A DNA stretch of 64,000 nt from Synechococcus elongatus PCC 11801 (GTDB lineage Bacteria > Cyanobacteriota > Cyanobacteriia > Synechococcales > Synechococcaceae), in contig NZ_CP030139.2 of the NCBI RefSeq assembly GCF_003846445.2, positions 2,273,223-2,337,222 of the forward strand, written 5' to 3'. This document shows positions 1 through 64,000 of the stretch, in pieces; positions within the stretch are counted from its first letter, which is position 1, and every line of letters begins with the position of its first letter. The notes under the pieces are model-generated. The model made no database searches and was not told the origin of the DNA. It saw only the letters and a list, made by a program, of their open reading frames with translations. The position numbers and the translations under genes were made by a program.

Positions 1-66
1 GAATCTCTGCAGTCTTGGTTAACGCGGAGTCGGCAGCGAGTTTTGAAGGACTTTTCGGGTCTGTAG
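1..66 (+). CDS. possible 3' end of an upstream gene (partial)
   Basis: An open frame enters the window at base 1 and ends at TAG (64-66), giving 21 residues that finish in ...VLKDFSGL. It lies on the same strand as the sugar permease downstream, so it could be the tail of a preceding gene. It is far too short to assign a family, and chance openness over 21 codons is common. The 140 bases between it and the permease hold no recognisable gene. Confidence 0.25.
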   Translation, partial: ESLQSWLTRSRQRVLKDFSGL

Positions 67-206
67 ATTGAGGCTTTCGAGCAGCGTGTCTAAGAGAGTC
101 GTTGTCACCAAACAACGCTGGCTGCTCCTCAAGATAACGCTAGAAGACTTCCCGCTGCCAGCATCTTCGCCTAGGCTGAGAGCGATTCGCGTCAGGAAAT
201 GGTGCC

Positions 207-1037
207 GTGCCGCTCTCCAGTCACTTGCGATCGCTCTTGCTCTACCTCCTGCTGGGGGCGATCGCGATCGTGATGTTGATCCCGCTGCTCTGGCTGGTCA
301 GTACGGCCTTTAAGTCAGCAGGTGAGGACATTTTTCAGTTTCCGCCGCAGTTTCTCCCGTCGCAACCGACGCTGGATAACTTCCGCCGGGTCTGGGCTGA
401 GAACCCACTGGCCCAGTACTTCTTTAACAGCACATTGGTGGCCTTGTTGACGGTGGGGCTCAATTTACTGTTCTGTTCCTTGGCTGCTTACCCTCTAGCG
501 CGCTTGGAGTTCAAAGGGCGGCAGACGATCTTTCTGCTGATTGTGGCCACCATCCTGATTCCGTTTCAGGTGGTGATGATTCCGCTCTACGTCCTGATCA
601 TCAATCTGGGACTGCGCAATACTTACCTCGGACTGGTGTTCCCCTACCTAGCGTCAGCCTTTGGCATCTTTCTCTTGCGCCAAGCCTTCCAATCAATTCC
701 CAAAGACTTGGAGGAAGCTGCCCGCATTGATGGTTGCAACGATTTGGGCGTTTGGTGGAATGTGATGATTCCTTCGGCGCGGCCCGCGCTGATCACCTTG
801 GCGATCTTTGTCTTCATCGGCTCTTGGAGTGACTTCCTCTGGCCGCTGATTATTTTGGATGAGCCTGATCGCTACACCTTGCCCTTAGGAATCGCGACCC
901 TCGCCAGTGGCTTCTCGCTGGACTGGCGCTTAGTAGCAGCGGGTTCAGTGTTGTCGATTCTGCCGGTCTTTGGAGTCTTCTTGGCGCTGCAACGCTACAT
1001 CGTGCCTTCGGCTGCCGCTAGTGGTGTGAAGGGGTAG
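207..1037 (+). CDS. carbohydrate ABC transporter permease (MalG/UgpE type)
   Basis: Inner-membrane permease subunit of a binding-protein-dependent sugar importer (CUT1 class), expected to pair with a MalF-like permease, a binding protein and an MsmX/UgpC-type ATPase, none of which is in the window. The 276-residue product has about six hydrophobic segments, the first at residues 8-30. Near residues 169-197 it carries the EAA loop, reading EEAARIDG and then a conserved IPSARPAL stretch, which docks on the ATPase. The length matches the family. The start is GTG, giving MPLSSHL and leading straight into the first membrane helix. The partner permease may lie just upstream of the window. The substrate cannot be read from the sequence; glucosylglycerol, trehalose or another sugar are all possible. 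Confidence 0.9.
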   Translation: MPLSSHLRSLLLYLLLGAIAIVMLIPLLWLVSTAFKSAGEDIFQFPPQFLPSQPTLDNFRRVWAENPLAQYFFNSTLVALLTVGLNLLFCSLAAYPLARLEFKGRQTIFLLIVATILIPFQVVMIPLYVLIINLGLRNTYLGLVFPYLASAFGIFLLRQAFQSIPKDLEEAARIDGCNDLGVWWNVMIPSARPALITLAIFVFIGSWSDFLWPLIILDEPDRYTLPLGIATLASGFSLDWRLVAAGSVLSILPVFGVFLALQRYIVPSAAASGVKG

Positions 1038-1146
1038 ATTCCGATTTACACCAGAGGATAGTAGCAACTGAGCCGTATCGCAGGTTGCCAGATTGTAGTG
1101 AAGTCGTTCGCTAGGGTAAGGGCTGTTCTGTTAGCTGTGCGCGTTC

Positions 1147-1794
1147 ATGTCCATCGTTGCTGACACCTTGCTCGAAGCCTTGAATTGGCGGTATGCCACC
1201 AAAGCCTTCGACCCCGATCGCAAAATCCCGGCAGACACTTGGGAGGCACTTCAACAATCCCTCGTGCTGACTCCCTCTTCCTACGGCCTGCAGCCTTGGA
1301 AAGTGATTCAAGTGGAGTCCCCCGAACTGCGATCGCAACTGCTGCCGAACTCCTACAACCAAAAACAAGTGGTGGATGCGTCCCACCTGATTGTTTTTGC
1401 AGCCCGCACAGCACTGAGCGAAAGCGATGTCGATCGCTTGATTGAGCTGACTTCTAGTACGCGCAATGTCCCAGCTGACAAGCTGGCGGGCTATCGCAAC
1501 ATGATGGTTGGCGATCTTGTCCAAGGCCCCCGCAGCGCCATCATCAATTACTGGGCAGCTAATCAGGCCTACATTGCGCTGGGCAATTTCCTGACAGCGG
1601 CAGCTTTGCTGGGTATCGATACCTGCGCTTTGGAAGGCATCATTCCGTCTGCTTACGATGAGCTGCTCAACCTCAAGGGCACAGGGTATCAGACGGTCGT
1701 GGCCGCTGTGGCTGGCTACCGCTCGGCAGCGGATCCCTATGCAGGTCTAGTGAAGGTTCGCTATCCGGCAGCTGAACTGATTGAGACTCGCTAG
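1147..1794 (+). CDS. nitroreductase-family NAD(P)H-dependent flavin oxidoreductase
   Basis: FMN-dependent oxidoreductase of the NfsB-like nitroreductase family, a soluble homodimer that reduces quinones, nitro compounds or flavins. The 215 residues show the family N-terminus (ALNWRYATKAFDP, where the Arg contacts FMN phosphate) and the TPSSYGLQPWK segment at residues 42-52 that lines the flavin site. A C-terminal AGYRSAADPYAGLVKVR follows, matching the usual GYR...K arrangement. The length is typical. It stands alone between a divergently unrelated permease and xseB, so context does not reveal the physiological substrate. The start ATG gives MSIVADTLLEAL, aligning well with relatives that begin with a short helix. 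Confidence 0.9.
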   Translation: MSIVADTLLEALNWRYATKAFDPDRKIPADTWEALQQSLVLTPSSYGLQPWKVIQVESPELRSQLLPNSYNQKQVVDASHLIVFAARTALSESDVDRLIELTSSTRNVPADKLAGYRNMMVGDLVQGPRSAIINYWAANQAYIALGNFLTAAALLGIDTCALEGIIPSAYDELLNLKGTGYQTVVAAVAGYRSAADPYAGLVKVRYPAAELIETR

Positions 1795-1909
1795 GTTTTG
1801 CCGGTAACTCAAGAGTGAAAAATGGGCTGGGTAAGCAGGCTAAGGCGCTCTTGTCTGCCAGCACCAGCCTTCTTTGCTACCGTTCAAATCAGTGCTGCTA
1901 GATGACTCA

Positions 1910-2134
1910 ATGGCCAAAGCCAAACCTGCTTGGAGCTACGAAACCGCGATCGCGGAAGTGGAACAAGTTGTCCAGCAACTAGAGAGTGGCGAACTGCCCT
2001 TAGCAGAAGTGCTGGAGCAATTTCAGCAGGCCAGCCAACGCCTACAGCAATGCGATCGCTTCCTGCGTGACAAGCAAGCCGAGTTGGATCTGCTGATCGA
2101 ATCGCTTGATGAGCCGTCCGAGCCACCGCAGTGA
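1910..2134 (+). CDS. xseB: exodeoxyribonuclease VII small subunit
   Basis: Small subunit of exonuclease VII, which degrades single-stranded DNA to oligonucleotides; several XseB chains bind each XseA. The 74-residue product has the family's three-helix pattern: WSYETAIAEVEQVVQQLESGELPLAEVLEQFQ-type helices, then a final LRDKQAELDLLIE helix. The longest frame begins at a TTG at 1874, but the ATG at 1910 gives MAKAKPAWSYE, the usual length and beginning, so it is preferred. The large subunit gene xseA lies about 34 kb away at 36053 rather than adjacent, so the two subunits must be expressed from separate transcripts. Confidence 0.9.
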   Translation: MAKAKPAWSYETAIAEVEQVVQQLESGELPLAEVLEQFQQASQRLQQCDRFLRDKQAELDLLIESLDEPSEPPQ

Positions 2135-2210
2135 TGATCTGAAACCCTGAAGACAGTGATCGCCCTGCCAAATTCCGTAGGATGGCGATCTTGATGAACT
2201 GCTGTGACCT

Positions 2211-3317
2211 ATGTCCGAATCGCTCAAATTACTCACTCCGGTGCAAGTTGGTCGCTACCAATTGCGCAACCGTGTTGTTATGGCACCGCTCACCCGCAAT
2301 CGGGCTACCGGCCCCGATAACGTCCCAAATGAGTTGAACGTGCGCTACTACCAGCAACGCGCTTCAGCGGGGCTGATCATCACGGAAGCCAGTCAGATCT
2401 CACCGCAGGGACAGGGCTATCCTCTGACACCGGGCATCCATTCTGCGGAACAGGTGGAAGGCTGGAAACCAATCGTGCAGGCAGTCCACGATCGCGGCGG
2501 TTGCATCTTCTTGCAGCTCTGGCATGTGGGTCGGATTTCCCATCCCTCCTTGCAGCCCGACGGCGCGCTGCCCCTTGCCCCGAGTGCAATTCAACCGGCA
2601 GGCATGGCTGCAACCTTCCAAGGGGAACAGCCTTTTGTGACGCCGCGCGCTTTGGAAACCGAGGAGATCGCGGGCATTGTCGAGGACTATCGCCGTGCGG
2701 CTGAAAATGCTTTGGCGGCGGGCTTTGATGGCGTCGAAGTCCACGGGGCCAACGGCTATCTGATCGATCAGTTTTTGCAGGATGGCACTAATCAGCGCAG
2801 CGATCGCTACGGCGGCTCGTTTGAGAATCGCAGCCGTTTCCTGCGCGAGGTCCTCGAAGCGGTGATCAGTGTTTGGGGAAGCGATCGCGTCGGCCTGCGC
2901 CTCTCCCCTTGGGGGCAGTTCAACGACATGCACGACTCCGATCCCGTCGGTCTGTTCAGCTATGTCGCTCAGATGCTGAACCCCTACAACTTGGCCTACC
3001 TGCACTGGATTGAACCGCGTTGGGACAAAGCTGAAGAAAGCCCAGAGTTCAATCAGCTAGCGACGCCGGTGTTCCGAGCGCTTTACAACGGCACGGTAAT
3101 TGCAGCGGGTGGTTACAGCCGTGCCACTGCCGAAGCGGCGATCGTCTCGGGTGCTGCCGATCTGGTGGCCTTTGGTCGGATCTACATTTCCAACCCCGAC
3201 TTGGTGGAGCGCTTCGCTCAGGATGCGCCCCTCAATGCCTACGATCGCAACACCTTCTACGGCGGTGATGAACGGGGCTACACCGACTATCCCAGTTTGG
3301 AAGCAGCGTCTGTCTAA
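2211..3317 (+). CDS. old yellow enzyme family NADH:flavin oxidoreductase
   Basis: FMN-containing ene-reductase of the old yellow enzyme (NemA/OYE) family, which reduces activated C=C bonds using NAD(P)H. The 368-residue TIM barrel opens with the family signature LLTPVQVGRYQLRNRVVMAPLTRNRA. The substrate-binding HGANGYLIDQFLQ motif follows at residues 178-190, then NQRSDRYGGSFENRSRF and the phosphate-binding LVAFGRIYISNPDL near the end. All hallmark segments are present and the length is normal. A strong rho-independent terminator follows 26 bases after the stop, so this is probably a single-gene transcript. S. elongatus-type cyanobacteria have related ene-reductases, but the physiological substrate is unknown. 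Confidence 0.93.
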   Translation: MSESLKLLTPVQVGRYQLRNRVVMAPLTRNRATGPDNVPNELNVRYYQQRASAGLIITEASQISPQGQGYPLTPGIHSAEQVEGWKPIVQAVHDRGGCIFLQLWHVGRISHPSLQPDGALPLAPSAIQPAGMAATFQGEQPFVTPRALETEEIAGIVEDYRRAAENALAAGFDGVEVHGANGYLIDQFLQDGTNQRSDRYGGSFENRSRFLREVLEAVISVWGSDRVGLRLSPWGQFNDMHDSDPVGLFSYVAQMLNPYNLAYLHWIEPRWDKAEESPEFNQLATPVFRALYNGTVIAAGGYSRATAEAAIVSGAADLVAFGRIYISNPDLVERFAQDAPLNAYDRNTFYGGDERGYTDYPSLEAASV

Positions 3318-3343
3318 CCAACACCGGCATTAATTGCCCAGCA

Positions 3344-3379
3344 AAAAACCGCCATGGCAGAACGCTGTGGCGGTTTTTT
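3344..3379. terminator. bidirectional rho-independent terminator after the OYE gene
   Basis: A six-A run, CCGCCA, a 12-13 base loop, TGGCGG and a six-T run form a 12-bp stem with a T-tract on either strand. It ends the oxidoreductase transcript on the plus strand. It can equally end the petN operon arriving on the minus strand, whose last gene stops at 3412. Confidence 0.92.
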
Positions 3380-3411
3380 GTCATTACAGTGCCGAGGGAT
3401 GGGCGCGATCG

Positions 3412-3549
3412 CTAGCGGGAGCTCCCTTCGCGAGCCCGACGCCGCTTATCCCGCCAATCGACGGCAGTGAGATAGATAACACCAGCAGTAACAGCCACCA
3501 TCAAACTGAGGGCGACCACTGCCAAGATGGACGGTAAAAATTCAGTCAT
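3412..3549 (-). CDS. 45-aa single-span membrane protein downstream of petN
   Basis: Small open frame of 45 residues beginning MTEFLPSILAV. It has one hydrophobic helix (about residues 5-28, SILAVVALSLMVAVTAGVIYL) followed by a strongly basic tail (DWRDKRRRAREG), consistent with an N-out/C-cytoplasmic single-pass protein. Its ATG lies 15 bases after the petN stop, so the two are almost certainly co-transcribed, ending at the terminator at 3344-3379. I do not recognise the family. Its size and linkage suggest a small thylakoid-complex or photosynthesis-associated protein, but that is inference. It does not match PetG, PetL, PetM, PsbM, PsbX or PsbY as I know them. Confidence 0.6.
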   Translation of the reverse strand: MTEFLPSILAVVALSLMVAVTAGVIYLTAVDWRDKRRRAREGSSR

Positions 3550-3564
3550 AGCGATCGCGCTGAC

Positions 3565-3669
3565 CTAGAAGCCAATGCTGCCGTCGCCATTCCGACCCCA
3601 GACCACCATTGCCAGCGAGAACGTGAAGACAGCCAGCAAAGCGGCCCAACCAAAGGTCAACAGTTCCAT
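3565..3669 (-). CDS. petN: cytochrome b6f complex subunit VIII (PetN)
   Basis: Smallest subunit of the cytochrome b6f complex, a single transmembrane helix in the thylakoid membrane needed for complex assembly in plastids. The 34-residue product starts [14 protein letters not shown], has one membrane helix and ends [14 protein letters not shown]. The F[12 protein letters not shown] segment is the PetN hallmark, although the tail is a few residues longer than the usual WGRNGF. Its start codon (CAT at 3667-3669) overlaps an ATG of the opposite strand that could begin the clpS frame. The real clpS start is therefore probably further downstream. A TAGAAT box about 25-30 bases upstream on the minus strand could be its -10 element. 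Confidence 0.92.
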
Positions 3670-3763
3670 GAGTCCCCAACCTGATGAGAGCGTTCTTAGT
3701 ATTCTAGGCGTCCCTCGCCCTTGTGTTAAAAAACGATCGAGAGATGCCGCTTCTGTTTTGACC

Positions 3764-4078
3764 GTGCTGACCTGTTCACTGCAAGCGATCGCTGCACCAG
3801 CGACTGCCCCTGGTACAACGACAACTCGCGTTCGCCAGCCCTATCCGCACTTTCGTGTGATTGTGCTTGACGACGACGTCAATACGTTTCAGCACGTCGC
3901 AGACTGCCTGCTGAAGTACATTCCGGGCATGACGGGCGATCGCGCTTGGGATCTCACCAATCAAGTTCATTTTGAAGGAGCCGCCACCGTGTGGAGCGGC
4001 CCCCAAGAGCAAGCAGAGCTCTATCACGAGCAACTGCGGCGCGAAGGCTTGACCATGGCCCCGCTAGAAGCTGTTTGA
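3764..4078 (+). CDS. clpS: ATP-dependent Clp protease adaptor ClpS (ClpS2-like)
   Basis: Adaptor that delivers N-degron substrates to the ClpC-containing protease. The recognisable ClpS core begins [23 protein letters not shown] and ends with [21 protein letters not shown]. The usual NDD acceptor motif reads DDD here, and the residues lining the N-degron pocket look divergent, as in the second ClpS paralogue (ClpS2) that many cyanobacteria carry. The frame is open from 3575, and an ATG at 3668 would overlap the divergent petN start. A GTG at 3764 gives 104 residues, nearer the family length, and leaves room for both promoters, so it was chosen; this start is uncertain. Confidence 0.8.
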
Positions 4079-4101
4079 TTGCACCCGCGGGCTGATGGAG
4101 C

Positions 4102-4404
4102 TTAGTAGAAAGCCGAGAAGCTTCCTGAAGTCTGGATAGCCAGTTGCTGAACTGCTTGGGTGACGGCTTGCAGGATGAAAAAAGCCAGAATTGGCGAGAA
4201 GTCCATCCCACCCAACGGCGGAATGAATCGCCGGAATAAATCGAGATAGGGATCGGTGAGTTGACCCAAGATCAGCATGAACTGACTGCCCTGAAAATTC
4301 GGAAACCAGCTCAGGAGCACACGAATGATCAACAACACGAAGTAGATGTTGAGGGTGATCGAAAGCGTGTTGAGCAGCAGACCAAGCGAAGAACTCATCA
4401 TCAC
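4102..4404 (-). CDS. YggT family membrane protein
   Basis: Small integral membrane protein of the YggT/Ycf19 family (100 residues). It shows two hydrophobic regions separated by the family signature: RVLLSWFPNF in the first half, then LTDPYLDLFRRFIPPLGGMDFSPILAFFIL. Ycf19/YggT homologues in cyanobacteria and plastids have been linked to nucleoid distribution and thylakoid complex assembly. The gene is convergent with clpS (24 bases between stops) and lies 27 bases downstream of lepB on the same strand's opposite side of transcription order, so it may be separately transcribed. Three consecutive ATGs make the exact start ambiguous by two codons. Confidence 0.88.
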   Translation of the reverse strand: MMMSSSLGLLLNTLSITLNIYFVLLIIRVLLSWFPNFQGSQFMLILGQLTDPYLDLFRRFIPPLGGMDFSPILAFFILQAVTQAVQQLAIQTSGSFSAFY

Positions 4405-4431
4405 CGTCCAAGCAATCTGTCTGTTCTCACT

Positions 4432-5040
4432 CTAACTGAGGGGAGTTGTCGACTCGAGGGGAGTGGCGATCGCCGTATTGACCCGCCCCCAACGATCGAG
4501 CGGCCAAAAGCGCAGCCAGGCCCGACCAATCACATTACCTTCAGGTAAAAAGCCCCAGATATGGGAGTCGTTGCTGTTGTTGCGGTTGTCCCCCATCACG
4601 AATAAGCCGCCCTCTGGCACTAAATAGGGTCCCCACTCGTAGGCAGGCGGTTCCGCGAGGTAGGGTTCCGTCAACGGGTTTCCATCTACGAGGACTTGTC
4701 CTTGATGGACTTGAACTGTTTGGCCGGGCTGGGCAATCACGCGCTTGATAAACGCCTGATCTGCGCGGTAGCCCACCTGTTGCAGGACGGGTGGCGGCTG
4801 GAAGACAACGATATCGCCGGGTCGTGGCGGATGCATCTGATAGCTGACCTTTTCCACAATCAGGCGATCGCCCACGTGTAGGGTCGGCAGCATCGAATCT
4901 GAGGGGATGAAGCGTGGTTCTGCGATCCATCCCCGGATTAATAAGGCCAGTACCGCCGCTAGTAACAGCAGCCGTAGATTATCCTTTTGACTTTGCCAGA
5001 GCTGCTGCCACCACGGGGTGACTGAATCAGGGATCGTCAT
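4432..5040 (-). CDS. lepB: signal peptidase I (first copy)
   Basis: Membrane-anchored type I signal peptidase (family S26) that removes signal peptides from exported proteins. The 202-residue chain has one N-terminal membrane helix (residues 22-40). The catalytic Ser49 sits in the SMLPTL box, the general base Lys99 in FIKRVIAQPGQ, and the GDNRNNSNDSHIWGF box follows. The start codon overlaps the lepA stop (TGATG), so translation is coupled to lepA, as in other bacteria where lepA and lepB form an operon. A second signal peptidase is encoded at 17398-18024. Cyanobacteria often have two, one for thylakoid and one for plasma-membrane exports; which is which cannot be read here. Confidence 0.95.
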   Translation of the reverse strand: MTIPDSVTPWWQQLWQSQKDNLRLLLLAAVLALLIRGWIAEPRFIPSDSMLPTLHVGDRLIVEKVSYQMHPPRPGDIVVFQPPPVLQQVGYRADQAFIKRVIAQPGQTVQVHQGQVLVDGNPLTEPYLAEPPAYEWGPYLVPEGGLFVMGDNRNNSNDSHIWGFLPEGNVIGRAWLRFWPLDRWGRVNTAIATPLESTTPLS

Positions 5041-6854
5041 CAGCCCTCGCGATCGAGCTTAAGGACAGCCATGAAAGCTTCTTGGGGCACATCGACGGTG
5101 CCGATCGCCTTCATCCGCTTTTTACCCTTGGCCTGTTTCTGCAGCAGTTTCTTCTTCCGGCTGATATCACCGCCGTAGCACTTGGCCAAGACGTCTTTGC
5201 GCAACGCTGGAATGCTTTCGCTGGCAATAACGCGGGAGCCGATCGCAGCTTGCAGTGGGATCTTGAACTGGTGACGGGGAATCAGTTCCTTCAGTTTCTC
5301 AACCAGCGCCTTACCAACGTAGTAGGCCTTATCGCGGTGCACGATCGTCGCAAGGGGATCAACCGGCTCGCTGTTAATCAGAATGTCCATCCGCACCAGC
5401 TCGCCTTCGCGGTAGCCAATCAGCGAATACTCCATGCTGGCGTAGCCTTTGGTGCGTGACTTCATCTGGTCAAAGAAGTCCGTGACCACTTCCGCCAAGG
5501 GCATTTCGTAGATCAGCGTTGTCCGCTCCTGGGTCAGATACTTCATGTCAATGAAGATGCCGCGCCGCGTTTGGCAGAGGTCCATCAGCGCCCCGACGTA
5601 CCCTTCGGGCGTGATGATTTCAACCTTGACGTAGGGCTCTTCGATCTTTTCGCGCTGCTGAGGTGGTGGCAGTTTGGAGGGGTTATCCACCCGCAGCACT
5701 TCGCCATCAAGCGTGGTGACTTGATAGACCACCGAAGGCGCCGTGGTAATCAGGTCGAGATTGTATTCCCGCTCCAGCCGTTCTTGCACAATTTCCATGT
5801 GCAGCAGACCGAGAAAGCCACAGCGGAAGCCAAAGCCCATAGCACTGGAAGTTTCCGGTTCGTACTGAAGGGCAGCGTCGCTCAGTTGCAGCTTTTCGAG
5901 CGCATCGCGCAGGTCGGGATAACGATCGGAATCTGTGGGGAAGAGCCCGCAGAAGACCATCGGCTTGGCTTCGACGTAGCCGGGTAGCGGTTCTGCCGCT
6001 CGCGCCCGTGCCAAGGTGATCGTGTCGCCGACCCGTGCATCAGCCACGGCCTTGATGGAAGCGGCAATGTAGCCCACTTCGCCCGCATGCAATTCTTCGA
6101 CTTGGACTTGGTTGGGCGAAAGCACACCCAGCTCATCGATCTCGTATTCCTTGCCCGAGGCCATCAGTCGAATGCGATCGCCTTTGCGCACGGTGCCGTC
6201 AATGACGCGGAAGTAGACGATCACACCGCGATAGGGATCGTAGTAGCTGTCGAAAATCAGCGCCCGCAGCGGTTCCTGAGTCGTATCGCTGGGCGGCGGC
6301 ACGAGGTGAACGATGCTCTCTAAAATTTCATCGATGCCGATGCCAGACTTAGCCGAGGCTTCGATTGCACCGCTACAATCCAGCCCAATCACTTCTTCGA
6401 TCTCGCGTTTGACCCGCTCGGGATCCGCACCGGGCAAGTCGATTTTGTTGAGGACAGGGATGATTTCGAGGTCGTTTTCCAAGGCCAGATAGACGTTGGC
6501 CAAGGTCTGCGCTTCTACACCCTGCGAAGCATCGACCACCAGCAGCGCCCCTTCGCAGGCTTGCAGCGATCGCGACACTTCATAGGAAAAGTCGACGTGG
6601 CCCGGCGTGTCGATCAGGTTGAGCACATACTGCTCGCCGTCCTGAGCGCGGTAGTTCATCCGCGCCGCCTGCAGCTTAATCGTGATGCCGCGCTCGCGCT
6701 CCAGTTCCATGTTGTCGAGGAACTGTTCCTTCATTTCGCGGGCTTGCACCGTTCCCGTTTCTTGCAGCAAGCGATCGGCCAGGGTCGATTTGCCGTGGTC
6801 GATGTGGGCAATGATGCAAAAGTTACGAATTTTTGAAACCGAAACGTCGGTCAT
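5040..6854 (-). CDS. lepA: elongation factor 4 (LepA)
   Basis: Ribosome-associated GTPase EF4, which can back-translocate ribosomes and affects initiation and ribosome assembly under stress. The 604-residue product begins [24 protein letters not shown]. It carries the G1 box in [11 protein letters not shown]3 in DTPGH, G4 in NKID, the EF-G-like domains, and the LepA-specific C-terminal segment with [15 protein letters not shown] and the basic [16 protein letters not shown] tail. An upstream ATG at 6953 would add 33 residues unlike the family, so 6854 was chosen. It is upstream of and coupled to lepB. A 151-base divergent region separates it from the histidine kinase gene. Confidence 0.97.
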
Positions 6855-7005
6855 ACAGCCGGAACCCGTAGGAAAAGCGCAGCAGCCAAGGCAGCTTTCC
6901 CATTCTAAAGGCCGTCTAAAGCTCTCTTGGGTGGGTGACAGCTCAACAGCCATTTCTCAACGCGATTGCTACGCTAAGGCCGGACTGTCGAAGGTCGATC
7001 GCGCC

Positions 7006-8739
7006 ATGACTGCTTCCCGATCGCGCTCGACTGCTGCGAATCCCCTAGAACTCGCTTGGATTACGCCGTCGGCGGCACAACTGGCCTCCACGGCGGATTT
7101 GTACTTTGTCCAAGATCTGCTAGGACGCTATCTGTCCTTCGCTTGGCGCAGTGGACAACGGCTTGGGTTGAATAGTGATCAAGTCGTCGGTAGTTATCTC
7201 AGCGAGCAGTTTACGCCGGTTGATCTCAACCTCTATCTGGCGCGGATGCGACGGGCCATGCATCGAGGCCGCGCTGAGCAATTTCGCACTGGCTTTCGTT
7301 TTCAGGGACAGGTTTACGTTTTTGACCTGACCCTCAGCCCGATTCTGCAACCGCAGCAGGCCAGCTCATTGCTGTTGGTGATTGGGCGGCAGCAGGAGCC
7401 GCTACCTGAAGTTCTGCCAGAACCTCCGATCGCGATCGCGCCGCCGCACCATGCCAAGTTGTTTGCCCAAATTGCTTGGGATATTCGCCGCACCCTCGAC
7501 CCTGAAACGATTTGGCAACACACTGTTCAAGGGTTGGGACAGGCACTCGGTCTTCAGCGCTGCCTACTCTGCCCCTATGAACTGGGATCGACAGCGATCG
7601 CGATTGTGGCGGAATATCGGCAGGCCAATCTGCCCGTGGTTTTGGGCGAACAGCTAGCGATCGCCGCCAATCCTGCCCTCGCGGATGCACTCCTCAGTTT
7701 GCGACCCACCCAAGCCGTCGTTGACTTTGAGCGATCGCCTGCAGAACCAATATGGATTGTCCCGACCGGCTATCAGGAGCATCCCAACGGCGTCTTGCTG
7801 CTGCGATCGGCGGAGGAATTAAGTGTGGGCGATCGCGATCTGGTTTGGGAGCTGGCAGATCAAGTCGGGACCGCCCTCGCCCATGCCCGCCTCTATGCCC
7901 AAAGTCAGGCTTTGGCGCTGGAATTGCAGCGGGCCAACCAAACTTTGTTGGAACAGCAGCAGGCTTTGATCGAAGCGCATCGCCAGTCGGAAGCCCTCTC
8001 CCAGCTGAAAACTGACTTTTTAGCGAATACATCCCACGAGCTGCGCACGCCGCTGACCGGCATGATTGGCTATCTGCAATTGCTGCAAGACGATCTTGCG
8101 GATACCCCCGAAGAGCGGCAGGAGTTTGTTGAGGGGGCTTATCACTCGGCACTGCATTTGCTGGGCATCATCAACGATATCCTTGACATTGCCCGCATCG
8201 AAGCTGGACGGCTGCAACTGCAGTCTGAAACTGTCTCTCTGAGGAGCTTGCTGGCGGAAGTAGAAACCTGTCTTCGCAGCCAAGCCCAGTCGAAAGGATT
8301 GGTCTATCGCTGTCAGATAGCCGCTGGCACAGAGTTGGTCGACTTGTGGGGCGATCGCCAGCGTCTCTTGCAGGTGTTGTTCAATCTGGTCGGAAATGCG
8401 ATTAAGTTCACACTCAATGGCTACGTTGAAGTGCGAGCCATGGCGGTGTGGCAACCGCTCTGTGCCAATGGCTTCGATTTGCCGGGCTATCTCAAATTAG
8501 AGATTGAAGACAGCGGGATTGGGGTAGCACCGGAACGACAAGACAGTTTGTTTCAGCCGTTTAGCCAAGCGGATAGCTCGTTGACGCGACAGTTTGGGGG
8601 CAGCGGCTTGGGTCTGGTGATCTGTCGCCGCCTATTGGAGAGCATGGGGGGCATGGTGGAACTGTTCAGTCCCGGTGAGGGCTTGGGCACAACAGTGACC
8701 TGTTTGATTCCTCTGGCTCCCACGGCCACCGTTGCCTAG
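7006..8739 (+). CDS. PAS/GAF sensor histidine kinase
   Basis: Soluble sensor kinase of 577 residues with no membrane segment. A PAS-like sensing domain covers about residues 20-120. A GAF domain follows (about 150-295, around ETIWQHTVQGLGQALGLQRCLLC). Next comes a short coiled coil, then HisKA with the phospho-acceptor His344 in TSHELRTPLTGMIGYLQLL. The C-terminal HATPase domain has an N-box (NLVGNAIKFT), a G1 box (EDSGIG) and a G2 box (GGSGLGLVICRRLLESMGG). The frame is open upstream to 6682, but the ATG at 7006 gives a sensible N-terminus clear of lepA. No response regulator is adjacent, so the partner is unknown; the ligand or chromophore of the GAF domain is also unknown (no obvious phytochrome chromophore motif seen). 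Confidence 0.9.
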   Translation: MTASRSRSTAANPLELAWITPSAAQLASTADLYFVQDLLGRYLSFAWRSGQRLGLNSDQVVGSYLSEQFTPVDLNLYLARMRRAMHRGRAEQFRTGFRFQGQVYVFDLTLSPILQPQQASSLLLVIGRQQEPLPEVLPEPPIAIAPPHHAKLFAQIAWDIRRTLDPETIWQHTVQGLGQALGLQRCLLCPYELGSTAIAIVAEYRQANLPVVLGEQLAIAANPALADALLSLRPTQAVVDFERSPAEPIWIVPTGYQEHPNGVLLLRSAEELSVGDRDLVWELADQVGTALAHARLYAQSQALALELQRANQTLLEQQQALIEAHRQSEALSQLKTDFLANTSHELRTPLTGMIGYLQLLQDDLADTPEERQEFVEGAYHSALHLLGIINDILDIARIEAGRLQLQSETVSLRSLLAEVETCLRSQAQSKGLVYRCQIAAGTELVDLWGDRQRLLQVLFNLVGNAIKFTLNGYVEVRAMAVWQPLCANGFDLPGYLKLEIEDSGIGVAPERQDSLFQPFSQADSSLTRQFGGSGLGLVICRRLLESMGGMVELFSPGEGLGTTVTCLIPLAPTATVA

Positions 8740-8817
8740 CGTCCGTCGTCACAGTTGCAGGATCAATTCCAACCCCTACACTGCAAAACGAAGGCTTCTT
8801 TGCGATCGCAGGTCCCT

Positions 8818-9933
8818 ATGCCTACTGTTGCTCGGATGTGGCGACCCCTGCTGGGTCTTGCATTGATCTCACTGCTCGTTCAAAGTTGCGGGCGATCGCG
8901 ACAAGCGTTCAATCCTGATGGTGACCTGTGCGGATCGCGCCAGTTGGAAGCTAGTGACATCTTTAAACGCAGTAAGGGCAGTGTCGTCAAAATTGAGACT
9001 GCAACAGGCTTGGGATCTGGTTTCGTTGTCAAAAACGATAATGGCTCAATCATTCTGACTAACGCTCACGTTGTTAAAGGCAACGGTGGTCAACTGACGG
9101 TCAAAGATGTGCGGGGCAATACGGTCGAGGCTCAACTGCTGGCTGTGGGTGAAGGCGAAGCTGATTCCTCCGATTTGGCGTTGATTAAAACCGATGTCGA
9201 AATTGGCACTCCCTTGAAGCTGGATGATGAGATTGAAACGGCAAGTACGGTCTATGCGATCGGTTCGCCCTTGGGTCAGGAATGGTCTATTTCGCAGGGA
9301 ATTATCAGCCGTTTTGTCACGGATCAAGGCTTAATCCAAACTGATATCGCCATCAACCCTGGTAACTCCGGCGGGCCAGTGCTCGACAAGCGGGGTTGTG
9401 TCGTCGGTGTGGTTGTATCCAAGCTCGATCCAGCGCAGTCCGAAGGAATTGGCTTTGCGATCGAACCGCGCATTGCCGAGCGGTATGTGAAAGAAAATGC
9501 GCAAAATCAAGCGATCGCGCTTGACCAGTTCAGTGAGCCTGAAGAATCCCAAGTTGAGCAGGTCGAAAATCCCGAGCGTAGTGATGCGGGTTACGAAGTC
9601 TGTAATCAATCGGGTGAGAAGCTTTCTGTTGCGATCGCCTATTTCGATACATCAGCCGATAGCTATCGCAGTGAAGGCTGGTGGAACCTAGACAAAGAGG
9701 ACTGTCAGTTCTTTCCCAACTTGCTTAATCGCGTTGATGAAGTCTACGTCTTCGCCGAGTCCGATCAAACGCTCTGGTCTGGAGATTTCCCCTTCTGTAT
9801 CCAAGAGGAAGCCTTTGACTACCCCAATGCCAACCGCGATCGCTGCCCGGACCCTGCCTATTCCAAAGGCTTCCTCAAAGTGGAAGTTGGTGACGCTAAA
9901 ACCTGGACCACGAATTTGACACCCTCTCAATGA
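8818..9933 (+). CDS. Deg/HtrA-like serine protease lipoprotein with C-terminal DUF1036-like domain
   Basis: A 371-residue trypsin-type protease, probably exported and lipid-anchored. A signal peptide (residues 8-23) ends in the lipobox LVQSC with Cys24. The catalytic triad is visible: His84 in TNAHVV, Asp119 in SSDLALI, Ser184 in PGNSGGP. There is no PDZ domain; instead residues about 262-350 (YEVCNQSGEKLSVAIAYFD..., SEGWWNLDKEDCQFF) look like DUF1036, a small cysteine-containing domain of unknown role. This combination is unusual for Deg proteases. The ATG at 8818 is preferred to the upstream frame opening at 8755 because it places the signal peptide at the N-terminus. It could act on envelope proteins. 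Confidence 0.85.
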   Translation: MPTVARMWRPLLGLALISLLVQSCGRSRQAFNPDGDLCGSRQLEASDIFKRSKGSVVKIETATGLGSGFVVKNDNGSIILTNAHVVKGNGGQLTVKDVRGNTVEAQLLAVGEGEADSSDLALIKTDVEIGTPLKLDDEIETASTVYAIGSPLGQEWSISQGIISRFVTDQGLIQTDIAINPGNSGGPVLDKRGCVVGVVVSKLDPAQSEGIGFAIEPRIAERYVKENAQNQAIALDQFSEPEESQVEQVENPERSDAGYEVCNQSGEKLSVAIAYFDTSADSYRSEGWWNLDKEDCQFFPNLLNRVDEVYVFAESDQTLWSGDFPFCIQEEAFDYPNANRDRCPDPAYSKGFLKVEVGDAKTWTTNLTPSQ

Positions 9934-9961
9934 GCGATCGCGATCGAGGAGTTCAGGGATT

Positions 9962-10879
9962 TTGATAAATGGCTTAAACTACAGCCATAAAATCAAAATT
10001 CAAAATATTGAGGTAGCCAAAATGGCCATTTATGAAAAAATGCTTGAACAAATCTACCGATGTCTCTTGCGGCCTGGTGATACAGCCATCGATATTGGTG
10101 CTCACACTGGGCTCCATACCTTGCCAATGCTAGACGCTGTAGGTGAAACAGGAAAGATTTATGCCTTCGAGCCTTTACAAGCTGAATATCAAAAGCTGAA
10201 AGCTGAAATCTTAAATCACCCAGCTTTTCAAGCCCAGTCTAAAAGTTTTTGTGCCTACAATTGCGCTTTAGGAGATAAAGAAGAAACAACTCAATTCGTT
10301 TATGTGCAAAATTTTCCAGAGTATAGCGGTTTTCGTGAAAGGATTTATCATGACAACTCAATTGAAAGGGAGATAATAACTGTTGATGTGCGTCGATTGG
10401 ATTCCTTTGTTGATCAGTTTCAAGGTCTGCGCTACATCAAAATAGATGCAGAAGGGGCTGAACTTATGATCTTAAAAGGAGCCCAAGATGTTATTAAAAA
10501 GTATCATCCAGTAATTTCTTTTGAACTAGGAGATTTGTCGCTTTCCAATTATCCCTACGAGTCTAAAGACGTCTATGACTTCTTGTCGGTTCTTGGTTAC
10601 AATATTTTTTCAGTTTTTGGAATTCTTCTTTCTCGAGAAGATTTTATTGAGGCTTCAAAGGAACAGTTTTTTTGGGATTATGTCGCAATTCCCAATTTGA
10701 CAACTTGGCCGTTGGGTCATTATCACCTGCGGCTATTGATGCGGGAGATGGATGCTTTGTCTGCTGCTGCCAGATCAACTACCCTACCAACGGCAACGCA
10801 GCTAGAAGAGCCTGTCACAACCCCATCGAAGCTCAAGCGTCTTAAGGCAAAAATTCGGAATCTAGTGCGGGGCAATTAG
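9962..10879 (+). CDS. FkbM family methyltransferase (probably acquired)
   Basis: S-adenosylmethionine-dependent methyltransferase of the FkbM family, 305 residues. The SAM-binding motif I reads TAIDIGAHTGLHT (about residues 41-53), with YAFEPLQ as motif post-I, YIKIDAEGAELMILKGA as the FkbM signature and PVISFELGD afterwards. Such enzymes methylate sugars in O-antigen, exopolysaccharide or natural products. The gene is visibly AT-richer than its neighbours, uses A/T-ending codons and contains no GCGATCGC octamer over about 0.9 kb, suggesting transfer. The TTG at 9962 has a GAGGAG upstream; an ATG at 10022 is an alternative, but would cut just ahead of motif I. Its stop overlaps the convergent ftsI stop by four bases. 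Confidence 0.87.
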   Translation: MINGLNYSHKIKIQNIEVAKMAIYEKMLEQIYRCLLRPGDTAIDIGAHTGLHTLPMLDAVGETGKIYAFEPLQAEYQKLKAEILNHPAFQAQSKSFCAYNCALGDKEETTQFVYVQNFPEYSGFRERIYHDNSIEREIITVDVRRLDSFVDQFQGLRYIKIDAEGAELMILKGAQDVIKKYHPVISFELGDLSLSNYPYESKDVYDFLSVLGYNIFSVFGILLSREDFIEASKEQFFWDYVAIPNLTTWPLGHYHLRLLMREMDALSAAARSTTLPTATQLEEPVTTPSKLKRLKAKIRNLVRGN

Positions 10880-12639
10880 GTGGGGGCCAAGCCCTCGATC
10901 GCGACGAGGGCTTCGGCCATTTGCTTAACCACCGGTGCAGCAACGGTTGAGCCGTAGGCATCATCACCCCTTGGCTCGTCGACCACTACAAGAATGGCGT
11001 AGCGTGGATTATCCGCAGGCAAGACCCCAACAAAGCTGGTAATCCGGGCACCGGCGACGTACATGCCGTTCTCTGCTTTTTGGGCTGTACCCGTTTTTCC
11101 TCCCAGTCGGTAACCCTTGATTTGAGCGGGTTTACCACTGCCATCCACCACAACACTCTCCATCAAGCTCATGACTTGCTTTGATGTCTCGGCCGAGAAG
11201 AGCTGCGGGGCTTCAGGACGCGGCGGTTGCCAGTAGAGCTGCCCTTGACTGTCCACTAGTCCAGCAATCACGTGGGGGGTGACGAGTTTGCCGCCATTGG
11301 CGATCGCGGCATGTAGTTGCAAAAGCTTGAGTGGTGTTAATGAAAACCCTTGGCCAAAAGAAGCGGTTGCAGGCTCAATCACGTGATTCACAAATTCATT
11401 CCGCGCCTTGATTTGCCCCGCCGTGGCAAAGGGTAGATCCGTGCCGACCGCTTTATCGATCTGCAGCTTTTGGAGCCACTCAAAATAACGCTGGGGTCGG
11501 AGCCGGTCCATGATGTGCACCATGGCCACATTGCTGGAATACTGCATGACCTTTTCGAGGGAGAGCGGTCCTCTACCCCCAGAGGTGCTGTAGTCATGGT
11601 TGTTGATGGGCCAGCCCCCGACTTGGATGCGGCCTTCGTCATAAATGACGTCGTTGATGTCGAGAACTTTTTCTTCCAGGGCGATCGCAATGTTGATTGG
11701 CTTAAAGGTAGAACCTGGCTCATAGAGATCGTGAACTGCCCAATCGTTGAATAGCTTGGGATCGGCCTCGTAGTAGCGATTGGCATCGTAGGTGGGCTCG
11801 CTGACTAGCGCCAGGAGTGAACCATCGCGGACATCCATCACGATCGCGGCCCCCCGCTTGGCGGAATAGCGCTTTAGCTGCTGCCGCAGAACGGTTTGTG
11901 TGGTGCGTTGCAGTCGACCATCGAGTGTCAGCTGCAACCGCATATCGTCTTGGTGTAGAAAACCAGCCGGCACGCCATCGGGTAGCAGACTGCCATCGCC
12001 CGATCGCTCTACGGAGGCTTTGAGTACTGGGCGTTGTAGGAGATTTTGCTGGCTGAACTCAAGACCGGCTTGGCCCTTTCGTTCGTCGTTGAGGAAGCCA
12101 ACGATATTGGCATAGAGGTCTTTAAAGGGATAGAGTCGCTGCGCCCGCTGCTCAAACTCTAGGCCATCGAGATAGAGACCGCGCAGGGTACTGACGGTAT
12201 CCCGTGAGAGGTCCGATCGCAGGCGAATCCCACTCTCTTGTGCTTGAAAGCGCTGCTGGAGAGCTGCCTTGTCCATGCCCAAAATTGGCGCGAGCTTTTC
12301 CGCAACGGCCGGAATGGGTTCCTTAAATAGACGCGGATGGACGTAAAGCGTGTAAATTTCTTGATCCAGCGCAAGCAAATTGCCCTGCTGGTCAATGATT
12401 GGTCGCCGTGGCAAAAAGGGCGAAAGGGTAACCTGCTGCTGTTCTGCCGCCTTCTGCCGCAGCGTTGGTCCTTCCAGAACTTGGACGGTGAAGAGCCGCC
12501 ACCCCAGACAGGCAGCTCCCAGGACGAGTAATAGCCAAATGGTCAGTAGACGCCGGGGCTCAATGACCTGAGTCGGTACTGAACGACGTGACGATCGCCG
12601 GGGTCGCCGGCCTCCTCGCGCTTGCGGCAGTACCGCCAT
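10876..12639 (-). CDS. ftsI: peptidoglycan D,D-transpeptidase FtsI (PBP3)
   Basis: Class B penicillin-binding protein that cross-links septal peptidoglycan with FtsW. The 587-residue chain has a basic cytoplasmic N-terminus and one membrane anchor (about residues 31-52). A dimerisation domain precedes a transpeptidase domain carrying all three active-site motifs: SxxK at Ser310-Lys313 (STFK), SSN at 368-370 and KTGT at 515-518. The length is typical. Two bases upstream on the same strand ends a gene for an FtsL-like protein, mirroring the ftsL-ftsI order of division clusters elsewhere. It converges with the FkbM gene, overlapping four bases. Confidence 0.95.
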   Translation of the reverse strand: MAVLPQARGGRRPRRSSRRSVPTQVIEPRRLLTIWLLLVLGAACLGWRLFTVQVLEGPTLRQKAAEQQQVTLSPFLPRRPIIDQQGNLLALDQEIYTLYVHPRLFKEPIPAVAEKLAPILGMDKAALQQRFQAQESGIRLRSDLSRDTVSTLRGLYLDGLEFEQRAQRLYPFKDLYANIVGFLNDERKGQAGLEFSQQNLLQRPVLKASVERSGDGSLLPDGVPAGFLHQDDMRLQLTLDGRLQRTTQTVLRQQLKRYSAKRGAAIVMDVRDGSLLALVSEPTYDANRYYEADPKLFNDWAVHDLYEPGSTFKPINIAIALEEKVLDINDVIYDEGRIQVGGWPINNHDYSTSGGRGPLSLEKVMQYSSNVAMVHIMDRLRPQRYFEWLQKLQIDKAVGTDLPFATAGQIKARNEFVNHVIEPATASFGQGFSLTPLKLLQLHAAIANGGKLVTPHVIAGLVDSQGQLYWQPPRPEAPQLFSAETSKQVMSLMESVVVDGSGKPAQIKGYRLGGKTGTAQKAENGMYVAGARITSFVGVLPADNPRYAILVVVDEPRGDDAYGSTVAAPVVKQMAEALVAIEGLAPT

Positions 12640-12641
12640 CG

Positions 12642-13085
12642 CTAGTACCCCACAGAGATGGCTGGAGCTTGGGGTTGGGACTCAGGTGCTGGTTCCGCCG
12701 GTCGGGGTGGAGCGGGTTGTAAAAAGATTAAATCGGAGGGTTTTGCCGACACCCAACCCTGTCCGGTTTGCTGCCCCTGTTCCAAAACCTCATCGCGCAA
12801 CAGAGCTGTGGTTGCAGTCAGTTTTAACTCTTGTTGACGCAGGTGATCTAGCTGGCGAAAATCACGACTCCAGCGCGAATCAAGATAGACATTGAAGCAA
12901 TAGACGCCCAGCACACCCGCACCCAGACTGGCACCCAGTCCCAATCCAATTTTTTGGCAGGCCCCTAACCAAGGCAAACTGCGCGTCTTCGTTGCCGATC
13001 GCGATCGGCTCCGCGGCGTTGTCGTGGGGGTAACCACCGTCAGCGATCGAGGCTGGGGAATCGAGCGGGCAGGAACGGCGACCAT
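12642..13085 (-). CDS. FtsL-like bitopic division protein (candidate)
   Basis: A 147-residue protein with a basic, Ser/Thr/Pro-rich cytoplasmic N-terminus, one transmembrane helix (about residues 47-66, IGLGLGASLGAGVLGVYCF) and a short helical stretch able to form a coiled coil (RQLDHLRQQELKLTATTALLRDEVLE). A Pro-rich periplasmic tail completes it. Topology, size and its place two bases before ftsI match FtsL, whose sequence is too variable for recognition by motif. The call rests on synteny and architecture, and the cyanobacterial counterpart may have another name. The start ATG at 13085 follows a region with a 7-bp inverted repeat at 13174-13191. Confidence 0.65.
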   Translation of the reverse strand: MVAVPARSIPQPRSLTVVTPTTTPRSRSRSATKTRSLPWLGACQKIGLGLGASLGAGVLGVYCFNVYLDSRWSRDFRQLDHLRQQELKLTATTALLRDEVLEQGQQTGQGWVSAKPSDLIFLQPAPPRPAEPAPESQPQAPAISVGY

Positions 13086-13286
13086 GGTGGTTCAGGGGCA
13101 GAGGGATGAAGGGAAAACACGGCTGAGTATGCCGTGGGCGAGTCGTCTCGAAAAGACTTGTCGTTGCTTTTAAAGATTCTGTTAAGAATCTCTGGAACGG
13201 AGAAACCCGATGTGTATTGCCGGCTACGTTTCCGCTTAAAGATAGCGCTTGCTCACCAAAACGGGGCTGCGATCGCGGCGAATAGC

Positions 13287-14729
13287 TCAGGGCTGACTCA
13301 ACAACAGCAGGCTGATCAGCGTACCGCTATTCCAAAGGCCGTGTAGCAGCATCGGCGCCAACAGGTTGCGGCTGCGGGCATAGACATCGCCCAGCAAACA
13401 GCCAAGGGCAAACAGCGGCAAGACTTCCGACAGGCTGAGGTGGGCGAGGGCGAAGAGAAGACCACTGAGGGCGATCGCTCCCCGCACCGGCAGCCACCGC
13501 GTTAGCGAGGCCATCAGAAAGCCCCGAAAGAGCACTTCTTCAAACAGTGGTGCGGCGATCGCGGCGGTCACCCAGAACCAGAACAGGGCGCTACGGCTAC
13601 CTGTATCCAGAACCAACTCCAGCAGCGGATTGCTACCGCCGCGTCCCTGCCAGATCAGCTGATTCAGTAAAGAGGTGCCAATCACAATTGGTAGGGCAAC
13701 CCAATAGCCGCCAATTCCCCACAGCGCCCAGCGCGATCGCCAGCGGAGAACAAACCAATCGGGTGGCAGGGGCCGATAGCGCTGCAATGTCCAAGCAAGT
13801 AGCCCCAATACCAGAACGGCCATCAAGCCGTAGCGAACCAAGATAGAAAATGCTTGGCCACTGACATCCATCCGACTGCTATCGAAGCCAACAGCAGCCA
13901 AGAGTGTTGGGAGCAACAGCTGGTTGAGGCCAATCTGGCCAATCAAAATGAAGCCGGGCAGCATTACCCAAGCGACCACCGTCGAGTCCCAGGGCACCGT
14001 CCAGCCCTGTAAAGGCGGAAACGGTTGCTTGCGCCAGCGCCGCCAACCCAAGTACCCCAAGAGGACTAGGCCCAGCAGTGATCCGATCAATGGCAGGCCA
14101 TTGAGCAACAAAAGTGCGATCAGGGCTTGCCAAGCGGCTCGATTTTGACGCTGCGCAAGACTGGCGAGGGCTTCGGATCGCTGTTGCAGGCTGTAGAGCT
14201 GCTCTAAGGCTTGGGTCTGGAACCAACCCCGTAGCTGCGATCGCAGCTGAGGTTCAGCATCGGGCAACAGGCGTGGTGGATCTTGCCAGAGCCCTGTCAG
14301 CACAGCAGCCACCTGCTGGGTGGGTGAGTTGGGAAGGGTGGCGGCGATCGCATTTTGCCAGGTGGCGATCGCAGCTTGGGGTTTGCCCCCTACAGCTTCC
14401 AGTAATCCCAGCTCCACAAGTGCTTGGCTGAGCCGGTCGCTTTGTACGAGCAGTTCGGTTGCGCTGTTGTCTTGGAGTTGTTCAACGCGTTGGCGAAAAC
14501 TGCTTTCGGCGGCGGCAAGAGTATTTTGGCGATCGGTGTCAGCGCTGGCCCATTGATCCTGGAGTTGCAGGACTTGCAGTGATAACTCGCTTTGCCGCAA
14601 TTCCAGCTGACTTTGCACCTGGGGTTGCTGCCAACTTGCCAGCAAAACATTGCCCATCAACAGGCATGCCAACAGAGACAGACTCCAGACTAGTAACCGC
14701 CGTATGCCCATGGGCTCTCGCTGTCGCAT
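13287..14729 (-). CDS. CPBP family intramembrane glutamic endopeptidase
   Basis: Membrane protein of 480 residues ending in a CPBP/Abi (CAAX protease-like) domain: Glu397-Glu398 and Arg402 in FEEVLFRGF (motif 1), then ALAHLSLSEVLPLFALG and MLLHGLWNSG carrying the two His motifs. Ahead of it are an N-terminal helix (about residues 10-32), a long Gln-rich periplasmic or lumenal region (35-195) with helical repeats, and several membrane helices. The large extra-membrane N-terminal half is typical of cyanobacterial members. Their substrates are mostly unknown. It is transcribed away from the phosphatase gene at 14830, with about 100 bases between starts. A second in-frame ATG (14711) is an alternative start. 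Confidence 0.88.
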   Translation of the reverse strand: MRQREPMGIRRLLVWSLSLLACLLMGNVLLASWQQPQVQSQLELRQSELSLQVLQLQDQWASADTDRQNTLAAAESSFRQRVEQLQDNSATELLVQSDRLSQALVELGLLEAVGGKPQAAIATWQNAIAATLPNSPTQQVAAVLTGLWQDPPRLLPDAEPQLRSQLRGWFQTQALEQLYSLQQRSEALASLAQRQNRAAWQALIALLLLNGLPLIGSLLGLVLLGYLGWRRWRKQPFPPLQGWTVPWDSTVVAWVMLPGFILIGQIGLNQLLLPTLLAAVGFDSSRMDVSGQAFSILVRYGLMAVLVLGLLAWTLQRYRPLPPDWFVLRWRSRWALWGIGGYWVALPIVIGTSLLNQLIWQGRGGSNPLLELVLDTGSRSALFWFWVTAAIAAPLFEEVLFRGFLMASLTRWLPVRGAIALSGLLFALAHLSLSEVLPLFALGCLLGDVYARSRNLLAPMLLHGLWNSGTLISLLLLSQP

Positions 14730-14829
14730 TCGTCCCCGGCATTATCCCATTGGCCTTGAGGCGGTCGGCTCAGCGTAAAATGATTCGGGCTTTTGGCCTG
14801 ACCTTTGCACCAACTCAGCGGAGAAAACC

Positions 14830-16167
14830 TTGGCTACGCGTGTTGTCCTCGTCCGCCACGGACAAAGCAGCTATAACGCCGCGGGGCGTATCCAAGGACG
14901 CTGCGATGATTCTCAGCTGACCGATCGTGGTGCAGCGGATGCGGCCAAAGTAGCCGCCGCTCTGAATGGCATTCCTTTTACAGCGGCTTACTGCAGTCCT
15001 CTGCAACGGGCGAAGCGCACGGCTGAAATCATCATTGAGCGAATTGAGAATCCACCTGCTCTAGCAGTCAGCGACGGCCTATTAGAAGTCGATCTGCCGA
15101 TTTGGGAAGGGTTGCATCGCGACACCGTGCGATCGCAGTATGCCGACCTCTATCGTCAATGGCACGAACAGCCGCATGAGCTGGTGTTGACGGTGCCCGA
15201 TGGACAAGGCGGTAGTCGGGAACATGCACCGGTTCTGGCGCTGTTTGAGCAAGCCCGCCAATTCTGGGCAGAACTGCTCGATCGCCATCGCGACCAAACT
15301 ATCCTGCTGGTTGCCCACAACGGCATTTTGCGATCGCTGCTTGCTACGGCCCTCGGTGTTGCCCCCTCGGCTTACCAAGTGATTCGCCAGTCGAACTGCG
15401 GCATCAGTGTTCTCAACTTTGCAGATGGCACGAAGCAACCGGCGCAACTTGAGTGCCTGAATCTGACGGCACCCTTGGGCGATGCCCTGCCCGATCGCGG
15501 GGCTAGTAGCGGCGTGCGCCTGCTGTTGGTACGCCACGGTGAAACTGACTGGAACCGTCAGAAACGCTTCCAAGGTCAAATCGATATTCCACTCAATGAC
15601 AACGGTCGGGTCCAAGCACGATCGGCAGCGGAATTCCTCGCGCCAATTCAGATTGATTTCGCCGTCAGCAGCCCGATGGCGCGGCCCAAGGAAACGGCAG
15701 AGCTCATTCTCGAACGCCATCCCCACTGCGAACTGTCAGTGGACGATCGCTTACAGGAAATTGGCCACGGCCTTTGGGAAGGCAAGCTCGAAGAAGAAAT
15801 TGCTGCTGAGTTTGGTGAGCTATTGCAGCTGTGGAAGGATCATCCCGAGCAAGTGCAAATGCCGGAGGGTGAAAACCTACAGGATGTCTGGGATCGCTCG
15901 GTGGCCGCGTGGGAAGCGATCGTGGCCAACGCGCCGGAAGGGAGCACGGGGCTGGTGGTGGCCCACGATGCGGTCAACAAAGTCATCCTTTGCCATGTCC
16001 TCGGTCTTGCCCCGGCGGATATTTGGTCAATCAAGCAGGGCAACGGCGCAGTCACGGTTGTTGACTATCCGAAGCGGCTCGAGTCGCGACCAGTCCTGCA
16101 GGCGATGAACCTGACCCTGCATTTAGACGGCGCGGTTCTCGACCGTACGGCTGCAGGAGCGCTCTAG
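14830..16167 (+). CDS. two-domain histidine phosphatase (phosphoglycerate-mutase-like)
   Basis: Tandem protein of 445 residues with two complete histidine-phosphatase domains: the phospho-acceptor His10 in VVLVRHGQ and His236 in LLLVRHGETDWN, each with its own second catalytic His segment (LLVAHNGILRSLL and LVVAHDAVNKVIL). Relatives include metal-independent phosphoserine phosphatases known from cyanobacteria and Hydrogenobacter, cobalamin-pathway CobC enzymes and cofactor-dependent mutases. Phosphoserine phosphatase is the most attractive guess, but it is not established here. It begins with TTG preceded by GGAG at suitable distance. Six bases separate its stop from the next gene, so the two are probably co-transcribed. 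Confidence 0.85.
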   Translation: MATRVVLVRHGQSSYNAAGRIQGRCDDSQLTDRGAADAAKVAAALNGIPFTAAYCSPLQRAKRTAEIIIERIENPPALAVSDGLLEVDLPIWEGLHRDTVRSQYADLYRQWHEQPHELVLTVPDGQGGSREHAPVLALFEQARQFWAELLDRHRDQTILLVAHNGILRSLLATALGVAPSAYQVIRQSNCGISVLNFADGTKQPAQLECLNLTAPLGDALPDRGASSGVRLLLVRHGETDWNRQKRFQGQIDIPLNDNGRVQARSAAEFLAPIQIDFAVSSPMARPKETAELILERHPHCELSVDDRLQEIGHGLWEGKLEEEIAAEFGELLQLWKDHPEQVQMPEGENLQDVWDRSVAAWEAIVANAPEGSTGLVVAHDAVNKVILCHVLGLAPADIWSIKQGNGAVTVVDYPKRLESRPVLQAMNLTLHLDGAVLDRTAAGAL

Positions 16168-16173
16168 CCAGTC

Positions 16174-17406
16174 ATGGCCGATCTGTTTCGCCAAATTCGT
16201 GTCCTCGATCCGGCGACAGGAAGCGATCGCCGTCGCGATGTGCGCATCCAAGGTGGGCGATTGATCGCGATCGCAGACAGCTTAGATACCCAGCCTGAGG
16301 ATCAAGTTCATAGCCATCCTGATTGGGTCCTAGGGCCTGCCCTCACGGATCTCTATAGCCGATCGGGCGAACCTGGTGCAGAACCGCGGGAGACTTGGCA
16401 GAGTCTTGCTGCAGCAGCAGCGGCAGGTGGTTTTGGCCGCGTGTTGTTGCTACCGGAGGGCGAGCCTTGGCTCGATCAGGCCGAAGCCTTGACTGCTCGC
16501 CCGCGCCAGTTGGGCAGTGTGCAGCTGGATTATTGGGCGGCCTACTCGCAGCAGGGACAAGGTGAACAGCTGAGCGAGCTAGCAGAATTAGCGACTCAGG
16601 GCGCGATCGGGTTTGGTGATGGTCAGCCGTTGGCCAGCCCCGCTTTCCTGCGGCAACTGCTGCTCTATAGCCGCAGTCTCAATCGCCCGCTGTTGATCTG
16701 GCCTTGCGATCGCCAGTTGCGGGGTAAAGGACGCGCTCGCCAAGGGAGTCTGGCCCTGCGCTGGGGACTGCCGGTTGACCCTCAGAGTTCGGAGACTGCT
16801 GCTTTAGCACTGTTGTTAGAACTGCTGGCAGACTCTCCGACGCCGGTTCATCTGATGCGCATTTCCACTGCCCGCAGTGTTGAGTTGATTGCCCAAGCCA
16901 AACAACGAGGACTGCCGGTCACGGCAAGCGTCACATGGCTGCACCTGCTGGGTAATACGGCGGATCTGTCGGACTATGAGCCCAACCTACGCTTAGCGCC
17001 ACCCCTGCCTGAGCCGGACGAGCAGGCCGTGCTGCAACAAGCGGTTCGAGACGGTCTGATTGAGGCGATCGCGGTTGATCACAGTCCCTATCTCTACGAA
17101 GAAAAGACCGTGGCCTTTGGTGAAGCTCCGGCTGGAGCGATTGGGTTGGAACTGGCGCTGCCCCAACTCTGGCAAAAGCTAGTGGTGGAAGCGGGCTGGT
17201 CACCGCTGACACTCTGGCAGCGACTATCGACTGGGCCGCAGCACTGTATCGGGGAAACGCCGCGATCGCTGAGCGAGGGCGATCGCGTGACGGTGTTTGA
17301 CCCGCAACAATCATGGACTGTGAGTGAAACGAGTCTGCGATCGCAAGCGCGCAATACCCATTTGCTCGGACAGACCATGATTGGCCGTATTTGGCAGTCA
17401 GCTTAA
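16174..17406 (+). CDS. dihydroorotase-like protein lacking the metal-binding HxH motif
   Basis: Amidohydrolase-fold protein of 410 residues related to dihydroorotase, but the D-x-H-x-H metal motif near the N-terminus reads [12 protein letters not shown] (residues 58-68), with both His positions lost. The strand that normally carries a metal-binding His (HILHLST in the paralogue at 18166) reads LMRISTA. The late IAVDHSPY motif with Asp survives. It therefore resembles catalytically inactive PyrC-prime proteins that serve as structural partners of aspartate transcarbamoylase in some bacteria. It follows the histidine phosphatase by six bases, and its 3' end overlaps the convergent lepB copy by nine bases. 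A structural or regulatory role is inference; an altered catalytic role is possible. Confidence 0.8.
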
Positions 17407-18024
17407 GGGCTCTGTTGGGGGCGTTTGCTGATGGCTAGGCGGAGGATCGACTTCCCCCAAACGATTGAGTGGCCAGAAGCGCACCAGTGCTTTGCCAATG
17501 ATTTTGTTGGCCGGTACGAAGCCCCAGTAATGGCTGTCGTAGCTGTTATTGCGGTTATCGCCCAGTACGAGGTAGCTATTGGCGGGGACTGTTTTGGGAC
17601 CCCAGGTGTAACTGGGCTCTTGGGCAACGTAATTCTCGTTGAGAACCTTGCCATTGACCGAGACACGGCCATCGCGGACTTCGACGGTATCGCCTGGCAG
17701 GCCAATCACGCGCTTGATGAAGGCGTCGTCATAGCCCCGTTCTCGTAGCGGAAAGGGAGGCTCAAAGACGACGATATCGCCTCGCTGCGGCGGGTTAAAG
17801 CGATAGCTGACTTTATCGATAATCAGGCGATCGTTGATCTGCAGCGTCGGCAGCATTGACCCCGAAGGAATGTAGCGGGCTTCAGCGACAAACTGCCGAA
17901 TCCCCAAAGCAAAAATGATGCTCAGTCCCAGTGTTTTGGCATTTTCGAGCCAGACATTTTCTTTCTTCGCGGTTGGGGTCTCAGATTTAGCCGTAGAGGT
18001 GGACGACGTTTCTGGTTTGGCCAT
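17398..18024 (-). CDS. lepB: signal peptidase I (second copy)
   Basis: Type I signal peptidase of 208 residues. A polar 25-residue N-terminus rich in Ser/Thr/Lys precedes one membrane helix (about residues 31-47). The catalytic Ser56 follows in the SGSMLPTL box, the base Lys104 in [11 protein letters not shown], and then [15 protein letters not shown]. All catalytic elements are intact. It differs from the copy at 4432-5040 mainly in its N-terminal extension, which may direct it to a different membrane (thylakoid against plasma membrane), although targeting cannot be read from sequence. Its stop lies within the end of the convergent dihydroorotase-like gene. It is divergent from the dihydroorotase at 18166, with a 141-base shared upstream region. 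Confidence 0.95.
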
Positions 18025-18165
18025 GAAGTTCAGAAGTCAGTCTTGGCATGGGACAGATGATGCACATCCTAGCCCGTGAGTTCCCACCCTCGCTGTTTGA
18101 TCCCGTTGCCAAGCGATCGCTGCCTCGCCTAGGCTCGGCATAGCACGTGGAAAGGAACAGTCTGC

Positions 18166-19494
18166 ATGAGCGACCTCTGGATTCGTCAAGCCCGAGTGCT
18201 CTTGCCGTCGGGAGAGTGGCAGCAGGCCGATGTGGAAGTTCGCGCTGGCAAGATTGTCGCGATCGCCGAGCAGTTGCCGTCCGCCAGCGACGACACGCTC
18301 GAAGTTCAGGCAGAAGGACTGGCTTTGTTACCGGGGGTGATCGACCCGCAGGTGCACTTCCGCGATCCGGGACTGACCCACAAAGAAGATCTGCACACGG
18401 CAAGCCGTGCCTGTGCTCGGGGTGGCGTCACCAGCTTTATGGAGATGCCCAACACCAAGCCACTGACGACAACGCAGGAAATCCTGACCGAGAAGTTAGC
18501 GATCGCAGCAGAAAAGAGTCTGGTCAACTATGCCTTCTTCATTGGGGCCACGCCGGACAACCATCCTGATCTGCATACCGCTACGCCCACCTGCGGCATC
18601 AAGATTTTCATGGGCGCGTCCCATAGCCCGCTGATGGTGCCGACGGAGCCGGAACTGGAGCCGATTTTTGCAGCGGGACGGCGGCTAATTGCGGTTCATG
18701 CCGAAGACCAACCTCGCATTCTGGCGCGGCGAGAATTTATGCTGGCAGGCCCGCATGTCCCGGATTTGCACTCTGCAATTCAAGACAACGAAGCAGCACT
18801 ACTCGCAACCCGTCTGGCGCTTAAGCTCTCCAAGAAATATCAGCGGCGGCTCCACATTCTCCACCTCTCGACCGGCGATGAAGCGTTGCTACTGCGCCAA
18901 GATAAGCCCGCTTGGGTGACGACGGAGGTGACGCCTCAACACCTGCTGCTCAATCGCGATGCCTATTACGAAATCGGTAGCTTGGCCCAGATGAACCCAC
19001 CCTTGCGGACGCGCTGGGATAACGAAGTGCTCTGGCAGGCGCTGTTGGATGGCGTGATTGACTGTATCGCCACGGACCACGCACCGCACACCCTTGAGGA
19101 AAAAGCCCAGCCCTACCCTAACTGCCCATCTGGAATGCCCGGTGTCGAAACCTCGCTGCCGCTGATGCTGACCCAAGCCCAGCAAGGACGCTGCACAGTG
19201 GCACAGGTGTCGCAGTGGATGTCGACCAATGTGGCCAAGATCTTCGGCATTGCCAATAAAGGCAAGATTGAGCCGGGCTATGACGCTGACTTGGTGCTGG
19301 TTGATCTCGATCGCTACCAGCCGGTGCGGCGCGAAGATCTGCAGACCAAGTGCGGCTGGAGTCCTTTTGAAGGGTGGAACCTAACTGGCTGGCCGCAGGT
19401 GACGATTGTGGGTGGTCAGATTGTCTACGATCGCGGTCAGTTCAACGAGTCGGTGCGCGGCCAAGCGTTGCAATTCGATGAGTCAGGCTGGTAA
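18166..19494 (+). CDS. pyrC: dihydroorotase
   Basis: Zinc amidohydrolase that closes carbamoyl-aspartate to dihydroorotate, step three of pyrimidine synthesis. The 442 residues contain the metal and substrate motifs VIDPQVHFRDPGLTHKED (residues 58-75), IKIFMGA with the bridging Lys, AVHAEDQ, LHILHLST and ATDHAPHTLEEK. The first metal-motif His is Gln (QVH), a variant found in a known subgroup of dihydroorotases, so activity is still expected. An AAAGGAA ribosome site lies just before the ATG. The dihydroorotase-like gene at 16174 lacks the metal motif altogether, so this copy is the better candidate for the pyrimidine enzyme. Confidence 0.92.
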   Translation: MSDLWIRQARVLLPSGEWQQADVEVRAGKIVAIAEQLPSASDDTLEVQAEGLALLPGVIDPQVHFRDPGLTHKEDLHTASRACARGGVTSFMEMPNTKPLTTTQEILTEKLAIAAEKSLVNYAFFIGATPDNHPDLHTATPTCGIKIFMGASHSPLMVPTEPELEPIFAAGRRLIAVHAEDQPRILARREFMLAGPHVPDLHSAIQDNEAALLATRLALKLSKKYQRRLHILHLSTGDEALLLRQDKPAWVTTEVTPQHLLLNRDAYYEIGSLAQMNPPLRTRWDNEVLWQALLDGVIDCIATDHAPHTLEEKAQPYPNCPSGMPGVETSLPLMLTQAQQGRCTVAQVSQWMSTNVAKIFGIANKGKIEPGYDADLVLVDLDRYQPVRREDLQTKCGWSPFEGWNLTGWPQVTIVGGQIVYDRGQFNESVRGQALQFDESGW

Positions 19495-19514
19495 CCCGCG
19501 ATCGCAGGGTGGAT

Positions 19515-20897
19515 CTAGAGCTTGCGGAACAAGTTGATCTTGTCGCCGTAGGGGGGATAGCGCAGGGCCAGATCCAGCCAGAAGGGACGCTTGAGCACGG
19601 ACTTGTAGTGGCTAAAGGTGTCGAAGCTAGCTTTGCCATGGTAGGCACCCATGCCACTGGGCCCCACGCCGCCGAAGGGCAGGTCGGGGACCCCCACCTG
19701 CAGAATCGTGTCGTTGAGACAGACGCTGCCCGCACTGGTTTGCGCGAGTACACGGCTCTGAACATGGCGATCGCGACTGAACAGATACAGCGCGAGAGGC
19801 TTGGGTTGGGCGCGAATCTGGGCGATCGCCTCCTCCAATTGGTCGTAAATCAAAATCGGCAGAATCGGCCCAAAGATTTCTTCCTGCAGGATTGGGTCAC
19901 GGCAGGTCACGTCCGTAATCAGGGTGGGTGCGATGTAGCGATCGCTCCCATCCACCTGACCACCGTGGCGAATCGTGCCATCAGCGAGCAAACCGTTGAG
20001 TCGCTGCCAGTGGCGATCGCTGACGATTCGGGCATAGTCAGGACTTTGTTGCGGGTCCTCACCGTAGAACTGGTGGATGTTGTCGATCAGGGCTTGGATC
20101 AGTGGTTCGGCGACCGCGCGCTGCACGAGTAAATAGTCGGGGGCAATGCAGGTTTGACCGGCATTAAAAAATTTGCCCCAAGCAATGCGGCGGGCAGCCA
20201 CCGCAAGATCGATATCAGCATCGACGATGCAGGGAGACTTGCCGCCTAGCTCTAGGGTGACAGGGGTCAGATGTTCGGCGGCAGCTGCCATCACCTTGCG
20301 CCCGATCGCCGTCCCCCCGGTGAAGAAGATGTGGTCAAACGGTTCGGCTAGTAGGGCTTGGCTGACCGTGGCATCGCCTTCCAGCACCCGGATGTAGTTG
20401 GGATCAAAGCGATCGCTAAGCAGGCGTTTCAGCAGACTCGAGGTAGCAGGAGCCAGTTCCGAAGGCTTGAGCACCGCACAATTGCCCGCCGCGATCGCCC
20501 CGACTAAGGGCAGCAGCAACAGTTGGAGCGGATAGTTCCAAGGCCCGATGATCAGTACAACCCCGAGCGGTTCGGCTTGGCGATAGGCTTGGGCCGGCCA
20601 CTGTACTGCAGAAATGCGAGTCTTCTCGGGTTGCATCCAGCGCTTGAGCTGTTTGCAGGTCAGCTTGATTTGATCGCGCAGAAAGTAGATCTCGCTGGCG
20701 TAGGCTTCCAAGGCGGGTTTGTGCAAATCCTCAGCCAAGGCTTGAAGAAGCTCAGCCTCGTGATCGGTCAGTAGTTGAGCCAGATCCTGCAGGCGGGCCA
20801 AACGGAAGTTGAGCGATCGCGTTTCCCCGGAATTGAACGTCGCCCGCAAAGCCGCCACAGTCTCGGCAGCAGAAAAGGGAACAGCGACGGCAGTCAT
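19515..20897 (-). CDS. aldehyde dehydrogenase (class 3, fatty aldehyde type)
   Basis: NAD(P)-dependent aldehyde dehydrogenase of 460 residues, in the short class-3 group that includes fatty aldehyde dehydrogenases. Visible motifs are GPWNYPLQLLLLPLVGAIAAGN with the catalytic Asn, FTGGTAIGR for the cofactor, VTLELGGKSP with the catalytic Glu, and FFNAGQTCIAPDY with the nucleophile Cys. EEIFGPILPI near the C-terminus completes the set. A closely similar gene in S. elongatus has been studied as a candidate fatty-aldehyde oxidising enzyme competing with alkane synthesis (knowledge from memory). It is divergent from the ArsR-type regulator gene at 21056, with 158 bases between, so control by that regulator is possible but untested. 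Confidence 0.93.
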   Translation of the reverse strand: MTAVAVPFSAAETVAALRATFNSGETRSLNFRLARLQDLAQLLTDHEAELLQALAEDLHKPALEAYASEIYFLRDQIKLTCKQLKRWMQPEKTRISAVQWPAQAYRQAEPLGVVLIIGPWNYPLQLLLLPLVGAIAAGNCAVLKPSELAPATSSLLKRLLSDRFDPNYIRVLEGDATVSQALLAEPFDHIFFTGGTAIGRKVMAAAAEHLTPVTLELGGKSPCIVDADIDLAVAARRIAWGKFFNAGQTCIAPDYLLVQRAVAEPLIQALIDNIHQFYGEDPQQSPDYARIVSDRHWQRLNGLLADGTIRHGGQVDGSDRYIAPTLITDVTCRDPILQEEIFGPILPILIYDQLEEAIAQIRAQPKPLALYLFSRDRHVQSRVLAQTSAGSVCLNDTILQVGVPDLPFGGVGPSGMGAYHGKASFDTFSHYKSVLKRPFWLDLALRYPPYGDKINLFRKL

Positions 20898-21055
20898 GGC
20901 AGCAGCTCAGCAAAATCTGCTTTTCACCGTAACGCTTCTCGTTCCTCAGCCTAGAAAGGCAGTGATGAGAACACAGCGATCGCCATTGACTCAGCGTTAA
21001 GGACCATGGGGCCGATTCACGCGATCGCGCCCAGCTGTGCCCTCTGCCGAAATCT

Positions 21056-21427
21056 ATGGATATTCCTCGGGAAGAATGTGAGGAGAGTCTCAAAATTCCT
21101 CAAGTAGCTGTGCCGATGGACTCTGCTGCGATCGCCCAACTCGCGAGTACTTTCAAGCTGCTTTCCGAGCCGAGTCGCCTGCGAGTCCTCTGCGCCCTCC
21201 AGTCCGGGCCACGCACGGTGTCTGACGTCGTCACAGCCACGGGTATCCGCCAAGCCAACGCCTCCAAACAACTGAAGCGCCTTGAACAGGCGGGCTTACT
21301 GCGTCGTCAATCCCGTCAAGGCTACGTCTACTACGAGATTTGTAACAGCGCCATTTTTGAGTGGTGCGCGGCCATCCAACACCAAGCCTATGCCTGTCCC
21401 ATCCCTGTTATGGGGTGCTCAAGATGA
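21056..21427 (+). CDS. ArsR-family winged-helix transcriptional regulator
   Basis: DNA-binding repressor of 123 residues. A winged helix-turn-helix spans about residues 22-105: FKLLSEPSRLRVLCAL, VVTATGIRQANASKQLKRLEQAGLL as the recognition region, and RRQSRQGYVYYEI as the wing. Five cysteines occur outside the DNA-binding core (Cys8 and several in the last 30 residues, including CNSAIFEWC and ACPIPVMGC). A thiol- or metal-sensing role is thus conceivable, but no classic CxC metal site is present. Its stop overlaps the ATG of the PAS-GGDEF gene (ATGA), so the two proteins are translationally coupled and probably act in one response. An internal ATG at 21116 is a possible shorter start. Confidence 0.88.
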   Translation: MDIPREECEESLKIPQVAVPMDSAAIAQLASTFKLLSEPSRLRVLCALQSGPRTVSDVVTATGIRQANASKQLKRLEQAGLLRRQSRQGYVYYEICNSAIFEWCAAIQHQAYACPIPVMGCSR

Positions 21428-23889
21428 CGGCTGGGGGACAGTGGCAACAGCTCAATGTTCGCTTCAAACCCTTCAAAAACCGGAGATTGCTGGGACTGCT
21501 AGCCAGTCAGGTCGTGGTCTTCTGGCTCGACCTTCAGCTCCCGCCCGCGATCAGTCTGCTGGCTTACTACTGGGTGCCCGTGGTTCTGAGCGTGCTCTTT
21601 GCTACGCCCATTCAAGTGCTCCTGCTTGCTGGGGTTGCCCTCAGCTTCACGATCGCTGTCGGCCTGTACTGGGGAGATCTCTTCTCGGCTGGCTATCTTG
21701 TCCGGATGATTGGCGGGGCTGTCATTGCTGCAATTGCGGTCTATCTGGCCGTCCAGCGTCAGCGCGAGACTGCAGCTCGGTTTCAGCTCGAAGAGCGCTA
21801 TCGATTGCTAGCTGAGAATGCCTCCGATGTGGTGCTGTTTGCCCAAGCCGACCATCGTATTCACTGGGCTTCTCCATCCCTCCCTCTGGTCTTGGGTTGG
21901 AACCCCGAGGACTGGATCGGAACGCGGCTGTCCGTCTTTATCCACCGCCAAGACGCCCCAGCTCTTGAAGCGCTTTACGCGCAGCTCGCTGATCTAGCCA
22001 ACAGAGTCTCAAGGCATGAGAAAAACTTTCGACTGCGGCATCATGACGGCGACTACCGCTGGTTTGCGATTCGCATCACGGCTGTTTATGACACCACTGG
22101 TCGTCTCTCGGGCTATGTCAAAGGGCTACGAGATATCCAAGACCAAGTGCGATCGCAACAAGCCCTAGCGGCAGAACGAGCGCAACTGCGAGCCACGCTC
22201 GACTCGTTGATCGATCCCCATGTCTTGCTCACAGCCATTCGCGATGAGCAGGGCAACATCATTGATTTCCGTTACATCGATGCCAACCCAGCCGCCTGTC
22301 TCTACAACCGCACATCCCGCGACAAACTGATTGGCAAAACGCTCCTCCAAATCTTGCCGGCACATCAGGCCAGTGGATTACTGGATCAGTACATTCAGGC
22401 GATGACTCGTCCTGAGCCGCTGATCCTCAATGACTATGCCTACTCGCACGATATCTACTTAGAAGAACGTCGCTTTGATATCCGTGCTGTTCGCATTGAT
22501 GAATCACTGAGCTACACCTGGCGCGATGTCACCGATCGCTATCAAGCTGCACAACAACTGGCTGAGGCTAAGGAACGCTATCAGCAGTTGGCGCAGCGCT
22601 GGGAATTCGCCATGGATTTCGGTGATCTTGCGATCTATGAAAGCGACTACAGAACGCAGAAGGTTTTTTACTCGCCCGGAATCCTCAATCAGCTAGGCTA
22701 CCAACCTGGCGATTGGTCCGAGAGTCTGAATGAATGGTTGCAGCGGCTTCATCCAGAGGATCGCATCTGGATTGAACAAGATCTTCAGTCAGCCCGCGCC
22801 GATCGCAATCAGTCGATCTACACCATTGAATATCGAATCCAACATCGCGATGGCTCCTACCGCTGGATTATCGATCGCGGCAAAGTCCTGGCCTACGACG
22901 ATGAGAATCGTCCCCTGCGCAGCATTGGTACCCATATCGACATCACAGAGTCCAAACAAGCGGAGGAAGCGCTGAGCAGAGCCAATCAAAAAATGCGGAT
23001 GGCTTCGCTGGCTGCGGGCATCGGCTTTTGGGAACTGGACTGGGTCACGGAGCATTGCTCGTGGGATGCCCAGATGTGGAAGCTCTATGGTCTTGAGCCG
23101 GGTGCTTTAGAGGAGATCTATCCATCCTGGTGGCAGTTTGTTTATCCCGATGATCGCGACCAGATGCAGCAGTTGATGGCGGGCATCCAAGCGCAGACAA
23201 CGACCAACTTTTTTGAGCATGACTTTCGCATCATTCGTGCCAATGATCAGCAAGTTCGCCATATCTACAGCTCGATTTATGTGACCCGCGATCCCCAAGA
23301 TCAGGTCTTGCGACTGTCGGGGGTCAATCTCGACATCACCAATCAGAAACGGGCAGAACAGGAGCTAACGCAACAAGCCCAAACAGATGAACTCACGGGG
23401 CTTTTCAATCGTCGTGCTGCGATTGCCAAAATTCAATCGCTCTGTGAACTCGATCGCCGTCACGGCGAAGCAAATGCTGTCTTGTTTTGCGATCTCGATC
23501 ACTTTAAAAATATCAATGATTACTATGGTCATGCCGCCGGTGATGCGGTCCTCAAAGTGACGGCAGAGCGCATTCAATCTGCCATTCGTAGCAATGATTT
23601 TGCAGCACGGATTGGGGGTGATGAACTCTTGGTTGTTCTACGAGGTGTTCAGTCCCTTGAGAATGCAGTAGCGATCGCAGAAAAACTGCGGCATCTAGTG
23701 GCTGAGCCCGTGCCAACGGATGCTGGACTCGTTGACTTGACCCTCACCATTGGCGTCACGCTCATCCAATCTGAAGAGACGATTGATACGCTGATCGCCC
23801 GTGCCGATACTGCGATGTATCAGGGTAAACAAGCGGGCCGCGATCGCGTTATCTCGTTTACTTGTCCCTTGAATACCCCCGATCATTAA
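21424..23889 (+). CDS. membrane PAS-GGDEF protein (diguanylate cyclase candidate)
   Basis: An 821-residue signalling protein. About four hydrophobic segments fill the first 115 residues. They are followed by four PAS-like repeats, starting near ERYRLLAENASDVVLF, PHVLLTAIRDEQGN, WEFAMDFGDLAIYE and MRMASLAAGIGFWELD, with PAC-like IDITESKQAEEALSRANQ linkers. A C-terminal GGDEF domain closes it (about 680-815). The active-site signature reads GGDEL at 731-735 in place of GGDEF, while the preceding FCDLDHFKNINDYYGHAAGD metal-binding strand is intact, so cyclic-di-GMP synthesis remains likely. No EAL domain is present. The ATG at 21424 overlaps the ArsR stop; the frame is open further upstream, but this start fits the coupling. 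Confidence 0.9.
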   Translation: MTAGGQWQQLNVRFKPFKNRRLLGLLASQVVVFWLDLQLPPAISLLAYYWVPVVLSVLFATPIQVLLLAGVALSFTIAVGLYWGDLFSAGYLVRMIGGAVIAAIAVYLAVQRQRETAARFQLEERYRLLAENASDVVLFAQADHRIHWASPSLPLVLGWNPEDWIGTRLSVFIHRQDAPALEALYAQLADLANRVSRHEKNFRLRHHDGDYRWFAIRITAVYDTTGRLSGYVKGLRDIQDQVRSQQALAAERAQLRATLDSLIDPHVLLTAIRDEQGNIIDFRYIDANPAACLYNRTSRDKLIGKTLLQILPAHQASGLLDQYIQAMTRPEPLILNDYAYSHDIYLEERRFDIRAVRIDESLSYTWRDVTDRYQAAQQLAEAKERYQQLAQRWEFAMDFGDLAIYESDYRTQKVFYSPGILNQLGYQPGDWSESLNEWLQRLHPEDRIWIEQDLQSARADRNQSIYTIEYRIQHRDGSYRWIIDRGKVLAYDDENRPLRSIGTHIDITESKQAEEALSRANQKMRMASLAAGIGFWELDWVTEHCSWDAQMWKLYGLEPGALEEIYPSWWQFVYPDDRDQMQQLMAGIQAQTTTNFFEHDFRIIRANDQQVRHIYSSIYVTRDPQDQVLRLSGVNLDITNQKRAEQELTQQAQTDELTGLFNRRAAIAKIQSLCELDRRHGEANAVLFCDLDHFKNINDYYGHAAGDAVLKVTAERIQSAIRSNDFAARIGGDELLVVLRGVQSLENAVAIAEKLRHLVAEPVPTDAGLVDLTLTIGVTLIQSEETIDTLIARADTAMYQGKQAGRDRVISFTCPLNTPDH

Positions 23890-24094
23890 CGCTCAGCCAC
23901 AGCAGAAGACGCGATCGTGCCTGCCGATTGCAGCAGCTGGCTGGAGTCGAAAAATTCTCGGTGAGTGAAGGCGATCGCTTTTTGTAAACGATCCCCTGGG
24001 ATCACCGCCAAAAAGGTTGCGATCTCCCAATGATTAGCAAACACTAGAGGGAGTGACAAACACTGCTTATCACTGTTGTTGTTCTGGCAGCACC

Positions 24095-24232
24095 ATGTCC
24101 GATCTCAACCGCGGCATCATGAAGTTCCAAGGCGCTGACAACCCCTTGGCAATCGGTCTCTCAGCTGTCGTGATTTTGGGCAGCATTAGCCTGTTGATTG
24201 TTTGGGGTCTGAACGCGGCCTACAGCTTCTAG
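24095..24232 (+). CDS. 45-aa single-span membrane protein
   Basis: A short frame starting ATG TCC GAT gives 45 residues, MSDLNRGIMKFQGADNP followed by one long hydrophobic helix (about residues 18-41, ending LLIVWGLNAAYSF). The amphipathic start and single helix are typical of small subunits of thylakoid complexes (NDH-1, b6f or photosystems), but I cannot match it to a named one. It stands alone, with 205 bases upstream without a gene. A hairpin lies 65 bases after the stop (24297-24324). The clear beginning, the composition and the placement between two transcription units support a real gene. Confidence 0.65.
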   Translation: MSDLNRGIMKFQGADNPLAIGLSAVVILGSISLLIVWGLNAAYSF

Positions 24233-24296
24233 TTGAGTGATCAAAGCTGCGATCGCCCGCCGCTTTGGTAACAGTCCTGATCTTCGCTAAAGCAAA

Positions 24297-24324
24297 GCTC
24301 CTCTCCCAAGCTTGAGAGAGGAGC
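24297..24324 (-). terminator. hairpin, probable terminator between converging small genes
   Basis: GCTCCTCTC and GAGAGGAGC form a perfect 9-bp stem with a 10-base loop that itself contains the palindrome AAGCTT. Read on the minus strand it is followed by TTTGCTTT, so it best serves the minus-strand gene ending at 24418. On the plus strand there is no T-run, but it may still mark the end of the small membrane-protein gene. Confidence 0.6.
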
Positions 24325-24417
24325 AGCCCATCGAGGTCAAAAAACCTCTTCAGTTGAGCCTCGCTAAGACAACTGACTGCTTCTGAACGAGACTGTTTCG
24401 GCAATTGCTCACGGCAA

Positions 24418-24618
24418 CTAGCTGGCTGAACCGCCGTGGCGTTCGTAATCTTTGCGGAAGGTTGGCTGCACTTTGCCTTGAATGCGAGTTGCTTCTGGCC
24501 CCGCTTCTAGACCCACATCTTCAGCAGCCCGTTCCAGCATTGATTCTTCGCGGCGGCGAATCTCTTCAGTGCGGCGCAGGTTAAGTTCACGGATGCGATC
24601 GCTTTCTGAGTTCGTCAT
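24418..24618 (-). CDS. 66-aa highly charged helical protein, function unknown
   Basis: A 66-residue soluble protein, mostly predicted helix with dense Arg/Glu content (SDRIRELNLRRTEEIRRREESMLERAAEDVG) and a Gly/Pro-containing tail that includes KVQPTFRKDYERHGG. The start at 24618 has a GGAG sequence nine bases upstream. A further in-frame ATG at 24633 would begin exactly at that ribosome site, so it is not the start. I do not recognise the family. It sits between the 45-aa membrane-protein gene (convergent) and ictB on the same strand (85 bases downstream of the ictB stop), so it might be co-transcribed with trmB-ictB. Confidence 0.65.
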   Translation of the reverse strand: MTNSESDRIRELNLRRTEEIRRREESMLERAAEDVGLEAGPEATRIQGKVQPTFRKDYERHGGSAS

Positions 24619-24702
24619 AACTTTTATCTCCACCGGATACTTTCAGTATCAAAGTTGAGCCGGAGAGCCGGAGGCCGACGCAGTAATTCTTTGTGTAGCT
24701 CG

Positions 24703-26094
24703 TTACATTTTTTCGTCTGAATCTGCAGGGAGGACAGTGGCTTGGGGTTGCCAAAAGCTGGCGATCGAGCCAATGCATAGCCACCAGAGCGTGCTGACCT
24801 CAGGGCGATAGAGCACGGTGTCAAACAGACCATGCCCCAACATGCCAGCTAGCCCGGCCAAACTTGCGATCAGCCAAAAGCCTTGGGGATCGCGATCGCG
24901 CCGCAGTCGAGTCAATTGCCGCACCGCCGTTACGGTCGTCACCAGCAGCAGCCAAATAAAGGAGGCCAACCCGATCACACCTGCTTCGACCATCACTTCC
25001 AACGGCACCGAATAGGCGCTGAGCGCTGTGAAGCGAGCCTGTTGATAGAGCGGATAGACCTGATTAAAGGCCGTGTTACCCGGGCCAATGCCCAGCCAAG
25101 GGCGGTCTTGAATCATCTGTAGAACCGCCAGCCAGACGTTGATCCGGAAGTTATTGCTGCTGTCTTCACGTCCGACAAAGATGCTCAAGGCACGCACGCG
25201 AAGCGGCTCAAGGCCAACGACAGCAATCAACAGAATCGCGACCAATCCACCCAGCACTACTGGGAATAACCAGCGTCGCCAAGGGGCGGGCAGACGGGGC
25301 TGAAACCAGTAGAGGCTCAACATTGTCCAAACAAAAATCATGGCGACAAAACCCAGCCAGCCACCGCGACTGTAAGTGAGGATCAGGCATAAGCTGCTCG
25401 CGCCGGTCGCTGCGATCGCCAGCAGCTTCGGCAGCCAACCGCGCCATGCCCCGATCGCCGCTGCCGAAAAAGCAGTTGTCGGCACCAAGTAAGCCGCTAA
25501 CAAGTTGGGGTTACCGAGGTAGCTATAGACCCGCGAGGTGAATTCAGCCACCGAATTGGGATCCACCCAAGTCGCCAGAGCCTCAACGCCATAGATCCAC
25601 TGATTGAGGCCGTAGGCACTAACAAACAGGGACGTAATCACAATCACTGACAGCACTAGCGATCGCAGGCGCGGGTTACGGAGAATCCGAGCAGCTAGCG
25701 CAAACGTCAGCAGGTAGAGCGTCAGCCGAGCGAGCCCCACAATCGCCGCCGATCGCACGGGTGACAGCACTGTCGCCACAGCAGCAACGCCCCAGTAGAG
25801 CAGCACCAACCAGTGAATGGGCGTCGCTTGCTGCAGGTCACTATCCGTCAGTGAGAGCAGCACCCAGTAGGCCGCGATCGCTGCCAGTCCCAGCCCAATC
25901 GCTGTACTCGGTACAACAGGAGCTGCGCCATAAACCAGCGCAAGCAACAGGCCGCCAATCGCCTCGGACCAGCCCAAAAGCTGACTGGAGGCTCGCCAAG
26001 ACTGCAAGCTGCCAAACAGCCGATGCAATAAACTACCGCGTCCCCACTGCTGAGGTTGGTAGTGGGCAAAGGTCAGAGCTTGCCAGACAGTCAT
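24703..26094 (-). CDS. ictB: IctB-like membrane protein (O-antigen ligase superfamily)
   Basis: Polytopic membrane protein of 463 residues with about ten hydrophobic segments and the Wzy/WaaL-type signature RPWLGIGPGNTAFNQVYPLYQQAR in its C-terminal third. It closely resembles, from memory, IctB of S. elongatus PCC 7942, including the opening TVWQ-LTFAHYQPQQWG and the ending DSDEKM, but with many substitutions, implying a related strain. IctB was first reported as involved in inorganic carbon accumulation; the biochemical role remains unclear and the fold suggests a glycan ligase or polymerase. It starts 30 bases after trmB on the same strand, so the two form an operon. Confidence 0.92.
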   Translation of the reverse strand: MTVWQALTFAHYQPQQWGRGSLLHRLFGSLQSWRASSQLLGWSEAIGGLLLALVYGAAPVVPSTAIGLGLAAIAAYWVLLSLTDSDLQQATPIHWLVLLYWGVAAVATVLSPVRSAAIVGLARLTLYLLTFALAARILRNPRLRSLVLSVIVITSLFVSAYGLNQWIYGVEALATWVDPNSVAEFTSRVYSYLGNPNLLAAYLVPTTAFSAAAIGAWRGWLPKLLAIAATGASSLCLILTYSRGGWLGFVAMIFVWTMLSLYWFQPRLPAPWRRWLFPVVLGGLVAILLIAVVGLEPLRVRALSIFVGREDSSNNFRINVWLAVLQMIQDRPWLGIGPGNTAFNQVYPLYQQARFTALSAYSVPLEVMVEAGVIGLASFIWLLLVTTVTAVRQLTRLRRDRDPQGFWLIASLAGLAGMLGHGLFDTVLYRPEVSTLWWLCIGSIASFWQPQATVLPADSDEKM

Positions 26095-26124
26095 CGCGAT
26101 CGCGTCAACGCTTGCTTTAAGAGC

Positions 26125-26766
26125 TTAATGGTCTGGCTGCCGAATGAAGAGCGCTCGGTAGACCGGCAACTGCTTGTTTTGCACAGCAATTTCCCGTTCC
26201 GTCGGGACCGGCAGCGGGTTTTCGGGCAGCCACTCCGAAGTAGTGCGTTGAAAACGAGGCTCGGCGGCAAATTGCTCACACATCGCCGCTTGAACATCGA
26301 GAACATCGGATTGAAGAAAGACTTCAGCCCCGGCCGGGAGGGCGTTAGCAAGCGCTTGCACCAACTCTGGCTGGACAACTCGCCGTTTTTGATGCCGTTT
26401 TTTGAACCAAGGATCGGGGAATTGAATGCTGACGCGCCGCAAAATCCCTGTTGGCAGCGATCGCAGCAGCGGTTCCAAATCCAAATTGGCGTTACTGAAG
26501 TGGTAGTAGAGATTCGTCAACTCACGTTCGCGGGCGATCGCATTGGCTTCGTCCACCAGCGGTTCGCGAATTTCCAGCCCGAGATAATTCCACTCAGGTT
26601 GAACCGTCGCCATCGCCAGCAAAAAGCGACCCCGAGCGCAGCCAATATCCAAATGCAGTGGGCGATCGCAGTCCGCATAGACCTGCTGCCAATCCGGCCA
26701 AGTGGTCACCACTTGAAACTTCTGAGAGAGCGGATTGACGTGCTGCCGAACGCGAACTCTAGCCAT
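26125..26766 (-). CDS. trmB: tRNA (guanine-N7-)-methyltransferase
   Basis: SAM-dependent enzyme that methylates G46 in the variable loop of tRNAs. The 213-residue protein shows LDIGCARGRFLLAMA as the SAM motif, YLGLEIREPLVDEA, and RRVSIQFPDPWFKKRHQKRRVVQPEL as the TrmB signature. The C-terminus with PVPTEREIAVQNKQLPVYRALFIR matches the usual TERE segment. The longest frame begins with a TTG 12 bases upstream; the ATG at 26766 gives MARVRVRQHVNPL, as in relatives, and is preferred. It is the first gene of the trmB-ictB unit. Confidence 0.95.
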   Translation of the reverse strand: MARVRVRQHVNPLSQKFQVVTTWPDWQQVYADCDRPLHLDIGCARGRFLLAMATVQPEWNYLGLEIREPLVDEANAIARERELTNLYYHFSNANLDLEPLLRSLPTGILRRVSIQFPDPWFKKRHQKRRVVQPELVQALANALPAGAEVFLQSDVLDVQAAMCEQFAAEPRFQRTTSEWLPENPLPVPTEREIAVQNKQLPVYRALFIRQPDH

Positions 26767-26841
26767 GAATGCTTGCAACTGAAGACAACGGACTCGACCT
26801 AGCTTCGCCTAGAATCGGGCTCGATGGCCGAGGGGGTGGCA

Positions 26842-28026
26842 ATGAACCGATCGTTTCGATTTGCCTTGCTGAGCGATCTCCACATCGGACTGCCGCAGAC
26901 GATTTGGCACCATCCCCACCGCTTCCATTTGATTGAGTGCAGCATTCCAGCCTTTGAGCAAATCCTGACAGAACTAGCAGAGCTGGATTTGGACTTTCTG
27001 TTGCTGCCGGGGGATTTAACCCAACATGGCGAACGGGAGAATCATCATTGGTTGCTGCAACAACTGCGCCAGTTGCCCTATCCCGTCTATGTGGTGCCGG
27101 GCAACCATGACATGCCGGCGGCAGCCAGCGATCGCGATCGCACGGGCGTAGCAGAGTTTGTTGAGCTCTATCAGGACTTTGGCTTCACTAGCGATCGCCC
27201 CTACTATCGCCAGACTCTTATTCCTGACCTCGACCTATTTGGGTTGAACTCGATCGCCTTTGACGAGTCCGGCCATCAGTTGCATCGGGGTCGCGTCGAT
27301 CGCGAGCAATTGGATTGGCTCCAGCAGGAATTGGCAGCATCAACGGCAGCTCAGCGTTGGGTGATGATTCACCACAATGTGCTGGAACATCTGCCCGACC
27401 AGCAGAAACATCCCCTCGGCCAGCGCTACATCTTGGAAAACGCTGAGGAGTTGCGATCGATTCTGGAGGCGGGTGGCGTTTCGGTGATCTTCACCGGCCA
27501 TCTCCACATCCAAGCCACTAGCCAGCAAGGTCAGCTCTGGGAAGTCACCACCGGCTCTTTGGTCAGCTATCCCCATCCCTACCGGATAGGAACCGTGCAG
27601 CCCGCCGCTGATCATTGGCAACTGGGACTACAGTCTCGTCGAGTACAGTCAATTCCCAGCCATCCCGACCTGCAAGGGTTTTCCCACGATTGGATGGGCG
27701 ATCGCAGTCAGAGCTATCTGCTCCGCCTCTTGACCCATGAGCCTTTGAACTTGTCGGAGGCAGAGGCGATCGCCCTCCTACCAGCACTACGGAACTTCTG
27801 GGCAGGTGTTGCTGATGGCGATACTACTGTCCCAAGCCTAGTGGAGGCTCCGCCCCACGTGCAGGCTTATTTCCATCGCTACAGCCGTGCTCAACAGATC
27901 GATAACCAGGTCGCGCTCTCGCTAGCGAGTTTTGGGCGACAGCAAAGCCAACACCGAGGTGTAGCCATGCAAATAGCTGCTGCCAGCGATCGGGCCGATT
28001 TCGCCATTGCAGAAAAAGCCAGCTAG
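26842..28026 (+). CDS. metallophosphoesterase (calcineurin-like)
   Basis: Binuclear metal phosphoesterase of 394 residues. The motif series is complete: ALLSDLHIG (residues 8-16), LLPGDLTQHGE, VVPGNHD, MIHHNVLE and FTGHLHIQ. It resembles the Icc/CpdA group of cyclic-nucleotide phosphodiesterase-like proteins, but the substrate cannot be told from sequence. The ATG at 26842 is preceded by GAGGGGGTGG and is preferred to the ATG at 26824. The last 35 codons overlap the end of the convergent FIST gene by 105 bases. That C-terminal tail (after the YFHRYSRAQQID region) looks non-conserved, as if the frame had run on after loss of an earlier stop. Confidence 0.88.
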   Translation: MNRSFRFALLSDLHIGLPQTIWHHPHRFHLIECSIPAFEQILTELAELDLDFLLLPGDLTQHGERENHHWLLQQLRQLPYPVYVVPGNHDMPAAASDRDRTGVAEFVELYQDFGFTSDRPYYRQTLIPDLDLFGLNSIAFDESGHQLHRGRVDREQLDWLQQELAASTAAQRWVMIHHNVLEHLPDQQKHPLGQRYILENAEELRSILEAGGVSVIFTGHLHIQATSQQGQLWEVTTGSLVSYPHPYRIGTVQPAADHWQLGLQSRRVQSIPSHPDLQGFSHDWMGDRSQSYLLRLLTHEPLNLSEAEAIALLPALRNFWAGVADGDTTVPSLVEAPPHVQAYFHRYSRAQQIDNQVALSLASFGRQQSQHRGVAMQIAAASDRADFAIAEKAS

Positions 28027-29118
28027 CGGCAACTCCGAGAGGTAATGCTGAATCAGTTGCGACTCGAAGTTGGCCTGCTGATAGAAGGGCTTACCGCGCC
28101 CCAAGCAGGAGAACAGCAATGCCGCAGCGGGTTTAGCAGCAGACTGCTGGCACCAATGTCCCAGTTGCCGCTCTAGGTCATCCGCAGCGGTTTGAGCATC
28201 GCGCACATGGAGTTGTAAGCGTTGCCCGACTCGGACGCGATCGCCGATGGCAACAGCGCCAGTGCGGGGGTCAAAACCCAGCAGATTGCGGATCAAAAAG
28301 TCCCCCGGCTGCAGCACCGTCTGAAAGGCGTTGCAGGCCAGACCCACGCAGAGCGATCGCTGGGATTCTGCCGGTAGTTGTTGAAGAACAGACTGGAGCG
28401 CTTGGAGGGCTGAAATCGGTTCGTCGTCTTCGGTCTGCAGTTGTCGCAGGATGTTGCGATCAGCGGCAGCGATATGCCAGAGCGGACCCACAGGACGGCA
28501 GCCCTGCGCCACGATCGCCTGCAGTTGAATGTTTCCGCTGAGGGCGAGGCCAATCACGCCATCGACTTGCCGATCTTGAAAGAATAGACTCGTCACTGCA
28601 GATTCTGTCCCGACCCCACTGGACAGCCCGCCAACCTTCACGGACTCGGGATAGGCAAAGTCCAGTCCTTGCAAGAGGTCTTCAATCTTGGCGCTGAATG
28701 GATCGACCATCAGTAGAAACTGGGGATTGTCGGCGGGATTGACGCCGATCGCCTCAATCCAAGCCTGAGGTGGACTATCCAGATCCGGCAGATCCTCTGG
28801 GCTGAGGTGAAAGGGGGTCGCCCGGACTCCGGGCAGACTAGCCAAGAGCAGCGTCAAGGCGGGTTGTTGTTCGCACTCCACACCCACACCCTGCTGGGTG
28901 CCGACAATTCCGCCGCCGCAACAGCCCAAGAGGCGAGGTACCTGCAACTGTTCTTGCAGCAGCGGTAAGAGTCGAGGAAAATCGCTGGCAAAGCTAGCTG
29001 AAACAAAGATCAGTCCTAAGTCCGGGGCAACGCCAAGATCTGCAAGCGCCCGCGTCACCACTTCCTGCAGCGCAAGCTCCAAGGAAGGACGGATTGAGAG
29101 GGCACAACTCCACTGCAT
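27922..29118 (-). CDS. FIST domain (FIST_N/FIST_C) signal-transduction protein
   Basis: A 398-residue protein built of the FIST N-terminal domain (residues about 25-200, with LLGCCGGGIVG) and the FIST C-terminal domain (about 210-375, ending LAGFFCNGEIGPIAGSSYLHGYTSVLALL). FIST proteins are proposed ligand-binding sensory proteins, perhaps for amino acids, and are often linked to chemotaxis or two-component genes. Here no signalling gene is adjacent on the same strand. The final LHGYTSVLALLSP is the conserved family end, so the 105-base overlap with the metallophosphoesterase is caused by the other gene's extension. The start at 29118 gives MQWSCALSIRPSLE, a normal family N-terminus. Confidence 0.9.
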   Translation of the reverse strand: MQWSCALSIRPSLELALQEVVTRALADLGVAPDLGLIFVSASFASDFPRLLPLLQEQLQVPRLLGCCGGGIVGTQQGVGVECEQQPALTLLLASLPGVRATPFHLSPEDLPDLDSPPQAWIEAIGVNPADNPQFLLMVDPFSAKIEDLLQGLDFAYPESVKVGGLSSGVGTESAVTSLFFQDRQVDGVIGLALSGNIQLQAIVAQGCRPVGPLWHIAAADRNILRQLQTEDDEPISALQALQSVLQQLPAESQRSLCVGLACNAFQTVLQPGDFLIRNLLGFDPRTGAVAIGDRVRVGQRLQLHVRDAQTAADDLERQLGHWCQQSAAKPAAALLFSCLGRGKPFYQQANFESQLIQHYLSELPLAGFFCNGEIGPIAGSSYLHGYTSVLALLSPKTR

Positions 29119-29348
29119 GGGCGCGGCGATCGCAAAAGACCGAGGGCATACCTACCTGTTCTGACGATACTCTTCTGTGTGCGCTCTTGGGGGATGGGAG
29201 AGAACCAGGGGGATGATTGATCTAATTAGAGTGTCTTGAGCCTGCAACGACTGGGCAATCTCAACAAAAAGGGAACAGCGTTTGCTAGTGTGTTTGTGGC
29301 TGAGCGGAGAATAGAACTCCGCCATACGGTGCTGAGAAGGTCATCCGC

Positions 29349-29576
29349 ATGAGCGACATCCAAGAAAAAATTGAACAGGCCCGGCAAGAGGCTCACGCCA
29401 TCAGTGAAGAGAAGGGCGCTACCTCGCCGGACGCAGCGGCTGCATGGGACGTCGTTGAAGAACTGCAAGCCGAGGCTTCGCACCAACGGCAACAGCAATC
29501 AGAAACTGAGCCTTTCTTTGGTCAGTACTGCGATGAGAACCCCGACGCAGCTGAGTGCCTGATCTACGACGACTAA
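29349..29576 (+). CDS. cp12: CP12 Calvin-cycle regulator, N-terminal cysteine pair absent
   Basis: Intrinsically disordered regulator that bridges glyceraldehyde-3-phosphate dehydrogenase and phosphoribulokinase in darkness, switching off CO2 fixation. The 75 residues contain the AWDVVEELQAEASH core (residues 32-45) and the C-terminal GAPDH-binding loop YCDENPDAAECLIYDD with Cys61 and Cys70. The usual N-terminal cysteine pair is absent: the EEKG-x-SP-x-AAAWD region has Ala at the expected Cys position. Only the C-terminal disulfide can form, so redox control of PRK binding may differ from plants. It is monocistronic by spacing, with 230 gene-free bases upstream. Confidence 0.95.
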   Translation: MSDIQEKIEQARQEAHAISEEKGATSPDAAAAWDVVEELQAEASHQRQQQSETEPFFGQYCDENPDAAECLIYDD

Positions 29577-29700
29577 TCGACAAACTGAGCGCTTACCGAC
29601 TGGCGCTATGCTGATCGACAGGCTTGGGAAGTATTTCCTGAGCCTTTTGCGTGATTGAGCCTCGATCGGGCGATCGCGCTGTTCTGCTGGCTAGGAACGC

Positions 29701-30300
29701 ATGATTTCGCAAACCCTGCTGCGATCGCTGGTGTGGACGGACTATCGCCTTGCCGTTCTGATTTTGGTGTTTATTCCCCTTGTCTTGCTGGTTTGGTCGC
29801 TGTTTAGCAAGCTCGAGGCGATCCAGCGCCTGATGCTGATCTATTGGCGCGTCGCTAGCTTGTTGGCGATCACCGTGCTGATGATGGTCGCAGCGCTACC
29901 GCTGAGTTTCCTGACTGGCTTCCTCGCACGGTTACTGATTCCGATTAGCCTCTGGTTCTGGGTGGATTTGAACGAGGAAGTCGAAGATCTGCCCCGCTTC
30001 CGTCCCCTACGGCTGGGTTTTACAGCTTGGCGCTGGGCCGTGACGATCTACTCAGGCTTGGGTCTGCTGCTCAGTGCGCGATCGCTGCCCTGCAGCTTTC
30101 TGCCCCGCGAAGTGATCGTCCAAGATGCTGTCTGTAATTTTTGGCTTTCGCCACCCTATGGTCTGCGGGAATGGCTGTTGAGTGGCTATAAACCCGGCTT
30201 GATTAGCTTCTTTGGAGTCTTTGGTCTGGTTGTCTACGGTCTCTGCTTGGTGCAGTTCCTGCTGACCCGCCTGCCTCGCCAAGGTCGCTGCGCACTCTAG
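29701..30300 (+). CDS. DUF3177-type integral membrane protein
   Basis: A 199-residue protein with about five membrane segments (residues 15-36, 44-85, 105-125, 165-190) and a conserved-looking central VDLNEEVEDLPRFRPLRLGFTAWRWAVTIYSGLG stretch. A cysteine pair (SLPCSF and DAVCNFW) lies between the helices and could form a disulfide on the lumenal side. It resembles the cyanobacteria-restricted DUF3177 family, of unknown function. The ATG at 29701 leads directly into a hydrophobic helix. The next gene starts 25 bases downstream on the same strand, so the two are probably one transcript. Confidence 0.8.
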   Translation: MISQTLLRSLVWTDYRLAVLILVFIPLVLLVWSLFSKLEAIQRLMLIYWRVASLLAITVLMMVAALPLSFLTGFLARLLIPISLWFWVDLNEEVEDLPRFRPLRLGFTAWRWAVTIYSGLGLLLSARSLPCSFLPREVIVQDAVCNFWLSPPYGLREWLLSGYKPGLISFFGVFGLVVYGLCLVQFLLTRLPRQGRCAL

Positions 30301-30325
30301 GGCCGATGCGAAGCGAGGAAGGACC

Positions 30326-30607
30326 ATGACGCTACCGATTCATCAACTGGAGCAGTACAGTCTGCGCCACCGCGACCAAGTCTTGCGCGTCTTGGCAGAG
30401 GATCAGGGTGAAGCGATCGAACTCCTTGTCTTTCGGGGGTTCTCCAGTTCACTGACTCAGCCCACTGCTTTCGATCCCGATGTGCCGGTCTTGCCAGCCT
30501 CTGCCACGATTCAATTGATTCAGCGCTTTTGCAGCCCGTATAACCCTGACCAACCCCTCGCACCGCCGCAAACTTGGGAAGCCTTCTTGGCTGAGTTAAA
30601 CAGCTAG
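30326..30607 (+). CDS. 93-aa conserved-looking protein, function unknown
   Basis: Soluble 93-residue protein: an N-terminal amphipathic helix (IHQLEQYSLRHRDQVLRVLAE), a beta-like EAIELLVFRGFSSSLTQPTAFDPDVPVLP stretch, then IQLIQRFCSPYNPDQPLAPPQTWEAFL. The ordered charge pattern and the good start near GGAAGGACC support a real gene, and it probably belongs to a family restricted to cyanobacteria and plastids. I cannot name its function. It follows the DUF3177-type gene by 25 bases. Confidence 0.75.
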   Translation: MTLPIHQLEQYSLRHRDQVLRVLAEDQGEAIELLVFRGFSSSLTQPTAFDPDVPVLPASATIQLIQRFCSPYNPDQPLAPPQTWEAFLAELNS

Positions 30608-30681
30608 AAAGCTACCTACCTTGAGCAGTGGTAATTGAAATCCCATACGCAGGGGCAATTGCCGATTGCCAGCGAAGGAAT

Positions 30682-30694
30682 TAACAAATTGTTA
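30682..30694. promoter_or_regulatory. 13-bp inverted repeat overlapping a putative -10 element
   Basis: TAACAAATTGTTA is a 6-1-6 inverted repeat directly followed by CAAT, so its right arm shares bases with a TACAAT -10-like hexamer (30693-30698). A short hairpin GGCTA/TAGCC (30699-30715) lies just after. This is the only promoter-like region before the CpcS-type gene. The arrangement suggests an operator, but no regulator is identified. Confidence 0.4.
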
Positions 30695-30758
30695 CAATGG
30701 CTACATCTGTTAGCCAGAGGTCACGCTTAGCATGCCGGCACATCATCAGGAGTCTCGC

Positions 30759-31283
30759 ATGCCCGATCGCTTGCTGACTGCACCCCTTGCTGCTGTTGAA
30801 GACTACTTCCAGCGATCGCATGGACAATGGCACTCCCAACGCCGCTACTACACCCTCAAGAGCGGTGATGTGCAGGAAGTAATCAGCACGATTGGCGTGA
30901 CGGCGTTGACTCAAGGCGATCGCGACCTTTTGGATCTCGCGGCTCTACATCAGTTGGACGTAGATTTGCTCTGCGGTGCTTGTGTGACTTGGCAGAGTGA
31001 ATACCAAGGCCCCGAAGGAAAAACTCAAGAAGGACGAACGGTTTTTGGTGTGTTGGGCGATCGTCTCTACCGCGACAGCGGCTTTGCAACCCGCAAGCCC
31101 GTCATTGCCCGTTTTCAGCTGAATAACCCCGATACCCTGACCTTGCGCAGTGAATATGGTGGCTCAAGCTTTGAGGAAGAATGTCGCCTGATTGGGCAAC
31201 ACTATCGAACCCGCCAAACCATTATTTCTCGCGCTGGTGAAGAGATCATGATTGGTCAGTACCTTGAGCAGCGCCTTGCCTAA
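30759..31283 (+). CDS. CpcS/CpeS-type phycobiliprotein lyase
   Basis: Beta-barrel chromophore lyase that attaches phycocyanobilin to a cysteine of phycobiliproteins. The 174-residue product carries the family markers VEDYFQRSHGQWHSQRRYYTL, WQSEYQGPEGKTQEGRTVFGVLGD and SEYGGSSFEEECRLIGQHYRTRQTIISRAGEE, followed by IGQYLEQRL. Whether it is CpcS, CpcU or an allophycocyanin-directed variant cannot be decided without comparison. The ATG at 30759 has AGGAG at ideal spacing; an ATG at 30732 is an alternative that would add nine residues. The upstream region carries an inverted repeat near a putative -10 element. Confidence 0.9.
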   Translation: MPDRLLTAPLAAVEDYFQRSHGQWHSQRRYYTLKSGDVQEVISTIGVTALTQGDRDLLDLAALHQLDVDLLCGACVTWQSEYQGPEGKTQEGRTVFGVLGDRLYRDSGFATRKPVIARFQLNNPDTLTLRSEYGGSSFEEECRLIGQHYRTRQTIISRAGEEIMIGQYLEQRLA

Positions 31284-31350
31284 GGTAAGTACCTAGCCGC
31301 GTGACCTCATAAGAGTAGCGAGTTGCCACTTTGCAGTCAGGATCTTCAAT

Positions 31351-31381
31351 GTAACGGAAAGTTTACGTCTACTCTCATTTA
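31351..31381 (+). repeat. degenerate repeat, copy A
   Basis: First of three related sequences between the CpcS-type gene and the receiver-like gene. It begins GTAACGGAAAGTTTAC and ends TCTCATTTA. The 31-base core differs from copy B (31542-31572) at only four positions. Downstream, CGCAAGAGTCTTGAAATT at about 31398 matches a segment after copy C. Confidence 0.75.
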
Positions 31382-31541
31382 AGAGGTGATTTTCTGTCGC
31401 AAGAGTCTTGAAATTGAGCGAGTTCTAGTGGTGCCTATCTTGGTCAATCGATCGCGCTTAAGCTGCTTCTGCAGGGTATTTTTGACTCGCGATAAGTCCG
31501 TGAAGACCGTAATTGATCACCCGATCTTTGGATGCTTTAAG

Positions 31542-31572
31542 GTCACGGAAAGTTTACATCTGTTCTCATTTA
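31542..31572 (+). repeat. degenerate repeat, copy B
   Basis: Second copy, starting 191 bases after copy A with GTCACGGAAAGTTTAC and ending TCTCATTTA. Similarity to A continues weakly downstream, around AGTGCCTGTCCTAGGT against GGTGCCTATCTTGGT, suggesting that a unit of about 190 bp was duplicated. Confidence 0.75.
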
Positions 31573-31728
31573 CTAGTCAGGTTTTTATTGAAATGAGGAT
31601 TAAAATTGCCAGCATTGAAGCAGTGCCTGTCCTAGGTACAAGATCAATCCCAGTGAGTGATCTAGAACGGTTTGGAGTCTAGGCAAAACCATGGAAGGGG
31701 TGAAGACGTCACAGTTAAGGAATTTAAA

Positions 31729-31800
31729 GTAACGAAGTATACATAAACTGGCTGATTAGGCTAACTTCTATCGCAAGAACATTGAAATTCCTATGGTTTC
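31729..31800 (+). repeat. degenerate repeat, copy C
   Basis: Third, most diverged copy, starting 187 bases after copy B with GTAACGAAGTATAC. Its downstream part, TATCGCAAGAACATTGAAATT (about 31770-31790), matches copy A's TGTCGCAAGAGTCTTGAAATT closely. It is the weakest at the repeat start and the strongest in this second block. Confidence 0.55.
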
Positions 31801-31959
31801 GGTGGTAGGAAACGCCAAACTGTTCATCATGATCGGTTTGACTCAGTAATACTTGTTAAAACTCCGTTACTCCTTGTTTCGGTGTTGCTTCGGCACTCTT
31901 CCCTCATGTACTCCTCTTCATACTCGGATTCTCAAGAATCTAATCTTGTTGTTTTCCCT

Positions 31960-32556
31960 ATGGCTGCTACCCCGAAGACCGCATTACTCGTTCAAGTCGA
32001 TTCCTTTCAGGCAAAGGTCTGGTCTGCAGCTTTAGCCTCTCAGTCGATCACGGTCATTCAAGAAGCGACAAACGTTGATCTCGGCGTCATGTTGGAGCAG
32101 ATGGGCGCAGCAGGACTGACGCTGCCGGACTTGGTCATTGTTGACATGGCCTCGGAAGGGATGAATCCCTTTGCCTTCTGCCGCTTCTGCCGCAATCAAT
32201 ATCCCAACGTCAAGGTCTTGCTGACCAACAGCACGCAAACGCAAGTTACGGAATCTGAGCAGCGCTGGGCTATTTCCCAAGGTGCTCAGGATTTGTTGCC
32301 CGCTTTTCAAACAAGCTCGTTGCTCACGGATTTGATCACAGCGCTGGGTCAAACGACGCAGGTTTTGGGACTGCCCATCCTAGACCAGCAGGCACTGATC
32401 CAAATCCTGCCAAAGTTACTCGAAACCCCAGCCGTGCCAGGTAGCGAGGCCGAAGCAGTGGCAGAAGCCCCTGCTCCCACGGTGTCTCAGCCTCCGGCTC
32501 CTCCCGCTCCTGAAACGCCCAAGCCTCAGCGCTTCTACCGAGGACGTCCCTATTGA
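31960..32556 (+). CDS. degenerate receiver-domain protein with Pro-rich tail
   Basis: A 198-residue protein whose first 130 residues follow the CheY fold: LLVQVDSF (Asp14 where receivers have an acidic pair), DLVIVDMAS with the phospho-acceptor-equivalent Asp62, and VKVLLTNS. The conserved Lys-Pro of active receivers is missing (the segment reads DLLPAFQ). It is therefore either phosphorylated atypically or a pseudo-receiver. The C-terminal 45 residues are Ala/Pro/Glu-rich and end in PQRFYRGRPY, which may be a conserved docking tail. The ATG at 31960 (MAATPKTALL) fits a receiver start; the frame is open to 31882. Convergent with a tiny gene on the other strand. Its partner kinase is unknown. 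Confidence 0.78.
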   Translation: MAATPKTALLVQVDSFQAKVWSAALASQSITVIQEATNVDLGVMLEQMGAAGLTLPDLVIVDMASEGMNPFAFCRFCRNQYPNVKVLLTNSTQTQVTESEQRWAISQGAQDLLPAFQTSSLLTDLITALGQTTQVLGLPILDQQALIQILPKLLETPAVPGSEAEAVAEAPAPTVSQPPAPPAPETPKPQRFYRGRPY

Positions 32557-32693
32557 GCTGGCGTTGGGGTTTGAATCTCCTCTTTAGTTTCGGTAGCGCC
32601 AATCAGGGCAGCAAGTTCGTCGATGTTAAAGGCGATCGCTAATCCCACTGCGATCGCCACGATCACAACAGAAATCCAACGGGAAGACTTCAT
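32550..32693 (-). CDS. 47-aa single-span membrane protein (candidate)
   Basis: A minus-strand frame begins MKSSRWISVVIVAIAVGLAIAF, a short basic start followed by one hydrophobic helix. It continues NIDELAALIGATETKEEIQTPTPAQ, an acidic polar tail, giving 47 residues. This is a typical layout for a small anchored or exported protein. Its stop overlaps the end of the receiver-like gene by seven bases, and it is divergent from the SulP transporter gene. I do not recognise it. The hydrophobic-then-polar pattern supports coding, but conservation cannot be checked here. Confidence 0.5.
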   Translation of the reverse strand: MKSSRWISVVIVAIAVGLAIAFNIDELAALIGATETKEEIQTPTPAQ

Positions 32694-32806
32694 TGCTCAC
32701 TGCCCAACAACCTTACGTGTTGAGCTTAGAGGCTTGCTCACCCAAAGTCAGCCGTTGAGCGATCCAGAGGTTAGGATTGCCAAGCAGACTTCAGCCAGTA
32801 ATCACG

Positions 32807-34990
32807 ATGGGGTGGGAGTGGCGACGGCTTGGGGCTGAACTCAAGCTAGAACCGTTGCGGAATTTGTTAGCAGGACTCGTTTCAGGTTCGCTCCTGCTCA
32901 GTGAAAATCTTTCAGCTGGATTGCTCATTTACGGTGGTGTTCTCAGTCCCTATCTCGCCTCGGGGCTAGCAGGGTTGCTGATCAGCACGGCCTTTCTCAA
33001 TTGCTTGGGTGTGAATCGTCAGGGGCTTGCCTATGGCATTGCCACGCCAGACTCACGCATCTACTCCTTGCTCGCGATCGTGGCAGCTGCCATTAGCCAG
33101 TCAGAAGCCTTGGTCGATACCGGCATGCTGGGGGCAACTCTGCTGATCTACTGGATTGTGACTACTACCAGCATCGGTGTTGCCCTCTGGTTGATGGGGC
33201 GTCTGGGGCTCGGCGAGTGGCTGCGCTATATTCCCTATCCGGTTGTCGGTGGATTTTTAGCGGCGACGGGCTGGCTGCTGATTTCCGGCGGTTTCAATGT
33301 TGCCTTGGGCTTCAAGCTTTCTGCGGCGAGCCTCGATCGCCTCTGGAACCTCGACTCGGGTGCAAAACTGCTGGTGGCAGTGGTGTTTGGTCTGCTGCTC
33401 TGGCAGTTGGGAACAAGGCTTAACCGCGTTTGGATTACTCCAGCCCTCTTATTCAGTGGCTTGGTGGGCGCTCATCTGATCCGGTTGGGCTTGGGTGCTT
33501 CCCTCGTAGAGGCAGCGCAAGCGGGCTGGTTTCTACCGAAACTGACCCCTCGTTTAATCTTCTTCTGGAACTGGCCTGCGATTCCAAGTATTGACTGGGC
33601 CTTGCTCTGGCCGCAGTTTGCTGTGATTCCAGTGTTGATTTTGCTAGCTGCTATTTCGCTCACGCTGAATCTCAGCAGTCTCGAAAATATTGAGAAACGG
33701 GAGCTGGATCTCAATCAAGAGCTGCAGCGCACTGGGCTGACCAACTTGATCATGGTGCCGTTCGGTGGGTTTTCGCCGGGGCTGCTATCCGGCAGTCGGA
33801 GTACTCTCAATCGCCTTGCGGGGGCTTCAACGCCCTTGGCAGCTTGGGTGGCGGCTGGCCTGATGTTGGTCGCTGTCAGTCTTGGCGATCTAGCTCAGTG
33901 GCTCTGTAAACCCGTTTTGGCAGGGCTCCTGATCAACCTCGGCTTGCTCTATATCGATCGCTGGGTCTTTCGCTCTATTCGGCTGCTGCCCCAGCGAGAG
34001 TATTGGGTGACGATCGCGATTCTGGGGATCAGTATTGTTGCAGGTTTCCTAGAGGCGATTACCGCAGGCATTTTGTTCAGTAGCTTGACGTTTATCGTCA
34101 GCTACTGTCGGGCTCCGGTCATTCGATCGATGGTGTCCGGCGCTTATCTGCATAGCAATATTGAGCGAGTAGAAGCACAGCAAGCGATTCTGCGTCGTCG
34201 GGGGGCGGTGCTGCAGGTAGTCTTTCTGCAAGGCTATTTATTTTTTGGAACGGCTCGGCGGATTGTGGCAGCGGTGCGAGATCGCCTGAGCCAGAGTCCT
34301 GAGGAGATCCATCTCGTACTGCTGGACTACCAGGCAGTCACTGGGGCAGACTCTTCAACCGCTGAGGTGTTTAGCCGTTTTGCCGTAGAGTTACAAGCTC
34401 GGTCAGTGCAACTGTGGGTAGCGGCGATCGCTCCCGAGTATCAAAAGCCCCTCCAGCCTTTTCTGCAGGTTTTGCCAGGGCATCAGCAGTTTCCCGATCT
34501 GAATGCTGCTCTGCAAGCCGCAGAAGCGCAACTCCTTGAGCGGTACGCCCGCCGCCCCAAAAGTCTGCCCTTTGCCTTGCTCTTGCCCGAATTGTTGAGG
34601 CTCGCTGATGACTGCGAGGTGCCCCTCCATCGATGGCAGCGATCGCAGCTGAAAGATGGCCAAGTGCTCTATCAGCAGGGCGATCGGGCTGAGACCCTCT
34701 ACTGGCTGGAGCGCGGTGAGCTGTATTTACAAGCGACCGAAGCCTGGGAAGCGCGGCAGGTGTTGGCCGGCAGTCCCTGCGGTGAGCTTGCGTTTCTCCG
34801 CGGCGAAACGCAACCCCAAACGGCGATCGCCGTTGGTCGCTGCACGGTGTATGGACTGAGCCGCACCGCGCTGGCGGAATTAGAGCAAAGCCACCCCATG
34901 GTCGCGATCGCGCTCTATCGCTGGCTGCTCCATCGCCAAAGTGAGCAGTTACACGATCAGCAATTGCGGCAGCACTATCTTCAGTCGTAG
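32807..34990 (+). CDS. SulP transporter with STAS and C-terminal cyclic-nucleotide-binding-like domain
   Basis: Anion transporter of the SulP/SLC26 family, 727 residues. Ten or more membrane helices fill residues 20-430. A STAS domain follows (about 455-560, around VVFLQGYLFFGTARRIV and HLVLLDYQAVTGADSSTAEVF). A Crp-like CNB domain ends the protein (about 600-715, LKDGQVLYQQGDRAETLYWLERGEL, GELAFLRGETQPQTAIAVG). In the CNB phosphate-binding cassette the Arg that normally contacts the nucleotide phosphate is Gln, so binding of cAMP is doubtful. The substrate could be sulfate, bicarbonate or another anion. The ATG at 32807 was chosen; a TTG at 32777 with AGAGG before it is a serious alternative. 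Confidence 0.87.
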   Translation: MGWEWRRLGAELKLEPLRNLLAGLVSGSLLLSENLSAGLLIYGGVLSPYLASGLAGLLISTAFLNCLGVNRQGLAYGIATPDSRIYSLLAIVAAAISQSEALVDTGMLGATLLIYWIVTTTSIGVALWLMGRLGLGEWLRYIPYPVVGGFLAATGWLLISGGFNVALGFKLSAASLDRLWNLDSGAKLLVAVVFGLLLWQLGTRLNRVWITPALLFSGLVGAHLIRLGLGASLVEAAQAGWFLPKLTPRLIFFWNWPAIPSIDWALLWPQFAVIPVLILLAAISLTLNLSSLENIEKRELDLNQELQRTGLTNLIMVPFGGFSPGLLSGSRSTLNRLAGASTPLAAWVAAGLMLVAVSLGDLAQWLCKPVLAGLLINLGLLYIDRWVFRSIRLLPQREYWVTIAILGISIVAGFLEAITAGILFSSLTFIVSYCRAPVIRSMVSGAYLHSNIERVEAQQAILRRRGAVLQVVFLQGYLFFGTARRIVAAVRDRLSQSPEEIHLVLLDYQAVTGADSSTAEVFSRFAVELQARSVQLWVAAIAPEYQKPLQPFLQVLPGHQQFPDLNAALQAAEAQLLERYARRPKSLPFALLLPELLRLADDCEVPLHRWQRSQLKDGQVLYQQGDRAETLYWLERGELYLQATEAWEARQVLAGSPCGELAFLRGETQPQTAIAVGRCTVYGLSRTALAELEQSHPMVAIALYRWLLHRQSEQLHDQQLRQHYLQS

Positions 34991-34997
34991 GGCTGTG

Positions 34998-35921
34998 TTA
35001 GTCGGCGCGGGAGCCCACGGCAGTGGGTGCTTCGCTGGCAGACTGCGAGGCTCGCGACGGCTGATAGCGTTGGCGCCACCACGCAAAGGCACCGCCGGTG
35101 GCAAACATCACCAAGCTGTAGATTGCTGCCGGAATCGCCATGGTGGGGTTATTGAGCAATGTCGGAGAAGCTGCGATCGCGATCGCCAAGGTGCCGTTTT
35201 GTATGCCCACTTCAAGACCAATCGTGGTAGCACGGGCGTAGCCCAAACGGGTTATGCTCGCCAACGCCACTCCTAAGGCCATGGACAAGAGGTTGAGAAG
35301 CAGGACTACTCCGCCCACTTCTTGGAAAAAAGACACGATATTCTGGCGTTCTTGGGCAAAGAAGCCGACGATCACAGCTGACAGAAACGCTGTTGAAACC
35401 CACCGCACACTGCGATCGGCTCGCTGAGCCAGTTGAGGGGCAGAATGCCGGAGGCTCATGGCCAAGGTCACGGGCAGAATCGTGATCACGGCGATTTGTA
35501 AAACTGTAGGGCCAACGGGCAGCGAAAAGGAATCGGTTTGATCCAAAAACAGCCGTAGGCCGAGATTCACCACCCAAGGAATCGAAACGATCGTGATCAG
35601 GCTACTGAGCGCAGTCAACGTGATCGACAGCGCCACATCGCCAGCTGCCAAAAACGTAAAGAGATTGGAGGTTGGCCCACCCGGACAAGCCGCCAAAATA
35701 ATCACACCCACAGCCAGTGCAGGCGAGAGGGGCAGTAACTTAGCGATCGCAAATCCCACAAGGGGCAAGACCAGGAGCTGGGCAATCAGTCCGACCGCCA
35801 CCGCTTTGGGTTGCTGCCAAATCCGCCGAAAGTCTTGTACCGTCAGCGTTAGGCCCATGCCAAACATAATGATGAACAGTGCCAGCGGCAGCAACACTGT
35901 GGAGAGCAAACTGGATTGCAT
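34998..35921 (-). CDS. BASS-family (bile acid:sodium symporter-like) transporter
   Basis: Membrane protein of 307 residues with nine or ten hydrophobic segments and the family motifs FGMGLTLTVQDFRR, ACPGGPTSNLFTFLAAGDVALSITLTA (residues 78-104) and GLEVGIQNGTLAIAIA. BASS proteins import organic anions with sodium; plastid members carry pyruvate or 2-keto acids. The substrate here is unknown. The frame opens at 35972, but the ATG at 35921 (MQSSLLSTVLLPLALF) begins directly with the first helix and is preferred. It converges with the SulP gene (seven bases between stops) and diverges from xseA. Confidence 0.9.
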   Translation of the reverse strand: MQSSLLSTVLLPLALFIIMFGMGLTLTVQDFRRIWQQPKAVAVGLIAQLLVLPLVGFAIAKLLPLSPALAVGVIILAACPGGPTSNLFTFLAAGDVALSITLTALSSLITIVSIPWVVNLGLRLFLDQTDSFSLPVGPTVLQIAVITILPVTLAMSLRHSAPQLAQRADRSVRWVSTAFLSAVIVGFFAQERQNIVSFFQEVGGVVLLLNLLSMALGVALASITRLGYARATTIGLEVGIQNGTLAIAIAASPTLLNNPTMAIPAAIYSLVMFATGGAFAWWRQRYQPSRASQSASEAPTAVGSRAD

Positions 35922-36052
35922 GGCTGCGACTGCCGAACAAGGATGGTGGTGATTGTATCGCTCAATCTTCACCGGCTTTGACCGCTGAACAACCGAATGA
36001 GCACTTTGCGCCAGACTGACAGGGAATCCCAGCAGTTGAGCGGAGTGATTGA

Positions 36053-37291
36053 GTGACCACCAGCGATCGCATAACGCCGATCACAGTGGCGGGGTTGAGT
36101 GATTACCTCAAAAGCCTGATTGAAGATGAGCGGCAACTGCAGCACCTCTGGATCTGTGGCGAGGTTTCCAGTAGCAAAGCCCACACCTATGGACTCTTCT
36201 TCACCCTGAAGGATTCACAGAGCTCAGAACAGCTGGACTGCGTTGCTTGGTCGAATAGCTTGGCCAAACTGCAACACCGACCCGAAGTGGGGCAACAGGT
36301 TTTGTTGCTGGGATCCGTACGCCTTTATCCCAAGCGCAGCAGCTACCAACTGCAAGTTGTGCAATGTCTGCCCTTTGGCGATGGATTGAAAGCACTGCAA
36401 CGCCAACGGCTGGAACAGCGACTCCTAGCGGAAGGCTTATTTGCTGACGATCGCAAGCGCCCTTTACCGCTCTATCCCCAAACGATCGCGGTCGTCACTT
36501 CCCCTCAGGCCGCTGCTTGGGGTGATATTCAACGCAGTTTGCGACAGCGATCGCCAGGACTTAAGGTCTTACTCTCGCCAACGCTAGTGCAAGGGGAGCA
36601 AGCGCCAGCAGCCATTGCGACAGCGATCGCACGGGTCGTGGCTGATGGTCGCGCTGAGTTGATCATTCTGGCGCGGGGCGGTGGGGCACGCGAAGATTTG
36701 GATTGCTTCGACGATGAGCGGGTGGTGCGGGCGATCGCCACTTGTCCGATGCCCGTGGTCACTGGTTTGGGGCACGAGCAGGATGAAACCTTGGCCGATC
36801 GCGTCGCGGATTGGGCTGCCCATACCCCAACAGCAGCAGCGACGCGAGCCGTCCCAGCTTGGACAGACTTGCGTCAAGGCTGGCAGCAACTGCGCCAACG
36901 CTTGATTCAGGCACAGCGAGAACAGTGGCAGACCTATCACCGCCAACTACAGCACTGTCAAACCCGCTTAGGTTGGCCGCTGCTCCAACGCCGCTTACAG
37001 CAAGCCCAACATCAGCAGCAATCTCTGCGTCAGCGGCTACAACAGGCCAGCCGATCGCAACTCGCTCAGGAACGCCAGCGCCTAGAGCATCTCCAGGAAC
37101 TGTTGGCGATCCTCAATCCAGAATCCGTGTTGCAGCGGGGTTATGCCTTGGTACGCCGCGATCGTGCCCTGATTCGGCAGGCGCAGGATTTAGCGGTGGG
37201 CGATTGCCTCTCCCTTCAGTGGGCCGATGGCACCGCAGAAGTCTGTGTGGAAACCGTTACACCCGCACCTGAGAACCAAAGCGATCGTTAA
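36053..37291 (+). CDS. xseA: exodeoxyribonuclease VII large subunit
   Basis: Catalytic subunit of exonuclease VII. The 412 residues start at a GTG with an OB-fold domain (ITVAGLSDYLKSLIEDERQLQHLWICGEVSS). The core with VTSPQAAAWGDI, ILARGGGAREDLDCFDDERVVRAI and ITGLGHE-like VVTGLGHEQDETLADRVAD follows. Then comes the long Gln/Arg-rich coiled coil (about residues 280-360) that binds XseB and a short C-terminal segment with VLQRGYALV. All hallmarks are present. The small subunit is encoded at 1910-2134, far away. Divergent from the BASS transporter gene. Confidence 0.95.
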   Translation: MTTSDRITPITVAGLSDYLKSLIEDERQLQHLWICGEVSSSKAHTYGLFFTLKDSQSSEQLDCVAWSNSLAKLQHRPEVGQQVLLLGSVRLYPKRSSYQLQVVQCLPFGDGLKALQRQRLEQRLLAEGLFADDRKRPLPLYPQTIAVVTSPQAAAWGDIQRSLRQRSPGLKVLLSPTLVQGEQAPAAIATAIARVVADGRAELIILARGGGAREDLDCFDDERVVRAIATCPMPVVTGLGHEQDETLADRVADWAAHTPTAAATRAVPAWTDLRQGWQQLRQRLIQAQREQWQTYHRQLQHCQTRLGWPLLQRRLQQAQHQQQSLRQRLQQASRSQLAQERQRLEHLQELLAILNPESVLQRGYALVRRDRALIRQAQDLAVGDCLSLQWADGTAEVCVETVTPAPENQSDR

Positions 37292-37374
37292 GAGCCCGCA
37301 TCTCGAACAAGGGACTGGCTAGATTGCCCAACAGGGTCAATGGATCCTGATTCTCTTGCGGGGGCTCGCGATTC

Positions 37375-38829
37375 ATGAAGGTTTCTCGTCGTGCGTTGCT
37401 GGGTGGAGCAGCAGCTGCCGCTGGTGCGAGTGTTCTGACGCGATCGCCCCATGCCCAAGCACAGACGCGTTCGACAACAGCTGATGTCGTTGTTGTGGGT
37501 GCGGGTTATGCAGGATTGGCGACCGCGTGGCAACTGCAAAAGGCTGGGCTTAATGTTTTGGTGCTCGAAGCCCGCGATCGCGTGGGGGGGCGGGTTTGGT
37601 CGATTGACCTCAAAGGCGGCGGCTGGCTCGATTTAGGCGGTCAGTGGTTGGGAGCAACCCAAGACCGCTTTGCCGCCCTGATTCAAGAGATGGGCTGCGA
37701 AACCTATCCGACCCCTAACTTTGGCGACACCCTCTACCGAGGCGTGACCAGCAGTGGCTACTACCGCGTCAAAGCAGATGGCAGCAACTGGGAGTCGGTG
37801 CCTGGCAGTGACTTGATCGATGCAGCCGACGAACAACTGTCAGCCATGGTCGATCAGATCGACCCGAATGCACCGTGGCAGCATCCCCAAGCAGCAGTCT
37901 GGGACGGCATCACGTTTGGTCAGTGGTTGGATCAAAACGTACCGGATGCCAATGCGCGCCGCTTTCTGATTGCCAGCGTTTCCTACGCCTGCGCCAGTCC
38001 CCAAGAAATTTCGATGCTGCAACTACTGTTCATCATCCGCGCCTGTGGGGGCTTGGCGATGCTGGATGGCTTTGAGGGCGCCGCCCAGCAGGATCGGATC
38101 ATTGGCGGGGCACAAGTTGTTGCGAAGCGATTGGCAGAGCGACTCGGCTCGCGCATCCAGTTCAAACAACCCGTCCGCAAAATTCGCTGGAGCGATCGCG
38201 GCGTGACCGTGTTCACCGATCAACAAGCGATCGCCGCCAAATCTGTTGTCATCGCCGTGCCGCCGACTTTAGCAGGCAGCATTGAATACGAGCCAAGCCT
38301 GCCCACCGATCGCGCCCAAATTACTCAACGCTGGCCCCAAGGCTGTGTGATCAAAGTCGGCATGGTGTTTGAGGAACCGTTCTGGCGCAAGGACGGCCTC
38401 AGCGGAGCTTCGATTGACTACGGCTCCTTAGTTGGTGAAACCGCCGATAGCAGTACCCCGCCCGAATATTCCAAACAGGGCATCCTCACTGGCTTTGTCT
38501 ACGCTGAAACCGCGCGACAGGTACTGCGACTCTCCGCTAGCGATCGCCGTCAACAACTCCTGGCTTCCCTGCAAAGCCGCTTTGGCGATCGCATCCTCAA
38601 ACCCGTCTTCTACCAAGAGATGAACTGGGCAATGCAGCCTTGGACCAAGGGCTGTTACGCCGGTTATCTTGCACCGGGAGCAACCTACCTGTTCAAATCC
38701 ACTGTTCGCGATCCTGTCGGGCCCTTGCACTGGGCAGGGACAGAAACTGCGAGTCAGTGGCCGACGTTTATCGATGGTGCGATTCGGTCAGGTGAACGGG
38801 CAGCGCAAGCGATCCTTAGCCAGCGGTAG
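37375..38829 (+). CDS. Tat-exported flavin amine oxidase
   Basis: FAD-dependent amine or L-amino-acid oxidase of the monoamine oxidase superfamily, 484 residues. A twin-arginine signal (KVSRRALLGGAAAAAG, residues 2-17, with an Ala-rich core) precedes a likely cleavage near HAQAQT, indicating folded export to the periplasm or lumen. The FAD motif VVVVGAGYAGLATAWQLQ begins about residue 39, with LEARDRVGGRVWS shortly after. A C-terminal PLHWAGTETASQWPTFIDGAIRSGERAA segment contacts the flavin. Substrate unknown; cyanobacterial relatives oxidise amino acids or polyamines. Neighbouring genes do not help. Confidence 0.9.
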   Translation: MKVSRRALLGGAAAAAGASVLTRSPHAQAQTRSTTADVVVVGAGYAGLATAWQLQKAGLNVLVLEARDRVGGRVWSIDLKGGGWLDLGGQWLGATQDRFAALIQEMGCETYPTPNFGDTLYRGVTSSGYYRVKADGSNWESVPGSDLIDAADEQLSAMVDQIDPNAPWQHPQAAVWDGITFGQWLDQNVPDANARRFLIASVSYACASPQEISMLQLLFIIRACGGLAMLDGFEGAAQQDRIIGGAQVVAKRLAERLGSRIQFKQPVRKIRWSDRGVTVFTDQQAIAAKSVVIAVPPTLAGSIEYEPSLPTDRAQITQRWPQGCVIKVGMVFEEPFWRKDGLSGASIDYGSLVGETADSSTPPEYSKQGILTGFVYAETARQVLRLSASDRRQQLLASLQSRFGDRILKPVFYQEMNWAMQPWTKGCYAGYLAPGATYLFKSTVRDPVGPLHWAGTETASQWPTFIDGAIRSGERAAQAILSQR

Positions 38830-38990
38830 TGCCCACCCCTCAGAAGTTGGGCAACGTCGCCTGACTTGTCATCGCGGGAACCTTGAGATTGCCCAGCGGG
38901 CTGCGATGCTACCCAATCAAGACAGAACGGTTGGGGGTTGCAGGGCGATCGAGCTGGCTGTCTCTGCGAGTTTAGATTCGAGGAAATTTC

Positions 38991-40295
38991 ATGTCTCAAC
39001 ACCTGGAAACGCTAGCGCTTCATGCAGGCCAGAAGCCTGACCCCACCACCGGCTCGCGAGCGGTTCCCATTTACCAAACCACCAGCTACGTCTTTCAGGA
39101 CGCCGAGCACGCTGCCAATCTGTTTGCACTCAGGGCGTTTGGCAACATCTACACCCGCCTAATGAACCCCACCACGGATGTGTTGGAGCAGCGACTGGCC
39201 GCTCTGCATGGGGGCACGGGTGCGGTTGCCACCAGTTCGGGTCAGGCAGCGATTTTTTATGCGATCGCGGCGATTACCTCCGCCGGTCAAAACATCATCA
39301 GCACGACGAATCTCTACGGCGGCACAATCAACCTCTTCCGCCACACCCTCAAACGCTTCGGAATTGAGGTGCGCTTTGTCGATAGCAGTGATGCCAGCAA
39401 TGTTGCGGCAGCGATCGATGAAAACACGCGCTTGGTCTACACCGAGTCGATCGGCAACCCCAAAGGCAATGTCGATGACTTTGAAGCGATCGCGGCGATC
39501 GCCCATGAAGCCGGTATCCCCTTCATTGTCGATAACACCGTCACGCCGCCGCCTCTCTTTAATCCCCTAGAACATGGAGCAGATATCGTCGTCCTGTCCC
39601 TGACTAAACTGGCGGGCGGCCATGGCACTTCCCTCGGCGGTCTTGTCCTCGAAAAAGGCGATTTCCCTTGGAATAACGGTAAGTTTCCCGAAATTGCAGG
39701 CCCCGACCCGAGCTACCACGGCGTGAATTTCTGGGATGCCTTTGGTAACCATCCGGGAGCCGTTGCCCCTGGCCTAGCCTACGTTCTCAAAATTCGGACT
39801 GGACTGCTGCGCGACACCGGCGCTACCCTCTCGCCCTTCAATGCCCAGCAAGTTTTGCTAGGGGTCGAAACCCTGCCCCTACGAGCTGAGCGCCACGTTC
39901 GCAATGCGCAAGCAGTGGCGGAATGGCTGGAGCAGCATCCCCTCGTGACTTGGGTGAACTATCCGGGACTCCCCAGCCATCCCGACTACGATCGCGCGCA
40001 ACGTTATCTCCCCAACGGCGCGGGCGCAATCTTGGGCTTTGGTGTCCAAGGCGGACTGGAGGCTGGTAAGCGCTTTATCTCGGCGGTCAAACTCGCCTCC
40101 AATTTGGCCAACGTCTTGGATGCCAAAACCTTGGTCATTCATCCCGCTTCCACAACCCACCAACAGCTTTCGCCCGAGGAACAAGCGGCCGCAGGCGTGA
40201 GCCCTGACTTTGTGCGGCTCTCAGTTGGGCTAGAACATTTGGATGACATTTTGGCCGATCTCGACCAAGCCCTGCAGGCTTCGCAAGTCGCCTAG
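38991..40295 (+). CDS. metY: O-acetylhomoserine aminocarboxypropyltransferase (sulfhydrylase)
   Basis: PLP enzyme that makes homocysteine from O-acetylhomoserine and sulfide. The 434-residue protein has the long MetY form, with [26 protein letters not shown] at the start and [24 protein letters not shown]. The PLP lysine Lys206 sits in [13 protein letters not shown], and the C-terminus reads [34 protein letters not shown] lies just before the ATG. It is followed after 48 bases by metA, so the two form a methionine operon (direct sulfhydrylation route). Confidence 0.95.
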
Positions 40296-40343
40296 GTTGT
40301 TCTGTTCTGGGCTTGCGATCGCAGGCCCACCCAGTGTTTTGCT

Positions 40344-41243
40344 ATGCCGATCATCATTCCGCAGGATTTACCGGCTCGTCGGATTTTGGACGCGGAACAC
40401 GTCTTCACCTTGGGGGATGCTGATGCCCGGCGACAGGACATCCGAGCCTTGCAGGTGGTGGTGCTCAACCTGATGCCGACCAAAGTCACGACCGAGACTC
40501 AGATTGCGCGTGTCCTCGCAAACACGCCGCTGCAAGTCGAGCTGACACTCATTCACACCGCCAGCTACCAACCGACTCACACAGATCCCGAACATCTCCG
40601 CAACTTCTATCGCACCTTCGATCAAATCCGCGATCGCAGCTTCGATGGCTTGATTGTGACGGGTGCGCCGGTGGAAACCCTGCCTTGGCAAGCCGTAGAT
40701 TACTGGTCGGAATTAACGACGATTCTGGATTGGAGTCGCGAGGCTGTGAGATCAAGCTTGTTCATTTGCTGGGGTGCACAAGCGGCGCTGCAGCACTTCC
40801 ACGGCATTGAGAAACGCACCTTACCGGCCAAACGATTTGGCGTCTTTTGGCATCATCTCCGCGATCGCAGTTCCCCTTTAGTGCGCGGCCATGATGATGA
40901 TTTCCTCGTGCCGGTCAGTCGTCACACAGAAGTCATCACAGAAGAAGTCGTGGCTCAGCCGCAGCTACAAGTGTTAGCTGAAAGCGATGAAGCAGGTCTG
41001 CATCTCCTCTGGGATGCTGCCCAACATCGAACCTATCTGTTCAACCATCCCGAATATGATGCTGACACGCTCGATCGCGAATATCGGCGCGATCGCGACA
41101 AAGGCCTCCCGATCAATCTGCCGCTGAACTATTACCCCAACGACGATCCTAATCAGACTCCCCGTGTGCGTTGGCGCAGCCATGCCCAATTGCTTTACAC
41201 CAACTGGCTCAACTATGAGGTCTATCAGCCGCTGTCCTGCTAA
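40344..41243 (+). CDS. metA: homoserine O-acetyltransferase (MetA family)
   Basis: MetA-type acyltransferase (class I glutamine amidotransferase fold) activating homoserine for methionine synthesis; 299 residues. The nucleophile Cys142 lies in SLFICWGAQAALQ, with the conserved GVFWH segment and the catalytic His/Glu region VSRHTEV and NHPEYDADTLDREYRRD. Residue 111, in GAPVETLPW, is Glu. Published work on Bacillus MetA links Glu111 to acetyl-CoA and Gly111 to succinyl-CoA use, so this enzyme is expected to be an acetyltransferase despite the common 'succinyltransferase' label. That matches the O-acetylhomoserine sulfhydrylase encoded immediately upstream. Confidence 0.94.
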   Translation: MPIIIPQDLPARRILDAEHVFTLGDADARRQDIRALQVVVLNLMPTKVTTETQIARVLANTPLQVELTLIHTASYQPTHTDPEHLRNFYRTFDQIRDRSFDGLIVTGAPVETLPWQAVDYWSELTTILDWSREAVRSSLFICWGAQAALQHFHGIEKRTLPAKRFGVFWHHLRDRSSPLVRGHDDDFLVPVSRHTEVITEEVVAQPQLQVLAESDEAGLHLLWDAAQHRTYLFNHPEYDADTLDREYRRDRDKGLPINLPLNYYPNDDPNQTPRVRWRSHAQLLYTNWLNYEVYQPLSC

Positions 41244-41358
41244 TCCCAGCTGAGCAATCGGTCTCTTACTGGCATTGAGCCAGTACCGATGAGGATGGAC
41301 GACTGTCAGGTTTACCTATGCTTTCAGCCCCCCAAGAGACTGCTTTTTTGGTGAGTCG

Positions 41359-42777
41359 TTAGGGTGTGACGGATGTTGGCTGTTGATCCAGCGGCCAGTC
41401 TTGAACAGGCAAGTTAAGTGTTTGCAGCTGCGGTAAGAGAGCGGCACGATCGCCTATCACCAGAATCGGCATCTGATCTAGTTGAATCCAGCGCTGGGCT
41501 ACTGCCTGCACATCGGCAGGGGTCACTTTCAGCAGTGCGTCTCGATAGCGCCAGAGAAAGTCTTCGGGATATTGGAAAAATTCGGTACGCAGGAGCCGCC
41601 CCAAGGTTTGGTCGGGAGATTGGAAGTTGAAAACAAAGCTATTGAGCAGGCGATCGCGGATTTGCTGCAGTTCAGCCTCACTGATGGGCTGCGATCGCAC
41701 GGTGGCTAACTCAGCCCGGAGCGCTTGAATCAAGGCTGCGGTCGTGGATTCTGCAGTTTGGCCTCCTGCCACAAACAGACCCGGACGCTCAAAATTAGGC
41801 TGACCGCTGCCATAGACGCTGTAGGCAAGGCCGAGCCGCGATCGGATTTGGTTGGAGAGCCGTCCCGAGAAGCCATTGAGCAGTTCATTGAGCACTGTCA
41901 GGGCGGCATAGTCAGGATCGTCGAGGCGTCCGCCAAGGCTTGCCATCTGAACAGTACTTTGGCTGAGCTGTGGCTGGTCGATGAGATAGATAGCTGTGGC
42001 GGGTGGCGTTAGCGGCTCGGTTGGCAGGTCAGCAATCGTAGAGGTCTGAGAGGGTTGCCATTGCCCCCAAGTCGCTTGCAGGGTTTGACAGAGTGGCGCC
42101 GCTTGGAAATCCCCCACGATTCCCAACCAGAAGCGATCAGGACGGTAATAGCGTTGGTGAAAAGCGACTAAATCCTCCCGCCGTACCCGCTGCAGATCAG
42201 CAGCTGTTAGGCTCCGAGCTAAAGCATCGCTAGGTCCATAGATCAACTTGGGCAGTTCTCGACTGGCGATCGCGTCGGGACGATCGTTTTGTCGGGCCAA
42301 GACCGCTAAGCTGCGATCGCGGAGCTGCTGGAGGCGATCACTGGGAAAAGCCGGATCGGTCAGCAGCTCAAACAGGCGATCGAGCACAAAGGCAAGGTCA
42401 GGACTAAAGCTGCGAAAGCTGAGGCTAGCGACAGTAACGCCGGGACTGGATTCAAGGCTGGCAGCCCGTTCTTCGAGCTCTTGGTCGAGCCGATCGATGG
42501 GGTATGCCCGACTGCTGCCCTGACGAAGCATCGCCGCCGTGAAGTCAGCGGTTCCCCAGCGATCAGCTGAATCCAGACGGGAACCTGCATCCACTAACAG
42601 GCGGCCACTGACCAAAGGCAAGCTGCGATCTTCAAGCAGATACACCCGCAGGCCGTTATCTAAGCGGCAGCGATCGATGTTGGGTTGTTGCAGATTAGTC
42701 GCTGCGATCGCATGGGCAGGACTCTGGAGCCAGCAGAGCAGAAGTGCAATCCCAAGCAGGAGCCAGCGGCGGATCAC
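41359..42777 (-). CDS. M16 peptidase-like protein without zinc motif (inactive partner)
   Basis: Exported M16-family protein of 472 residues with a signal peptide (MIRRWLLLGIALLLCWLQSPAHA). The mature part aligns with M16 peptidases, but where HxxEH should be it reads WGTADFTAAMLRQGS, so zinc cannot be bound. The second-half QLSQSTVQMASLGGRL and LSNQIRSRLGLAYSVYGSG segments are typical of the substrate-binding, non-catalytic subunit. The GTG start overlaps the stop of the active M16 gene (GTGA) with TAGGAG at good spacing, so an upstream frame extension to 42903 was rejected. It probably forms a heterodimer with the upstream product in the periplasm. Confidence 0.9.
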   Translation of the reverse strand: MIRRWLLLGIALLLCWLQSPAHAIAATNLQQPNIDRCRLDNGLRVYLLEDRSLPLVSGRLLVDAGSRLDSADRWGTADFTAAMLRQGSSRAYPIDRLDQELEERAASLESSPGVTVASLSFRSFSPDLAFVLDRLFELLTDPAFPSDRLQQLRDRSLAVLARQNDRPDAIASRELPKLIYGPSDALARSLTAADLQRVRREDLVAFHQRYYRPDRFWLGIVGDFQAAPLCQTLQATWGQWQPSQTSTIADLPTEPLTPPATAIYLIDQPQLSQSTVQMASLGGRLDDPDYAALTVLNELLNGFSGRLSNQIRSRLGLAYSVYGSGQPNFERPGLFVAGGQTAESTTAALIQALRAELATVRSQPISEAELQQIRDRLLNSFVFNFQSPDQTLGRLLRTEFFQYPEDFLWRYRDALLKVTPADVQAVAQRWIQLDQMPILVIGDRAALLPQLQTLNLPVQDWPLDQQPTSVTP

Positions 42778-44291
42778 GATGCGGCTCCTAACAGTTGCCC
42801 CACCAACTGGCGATCGCGCTGGAAGAGACGGCGAGCTGCTCGCTGCAAGTCTTCGGGGGTTAACTGCTCCAGTGCTTCCAGATCGCGGAAGAGTTGCCGC
42901 CAATCACCCGCCTCGGCCTGATATTCAGCTAGCTGCTGAGCCATGCCTGCATTAGACTCCAAGCCCTCCAGTAAATCCATCCGCAGTTGATTGCGAACGC
43001 GATCGAGTTCCGCTTGAGTCAGGGGTTGCTGCCGGAGCTGTTCCACCATAGCGGTGATAGCTTGAACAACTGTTTGCGGCTCAACACCCGGTCGTGGTGA
43101 AGCGGAGATGACAAATAGACTGGGCAGGCGATCGCCGGGGAAATTTGGAAAGGCTTGGGCCGCCACAACCAAGCGATCGCCTTCAACTAAGTTCTGGTAA
43201 AGCCGCGATCGCCGCCCTCTGCTGAGAACTTCCGCCAGTAATTGCATCGCCAGTTGATCCGGATCTCGAGCCGCTGGCATCGGATAGGCGACGACTGCCC
43301 AGGGCTGGCTGCGAGCCGTTAACGTCATCGTGCCTGCTTGAGGTTTAGCGATCGCTTTGGGGCGTGCCGGGGTGGGTCGCGATGGTTCGGCTGCAAAGTA
43401 CTGGTTGGCCCAACGACGAACTTGGGTCGGATCCACATCCCCAACAATCGCGATCGTCAGGTTATTGGGACCGTAATACTGCTCAAAAAACCGCTGGACT
43501 GTGGCGCGATCGAGGGCTTCAATATCTGCCCGTTCACCGATCACAGGACGTCCGTAGGGCTGATTGGGAAAGGCTTTGGCTTTGAGGGCTTCCAGCAGCT
43601 GACTGACGGGGTCATTGTCTAAGCGCTGCCGCCGTTCTTCGAGAATGACAGCCTTTTCTTCAAAAAACTCACGGAACACCGGCTGCCGAAAACGCTCCGC
43701 TTCCAGCGCCATCCAGAGTTCAAGTTGCTGGGCTGGCAAGCTACAGAAATAGGTGGTGGCATCTGCACTGGTGGTGGCATTCAAACCCACCGCTCCGGCA
43801 TTCTCGAGGCGCTGCCCAAATTCATTCTGCTGAACGTAGCGGGCAGCCTGGGCCTGCACCGCCTGAAAGCGCTGGGTCAAAGCTGTGATCTCTGCCCCCT
43901 GAGCTTGTTGTAGTTGCCGGTTAAGTTGGTCGAGTTCAGCCAGTAAGGGCGCTTCCTCAGCATAGTTGCGAGTGCCGATGGTCGTGGTGCCCTTAAAAGC
44001 TAGATGCTCGAGAAAGTGAGCAATCCCCGTCTGCCCAGGCTGTTCATCTGCACCGCCCACGGCGGCATAGGTCAGCACGGATACTACTGGAGCCTGTGGC
44101 CTCCGCATGACGATGAAGTGCAAACCGTTGCGCAACTGAAAGTCTTCAACCTGTGTCTGAGCAGCTTGCCAGTAGGGACTGAGATCGAGTGGTGCTGCGA
44201 TCGCGGTGCTCTGGCTGACAACAACACACAACACAATGAGCAGCCAGAGCAGCCCGCGACGGCGCGATCGCTGAGGTGAAAGCCGGAACAA
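42774..44291 (-). CDS. M16 zinc peptidase (active subunit)
   Basis: Exported metallopeptidase of 505 residues, pitrilysin/processing-peptidase family. The signal peptide occupies residues 13-33. The inverted zinc motif is intact: His92, Glu95 and His96 in GIAHFLEHLAFKGT, with the distal Glu region further on (EEKAVILEERRQRLDNDP). GPNNLTIAIVGDVD and the second M16 domain complete it. The start is TTG at 44291, directly abutting the stop of the 109-aa membrane-protein gene, and its stop overlaps the inactive M16 gene start. The three genes therefore form a tight operon. Confidence 0.93.
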   Translation of the reverse strand: MFRLSPQRSRRRGLLWLLIVLCVVVSQSTAIAAPLDLSPYWQAAQTQVEDFQLRNGLHFIVMRRPQAPVVSVLTYAAVGGADEQPGQTGIAHFLEHLAFKGTTTIGTRNYAEEAPLLAELDQLNRQLQQAQGAEITALTQRFQAVQAQAARYVQQNEFGQRLENAGAVGLNATTSADATTYFCSLPAQQLELWMALEAERFRQPVFREFFEEKAVILEERRQRLDNDPVSQLLEALKAKAFPNQPYGRPVIGERADIEALDRATVQRFFEQYYGPNNLTIAIVGDVDPTQVRRWANQYFAAEPSRPTPARPKAIAKPQAGTMTLTARSQPWAVVAYPMPAARDPDQLAMQLLAEVLSRGRRSRLYQNLVEGDRLVVAAQAFPNFPGDRLPSLFVISASPRPGVEPQTVVQAITAMVEQLRQQPLTQAELDRVRNQLRMDLLEGLESNAGMAQQLAEYQAEAGDWRQLFRDLEALEQLTPEDLQRAARRLFQRDRQLVGQLLGAAS

Positions 44292-44621
44292 TTAGCGTGA
44301 AGCCCGTGACACGGAGACTGCGTAAGTGTCGAACATCATGCCGACGACTGCGCAGGTAGAGCCAATGACCAGCAGCCCATAAAGAGGATTACCGCTGCCG
44401 AAGGTATCGCAGAAGTAACGCAAAACTTGTAAACCAGCTTGTCCCCAAGATCCGATACCGGGTAGCCAGCTCAAACTGGCCATCACCAACCACAGCACCC
44501 CCATCACCGCTAGCGGTGCAACAAAGCCCAAAGTTCCTGCAACCGCAAGCGATCGCAAAAATCGTTCAGGCAGGGGCCGAAGGAGCATGGGAGACACCAA
44601 GGGCAAGTTAGTTGCTTTCAA
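44292..44621 (-). CDS. 109-aa membrane protein upstream of the M16 pair
   Basis: A 109-residue protein with two hydrophobic regions (about residues 25-55 and 78-100) and a short charged N-terminus (LLRPLPERFLRS). Its TAA stop touches the TTG start of the active M16 peptidase gene, so the three are coupled. It does not carry a motif I recognise; relatives in cyanobacteria are uncharacterised. It might anchor or assist the exported peptidase pair, which is inference from linkage only. An alternative start exists at the later ATG giving MLLRPLPERF (44588). Confidence 0.75.
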   Translation of the reverse strand: MKATNLPLVSPMLLRPLPERFLRSLAVAGTLGFVAPLAVMGVLWLVMASLSWLPGIGSWGQAGLQVLRYFCDTFGSGNPLYGLLVIGSTCAVVGMMFDTYAVSVSRASR

Positions 44622-44662
44622 TCTAGCGATGCCCTTCCGGAGAGACCTGAAATCGTTAAAAT

Positions 44663-44680
44663 TCTTAAGACTTAATTAAG
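44663..44680. promoter_or_regulatory. adjacent palindromes in divergent promoter region
   Basis: TCTTAAGA is immediately followed by CTTAATTAAG, both perfect palindromes. They lie in an AT-rich part of the 232-base region between the 109-aa membrane-protein gene (minus) and the MlaE-type permease gene (plus). Position and symmetry suggest an operator or an AT-rich promoter core; the regulator is unknown. Confidence 0.4.
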
Positions 44681-44780
44681 TAATAGTTGGCGGAACCGAA
44701 AAGCCGTTCGTATCGTGAGAAGGAATTGAAGCCAACTGTTGCAAAACGTTTGGCTCTCATTTTAGAAACACTTTATCTTG

Positions 44781-44802
44781 GATTTCTCCATCTTGGAGAA
44801 TC
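44781..44802 (+). promoter_or_regulatory. stem-loop in the 5' leader of the MlaE-type gene
   Basis: GATTTCTCC and GGAGAATC pair as an 8-bp stem with one bulged T and a five-base loop, about 50 bases before the proposed start of the permease. There is no following T-run, so it is more likely a leader structure than a terminator. Confidence 0.35.
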
Positions 44803-44853
44803 GACCGGTAGCCTAAGCGGCGATCGCGGCCTATTAATTGCTGGAGAAGAGCC

Positions 44854-45624
44854 CTGAACAGCCTCAAGCGCTGGTTAAGTCGACTGCTGCTCGCTGTGTT
44901 GCTGGCTGGGCAGGTGGTGCTTCATCTCTTTCGTGCTCGGATCGATCCCCACAACACCCGAGAGCAAATGGCCAACGTTGGGCCATCCTCACTGTTAATC
45001 ACGCTTTTGACAGGTGTCTCAGTCGGGGCCGTTTTCACAATTCAAGTGGCCCGAGAGTTCATCAATTTTGGGGCTGGCAATGTCGTGGGTGGCGTCTTGG
45101 CGTTGGCCCTGTTTCGAGAACTGGCACCAGTGCTAACCGGTGTGGTGGTGGCGGGTCGGATTGGCTCCGCCTTCGCCGCTGAAATCGGCACGATGCAAGT
45201 GACCGAACAGATTGATGCGCTGTTGATGTTGCGGACTGATCCGGTCGACTATTTGGTGGTGCCACGGACGTTGGCCTGCTGCTTGATGATGCCGGTGCTC
45301 TCGCTCGGGTTTGGCCTGATCGGCCTGTTTGCCGGCAGCTTGGTGGCGCAGTCTGCCTATGGCATTCCGCTCAGTATCTTTTTTGACGGCATTCGGAATT
45401 TTCTGGAGCCCTGGGATGTGCTGAGCAGCTTAATTAAAGCGGTGATCTTTGGTCTGGTGGTTGCAGCGATCGGGACCAACTGGGGGCTAACCACCACTGG
45501 CGGTGCTAGAGGCGTCGGTGAGTCTACGACAGGTTCGGTTGTCACTTCCCTCTTGATGATTTTTGTCTTGGATTTCTTCCTGTCGCAGTTCATGTTTAGT
45601 GGTGTGGGCGATGTCGCGCTGTGA
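44854..45624 (+). CDS. MlaE-family lipid ABC transporter permease (apparent CTG start)
   Basis: Permease subunit of an Mla/TGD-type lipid transporter, 256 residues with about five membrane helices. The MlaE signatures are visible: GVSVGAVFTIQVAREFINFGAGNVVGGVLALALFRELAPVLTGVVVAGRIGSAFAAEIGTM as the central conserved block and the final MIFVLDFFLSQFMF helix. The first canonical start (GTG 44896) falls inside the N-terminal helix region. The frame is open upstream, and a CTG at 44854, with GGAG seven bases before it, gives LNSLKRWLSRLLLAVLLAGQV, the N-terminus expected for the family. The true start codon is thus probably non-canonical. DUF3119- and DUF3086-type genes follow on the same strand. 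Confidence 0.88.
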   Translation: MNSLKRWLSRLLLAVLLAGQVVLHLFRARIDPHNTREQMANVGPSSLLITLLTGVSVGAVFTIQVAREFINFGAGNVVGGVLALALFRELAPVLTGVVVAGRIGSAFAAEIGTMQVTEQIDALLMLRTDPVDYLVVPRTLACCLMMPVLSLGFGLIGLFAGSLVAQSAYGIPLSIFFDGIRNFLEPWDVLSSLIKAVIFGLVVAAIGTNWGLTTTGGARGVGESTTGSVVTSLLMIFVLDFFLSQFMFSGVGDVAL

Positions 45625-45686
45625 CCATCCGCCACAACAGCAATGGCAAAATAGCGAGGACAGCGATCGCGTGAGCGAAAAACATC

Positions 45687-46070
45687 ATGCTGACTGATGT
45701 GGCAACAGCGCCAACTGTTTTACCCCTAGCCCCCAGTTATCGGCTGCCGGGCGCTGTAGTATTGGCTGCACTGCCGCTGCTGTGGCTCAATCTCTGGCTG
45801 AGTTTGGGGGTTGCCGCATTTGGGCTGTTTTTGGTCTATCAAGCAGCAACCTTGCGCTTGTTCTTTACCGCCACGGATTTAGACATTTATCGGGGCGATC
45901 GCCTGTTGCGTCGTTTTCCCTATTCGATGTGGCTGAACTGGCGTATTTATTGGTCGCCGCTGCCGGTCCTCTTCTACTTTCGCGAGACTGAAAGCATTCA
46001 CTTTCTACCGATTCTGTTTGATAGTCGCGGTCTACGGGCAGCGCTCGAACAGTTTTGTCCGGCTCGGTAG
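45687..46070 (+). CDS. DUF3119-type membrane-associated protein
   Basis: A 127-residue protein with a polar N-terminus, two close hydrophobic segments (residues 22-58, forming a hairpin) and a PH-like beta-rich remainder: LRLFFTATDLDIYRGDRLLRRFPYSMWLNWRIYWSPLPVLFYFRETESIHFLP. It fits the cyanobacterial and plastid DUF3119 family, of unknown function. It lies 62 bases after the MlaE-type permease gene and 21 bases before the DUF3086-type gene, so a shared role in membrane lipid or envelope maintenance is possible, as an inference from linkage. Confidence 0.82.
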   Translation: MLTDVATAPTVLPLAPSYRLPGAVVLAALPLLWLNLWLSLGVAAFGLFLVYQAATLRLFFTATDLDIYRGDRLLRRFPYSMWLNWRIYWSPLPVLFYFRETESIHFLPILFDSRGLRAALEQFCPAR

Positions 46071-46091
46071 TTGTCGTTCCTAGGGTTTTCC

Positions 46092-47138
46092 ATGCTGCCA
46101 GACGATTTCTCGGTATTACCCCCAGAACCAGAGACACCGCCGGTGTTGTTGCCAGAGCTGGGACGAGATCCTGAAGCGGTGGCTGAACCGACACCCGAGC
46201 TGTTCACCCCCGTTGAGGTCACTCCGAGGGAGGAAACCCCACCGAGCGCCAGCATTGATGACACCCCGACTGCTGAAGATGCTCTGCAGCGATTGACCGC
46301 GATCGCCCTTGCAGATCTGGAAGCCCGCCAAGCCGCGTTGCTGGCCTCCATTGAAAAGCTAGAGCAGCGGCGCGATCGCATTCAGCAGGAAATTCGCAGC
46401 AGCTTTGCCGGCAAATCGCAGGAGATCGCTGTCCGCGTTCAAAGCTTTAAAGACTATCTCGTCGGTAGCCTGCAGGATTTGGCAGCCACGGCTGAGCAGT
46501 TGGATTTAGTCCCGCCACAACCGATCGCAGCGCCGGAAGTAATTGCACCACCACCGGCACCTCCCGAGCAGATGGTGCCATTGCGCCCCGGTTTTGCAGA
46601 CCCAGAATTTGCACCGGAGGCAGAACTGATCGAGCAAGAACTCAATCGCTACCGCCAGTCGCCAGACTACTACGGTCAACCGTGGGTGCTGCGTCGCACC
46701 TTTGAAGCGGTGCATGAAGAGCCTGTCCGCGACTGGTTTTTTACCGCTGGTGGCCGCGGGGCACTCCGTAGTTTTGGCAGCCGTCAGCAGAATGTCTTGA
46801 TTGCTTCCGCGGTGATTTCCGTGCTCAACCACCTCTATGGTGAGCGACTCGTGCCGCTGATTTTGGCCAGTACCCCCGAACGGCTTGGCGAATGGCGGCG
46901 AGGTCTACAGGATTGCTTAGGGCTTTCGCGGGAAGACTTTGGCCCAAATCAAGGCATCACGCTCTTTGAGTTTGCCGATGCACTTGTTCAGAAAGCAGAA
47001 CGGATTGAGGAGCGCGGCGATCTGCCCCTGATCATCATTGATGACGGTGAGGAGAGCGTTAGCCTGTCGCTGCTGCAATTCCCGCTTTGGTTGGCTTTTG
47101 CACCCGATCCCCGTCAACCTAGCTACGACCTGTTCTGA
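46092..47138 (+). CDS. DUF3086-type protein
   Basis: A 348-residue soluble protein. The first 80 residues are acidic and Pro-rich. A coiled coil follows (about 75-145, LEARQAALLASIEKLEQRRDRIQQEIRSSFAGKSQEI), then a second Pro-rich linker. The conserved C-terminal domain comes last (about 190-348, WVLRRTFEAVHEEPVRDWFFTAGGRGALRSFGSRQQNVLIASAVISVLNHLYGERLVPLILAS). It matches the cyanobacteria-specific DUF3086 family; no function is known. The ATG at 46092 is preferred to a TTG at 46071 next to the previous stop. Its end overlaps the convergent 68-aa gene by 16 bases. Confidence 0.85.
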   Translation: MLPDDFSVLPPEPETPPVLLPELGRDPEAVAEPTPELFTPVEVTPREETPPSASIDDTPTAEDALQRLTAIALADLEARQAALLASIEKLEQRRDRIQQEIRSSFAGKSQEIAVRVQSFKDYLVGSLQDLAATAEQLDLVPPQPIAAPEVIAPPPAPPEQMVPLRPGFADPEFAPEAELIEQELNRYRQSPDYYGQPWVLRRTFEAVHEEPVRDWFFTAGGRGALRSFGSRQQNVLIASAVISVLNHLYGERLVPLILASTPERLGEWRRGLQDCLGLSREDFGPNQGITLFEFADALVQKAERIEERGDLPLIIIDDGEESVSLSLLQFPLWLAFAPDPRQPSYDLF

Positions 47139-47329
47139 TCCAAGCTCGGGCGATCGCTCAGAGAGGGTCGCCAATAGCGGCGCAATCCCCAGAGAATCAC
47201 TAGTTGAAAGGGAACGAGGGCGAGAAACTCGCGCGCGACGACTGGCCATTGCAACTGTGAGAGAGCAACGAAGTAGACGCCTCCCATGACTAGCAAGAGA
47301 CTGCGATTAATCAGGAAACGAGATTTCAT
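47123..47329 (-). CDS. 68-aa two-span membrane protein
   Basis: A 68-residue protein with a basic start (MKSRFLINRS), two hydrophobic stretches (LLLVMGGVYFVALSQL and VVAREFLALVPFQLVILWGL) and a charged tail rich in Arg and Ser. Its end overlaps the DUF3086-type gene. It is 12 bases downstream of the DUF2752-type gene on the same strand, which favours co-transcription. No family recognised. Confidence 0.65.
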   Translation of the reverse strand: MKSRFLINRSLLLVMGGVYFVALSQLQWPVVAREFLALVPFQLVILWGLRRYWRPSLSDRPSLDQNRS

Positions 47330-47341
47330 AGGACGCCCAAG

Positions 47342-47815
47342 TTAAAGAGGAGCGATCGCCCAAGGTGGTGGCCAACTGCCCGCTTGCCAACTGATCCACA
47401 AGCGAGTGATGTAGTAGATCAGTAGACCCACTAAGAGTGGTAGCCCAATTTTGCGAATAAGCGATCGCCAAGGTAGGAGCGATCGCCCTCGCCACAGTTC
47501 AGCTGCCCAGATTAAACCTGCTGCCAGACTGGCAATCAGTAGAGGCGGCCCAAACGCATGAAATTGAACAGCTGTTGCCCAATCACCACGCCCAGTGGCT
47601 GCGAGCGATCGCGTCATGCCACAGGTAGGACAGGGCAAACCTGTAAGCGCTAAGAGTGGACAGGTCCATTGCAGTGGCAGGCGATCGCGACCGTAGAGTG
47701 CCGTATACAGCGCTCCACCCCCGAGGAGGAGCAAGCCTACCTGCCGTTGCTGTCGAAATTTTCGACTAGAACCAAGGCTTGCGACCCGTGATGTAGATCG
47801 CTTCGAATTGCTCAT
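47342..47815 (-). CDS. DUF2752-type membrane protein
   Basis: A 157-residue protein with a basic N-terminus, about three membrane helices and the DUF2752 signature CPLLALTGLPCPTCGMTRSLAATGRGDWATAVQFHAFGP (residues about 52-90). The CPxCGMTR cysteines and arginine may bind metal or take part in redox chemistry, although the function is unknown. The first 50 bases overlap the end of the TM2 gene in another frame, so the two are translationally linked; a shorter start cannot be excluded. Confidence 0.87.
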   Translation of the reverse strand: MSNSKRSTSRVASLGSSRKFRQQRQVGLLLLGGGALYTALYGRDRLPLQWTCPLLALTGLPCPTCGMTRSLAATGRGDWATAVQFHAFGPPLLIASLAAGLIWAAELWRGRSLLPWRSLIRKIGLPLLVGLLIYYITRLWISWQAGSWPPPWAIAPL

Positions 47816-48035
47816 CAGTCTTGGTCAGGTAGATGATGCCTTCAATGATGCCAATGATGCTCATGACAGGCGCCAGAAAACCACAGCTGAGGATGGAGAC
47901 CAAAAGCATAATGATACCTTCGGTGGTATAGCCCAAGACAAATTTGTGAATGCCCAAGGCACCCAGAATGATGGCTAAAATACCAGCCAAAATTTTCTTG
48001 CTATTGGCTTGATTGTTCGATGGTGATGTCGTCAT
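47766..48035 (-). CDS. TM2 domain protein
   Basis: An 89-residue protein with a polar N-terminus (TTSPSNNQANSKK) and a TM2 domain: ILAGILAIILGALGIHKFVLGYTTEGIIMLLVSILSCGFLAPVMSIIGIIEGIIYL, two helices joined by a short turn. TM2 proteins are widespread small membrane proteins of unknown role. The G-x-H-KF-LG-Y signature is intact. It is the first of three tightly packed genes (TM2, DUF2752-type, 68-aa protein) on the minus strand, after a gap of 39 bases from the frameshifted gene. Confidence 0.9.
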   Translation of the reverse strand: MTTSPSNNQANSKKILAGILAIILGALGIHKFVLGYTTEGIIMLLVSILSCGFLAPVMSIIGIIEGIIYLTKTDEQFEAIYITGRKPWF

Positions 48036-48074
48036 TGGGATGGGCTCAAGCTGAGAAAGAAGTTTCTTCCTTAT

Positions 48075-48757
48075 TCAAGCATCTTCTGAAAAATTGGCAA
48101 TCCCAATAATGTCTTCATAGGCTGCTGCGATCGCACAAACAGACCAAGGAATTGTGAACAGTAAACCAAGTCCACAGGGAATAATGCCAGCGATATTAAT
48201 TAATGTAAGAACAATCAAAAAGCCGAAAAAGGCAAACCACTGCTGAGTAACCAGCTTGCAGCTAAACTCTAAAGCCTGCCAAGGCTCGAATTGGCGCTCT
48301 GCTACTAAAGGGATCGCAAAAAGATAACCAACGCTTAAATAAATACCAGGAATGACCAACAGGACAAAGCCGATCACTGTTAATGCGCTGATCAGCAAAG
48401 ACGTGAGGAAGAAGGGCAGAAAACAATTAAAGCCGCGAAAGAAATCCCCAAACTCGATACGTTGCTGCTTGATTATTTTGAATGCAACTAAAAAAATCCT
48501 GCTGACAGTGGTCCATTGACGATTAGTTGAATTGCTCCCCCAGGACCCAATCGTGGCACCGTATTGTCATCTCCTGCAAAGGCGCCATCGATGCCAGCTA
48601 AGACTGCGTAAATGATGCCAACGACTAAAAGGTAAGCAATAAAGAGTCCGATATTTGCCTTGAAAATCTCCCAGCCTCGCGAGAGATACGCGCCAAGGCG
48701 AAACTCATAGTGGCGCTCCAGCAGCTCCTCATGACTGGACCCAGAGCCAGAGGTCAT
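48075..48757 (-). pseudogene. frameshifted integral membrane protein (T7 tract)
   Basis: Two consecutive minus-strand frames, 48488-48757 and 48075-48398, together encode one membrane protein of about 227 residues. The first ends ...NGPLSAGFF at a TAG directly after a run of seven T (minus strand, 48491-48497). Adding one T restores an uninterrupted frame, ...GFF-LVAFKIIKQQRIEFGDFFRGFNC..., running into the second. It resembles the neighbouring 236-aa gene at 48837: similar GWEIFKAN/GWQLFQQY start and GYLFAIPLVAERQFEPWQA against GYQFTFLLIADRHLRAWPA. It may be a recent null mutation, a sequencing error, phase variation or programmed slippage. The parts show no other decay. Confidence 0.8.
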
Positions 48758-48836
48758 CGCGATCGCAGGGGAAGTTGACGTTTCGAGTATCGGGGCGATC
48801 GCCGGAGATTTTGCTCTTCTTAAGAAAAATTCAGGC

Positions 48837-49547
48837 TCAAGCGTGTTGGTCTAGCGCCTGCTCCAGTGTTTGCAAGCGTTGATAGGCGACCGCGAGGCAG
48901 CAATAAAACAGCGGCAGAATCACTACCAAGCCCAGACAACAGGTAACGATCGTGATCGCACTACTCACCCCTGTCCAGACAGTCATCCCAACAACCGCTG
49001 GTAGCCAATGCGATCGCACCATGCGCAGGCTGCGTTGCATGGCTGGCCAAGCCCGTAGATGGCGATCGGCAATCAAAAGGAAGGTGAATTGATAGCCAAT
49101 CATCAGGTAGCAAAAACTGACGAAGCCGATCAGACCCAAAGCACTGCTGCTGATGCCGATCGCGATCGCAATGTTGCGATTGACCTCCCACCAGCTCCAT
49201 AGTCCAACAACCCCAATCAGCCAAGGACTCCAGCAGATTAGGGCGATCGTACTGATCCAAGTCACGGCCCAGAAGGACTGCCAAAACAGGAAGGGGTGCT
49301 GAAAGCCAATCCAGAAGTCACTAAAGGGGCGATCGCGATCGCGGAGCCGCTGCCAAATTCCCCAGTTCAAACCCAAGGTCAGGGGGCCAATAAAGAAGGG
49401 GAGCGCTAACCAGCCAAGGATTGGTAGGCTTTGCAAGCCACTTTGAATCAGTAAGCTGACTGCCGAGAAACCCAGCAATTCAGCCGGATATTGCTGAAAC
49501 AGTTGCCAGCCTTCTTGCCAGAGCGATCGCAGTTTGAGTGGAGTCAT
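48837..49547 (-). CDS. polytopic membrane protein, paralogue of the frameshifted neighbour
   Basis: A 236-residue protein with about five or six hydrophobic segments and a short cytoplasmic start (MTPLKLRSLWQEGWQLFQQYPAELLG). The pattern (W-x-x-F-x-x-x-P start; later GYQFTFLLIADRHLRAWPAMQRSLRMVRSHW) is shared with the adjacent frameshifted gene, so the two are likely tandem paralogues. Function unknown. The longest frame begins at 49616 but would run through the chlP terminator hairpin, so the ATG at 49547 was chosen. Confidence 0.78.
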   Translation of the reverse strand: MTPLKLRSLWQEGWQLFQQYPAELLGFSAVSLLIQSGLQSLPILGWLALPFFIGPLTLGLNWGIWQRLRDRDRPFSDFWIGFQHPFLFWQSFWAVTWISTIALICWSPWLIGVVGLWSWWEVNRNIAIAIGISSSALGLIGFVSFCYLMIGYQFTFLLIADRHLRAWPAMQRSLRMVRSHWLPAVVGMTVWTGVSSAITIVTCCLGLVVILPLFYCCLAVAYQRLQTLEQALDQHA

Positions 49548-49578
49548 CAGAGTTTCGCGATTGCCAGTCGCACTCAAT

Positions 49579-49602
49579 AAAAAACGGCCCCCGCAGGAGC
49601 CG
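49579..49602 (-). terminator. rho-independent terminator after chlP
   Basis: On the minus strand CGGCTCC, a four-base loop and GGGGCCG form a 7-bp stem followed directly by six T. It lies 27 bases after the chlP stop and ends that transcript before the membrane-protein genes. Confidence 0.92.
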
Positions 49603-49628
49603 CTTTGATTGTGCATCAGAGGCTGTAA

Positions 49629-50876
49629 TTAAGCCGCATCAATCGGTTTGTATTCAGCCGGAGCCAAAGCATTACCGCGCAGCAGGCTGCCCAGCGTTTT
49701 GGCCGTGATTTTCAGCTGCACCAAGGGATTCGCCGGCACAACAGTCTTGTAGAGGTAGCTGTCAAAGGTCAGTCGCTGCACGTCTTTGTCGTCGCACATT
49801 TCCACAAAGGCTTCGCGGGTGGCATCGGAGCGATAGAAGACGGTTTGTAGCAAGTCCAGCACTTTGTAGGTGGTGCCGTACTTCTTATCCCAGCGGCGCA
49901 GATACTGTTTCAGATCCGCTTCGGTGGGGATACGAGCGCCATTGTTGGAGGTTTCAACAATCGTTTCAGCGCACATCCGACCCGATTTAGCAGCGAAGTA
50001 GATGCCTTCACCCGAAGACTTGGTGACGTAGCCTGCCGCGTCGCCAACCAGTGCAGCCCGACCAACAACCCGACGCGGACGCGGATGCTCGGGAATGGGG
50101 TGCGCTTCGACTTTGATGATCTTGCCGCCTTCCAAACGGTTCGCTGCCCGAGCGCGAATGCCCGCTTGCAATTTCTTGATCAGGCGTTGGTTGACGTGCA
50201 TCGTGCCTGTGCCGACCGCTACGTGGTCGTATTTGGGGAAGACCCAAGCGTAGAAGTCGGGCGAAACGTCGCCACCGACGTACATTTCCGCCAGATTTTC
50301 GTAGTAGTGCATCTTGTCTTCGGGCAGACGGATGCGCTCTTGGAAAGCGATCGCGTAGTTGTAATCGCCTGCATCAATTGCCTTAGCAATCCGTGAGTTG
50401 GCACCGTCAGCACCAATCACCACATCGACTTCGAGGGTCGTAGCAATGCCTTCCAAGCTGCCGTTGGAGTGGTCAGCGTAGTGCAAGACGTAGGGATCAC
50501 GATCGCCCTTTGGTAGTTCCAAGCGGAAGAGCGTACCGTTGATCAGCTTGGCACCCAGACTGGCAGCGCGATCGCGCAGAAAGCCATCCAGCACTTCCCG
50601 ACGGGTCATGCCAATGTACTCGTCCTCGTTGTCGAGGTTGATGTTGACCTCGCGGTTGGACGGCGAAATCATCTTCATGTTGCGTACGCGACGATCGATG
50701 ATCTCCGCCGGTAGGTCAAACTCGCTGACCATGCAAAGCGGAATCGCACCGCCGCAGGGCTTTGCGTTGTCTAACTTGCGTTCGATCAGATAAGTTTCAA
50801 TGCCGGCTTTGACGAGCGTTTCCGCCGCACAAGATCCCGCCGGTCCGCCGCCGACCACAGCCACCCGAAGTGCCAA
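49629..50876 (-). CDS. chlP: geranylgeranyl reductase
   Basis: NADPH-dependent flavoprotein that reduces geranylgeranyl to phytyl for chlorophyll and tocopherol synthesis, at the thylakoid membrane. The 415-residue protein starts with the FAD motif RVAVVGGGPAGSCAAETLVKAGI. Next are the family's ERKLDNAKPCGGAIPLCMVSEFDLP segment, VVIGADGANSRIAKAID and a later GDAAGYVTKSSGEGIYFAAKSGR flavin motif. The length and all family landmarks fit ChlP. A strong terminator follows. The 312-base region shared with the YvcK-type gene contains a TGTCAA (minus-strand TTGACA) at 50961-50966 that may be a -35 element, without an obvious matching -10. Confidence 0.96.
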   Translation of the reverse strand: MALRVAVVGGGPAGSCAAETLVKAGIETYLIERKLDNAKPCGGAIPLCMVSEFDLPAEIIDRRVRNMKMISPSNREVNINLDNEDEYIGMTRREVLDGFLRDRAASLGAKLINGTLFRLELPKGDRDPYVLHYADHSNGSLEGIATTLEVDVVIGADGANSRIAKAIDAGDYNYAIAFQERIRLPEDKMHYYENLAEMYVGGDVSPDFYAWVFPKYDHVAVGTGTMHVNQRLIKKLQAGIRARAANRLEGGKIIKVEAHPIPEHPRPRRVVGRAALVGDAAGYVTKSSGEGIYFAAKSGRMCAETIVETSNNGARIPTEADLKQYLRRWDKKYGTTYKVLDLLQTVFYRSDATREAFVEMCDDKDVQRLTFDSYLYKTVVPANPLVQLKITAKTLGSLLRGNALAPAEYKPIDAA

Positions 50877-51188
50877 CGCTTTGCCCTCTAACGTTTTCTG
50901 GCTACAGGTTGGGATCCTATCACGGGCATTTTGCTGTCCCCGACTGGCCTTTTACCTCTGTGTCAAAGCTGAAACAGACGTTAACAGAACGAGAGATTTT
51001 CCCTTGGTGACTCTATGGCGATCCCAGAGAATCGCCGCGATCGCAATGCTCAGTGGCGTCCGTCCCCTCCAGGGTCACAGTCGCACTTGAGCTGGCTAAT
51101 CCCTTGGGGTCCGTCGGGGTCAGCGATAGACTAGAGGCCAGCGATCGATTGCCCTGTTTGGTGATTCGCTGTTGTCTTCTGAAAACCT
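50877..51188. other. gene-free divergent region between chlP and the yvcK-type gene
   Basis: No coding frame is convincing in these 312 bases. A minus-strand TTGACA at 50961-50966 and a plus-strand TAGACT near 51131 could belong to the chlP and yvcK promoters respectively. No inverted repeat of note was seen. Confidence 0.5.
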
Positions 51189-52598
51189 GTGACTCGTCAA
51201 CGATCCGCACTCCGGCCTTCTGATCGGCGTCTCAATTCCCGACAACTGCGGCGCAATTCTGTGCAGTTGGGGCGAGCACTGTCTGCGCGATCGCAGCATC
51301 GAGTGGGGCAATGGTTTAAGTGGTTGCGCCCAGGACTGCTGATCAAACGCTGGATGTTGCTGAGCATTTTGGGCTTTTTTGCTGCCCTTCTCGGCGCGGC
51401 AATTTGGGCTGACCTAACGCCGGTCTACTTCTTGCTGACAACGGTGCAACGCGGCCTCGGCTTTGTGACCCAATTGTTGCCCAACTATTGGAGTGGGCCT
51501 CTGCTGCTAGGCATTGGCCTGCTGCTGCTCTACCTGGGTCAGTCGCGAACCGTTGGCTCAATTACTGAAGCACTGCGGCCAGAGCAAGAAGAAGAGCTGG
51601 TGGATGTGCTGCTCTCACACCGACGACTCAGCCGTGGTCCTCGGATCGTCGCGATCGGTGGAGGTACCGGTCTCTCAACACTGCTCCGTGGTTTAAAGCA
51701 GTACAGCACCAATCTGACGGCGATCGTGACGGTTGCTGATGATGGCGGCTCCTCGGGACGCCTGCGCCGAGAGATGGGGGTTCAGCCTCCTGGCGATATC
51801 CGTAATTGTCTGACGGCACTAGCCAATGAAGAAAAACTGCTGACGGAACTGTTTCGCTATCGCTTTGCCAGTGGCGATGGTTTAGTCGGCCATAGCTTCG
51901 GTAACCTCTTTCTGACGGCGATGACTGCTGTCACTGGGGGCGACTTTGAGAAGGCGATCGCAGCGAGTTCCAAGGTGCTCGCGGTGCAGGGGCAAGTTTT
52001 GCCGGCTACTCTCTCAGATATGCGCCTCTGGGCAGAATTGGAGGACGGTCGCCGCATTGAAGGCGAGTCGCAGATTACTGAAGCGGGTGGGCGCATCGTT
52101 CGTCTGGGCGTCACCCCTGCGGATCTCCCGGCTCTACCTCGCGCTCTGGAGGCGATCGCGGCAGCGGACTACATCATCATTGGCCCTGGGAGCTTGTTTA
52201 CCAGCATCATTCCCAACTTGCTGGTTCCGGCGATTGCCAAAGCCCTCGCGGAGAGTTCTGCTTACCGAGTCTATGTCTGCAACATCATGACCCAGCCCGG
52301 TGAGACCTTGGGCTACACCGTGGCTGACCATATTCGCGCGATCGATTCCGTCTATCCAGAGCCGCTGTTTGATGCGGTCTTGGTTCAGCGCCAGCCTCCT
52401 TCCGAGGCGGCAGTGCAGCGCTATGCGCAGCAGAACTCCCAGCCTGTGCAGATCGATCGCGATGCTGTGCTGCAACTTGGACGGCAAATGATCCTGGCTA
52501 ACGTCATGGAAGAGGATCCGCAAACACACTGTGTGCGTCATCAACCAACGCGCTTGGCGGCTGCTCTGATGCGTTGGTATCGCCATGCCGCGAAGTAA
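51189..52598 (+). CDS. YvcK/CofD-like gluconeogenesis factor with N-terminal membrane anchor
   Basis: A 469-residue protein with two parts. Residues 1-125 hold a basic start and two hydrophobic helices (about 55-75 and 95-112). Residues 145-460 form the CofD-like domain: [70 protein letters not shown], and [26 protein letters not shown]. YvcK proteins bind UDP-sugars and are needed for growth on gluconeogenic substrates and for cell shape in Bacillus; the membrane anchor is typical of cyanobacterial forms. The start is GTG. It is the first of two co-directional genes (tsaE is 74 bases downstream). Confidence 0.9.
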
Positions 52599-52672
52599 CC
52601 TTTGTCTGACAGGGCTCTTACAGGGGATGTCTTAATTGCTCTGAGCTTCGATCTTTTCCAGTCTCTAAGCCA

Positions 52673-53179
52673 ATGCGATTTTTCTTGCCGGATGCCACTG
52701 CTACGACTGAGTTTGGAGTCCTGTTAGGACGGAAGCTTTTGGCCAGCAGCACGCTCCTGCTGGAGGGCGACTTGGGGAGCGGTAAAACAACGCTGACCCA
52801 GGGAATTGCCCAAGGTCTAGGCATTGTGGATGCGGTGGTCAGTCCTACCTTTACGCTGGTCTGCGAGTATTCTGAGGGCCGTTTACCTCTCTATCACTTC
52901 GATCTCTATCGATTAACGACTGCGGATGTGGCGCGCCTGCTGCCCGAACTCTACTGGGAGGGGGTGGAGTTTGAGCCAGGCCTGGTGGTGATCGAGTGGC
53001 CCGATCGCCTGCCCTATCGTCCGGCTGCCTACTGGGACTTACAACTGACCCCAATGCAGGATCCCGAAGGACGCCAGCTGGTACTGACCCCAGTCGGTCA
53101 AGATGCTGAGACGGTGACGGAATTGCAAACGCAACTAGCGGCCCAGTTCACAGTAATGCCTGAAGCTGCCGAATCGTGA
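52673..53179 (+). CDS. tsaE: tRNA threonylcarbamoyladenosine biosynthesis ATPase TsaE
   Basis: P-loop ATPase that works with TsaB and TsaD to place t6A at position 37 of ANN-decoding tRNAs. The 168-residue protein shows the Walker A loop GDLGSGKTTLTQGIAQGLG (residues 32-50), VVSPTFTLVCEYSEGRLPLYHFDLYRL and VVIEWPDRLPY. The length is typical. Its last 32 bases overlap the end of the convergent glycosyltransferase gene. Confidence 0.95.
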   Translation: MRFFLPDATATTEFGVLLGRKLLASSTLLLEGDLGSGKTTLTQGIAQGLGIVDAVVSPTFTLVCEYSEGRLPLYHFDLYRLTTADVARLLPELYWEGVEFEPGLVVIEWPDRLPYRPAAYWDLQLTPMQDPEGRQLVLTPVGQDAETVTELQTQLAAQFTVMPEAAES

Positions 53180-54272
53180 TTTGGCTGGTGCGTTCCCACG
53201 AGAACTGCTGCGATCGCGCTAGGGCCGCAGTACTCAAACGCTGTTGTAGCCCAGGCTCCTGAGCGACAGCCTGCATGGCTGCAGCGATCGCTGCGGGTTG
53301 GGACGGATCAAAGTACAGCCCAGCATCGCCGACTACTTCTGGTAAAGAGGCGCGATCGGAGACAAGTACCGGCGTTCCGCAGGACATCGCTTCCAAAACC
53401 GTCAATCCAAAGCCTTCCCAGAGGCTGGGATGCACGAGGGCGATCGCTTGGTTGAGGATGATGGGCAGCTGCTCGCGAGGCACATAGTTTTTGAACTTCA
53501 CGACTGCTGTCAGCCCTTGCGCCTCGAGCTGGGCTTGAATCACGGGCAGAAAGCGACGGTCCACAGGCCCAACAATCCAGAGCTCACAATCCAATTGCTG
53601 TTGCACCATCGCAAATGCCTCAATCAGACGCTGCAGATTCTTGTAGGGATTGAGGCGACCAACATAGACAAAATAGTTACGGCGATTGAGCCGAAGAGGT
53701 CGAAACTGCTGGCGATCGCAGGCTAAAGGCGTGATGGTCACGTGCTGGTCTGGAACGCGAAAGAAGGTTTGTAAATCCTGAGCCGTAGCGTGGGAGTTAC
53801 AGAAAATATGGGTTGCTTCGTTGAGTAGTGCTGGCAAATAGTGACGGAAATAAAGTGAGGAAAAAGAATGGTTGGGAAACCGTAACGGAATAACGTCATG
53901 GACCATGATGACTTTACGAATAGATCGCCCGAGCGGCGCTTCAGGGATCGGCGAAAAGAGCAGTCGGCTGCCCAGGTTCCGATAGATTTTCCCTAACTGG
54001 GTCTGGGTCCAAATCAACCGTCGTAGGTGTCCCTGCAGTCCTTGGATTGCGGTCATGTTATCGGGGATCCGCAGGGTTGTTGCGCCATCCAAACCGTAGG
54101 GAGCCAGCAACACTGGGTGGAGCGTCCGCGCTAAGTGAGGAACGAGTTGCAGCCCATAGTGACTCAAGCCTGTAGCCTCTCGATTGAGATAGGCCAGGTT
54201 GATCAGCAACTCCGTCGAGGCTGGAATGAGACCTCCGATCGACACCGCTGTTGTGGGGTGGGAAGTTGGCAT
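53148..54272 (-). CDS. glycosyltransferase family 4 (GT-B)
   Basis: A 374-residue glycosyltransferase with the two-domain GT-B fold. The N-terminal half includes NREATGLSHYGLQLVPHLAR, and IVHDVIPLRFPNH-type MVHDVIPLRFP. The C-terminal half carries NYFVYVGRLNPYKNLQRLIEAFA and the nucleotide-sugar signature VHPSLWEGFGLTVLEAMSCGTPVLVSDRASLPEVVGDAGLYFDP. It probably adds a hexose or mannose to an exopolysaccharide or glycolipid; donor and acceptor are unknown. It is isolated from other glycan genes and its tail overlaps tsaE by 32 bases. Confidence 0.92.
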   Translation of the reverse strand: MPTSHPTTAVSIGGLIPASTELLINLAYLNREATGLSHYGLQLVPHLARTLHPVLLAPYGLDGATTLRIPDNMTAIQGLQGHLRRLIWTQTQLGKIYRNLGSRLLFSPIPEAPLGRSIRKVIMVHDVIPLRFPNHSFSSLYFRHYLPALLNEATHIFCNSHATAQDLQTFFRVPDQHVTITPLACDRQQFRPLRLNRRNYFVYVGRLNPYKNLQRLIEAFAMVQQQLDCELWIVGPVDRRFLPVIQAQLEAQGLTAVVKFKNYVPREQLPIILNQAIALVHPSLWEGFGLTVLEAMSCGTPVLVSDRASLPEVVGDAGLYFDPSQPAAIAAAMQAVAQEPGLQQRLSTAALARSQQFSWERTSQITIRQLQALL

Positions 54273-54367
54273 GTCACCCGCCGGAGCGCAAGAGAATTTC
54301 GACCCACCTTAGCCGATGCTGGGATCAGGGATGGCACAATGAGCCGAAATAAGAGCAGCTTGTTGGC

Positions 54368-54565
54368 ATGCGATCTTCTACCCAGTGGTTGGGAACATTA
54401 GCGACCCTTGGCTTCCTGTTGGGGGCCATCAGCGGGGGCGTTGTTCTGCCGACTGCTGCTTTCGAACTGCCGCAGCCACCGATCGCGCAGTCTTGGCCCC
54501 TCAAGTCTGCGATCGCGGCGGCGGGACTTACCGTGATTGGCCTGCAGGTCGCGGCACGGCGCTAG
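54368..54565 (+). CDS. 65-aa small membrane protein (candidate)
   Basis: A short frame giving 65 residues: a polar start (MRSSTQW), a hydrophobic helix (LGTLATLGFLLGAISGGVVLPTAAF), a Pro-rich linker and a second helix (SAIAAAGLTVIGLQVAA) before a basic end (RR). It is isolated in the 320-base gap between the glycosyltransferase and chrA genes and is plausible as a two-span protein. There is no family recognition and no strong ribosome site, so it could be non-coding. Confidence 0.45.
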   Translation: MRSSTQWLGTLATLGFLLGAISGGVVLPTAAFELPQPPIAQSWPLKSAIAAAGLTVIGLQVAARR

Positions 54566-54592
54566 TCAGCCATTAGGACTGGCGATCGCCGT

Positions 54593-55744
54593 CTAGAGCA
54601 GTGGCCCGATTGCAAACCCTAGCCCAATTCCCACCAGCACTACCTGCCAAGTGGGTCGTTTCCAGCGCACGAGAGCTACAAGATTACCGGCAAAGAGCAA
54701 CAGGCTGAACAGCAGAATCGACAGCTGATCGCTCTGTAGAGAAGGACGGGCTAAAGGCCAAAGGGTCGCAGCGATCGCACCGAGTACGGCGGGACTGACC
54801 CCGCGCAGAAATTGCTGAATGCCTTGGTTTTGCCGCAATCGCTGTAAAAGTGGTGCGGCCAACAGAATAAACAGAAAGGAAGGCAGAAAGATCCCGAAGG
54901 TAGCCGTTGCTGCCCCGCTCAAACCTGCGACTGCAAAGCCAATGAAAGCCGCAGTTAAGACAACAGGCCCCGGGCTAAGTTGGCCGATCGCGACGCCATC
55001 GACAAATTGCTGGGCTGTCAGCCATTGCCATTGCTGCACAACTTGTTGCTGGAGCAGGGGAATAATCACCAAGCCACCCCCAAAAACGAAGGTGCCTGTT
55101 TCCAAGAAGAAGCGAAACAGCGGACCACTTCGTTCTGGCCATTGGGACCAGCCCCAGAAGTCAGTGGGGCCGATCGCAGCCGGTAAGAGGGGAAGCCAAG
55201 CAGCCTGCGATCGTTTCGCCCACAGCCAACTGATGGCTCCGGCCAAGACTAGGACGAGGAATACAGGGATGGCCTCACTCAGCGTCAGGATCAGTGCTGC
55301 GATCGCCAGACCCCAGTGCAGCGGCTCTTTTAGCACCCGTTGGCTGAGACGGAGACAGAATGCGGTAATAATCGCAGTGATTGCTGGTGCGGCACCCAGA
55401 AACAGATCTTGGACAGTAGGAACCGTTTGAAAGCGAAAGTAGGCCCAAGCCAAGGCCACCACGATCGCAAAGGCTGGTGCAATAAAGCAAACGCCGCTGA
55501 CCACACCTCCCAGCCATCCCGCTCGGCGATAGCCGATGTAAATGCCCATCTGGGTCGATGCAGGTCCCGGCAGCATCTCACAGAGCGCCACCCCTTCGCT
55601 AAATTCTTCGGGCGTTAGCCACTGCCGATGTTGAACGACCGCCTCTTCCATCATCGCGAGGTGAGCTTGGGGACCCCCAAAACCCACGGTTCCCAGAGTA
55701 AGGAAGAGAGCAGCAAGTTCTAGCAGGGGTGAGCGATCGGCCAT
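54593..55744 (-). CDS. chrA: chromate transporter (CHR family)
   Basis: Membrane transporter of 383 residues with about ten or more helices in two homologous halves, as in long-form ChrA. The first half has FLTLGTVGFGGPQAHLAMMEEAVVQHRQWL and EGVALCEMLPGPASTQMGIYIGYRRAGW. The second half has FFLETGTFVFGGGLVIIPLLQQQVVQQWQWLTAQQFVDGVAIGQLSPGPVVLTAAFIGFAVAG. The duplicated GFGGP/FGGG and PGP motifs are the family signature. It exports chromate in known cases; in cyanobacteria it may transport another oxyanion. Monocistronic by spacing. Confidence 0.93.
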   Translation of the reverse strand: MADRSPLLELAALFLTLGTVGFGGPQAHLAMMEEAVVQHRQWLTPEEFSEGVALCEMLPGPASTQMGIYIGYRRAGWLGGVVSGVCFIAPAFAIVVALAWAYFRFQTVPTVQDLFLGAAPAITAIITAFCLRLSQRVLKEPLHWGLAIAALILTLSEAIPVFLVLVLAGAISWLWAKRSQAAWLPLLPAAIGPTDFWGWSQWPERSGPLFRFFLETGTFVFGGGLVIIPLLQQQVVQQWQWLTAQQFVDGVAIGQLSPGPVVLTAAFIGFAVAGLSGAATATFGIFLPSFLFILLAAPLLQRLRQNQGIQQFLRGVSPAVLGAIAATLWPLARPSLQSDQLSILLFSLLLFAGNLVALVRWKRPTWQVVLVGIGLGFAIGPLL

Positions 55745-55831
55745 GACAGTCCAGCAGGGGGCGCTGTTGGAGGCTAAACCGATCGCGATCGCGCTGTCTG
55801 TCCCCTAGCCAACGTCGTCATGGGACGGGCG

Positions 55832-57415
55832 TTAGGGTGCCTGTTGAGTCAACAACACCTGCAGCTCAGGCGTAGCGATCGTGGTCGTTCCCGTAGTAGG
55901 CAAGAGGCTGGCGGGTTGGCCCCGCAGGGTTTGATCAAGGAAGGCTAAAGTCAACCCCTGGAAGAGACGATTACCAGCGGCTTGGCTAGGGCCAATTAGC
56001 TCCGGCGGCAAGTTAATCTGAAACCCCTGCGGTTGCTGGGAGTTGGGTGGTAGCACCGTGAAATGGGTGCCATTGACGGCTAAGGCCAGCCACTTTTGAC
56101 GACTCCCCAGCTGTTGGAATGCAGCCACGGCCTCGGGCTTCAGTGGAGTGACCACATCACGGCTTCCGCCCCAAATTAACGTCGGGACTGTCACCTGTGC
56201 CAGACTGGCTGGCCCAAACACATCACTGGATAGGCCATCGGCTGCGACCGCTGCCACAATTCGCGGATCGCTCAGGCTATAGCTGGGTTGCGGCAGGTTG
56301 ATGGCAATGCATTGGAGCAGTGTCGAGAGATTGTTGCGGAAGCGATCGAGCGGCTCACATTGTTGCCGAGCATTGACAGGGCTCAGGGGGGCACCTGCAA
56401 CAGCGATTGCGCCATAGCCTCCGTAGGAATGACCGATCACCGCTGCTTTCTGGGTTTGAACCCGTGCTGCGATCGTCCGTGTTGCAGCCAGCTGATCGAG
56501 CACAAACCGAATATCCGTGGGAATGTCCAGCAGGGCTTGCGGGCCAGGTGGGCTACTGATGCCAACCAAGATGTTCTCAAATGACTGGGCACTGGTGGTC
56601 ACATGCTCGGGAACAGCGACTGCGTAGCCATGGGAGGCCAGATGACGAGCTAGGTAGGCAAAGGTCTGACGACTTTCCCCCAGCCCATGGGAAATGACCA
56701 CGAGGGGTAGATTCTGAGTCGTTCCGCTGGGCAGGTAGACATCGGTGGGGACGGGCCGATTGCGCTGAGGATCCTGCCAGTTCAAGGTCTGCACCTGAAC
56801 TGCATTAGGGCCAGGCGACTGATAGCGCTGTTGCAGGTTGGCATCTGCTGGCTGACTACGTTGCTGAATGCGGTTTACGATCGCTTCAGTCGCCAGCAGC
56901 TGGTCATTGAGCTGCTGAAGGTAGGTCAGAAATACATTGAGGTCGAACAGCAGCGTCTCGGCTGGGAAGGACTGAATCGCGCTGAGGAACGAGAGTCCCT
57001 GGGGTGACTGTGCTGCTGTGATGATCGCCGTGGCGATCGCTGGATCTGTTAGGGAAACTGCTGGCTCAGCCCGAATTACGTTCGAGAGCCGGGTCAGGAA
57101 GATGCTGAAGGTATCGCCCCGATTGACGATTTGCTGGATCGATTGCGGCGAGATCGGGACGGGTGATGTCAGGGCTTCGCGGATGGACTGTTGAACTTCC
57201 GGTGAAACCAAAGTTAACAGTGCCCGCAGGTCGGACCCGACAGGGCGTCCTTGGGCAAAGTTATTGAGGTCATTGACCGAGATAGTGATGTCTGTACCGG
57301 CCCAACGGACCGTAATGTTTTCGGCAGCTTGTCCAGGGATTGCCGTGAGGATAGCCGCTCCGAGCCCCATCACGGTACTGAGCAGCGGTGCGAACCAAGA
57401 CCGGGGCTTAAACAT
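55832..57415 (-). CDS. exported alpha/beta hydrolase with N-terminal DUF1400-like domain
   Basis: A 527-residue secreted hydrolase. A signal peptide (residues 8-31, ending AIPGQAA) is followed by a DUF1400-like domain (about 32-190, beginning ENITVRWAGTDITISVNDLNNFAQG). An alpha/beta-hydrolase domain follows (about 210-490), with the nucleophile Ser in AVIGHSYGGYGAIAVAG, an oxyanion region VVISHGLGESRQTFAYLARHLASHGYAVAVPEH and LALAVNGTHFTVLPP near the catalytic His. It resembles cyanobacterial lipase or PAF-acetylhydrolase-like enzymes. The start at 57415 has AAGGA upstream; the frame to 57475 was rejected. Substrate unknown, possibly lipids or polyesters. Confidence 0.88.
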   Translation of the reverse strand: MFKPRSWFAPLLSTVMGLGAAILTAIPGQAAENITVRWAGTDITISVNDLNNFAQGRPVGSDLRALLTLVSPEVQQSIREALTSPVPISPQSIQQIVNRGDTFSIFLTRLSNVIRAEPAVSLTDPAIATAIITAAQSPQGLSFLSAIQSFPAETLLFDLNVFLTYLQQLNDQLLATEAIVNRIQQRSQPADANLQQRYQSPGPNAVQVQTLNWQDPQRNRPVPTDVYLPSGTTQNLPLVVISHGLGESRQTFAYLARHLASHGYAVAVPEHVTTSAQSFENILVGISSPPGPQALLDIPTDIRFVLDQLAATRTIAARVQTQKAAVIGHSYGGYGAIAVAGAPLSPVNARQQCEPLDRFRNNLSTLLQCIAINLPQPSYSLSDPRIVAAVAADGLSSDVFGPASLAQVTVPTLIWGGSRDVVTPLKPEAVAAFQQLGSRQKWLALAVNGTHFTVLPPNSQQPQGFQINLPPELIGPSQAAGNRLFQGLTLAFLDQTLRGQPASLLPTTGTTTIATPELQVLLTQQAP

Positions 57416-57597
57416 CGTGTAACTATCCTTGGTGGCATGGAGAAGCGGGGGCTCAGCGATCGCTAACCTGCGCAATTCAGCCTAGAGCAGCTGGTTTCCT
57501 GAACCTCTCGCTAGTTAAAAGTTAGAGTGCGCTCACTGGAATTCAAGCGATTCGCAAGAAAATCGTGACATTCTCAGCTGCAGCAATCGCCTTGCCG

Positions 57598-58755
57598 TTA
57601 GCGCTTCAGCATCAGGTAGTAGAGTGCACCGGGACCGTTGACAGCACCGGCACGGGCTTTGGCAATTGCCCCCGTGCCCCAAAAGACATCGACTCGACCA
57701 TAGCCACGAATCGCGCTGCCTGTATCTTGATCGAGGACATAGCGATAAGAAAGCCCAGCCCGATCGCCCGCCAAGGGTGCTTTGATCAGGGCCAAAGCTG
57801 CTGGGGGAAAAAGCGTCTTATCCGTGGCGATTGAGCGGCCAGGCGTCAGCGGCTGGCTGAGGCTGCCTGTTGCAGCTGCCCCTGCGGTTGGCTTGAAGAA
57901 GACAAAGCGATCGTTGCGAGGCAGGTAGTCACTGAGGCGATCGGGATTGGCAGTGAACCAATCAATTAGCTTGCCGAGGGTCAGGCTTTCGGCGCTAAAG
58001 ATTCTATCCCGCACGAGTTCTTGACCAATGCTGCGGTAGGGGTGCTGGGTCGCACCGGCGTAGCCGATCGTGAATTCACGCCCGTTGGTTAACTGCAGGC
58101 GGGCCGAGCCTTGGACATGGACGAGGAAAGCAGAGAGGCGATCGCTGAGCCAGACGAGTTCTGTACCCGCCAAGGGACTGCGAGCGCCCAATAGACCATC
58201 CTCCCCTTCGATTTGCCGCCGCGTCAGGTGGGGCTGCGGCCAGCGATCGAGGTCAACTGGCCGCCGGTAGAGGGGATAGCGATAGGTGGCGGTGCGGGTC
58301 AAGCTAGCGGGATAGACCGCTTCGTAGTAAGCCGTGAAATCAACGCGCTGGTTTTCGTCTAGGCCAGGGGATTGCCAGAGTTGAAACTCTCTGCGGATGG
58401 CGGTTTCAAACGCTGCCGCATTGCGACTGGTCTGGAGCAGTTGCCGAAAGCGCTGCAAACTACGCTGCACCCAGCGGCGATCGGGTTGGTTCGCCGGACG
58501 ATCGCGGTAGGCTTTCTCAGCTGCAGGGGTGGACAACCAAGCCAGGCTGCGGTCAATCGCAGTAATCATGGCCTGGCGATCGCGAGCCGTTTGCCAGAGC
58601 CCTGTGTCTTGACCTACCGGCCACTGCGCACTGAGACGGAGTCCTGAGTCGGTGACTGTTGCCGCGGGTGCGGGCTGTGTGACCGCCGGTTGTATCCAGC
58701 GATCGCCGCCGAGGACACCCAAGAGTATGAGCCCCAGTAGTACTTGCGATCGCAT
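57598..58755 (-). CDS. mltA: MltA-type lytic murein transglycosylase
   Basis: Exported enzyme of 385 residues that cleaves peptidoglycan glycan strands to anhydromuropeptides. A signal sequence (MRSQVLLGLILLGVLGG) precedes the MltA domain, with FTAYYEAVYPASLTRTATYRYPLYRRP (the family's YYEP-like region) and GAELVWLSDRLSAFLVHVQGSARLQL. The C-terminal 3D (three-Asp) domain reads DQDTGSAIRGYGRVDVFWGTGAIAKARAGAVNGPGALYYLML, with conserved Asp residues. It is divergent from the DUF2993-type gene, with 130 bases between starts. Confidence 0.93.
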   Translation of the reverse strand: MRSQVLLGLILLGVLGGDRWIQPAVTQPAPAATVTDSGLRLSAQWPVGQDTGLWQTARDRQAMITAIDRSLAWLSTPAAEKAYRDRPANQPDRRWVQRSLQRFRQLLQTSRNAAAFETAIRREFQLWQSPGLDENQRVDFTAYYEAVYPASLTRTATYRYPLYRRPVDLDRWPQPHLTRRQIEGEDGLLGARSPLAGTELVWLSDRLSAFLVHVQGSARLQLTNGREFTIGYAGATQHPYRSIGQELVRDRIFSAESLTLGKLIDWFTANPDRLSDYLPRNDRFVFFKPTAGAAATGSLSQPLTPGRSIATDKTLFPPAALALIKAPLAGDRAGLSYRYVLDQDTGSAIRGYGRVDVFWGTGAIAKARAGAVNGPGALYYLMLKR

Positions 58756-58885
58756 GTCTCGACCTTCGCGTCAGAAATCGCCGTTAGTCTAGCAAGCAGG
58801 TTGCCTGGGTTTGAGTCGATCGCCCATTGCCTGCTTCGACCGCTTCGCGAGACAGTGGACAGCGGATCACAGGTCAATCACTGCC

Positions 58886-59566
58886 ATGGGTACAGCACCG
58901 GGAATCATTGGACGGGTTTTGGCCCCGGCGATTAAGCTCTGGCTGCATAGCCAAGCCACGATCGCACAGCTGGATCTCCAGATTGGCGGCGGCAGTCGTC
59001 AATTGCTCGGGGGAACGATTCCCGATGTCGCGATCGCAGCCCAAGGCATTGTCTACCAAGGACTCTGTCTGGAGCGGATGTCCTTACTGGGTTCCGAGAT
59101 TCGCGTCAATTTGCCCCAGATGGTGCGCGGACAGGCCTTTCAACTGCTCCAAGAAATTCGCATCCAAGCAGAAGTCCAACTGCTGGAATCCAACTTCAAT
59201 GACTCGCTGGCATCCGAACTGTGGCAGCAAGCGCTTTGGCAAATTCTGGGCGATTGTTGGCAACAGCTAGGTCTATCGCTTGAACAGCTTGCAACCCAGC
59301 TCCAGTTTCGACTTCGCCCCGATCGCCTGCATTTACAATTCGCCCCAGAAACAGAACTGTCCCTGAGCCTCGACCTCGCCGATCCGCAGACCCTGCGCCT
59401 GCATAGCCCGCAGTGGCAGTCAGCCAGCCAGCCCGCACCCGATTTGCAGTGGTTGGAGTCCTATGCGATTGCCTTGGGGGAGGATGTGGCGATCGCCAGT
59501 CTGGTGATCAGCGAAGGTCAAGTCGATCTGACCGGTGAGTTTCGGGTTCTCCCCACCGTGGCCTAG
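58886..59566 (+). CDS. DUF2993 (LmeA-like) protein
   Basis: A 226-residue protein with the DUF2993 layout. A LHSQATIAQLDLQIGGGSRQLLGGTIPDVAIAAQGIVYQGLCLERMSLLGSEIRVNLPQM stretch opens it, with repeated beta strands later. The family includes mycobacterial LmeA, a periplasmic protein needed for lipomannan elongation, and lipid-binding TULIP-like proteins. There is no clear signal peptide, since the first 20 residues are only mildly hydrophobic (IIGRVLAPAIKLWL). The ATG at 58886 was chosen over the frame opening at 58811. Its stop overlaps the convergent cdsA stop by four bases. Confidence 0.83.
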   Translation: MGTAPGIIGRVLAPAIKLWLHSQATIAQLDLQIGGGSRQLLGGTIPDVAIAAQGIVYQGLCLERMSLLGSEIRVNLPQMVRGQAFQLLQEIRIQAEVQLLESNFNDSLASELWQQALWQILGDCWQQLGLSLEQLATQLQFRLRPDRLHLQFAPETELSLSLDLADPQTLRLHSPQWQSASQPAPDLQWLESYAIALGEDVAIASLVISEGQVDLTGEFRVLPTVA

Positions 59567-60429
59567 CGCAACAGCGGCAAGAGCAGCGTCACAAAGTAGT
59601 ACATCATCGGCGCGGTAAAGATGTAGCTATCGGTGCGATCGAGGATCCCGCCATGACCGGGAATGATTTGACCCGAATCTTTGACACCGGCATCCCGTTT
59701 CATCATCGATTCGGTTAAGTCGCCCAGCAGGCTGCAGCCACCGATGATCAGGCCCAGTCCCAAGCCCGTCAGCAAGGGGTAGGGCCAAGCCAACGAGAAA
59801 GCGCCGATCGTGGCGACAGTCATGCTGCCAAGCAAACCAGAGATGGCTCCCTCCACAGTTTTCTTGGGGCTCACCTGCGTCAGCTTGGTGCGTCCCCACC
59901 AACGCCCCATGAAATAGGCACCGATATCAGCTGCCCAAATGCAGAGGAACGCCAAGAGGAGCAGCGCCAACCCCGGTGGCAATTGGTTGAACGGTAGCCA
60001 GCGATCGGGCCAGAAGCCCCCGAGCGGCAGGTTACTGCTGGCAGCCGCTCCGAGCGATCGCAGTCGCACCCAGTAGCTGGGCAAATAGCCGGTGTAGAAC
60101 AAACCCAGAATCGAAGCGGCAATATCGGCAATGCTGGAGGGTTTGGGCTTAAATTGCAGCCAAGCACAGATCAGAATGGCCGTTACCGGTAGGATCGCGT
60201 CGGTGAGTGCAGGATTCAGATTAGCGACAATCAGCAGCAGCTGGCTGACAACCAAGGTTGTACGTGCCGCTGGCATCATGCCCTTCAGGCGAACCAGCTG
60301 AAAATATTCTTCGAGGCCAAGGTAGACCATGATCCCGAGGCCACAGGTGAAATACCAGCCGCCCAAGGTCAGCAATCCCAGAGCGATCGCGATCGCCACC
60401 GTGCCACTGAGAATGCGGGTCCAAGGCAT
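59563..60429 (-). CDS. cdsA: phosphatidate cytidylyltransferase
   Basis: CDP-diacylglycerol synthase, making the precursor of phosphatidylglycerol, an essential thylakoid lipid. The 288-residue membrane protein has about eight helices. The CTP transferase signature near the C-terminus reads SLLGDLTESMMKRDAGVKDSGQIIPGHGGILDRTDS, preceded by WAADIGAYFMGRWWGRTKLTQVSPKKTVEGA. All catalytic residues of the family are present. The 261 bases between it and the HTH-protein gene at 60691 hold no gene. Confidence 0.95.
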   Translation of the reverse strand: MPWTRILSGTVAIAIALGLLTLGGWYFTCGLGIMVYLGLEEYFQLVRLKGMMPAARTTLVVSQLLLIVANLNPALTDAILPVTAILICAWLQFKPKPSSIADIAASILGLFYTGYLPSYWVRLRSLGAAASSNLPLGGFWPDRWLPFNQLPPGLALLLLAFLCIWAADIGAYFMGRWWGRTKLTQVSPKKTVEGAISGLLGSMTVATIGAFSLAWPYPLLTGLGLGLIIGGCSLLGDLTESMMKRDAGVKDSGQIIPGHGGILDRTDSYIFTAPMMYYFVTLLLPLLR

Positions 60430-60690
60430 GAGGAGAAATAGTCCGCCAATTGTTTACTGTGGCACAAGGACTGATGACTGTTTCAAAATTGCGGCAGAGA
60501 GATTCAGAACCAACCGGTATGTTGCTGAGACCGGATCCATCAGGCTGGGCGAGAGTCTGATCTTCTGATCTCGACCTGCACCGTTCCATTGCGAATGGAA
60601 AAGAGCGCGATCGCTCTCCTTCAATCCCACCGTGCAAGGAAAGCACCGCAGTAGAATGGGCATCTTGACCCTTTCGCGCTGCTCTGCTGC

Positions 60691-61812
60691 ATGGCCCCAG
60701 CCAAGCTTTCTCCTGCTGATAAGCAAGCGTTGATCGAGCGCTTTCGCAAAACCACCGATCCGATCGCCGCTTTGGCCGAACAGTTTGGGGTCAGCGTCAG
60801 CACGGTGTCGCGGATTTTGCGGGGCAGTTTTCCGCCCAAAGAATACGAGCAGTTGCGCGAGCGCCGCAGCAAGTCTGCGGAGAGTCCAGCAGAGGCTCCC
60901 GACGCTGAAACAGTCGCCCCAGCAGCTGTCAGCCTGTCTGAAGCAACACCTGTTGGTGCAGCAGCCGTCACAAGCGAGCCAGACGAAGAAACTGCAGCTG
61001 AGACCGCACCGACAACAGAGTCAGAGGCAACGAGCGCTGGCCGTCGTCGCCGTCGCCGTTCAACAGCAGCGACTACTGCCGAGACTGGCGCGAGTGAGGA
61101 AACTGACAATCCCCAACTCGCTGAGGTCAGCACCCCAAGCCCAGAATCAGCCGACTCCGTAACCGTCACCACGGCGGCTGAGCCAGCACCGACCCCTACT
61201 GACTTGCCAACGCCAACAACCGATCGCCCGCGCCCCATTCTCAAAACAGCGGCTGCCGATACGGCCAACCCATCGGTAGCATCCACCGAGCTGCCAGATG
61301 AAGATGAAGATGAACTGGTCGAGACTGCCAGTACCCCCGCCATCGATTTGGAATTGACGGCCGACGACCTGCGAGGTGGCGGCGCTGCAATCGAGGATGC
61401 GGATGAATTTGGGGAAGATGACAGCGAGGAAGATGAACTCGCTTTTGATGAGGAAGAGTTAGGAGCAGAAGGCGAAAGCGATCGCACGGAAGCACCTGCC
61501 ACCTTAGAACTATTGCCCTTGGGCATCGCCCCCTTGCCGCGTACCAGCTATGTCGTTGTCGATCGCACAGCGGATTTAGTGACTTGTTCGCTGACAACAC
61601 TGACTGAATTGGGAACCGTCGAAGCGGATCAGGCTGAAGCACAAGCCTTGCCACTGTTTGACAACCCCCGCACAGCGAAACGCTTTTGCAAGCGCAATCA
61701 ACGAGTGATTAAACTGCCCGATAGTCAGGTCCTGCTCAAGACAACCCGCTGGCTACAAGCCAAGGGCATCCATTGCTTGTTGATTGATGGTCAAGTTTAT
61801 TCCCTGGACTGA
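60691..61812 (+). CDS. acidic HTH-domain protein, function unknown
   Basis: A 373-residue protein in three parts. Residues 1-55 form a helix-turn-helix resembling transposase- or resolvase-type DNA binding (KLSPADKQALIERFRKTTDPIAALAEQFGVSVSTVSRILRG). Residues 56-265 are low-complexity: Ala/Thr/Pro/Glu-rich, with a basic RRRRRR island (about 113-118) and very acidic DEDEDE and EDDSEEDE runs. The last 100 residues are an ordered domain (PRTSYVVVDRTADLVTCSLTTL through KGIHCLLIDGQVYSLD). No transposase catalytic residues are visible. It may be a cyanobacterial nucleoid or regulatory protein. A hairpin overlaps the stop (61806-61824). Confidence 0.78.
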   Translation: MAPAKLSPADKQALIERFRKTTDPIAALAEQFGVSVSTVSRILRGSFPPKEYEQLRERRSKSAESPAEAPDAETVAPAAVSLSEATPVGAAAVTSEPDEETAAETAPTTESEATSAGRRRRRRSTAATTAETGASEETDNPQLAEVSTPSPESADSVTVTTAAEPAPTPTDLPTPTTDRPRPILKTAAADTANPSVASTELPDEDEDELVETASTPAIDLELTADDLRGGGAAIEDADEFGEDDSEEDELAFDEEELGAEGESDRTEAPATLELLPLGIAPLPRTSYVVVDRTADLVTCSLTTLTELGTVEADQAEAQALPLFDNPRTAKRFCKRNQRVIKLPDSQVLLKTTRWLQAKGIHCLLIDGQVYSLD

Positions 61813-61824
61813 TCAGTTCAGTCC
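61806..61824 (+). terminator. hairpin overlapping the stop of the HTH gene
   Basis: GGACTGA and TCAGTCC form a perfect 7-bp stem with a five-base loop; the left arm contains the TGA stop. No T-run follows, so it is a weak or factor-assisted terminator at best. Confidence 0.4.
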
Positions 61825-62147
61825 GTTGGAAGAACTCTCAAAAGTTGTGATTAGTAATGCATGGGCCATCGATGTTTCTTTGGCTAACTTTGGCATTTGA
61901 GAACTCTAGCCAGTTATGAAATATCGAACCAATTAAATCTTCACCACCCCTTGAATTCCCCATGAGGAATCGATCTTCTAGCTATTTTTTAGCGACACCT
62001 GAATTGAGCACAACGGCAATGATTCACGATGAGTGGTTCATTTGTAATTGAGATTCGCAGTGCCAGAGCGATCGCAAGATCAAGCCTCGGTCATTTGCTT
62101 TTATGCTGGGGAAGACTGCTGTTTGAATGCTTCTCCTAGGATTTTCA
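61813..62147. other. gene-free region upstream of purH
   Basis: These 335 bases hold no convincing coding frame. The region is AT-rich, with a repeated GAACTCT (near 61830 and 61900) and a TATGCT near 62102 that might serve as a -10 element for purH. No purine riboswitch or PurR-like operator was recognised. Confidence 0.5.
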
Positions 62148-63689
62148 ATGCCGCGATTTGCCCTGCTCAGTGTTTCCGACAAAACGGGTCTCGTTGACTT
62201 TGCCCGTCAACTGGTCGATCGCTTTCAGTTTCAGATCGTCAGTAGTGGCGGCACTGCTAGGCAACTCCTGGAAGCCGGAATCCCCGTAACAAAAGTGGCT
62301 GAGCATACGGGCTCACCCGAGATTTTGGGGGGTCGCGTCAAAACCCTGCATCCCCGCATCCACGGGGGGATTTTGGCACGTCGCGATCGCGAAGATGATC
62401 AAGCCGATCTCGCAGCGAACAACATCCAGCCATTTGATTTGGTCGTCGTCAATCTCTATCCCTTTGAGGCGACGATCGCTCGTCCCGAGGTGACGTTGGC
62501 GGATGCAATCGAGCAAATTGATATTGGTGGCCCAGCAATGGTGCGAGCCTCGGCCAAAAACCATGCCCATTTGACCATCCTCACCAATCCCAGCCAGTAC
62601 GAGCCCTATTTGACGGCCTTGGCAGACGGAGAGGGCCAGATTCCCTTGACCTTCCGCCAGCAGTGCGCCCTAGCAGCGTTCCAACATACAGCGGCTTATG
62701 ATGCCGCGATCGCAACCTATTTAGCTGAGCAATTTGAGGCCGAGAGCGATCGCCTGCAGTTGAATGCTCAACCCGTTCAGGTCTTGCGCTACGGCGAGAA
62801 TCCGCATCAGTCTGCCACTTGGTATCAAGCAGGAGCCACCGCTAGTGGTTGGACGGCAGCGCAGCAATTGCAAGGCAAAGAGCTGAGCTATAACAACTTG
62901 GTTGATTTAGAAGCGGCGCGCCAAATCATCGCTGAATTTCCGACCGAAGGGCCAGCTGCCGCAGCGATCCTCAAGCACAACAACCCCTGTGGGGTTGCGA
63001 TTGCCAGCGATCTCAGCGACGCCTACCGCAAAGCGTTTGAAGCGGATGCAGTCTCCGCTTTTGGTGGCATTGTTGCCCTCAACCGAGCGATCGACGTTGC
63101 GACAGCAGAAACGTTGACGGGAACGTTTCTGGAATGCATCGTTGCGCCAGCTGTGGAGCCGGAAGCAGCGGCAATCTTGGCAACGAAGAAAAACCTGCGG
63201 GTGCTCACCCTGGGGGATTTCAACAGCGGTCCCCAACAGACCGTGCGATCGATCGCGGGCGGTTTTTTGGTTCAGGACAGTGACGATCACTTGGAAACAA
63301 TCGCGGGTTGGCAAGTCGTCACTGAACAGCAACCCAGCGAAGCCGACTGGCAGGAACTGCTGTTTGCGTGGAAAGTGGTCAAACACGTCAAATCCAATGC
63401 GATCGCCGTCACCGCCAATGGCGTGACCTTGGGCATTGGGGCGGGTCAGATGAATCGGGTCGGTTCCGTCAAAATTGCCCTTGAGCAAGCTGGCGATCGC
63501 GCCCAAGGTGCCATCTTGGCCAGCGATGGTTTCTTCCCCTTTGATGACAGTGTTCGGACGGCAGCGGCAGCCGGAATTCGCGCGATCGTGCAACCCGGCG
63601 GCAGCCTGCGCGATGCGGATTCGATTGCAGCGGCCAATGAACTCGGCCTCGTGATGGTCTTCACTGGCACACGTCACTTCCTCCACTAA
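62148..63689 (+). CDS. purH: bifunctional AICAR transformylase/IMP cyclohydrolase
   Basis: Enzyme for the last two steps of purine synthesis, 513 residues. The N-terminal IMP cyclohydrolase (MGS-like) domain starts ALLSVSDKTGLVDFARQLVDRF, with SSGGTARQLLEAGIPVTKVAEHTGSPEILGGRVKTLHPRIHGGIL. The C-terminal transformylase domain carries RYGENPHQSATWYQ, AAAILKHNNPCGVAIA, DAVSAFGGIVALN and GAGQMNRVGSVKIAL. The length and motifs are complete. The ATG at 62148 (MPRFALLSVSDKTG) was preferred to an upstream start that adds seven residues. An invertase gene follows 36 bases downstream. Confidence 0.97.
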   Translation: MPRFALLSVSDKTGLVDFARQLVDRFQFQIVSSGGTARQLLEAGIPVTKVAEHTGSPEILGGRVKTLHPRIHGGILARRDREDDQADLAANNIQPFDLVVVNLYPFEATIARPEVTLADAIEQIDIGGPAMVRASAKNHAHLTILTNPSQYEPYLTALADGEGQIPLTFRQQCALAAFQHTAAYDAAIATYLAEQFEAESDRLQLNAQPVQVLRYGENPHQSATWYQAGATASGWTAAQQLQGKELSYNNLVDLEAARQIIAEFPTEGPAAAAILKHNNPCGVAIASDLSDAYRKAFEADAVSAFGGIVALNRAIDVATAETLTGTFLECIVAPAVEPEAAAILATKKNLRVLTLGDFNSGPQQTVRSIAGGFLVQDSDDHLETIAGWQVVTEQQPSEADWQELLFAWKVVKHVKSNAIAVTANGVTLGIGAGQMNRVGSVKIALEQAGDRAQGAILASDGFFPFDDSVRTAAAAGIRAIVQPGGSLRDADSIAAANELGLVMVFTGTRHFLH

Positions 63690-63725
63690 GGTTGACTCAC
63701 TGCTGTTCTCCCGCAGGACTTTGCC

Positions 63726-64000
63726 ATGCCCGATTCCCTTGTGCTGTCCGCCACAATGCAGACCGCGTTGCACACAGCGGAGCAGTTGTTATGGGATCGG
63801 GCTTTGGTGCGTTACCGCGATCAGTGGGCGGGGGCGATCGCGGCGCTGCCTGAGGATCAGGAGCTAGCCGCAGCCAACTATCGCGAAATCTTCATTCGCG
63901 ACAACGTACCGGTGATGCTTTATCTGCTGTTGCAGGGCAAAACCGACGTTGTTCGCGATTTCCTGCAACTGTCGCTCTCCCTCCAGAGCCAAGCCCTGCA
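63726..64000 (+). CDS. alkaline/neutral invertase, GH100 (5' part only)
   Basis: Only the first 275 bases (91 residues) of the gene are in the window. They read MPDSLVLSATMQTALHTAEQLL and later ANYREIFIRDNVPVMLYLLLQGKTDVVRDFL, the N-terminal signature of GH100 alkaline/neutral invertases that split sucrose in cyanobacteria and plants. AGGA precedes the ATG at suitable distance. The frame is still open at the window end. Sucrose is a compatible solute in this lineage, so the enzyme fits recovery from salt stress. Confidence 0.9.
   Translation, partial: MPDSLVLSATMQTALHTAEQLLWDRALVRYRDQWAGAIAALPEDQELAAANYREIFIRDNVPVMLYLLLQGKTDVVRDFLQLSLSLQSQAL

Follow-up and report, generated by a model that had tools for sequence, protein, structure and literature searches.

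A membrane-protein gene in two frames

The window, a stretch of 64,000 nucleotides from Synechococcus elongatus PCC 11801 (contig NZ_CP030139.2), carries on its minus strand, between 48075 and 48757, two frames of one gene that are offset by one base in mid-gene. The break is present in the given sequence: the first frame ends in a TAG stop (48490-48488, minus strand) immediately 3′ of a run of seven T, and the second begins within that run (48494) and reaches its own stop at 48075. The gene and its neighbours are arranged as follows, G001 being the sole other member of the genus that was compared and L073 a locus from a distant cyanobacterium.

48837-49547, minus strand: tandem paralogue, upstream; intact, 236 residues from an ATG that matches G001 (the open reading frame, of 259 residues, extends to 49616)
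48488-48757, minus strand: N-terminal frame, 89 residues, ATG...GGA TTT TTT TAG, with one membrane span predicted by hydropathy
48490-48496, minus strand: seven-T run at the break, its last T being the T of the TAG stop
48075-48494, minus strand: continuation in the other frame, 139 residues (FLVAFKIIK...), with the remaining membrane spans
47766-48035, minus strand: TM2-domain gene, downstream; intact (Pfam TM2, 1.5e-12), order kept in G001 and L073
47342-47815, minus strand: DUF2752 membrane-protein gene, next downstream; intact (Pfam DUF2752, 6.7e-16), order kept in G001 and L073

The run exists as the initial annotation described it, but its position there (48491-48497) was off by one base, the seven T occupying 48496-48490 of the minus strand. 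It lies about 40% into the gene and not at the 5′ end. Joining the two frames gives a product of 88 + 139 = 227 residues, the length proposed at the outset. The second piece lacks a plausible start codon: the earliest one, a TTG at 48398, comes 32 residues in.

Both pieces align to a one-to-one orthologue in G001 that is intact and 229 residues long, the N-terminal piece to residues 2-91 with 63% identity and the C-terminal piece to residues 91-229 with 77% identity. Because the two matches are collinear on this one protein and do not overlap, a chance overlap of frames is excluded, and because the orthologue is intact at 229 residues, the two frames represent one gene and not two; the suggestion of a single gene one base short at the T run, and in frame for the rest of its length, is thus borne out. 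The gene order in G001 is also the same (chlP, the paralogue, the gene under study, TM2, DUF2752). The tandem paralogue had been offered as support for the joined reading; it is indeed related, but only its C-terminal ~105 residues match the family by BLAST, at 30% identity, and it is the orthologue that provides the real evidence.

Homologues were found in 98 cyanobacterial genomes (79 of 291 by search and a further 19 by family search, the window's own included), and almost all of them are single open frames. Not all 98 are orthologues, since some of the weaker matches are to longer proteins and are confined to their C-terminal half. A pair of naturally separate genes, the arrangement that the initial annotation held against its own reading, is rejected on the same evidence, since intact homologues form one frame. 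A search of genome contigs, plasmids and phages returned no conspecific or mobile copies.

By hydropathy the product is a multi-pass membrane protein. Its profile matches, to BPSS1780, YciC (UPF0259) and GPDPase_memb, with DUF975 for its relatives, are all sub-threshold and fall mainly over the C-terminal membrane region; the orthologue likewise scores below the curated cut-offs of these families, whose functions are largely unknown. For BPSS1780 (NF041043) the orthologue reaches 46.6 bits against a curated cut-off of 90, which makes it a distant relative only, and a structure search found no solved structure of a relative. The gene probably forms one operon with the TM2 and DUF2752 genes. The distant cyanobacterium G130 (L073, 567-2214) has a homologue of the gene followed by TM2 and DUF2752 in the same order, which suggests that these genes for uncharacterised membrane proteins make up a small, conserved operon.

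Constraint on the gene and the tract at the break

The part of the gene that follows the break is under purifying selection and carries no further damage. Against G001, pN/pS is 0.29 for the part ahead of the break and 0.19 for the part behind it, with 0.22 and 0.30 for the neighbouring paralogue and DUF2752 genes, all rough figures, with synonymous sites near saturation. As the post-break part looks as constrained as the neighbours, the break is either young, relative to the split of the two lineages, or not real.

At the break site the orthologue in G001 reads TTTTTCTTA, that is GGC TTT TTC TTA GTA, five T, a C and two T, whereas the window reads GGA TTT TTT TAG. Loss of the C alone converts a tract like that of the orthologue to the seven T of the window, so the homopolymer may be a product of the deletion and not its cause. 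Among about 50 homologues read at the DNA level, the site has three to five T, or none, in most, and an uninterrupted, in-frame run of eight T in an intact gene is found in G008 only (L070, 1495-2136). With an interrupted tract in the orthologue and a single run of eight among these homologues, the tract is not a conserved device: no conserved hypermutable tract was found in this set, and neither the slip site nor the split-frame layout is conserved, the homologues being single frames mostly lacking a run.

Only one homologue in the set besides that of the window is frame-broken at the site, by a different deletion. The copy in G184 (L083, 900-1100) has lost two bases, CC, at the codon at which the window is broken. 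A relative about 98% identical to it in protein sequence (L106) is intact, as are two further relatives. The shared codon was considered as a sign of a programmed site and rejected, since the CC deletion needs a different shift and the near-identical copy is intact; it is taken as a coincidence.

Origin of the break

An intact orthologue and a frame broken in the window are as expected of a frameshifted pseudogene or null allele, and we think it probable, though well short of certain, that this is an ordinary null allele, recent and specific to the lineage, of an uncharacterised membrane-protein gene. The ancestor would have had a single gene for a multi-pass membrane protein of about 227 residues, similar to BPSS1780 and YciC and with DUF975-like relatives, and the loss of one base in the lineage of the window would have produced a loss-of-function allele. 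The base may have been lost by deletion of the C from an orthologue-like TTTTTCTTA. Alternatively, a silent change of TTC to TTT may have created a run of eight T that then slipped to seven. The second route would be mutationally easier, judging from the rates reported for Listeria inlA, in which the interrupted tract A2GA4 gave no deletions (below ~3e-10), while the change from A6 to A7 came at ~5.5e-7 and the reverse change at about 4e-8, the latter from a single revertant (PMC2831843). Ribosomes would halt at the TAG after 89 residues, and the resulting fragment, with its one predicted span, is most likely non-functional and would probably be degraded. We infer that the living cells do lack the base and that the allele is null and young.

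The likeness to inlA extends to the alleles themselves. There, as here, a pure tract that is one base short breaks the frame (the A6/A7 alleles), and related strains have an interrupted tract at the site, A2GA4 in Listeria and T5CT2 in Synechococcus (PMC2831843). Unlike the tract studied here, which lies in mid-gene and is seen in one genome, that of inlA is at the 5′ end and changes repeatedly in populations (PMC2831843). Since a run of seven T is slippery, the null allele may be revertible; it probably reverts at the ordinary rate for homopolymers, and chance repair would then be possible. If the break is real, it marks one small way in which the physiology of the strain departs from that of S. 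elongatus PCC 6301/7942, and it gives biotechnology, to which the group is of interest, a candidate null allele able to revert.

The main rival explanation, possible but on balance doubtful, is that the assembly dropped one base and that the frame is intact in the living strain. The break sits in a homopolymer, nearly all homologues are intact, and the undamaged, conserved remainder of the gene fits an error equally well, as purifying selection would then have continued to the present. Ion Torrent sequencing is prone to homopolymer errors. The published genomes of PCC 11801 and PCC 11802, apparently of the same species group, were obtained on the Ion Torrent PGM, and the present seven-contig assembly may derive from those data. 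Two verification primers published with work on PCC 11801/11802 (PMC6957532) have exact matches in the genome of the window, the second of them being absent from G001, so that the window probably comes from that group. Against this, when 1.2 Mb of the genome of the window were screened for frame breaks against 1.2 Mb of G001, eleven of the 783 orthologues compared (256,089 residues, ~768 kb of coding sequence) had split matches and, on sorting by eye, the gene studied here was the only clear mid-gene break; the other candidates fell before probable start codons, at the ends of genes or in short open reading frames that are themselves doubtful. The screen does detect frame breaks: run in the other direction, it flagged 17 candidates in G001, of which at least some look real. 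An older sequence of PCC 6301 is reported to contain many errors, frameshifts included (PMC9239245). A generally frameshifted assembly is accordingly rejected by the 783-gene comparison, although a single remaining error would be compatible with such a rate. Moreover, ten other runs of exactly seven bases within intact conserved genes are unbroken (in a 400-kb subset), and if the true tract matches the T5CT2 of G001, the loss of its C would be an atypical homopolymer error. The same comparison revealed a difference in xseA, encoding the large subunit of exonuclease VII (36053-37291, plus strand), the C-terminal frame of which departs from that in G001; since the version in the window looks normal, it is probably the G001 sequence that is in error.

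A fresh null mutation or a sequencing error, which the initial annotation had listed as the simpler alternatives, are thus the likeliest explanations, as the tract is not conserved and shows no sign of programmed frameshifting. The recoding and phase variation that it also proposed are unlikely, and its suggestion of a switch or programmed slippage found no support: most homologues lack the tract, and the orthologue has T5CT2.

Recoding, in which −1 frameshifting by the ribosome or transcriptional slippage on the T7/U7 run would yield some full-length protein, appears improbable. A slip on TTTTTTT just ahead of the stop would bring reading back into frame, and there are precedents for frameshifts rescued at homopolymers, namely chloroplast atpB (PMC8254509) and bacterial genes that carry runs of nine (PMC1088944). 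The run of seven is, however, shorter than the ~9 nucleotides tied to slippage in many bacteria; in a large proportion of bacteria, selection against A/T runs, taken to indicate transcriptional slippage, begins to show at a length of nine nucleotides, and a run of eight A has been termed non-slippery (PMC1088944). Nor is there an unusually stable RNA structure downstream that might stimulate frameshifting, the predicted fold differing little from shuffled sequences (z of +0.75, −0.56 and +0.40, for folds free of pseudoknots), and the site is not conserved in homologues. At most, then, low-level accidental leakiness is possible, given the precedent of accidental homopolymer rescue in chloroplast atpB (PMC8254509).

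Phase variation, with the tract toggling within the population between in-frame and out-of-frame lengths, is about as improbable: seven T are long enough for hypermutability by analogy with inlA (A6 to A7 at ~5.5e-7; PMC2831843), and one homologue, that of G008, has eight T in frame at the site, but the tract is interrupted in the orthologue and lacking in most other homologues, it lies 40% into the gene instead of at the 5′ end, and the protein has no match among the kinds that typically phase-vary, surface and modification proteins. Similarly improbable is a reversible T7/T8 on/off switch peculiar to this Synechococcus group, with cells mixed for the two states. A homopolymer where a frame breaks says little in favour of a switch when the interrupted tract of an intact orthologue differs from it by one deletion.

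Loss of the gene in other cyanobacteria

A frameshift null allele, the reading that we prefer, has a precedent in the same genus, pilN, which is frameshifted in PCC 6301 among S. elongatus laboratory strains; in that case several strains were compared and resequenced (PMC9239245). The gene itself is patchily present across cyanobacteria and is sometimes lost, and the loss recurs. Besides the two-base deletion in G184, the homologue in G120 (L084, 1-600) loses homology after residue ~159, and the frames downstream resemble, by eye, a transposase, which suggests an insertion element. A weak homologue in G095 (L086, 578-1288) has one in-frame TGA and may be another damaged copy.
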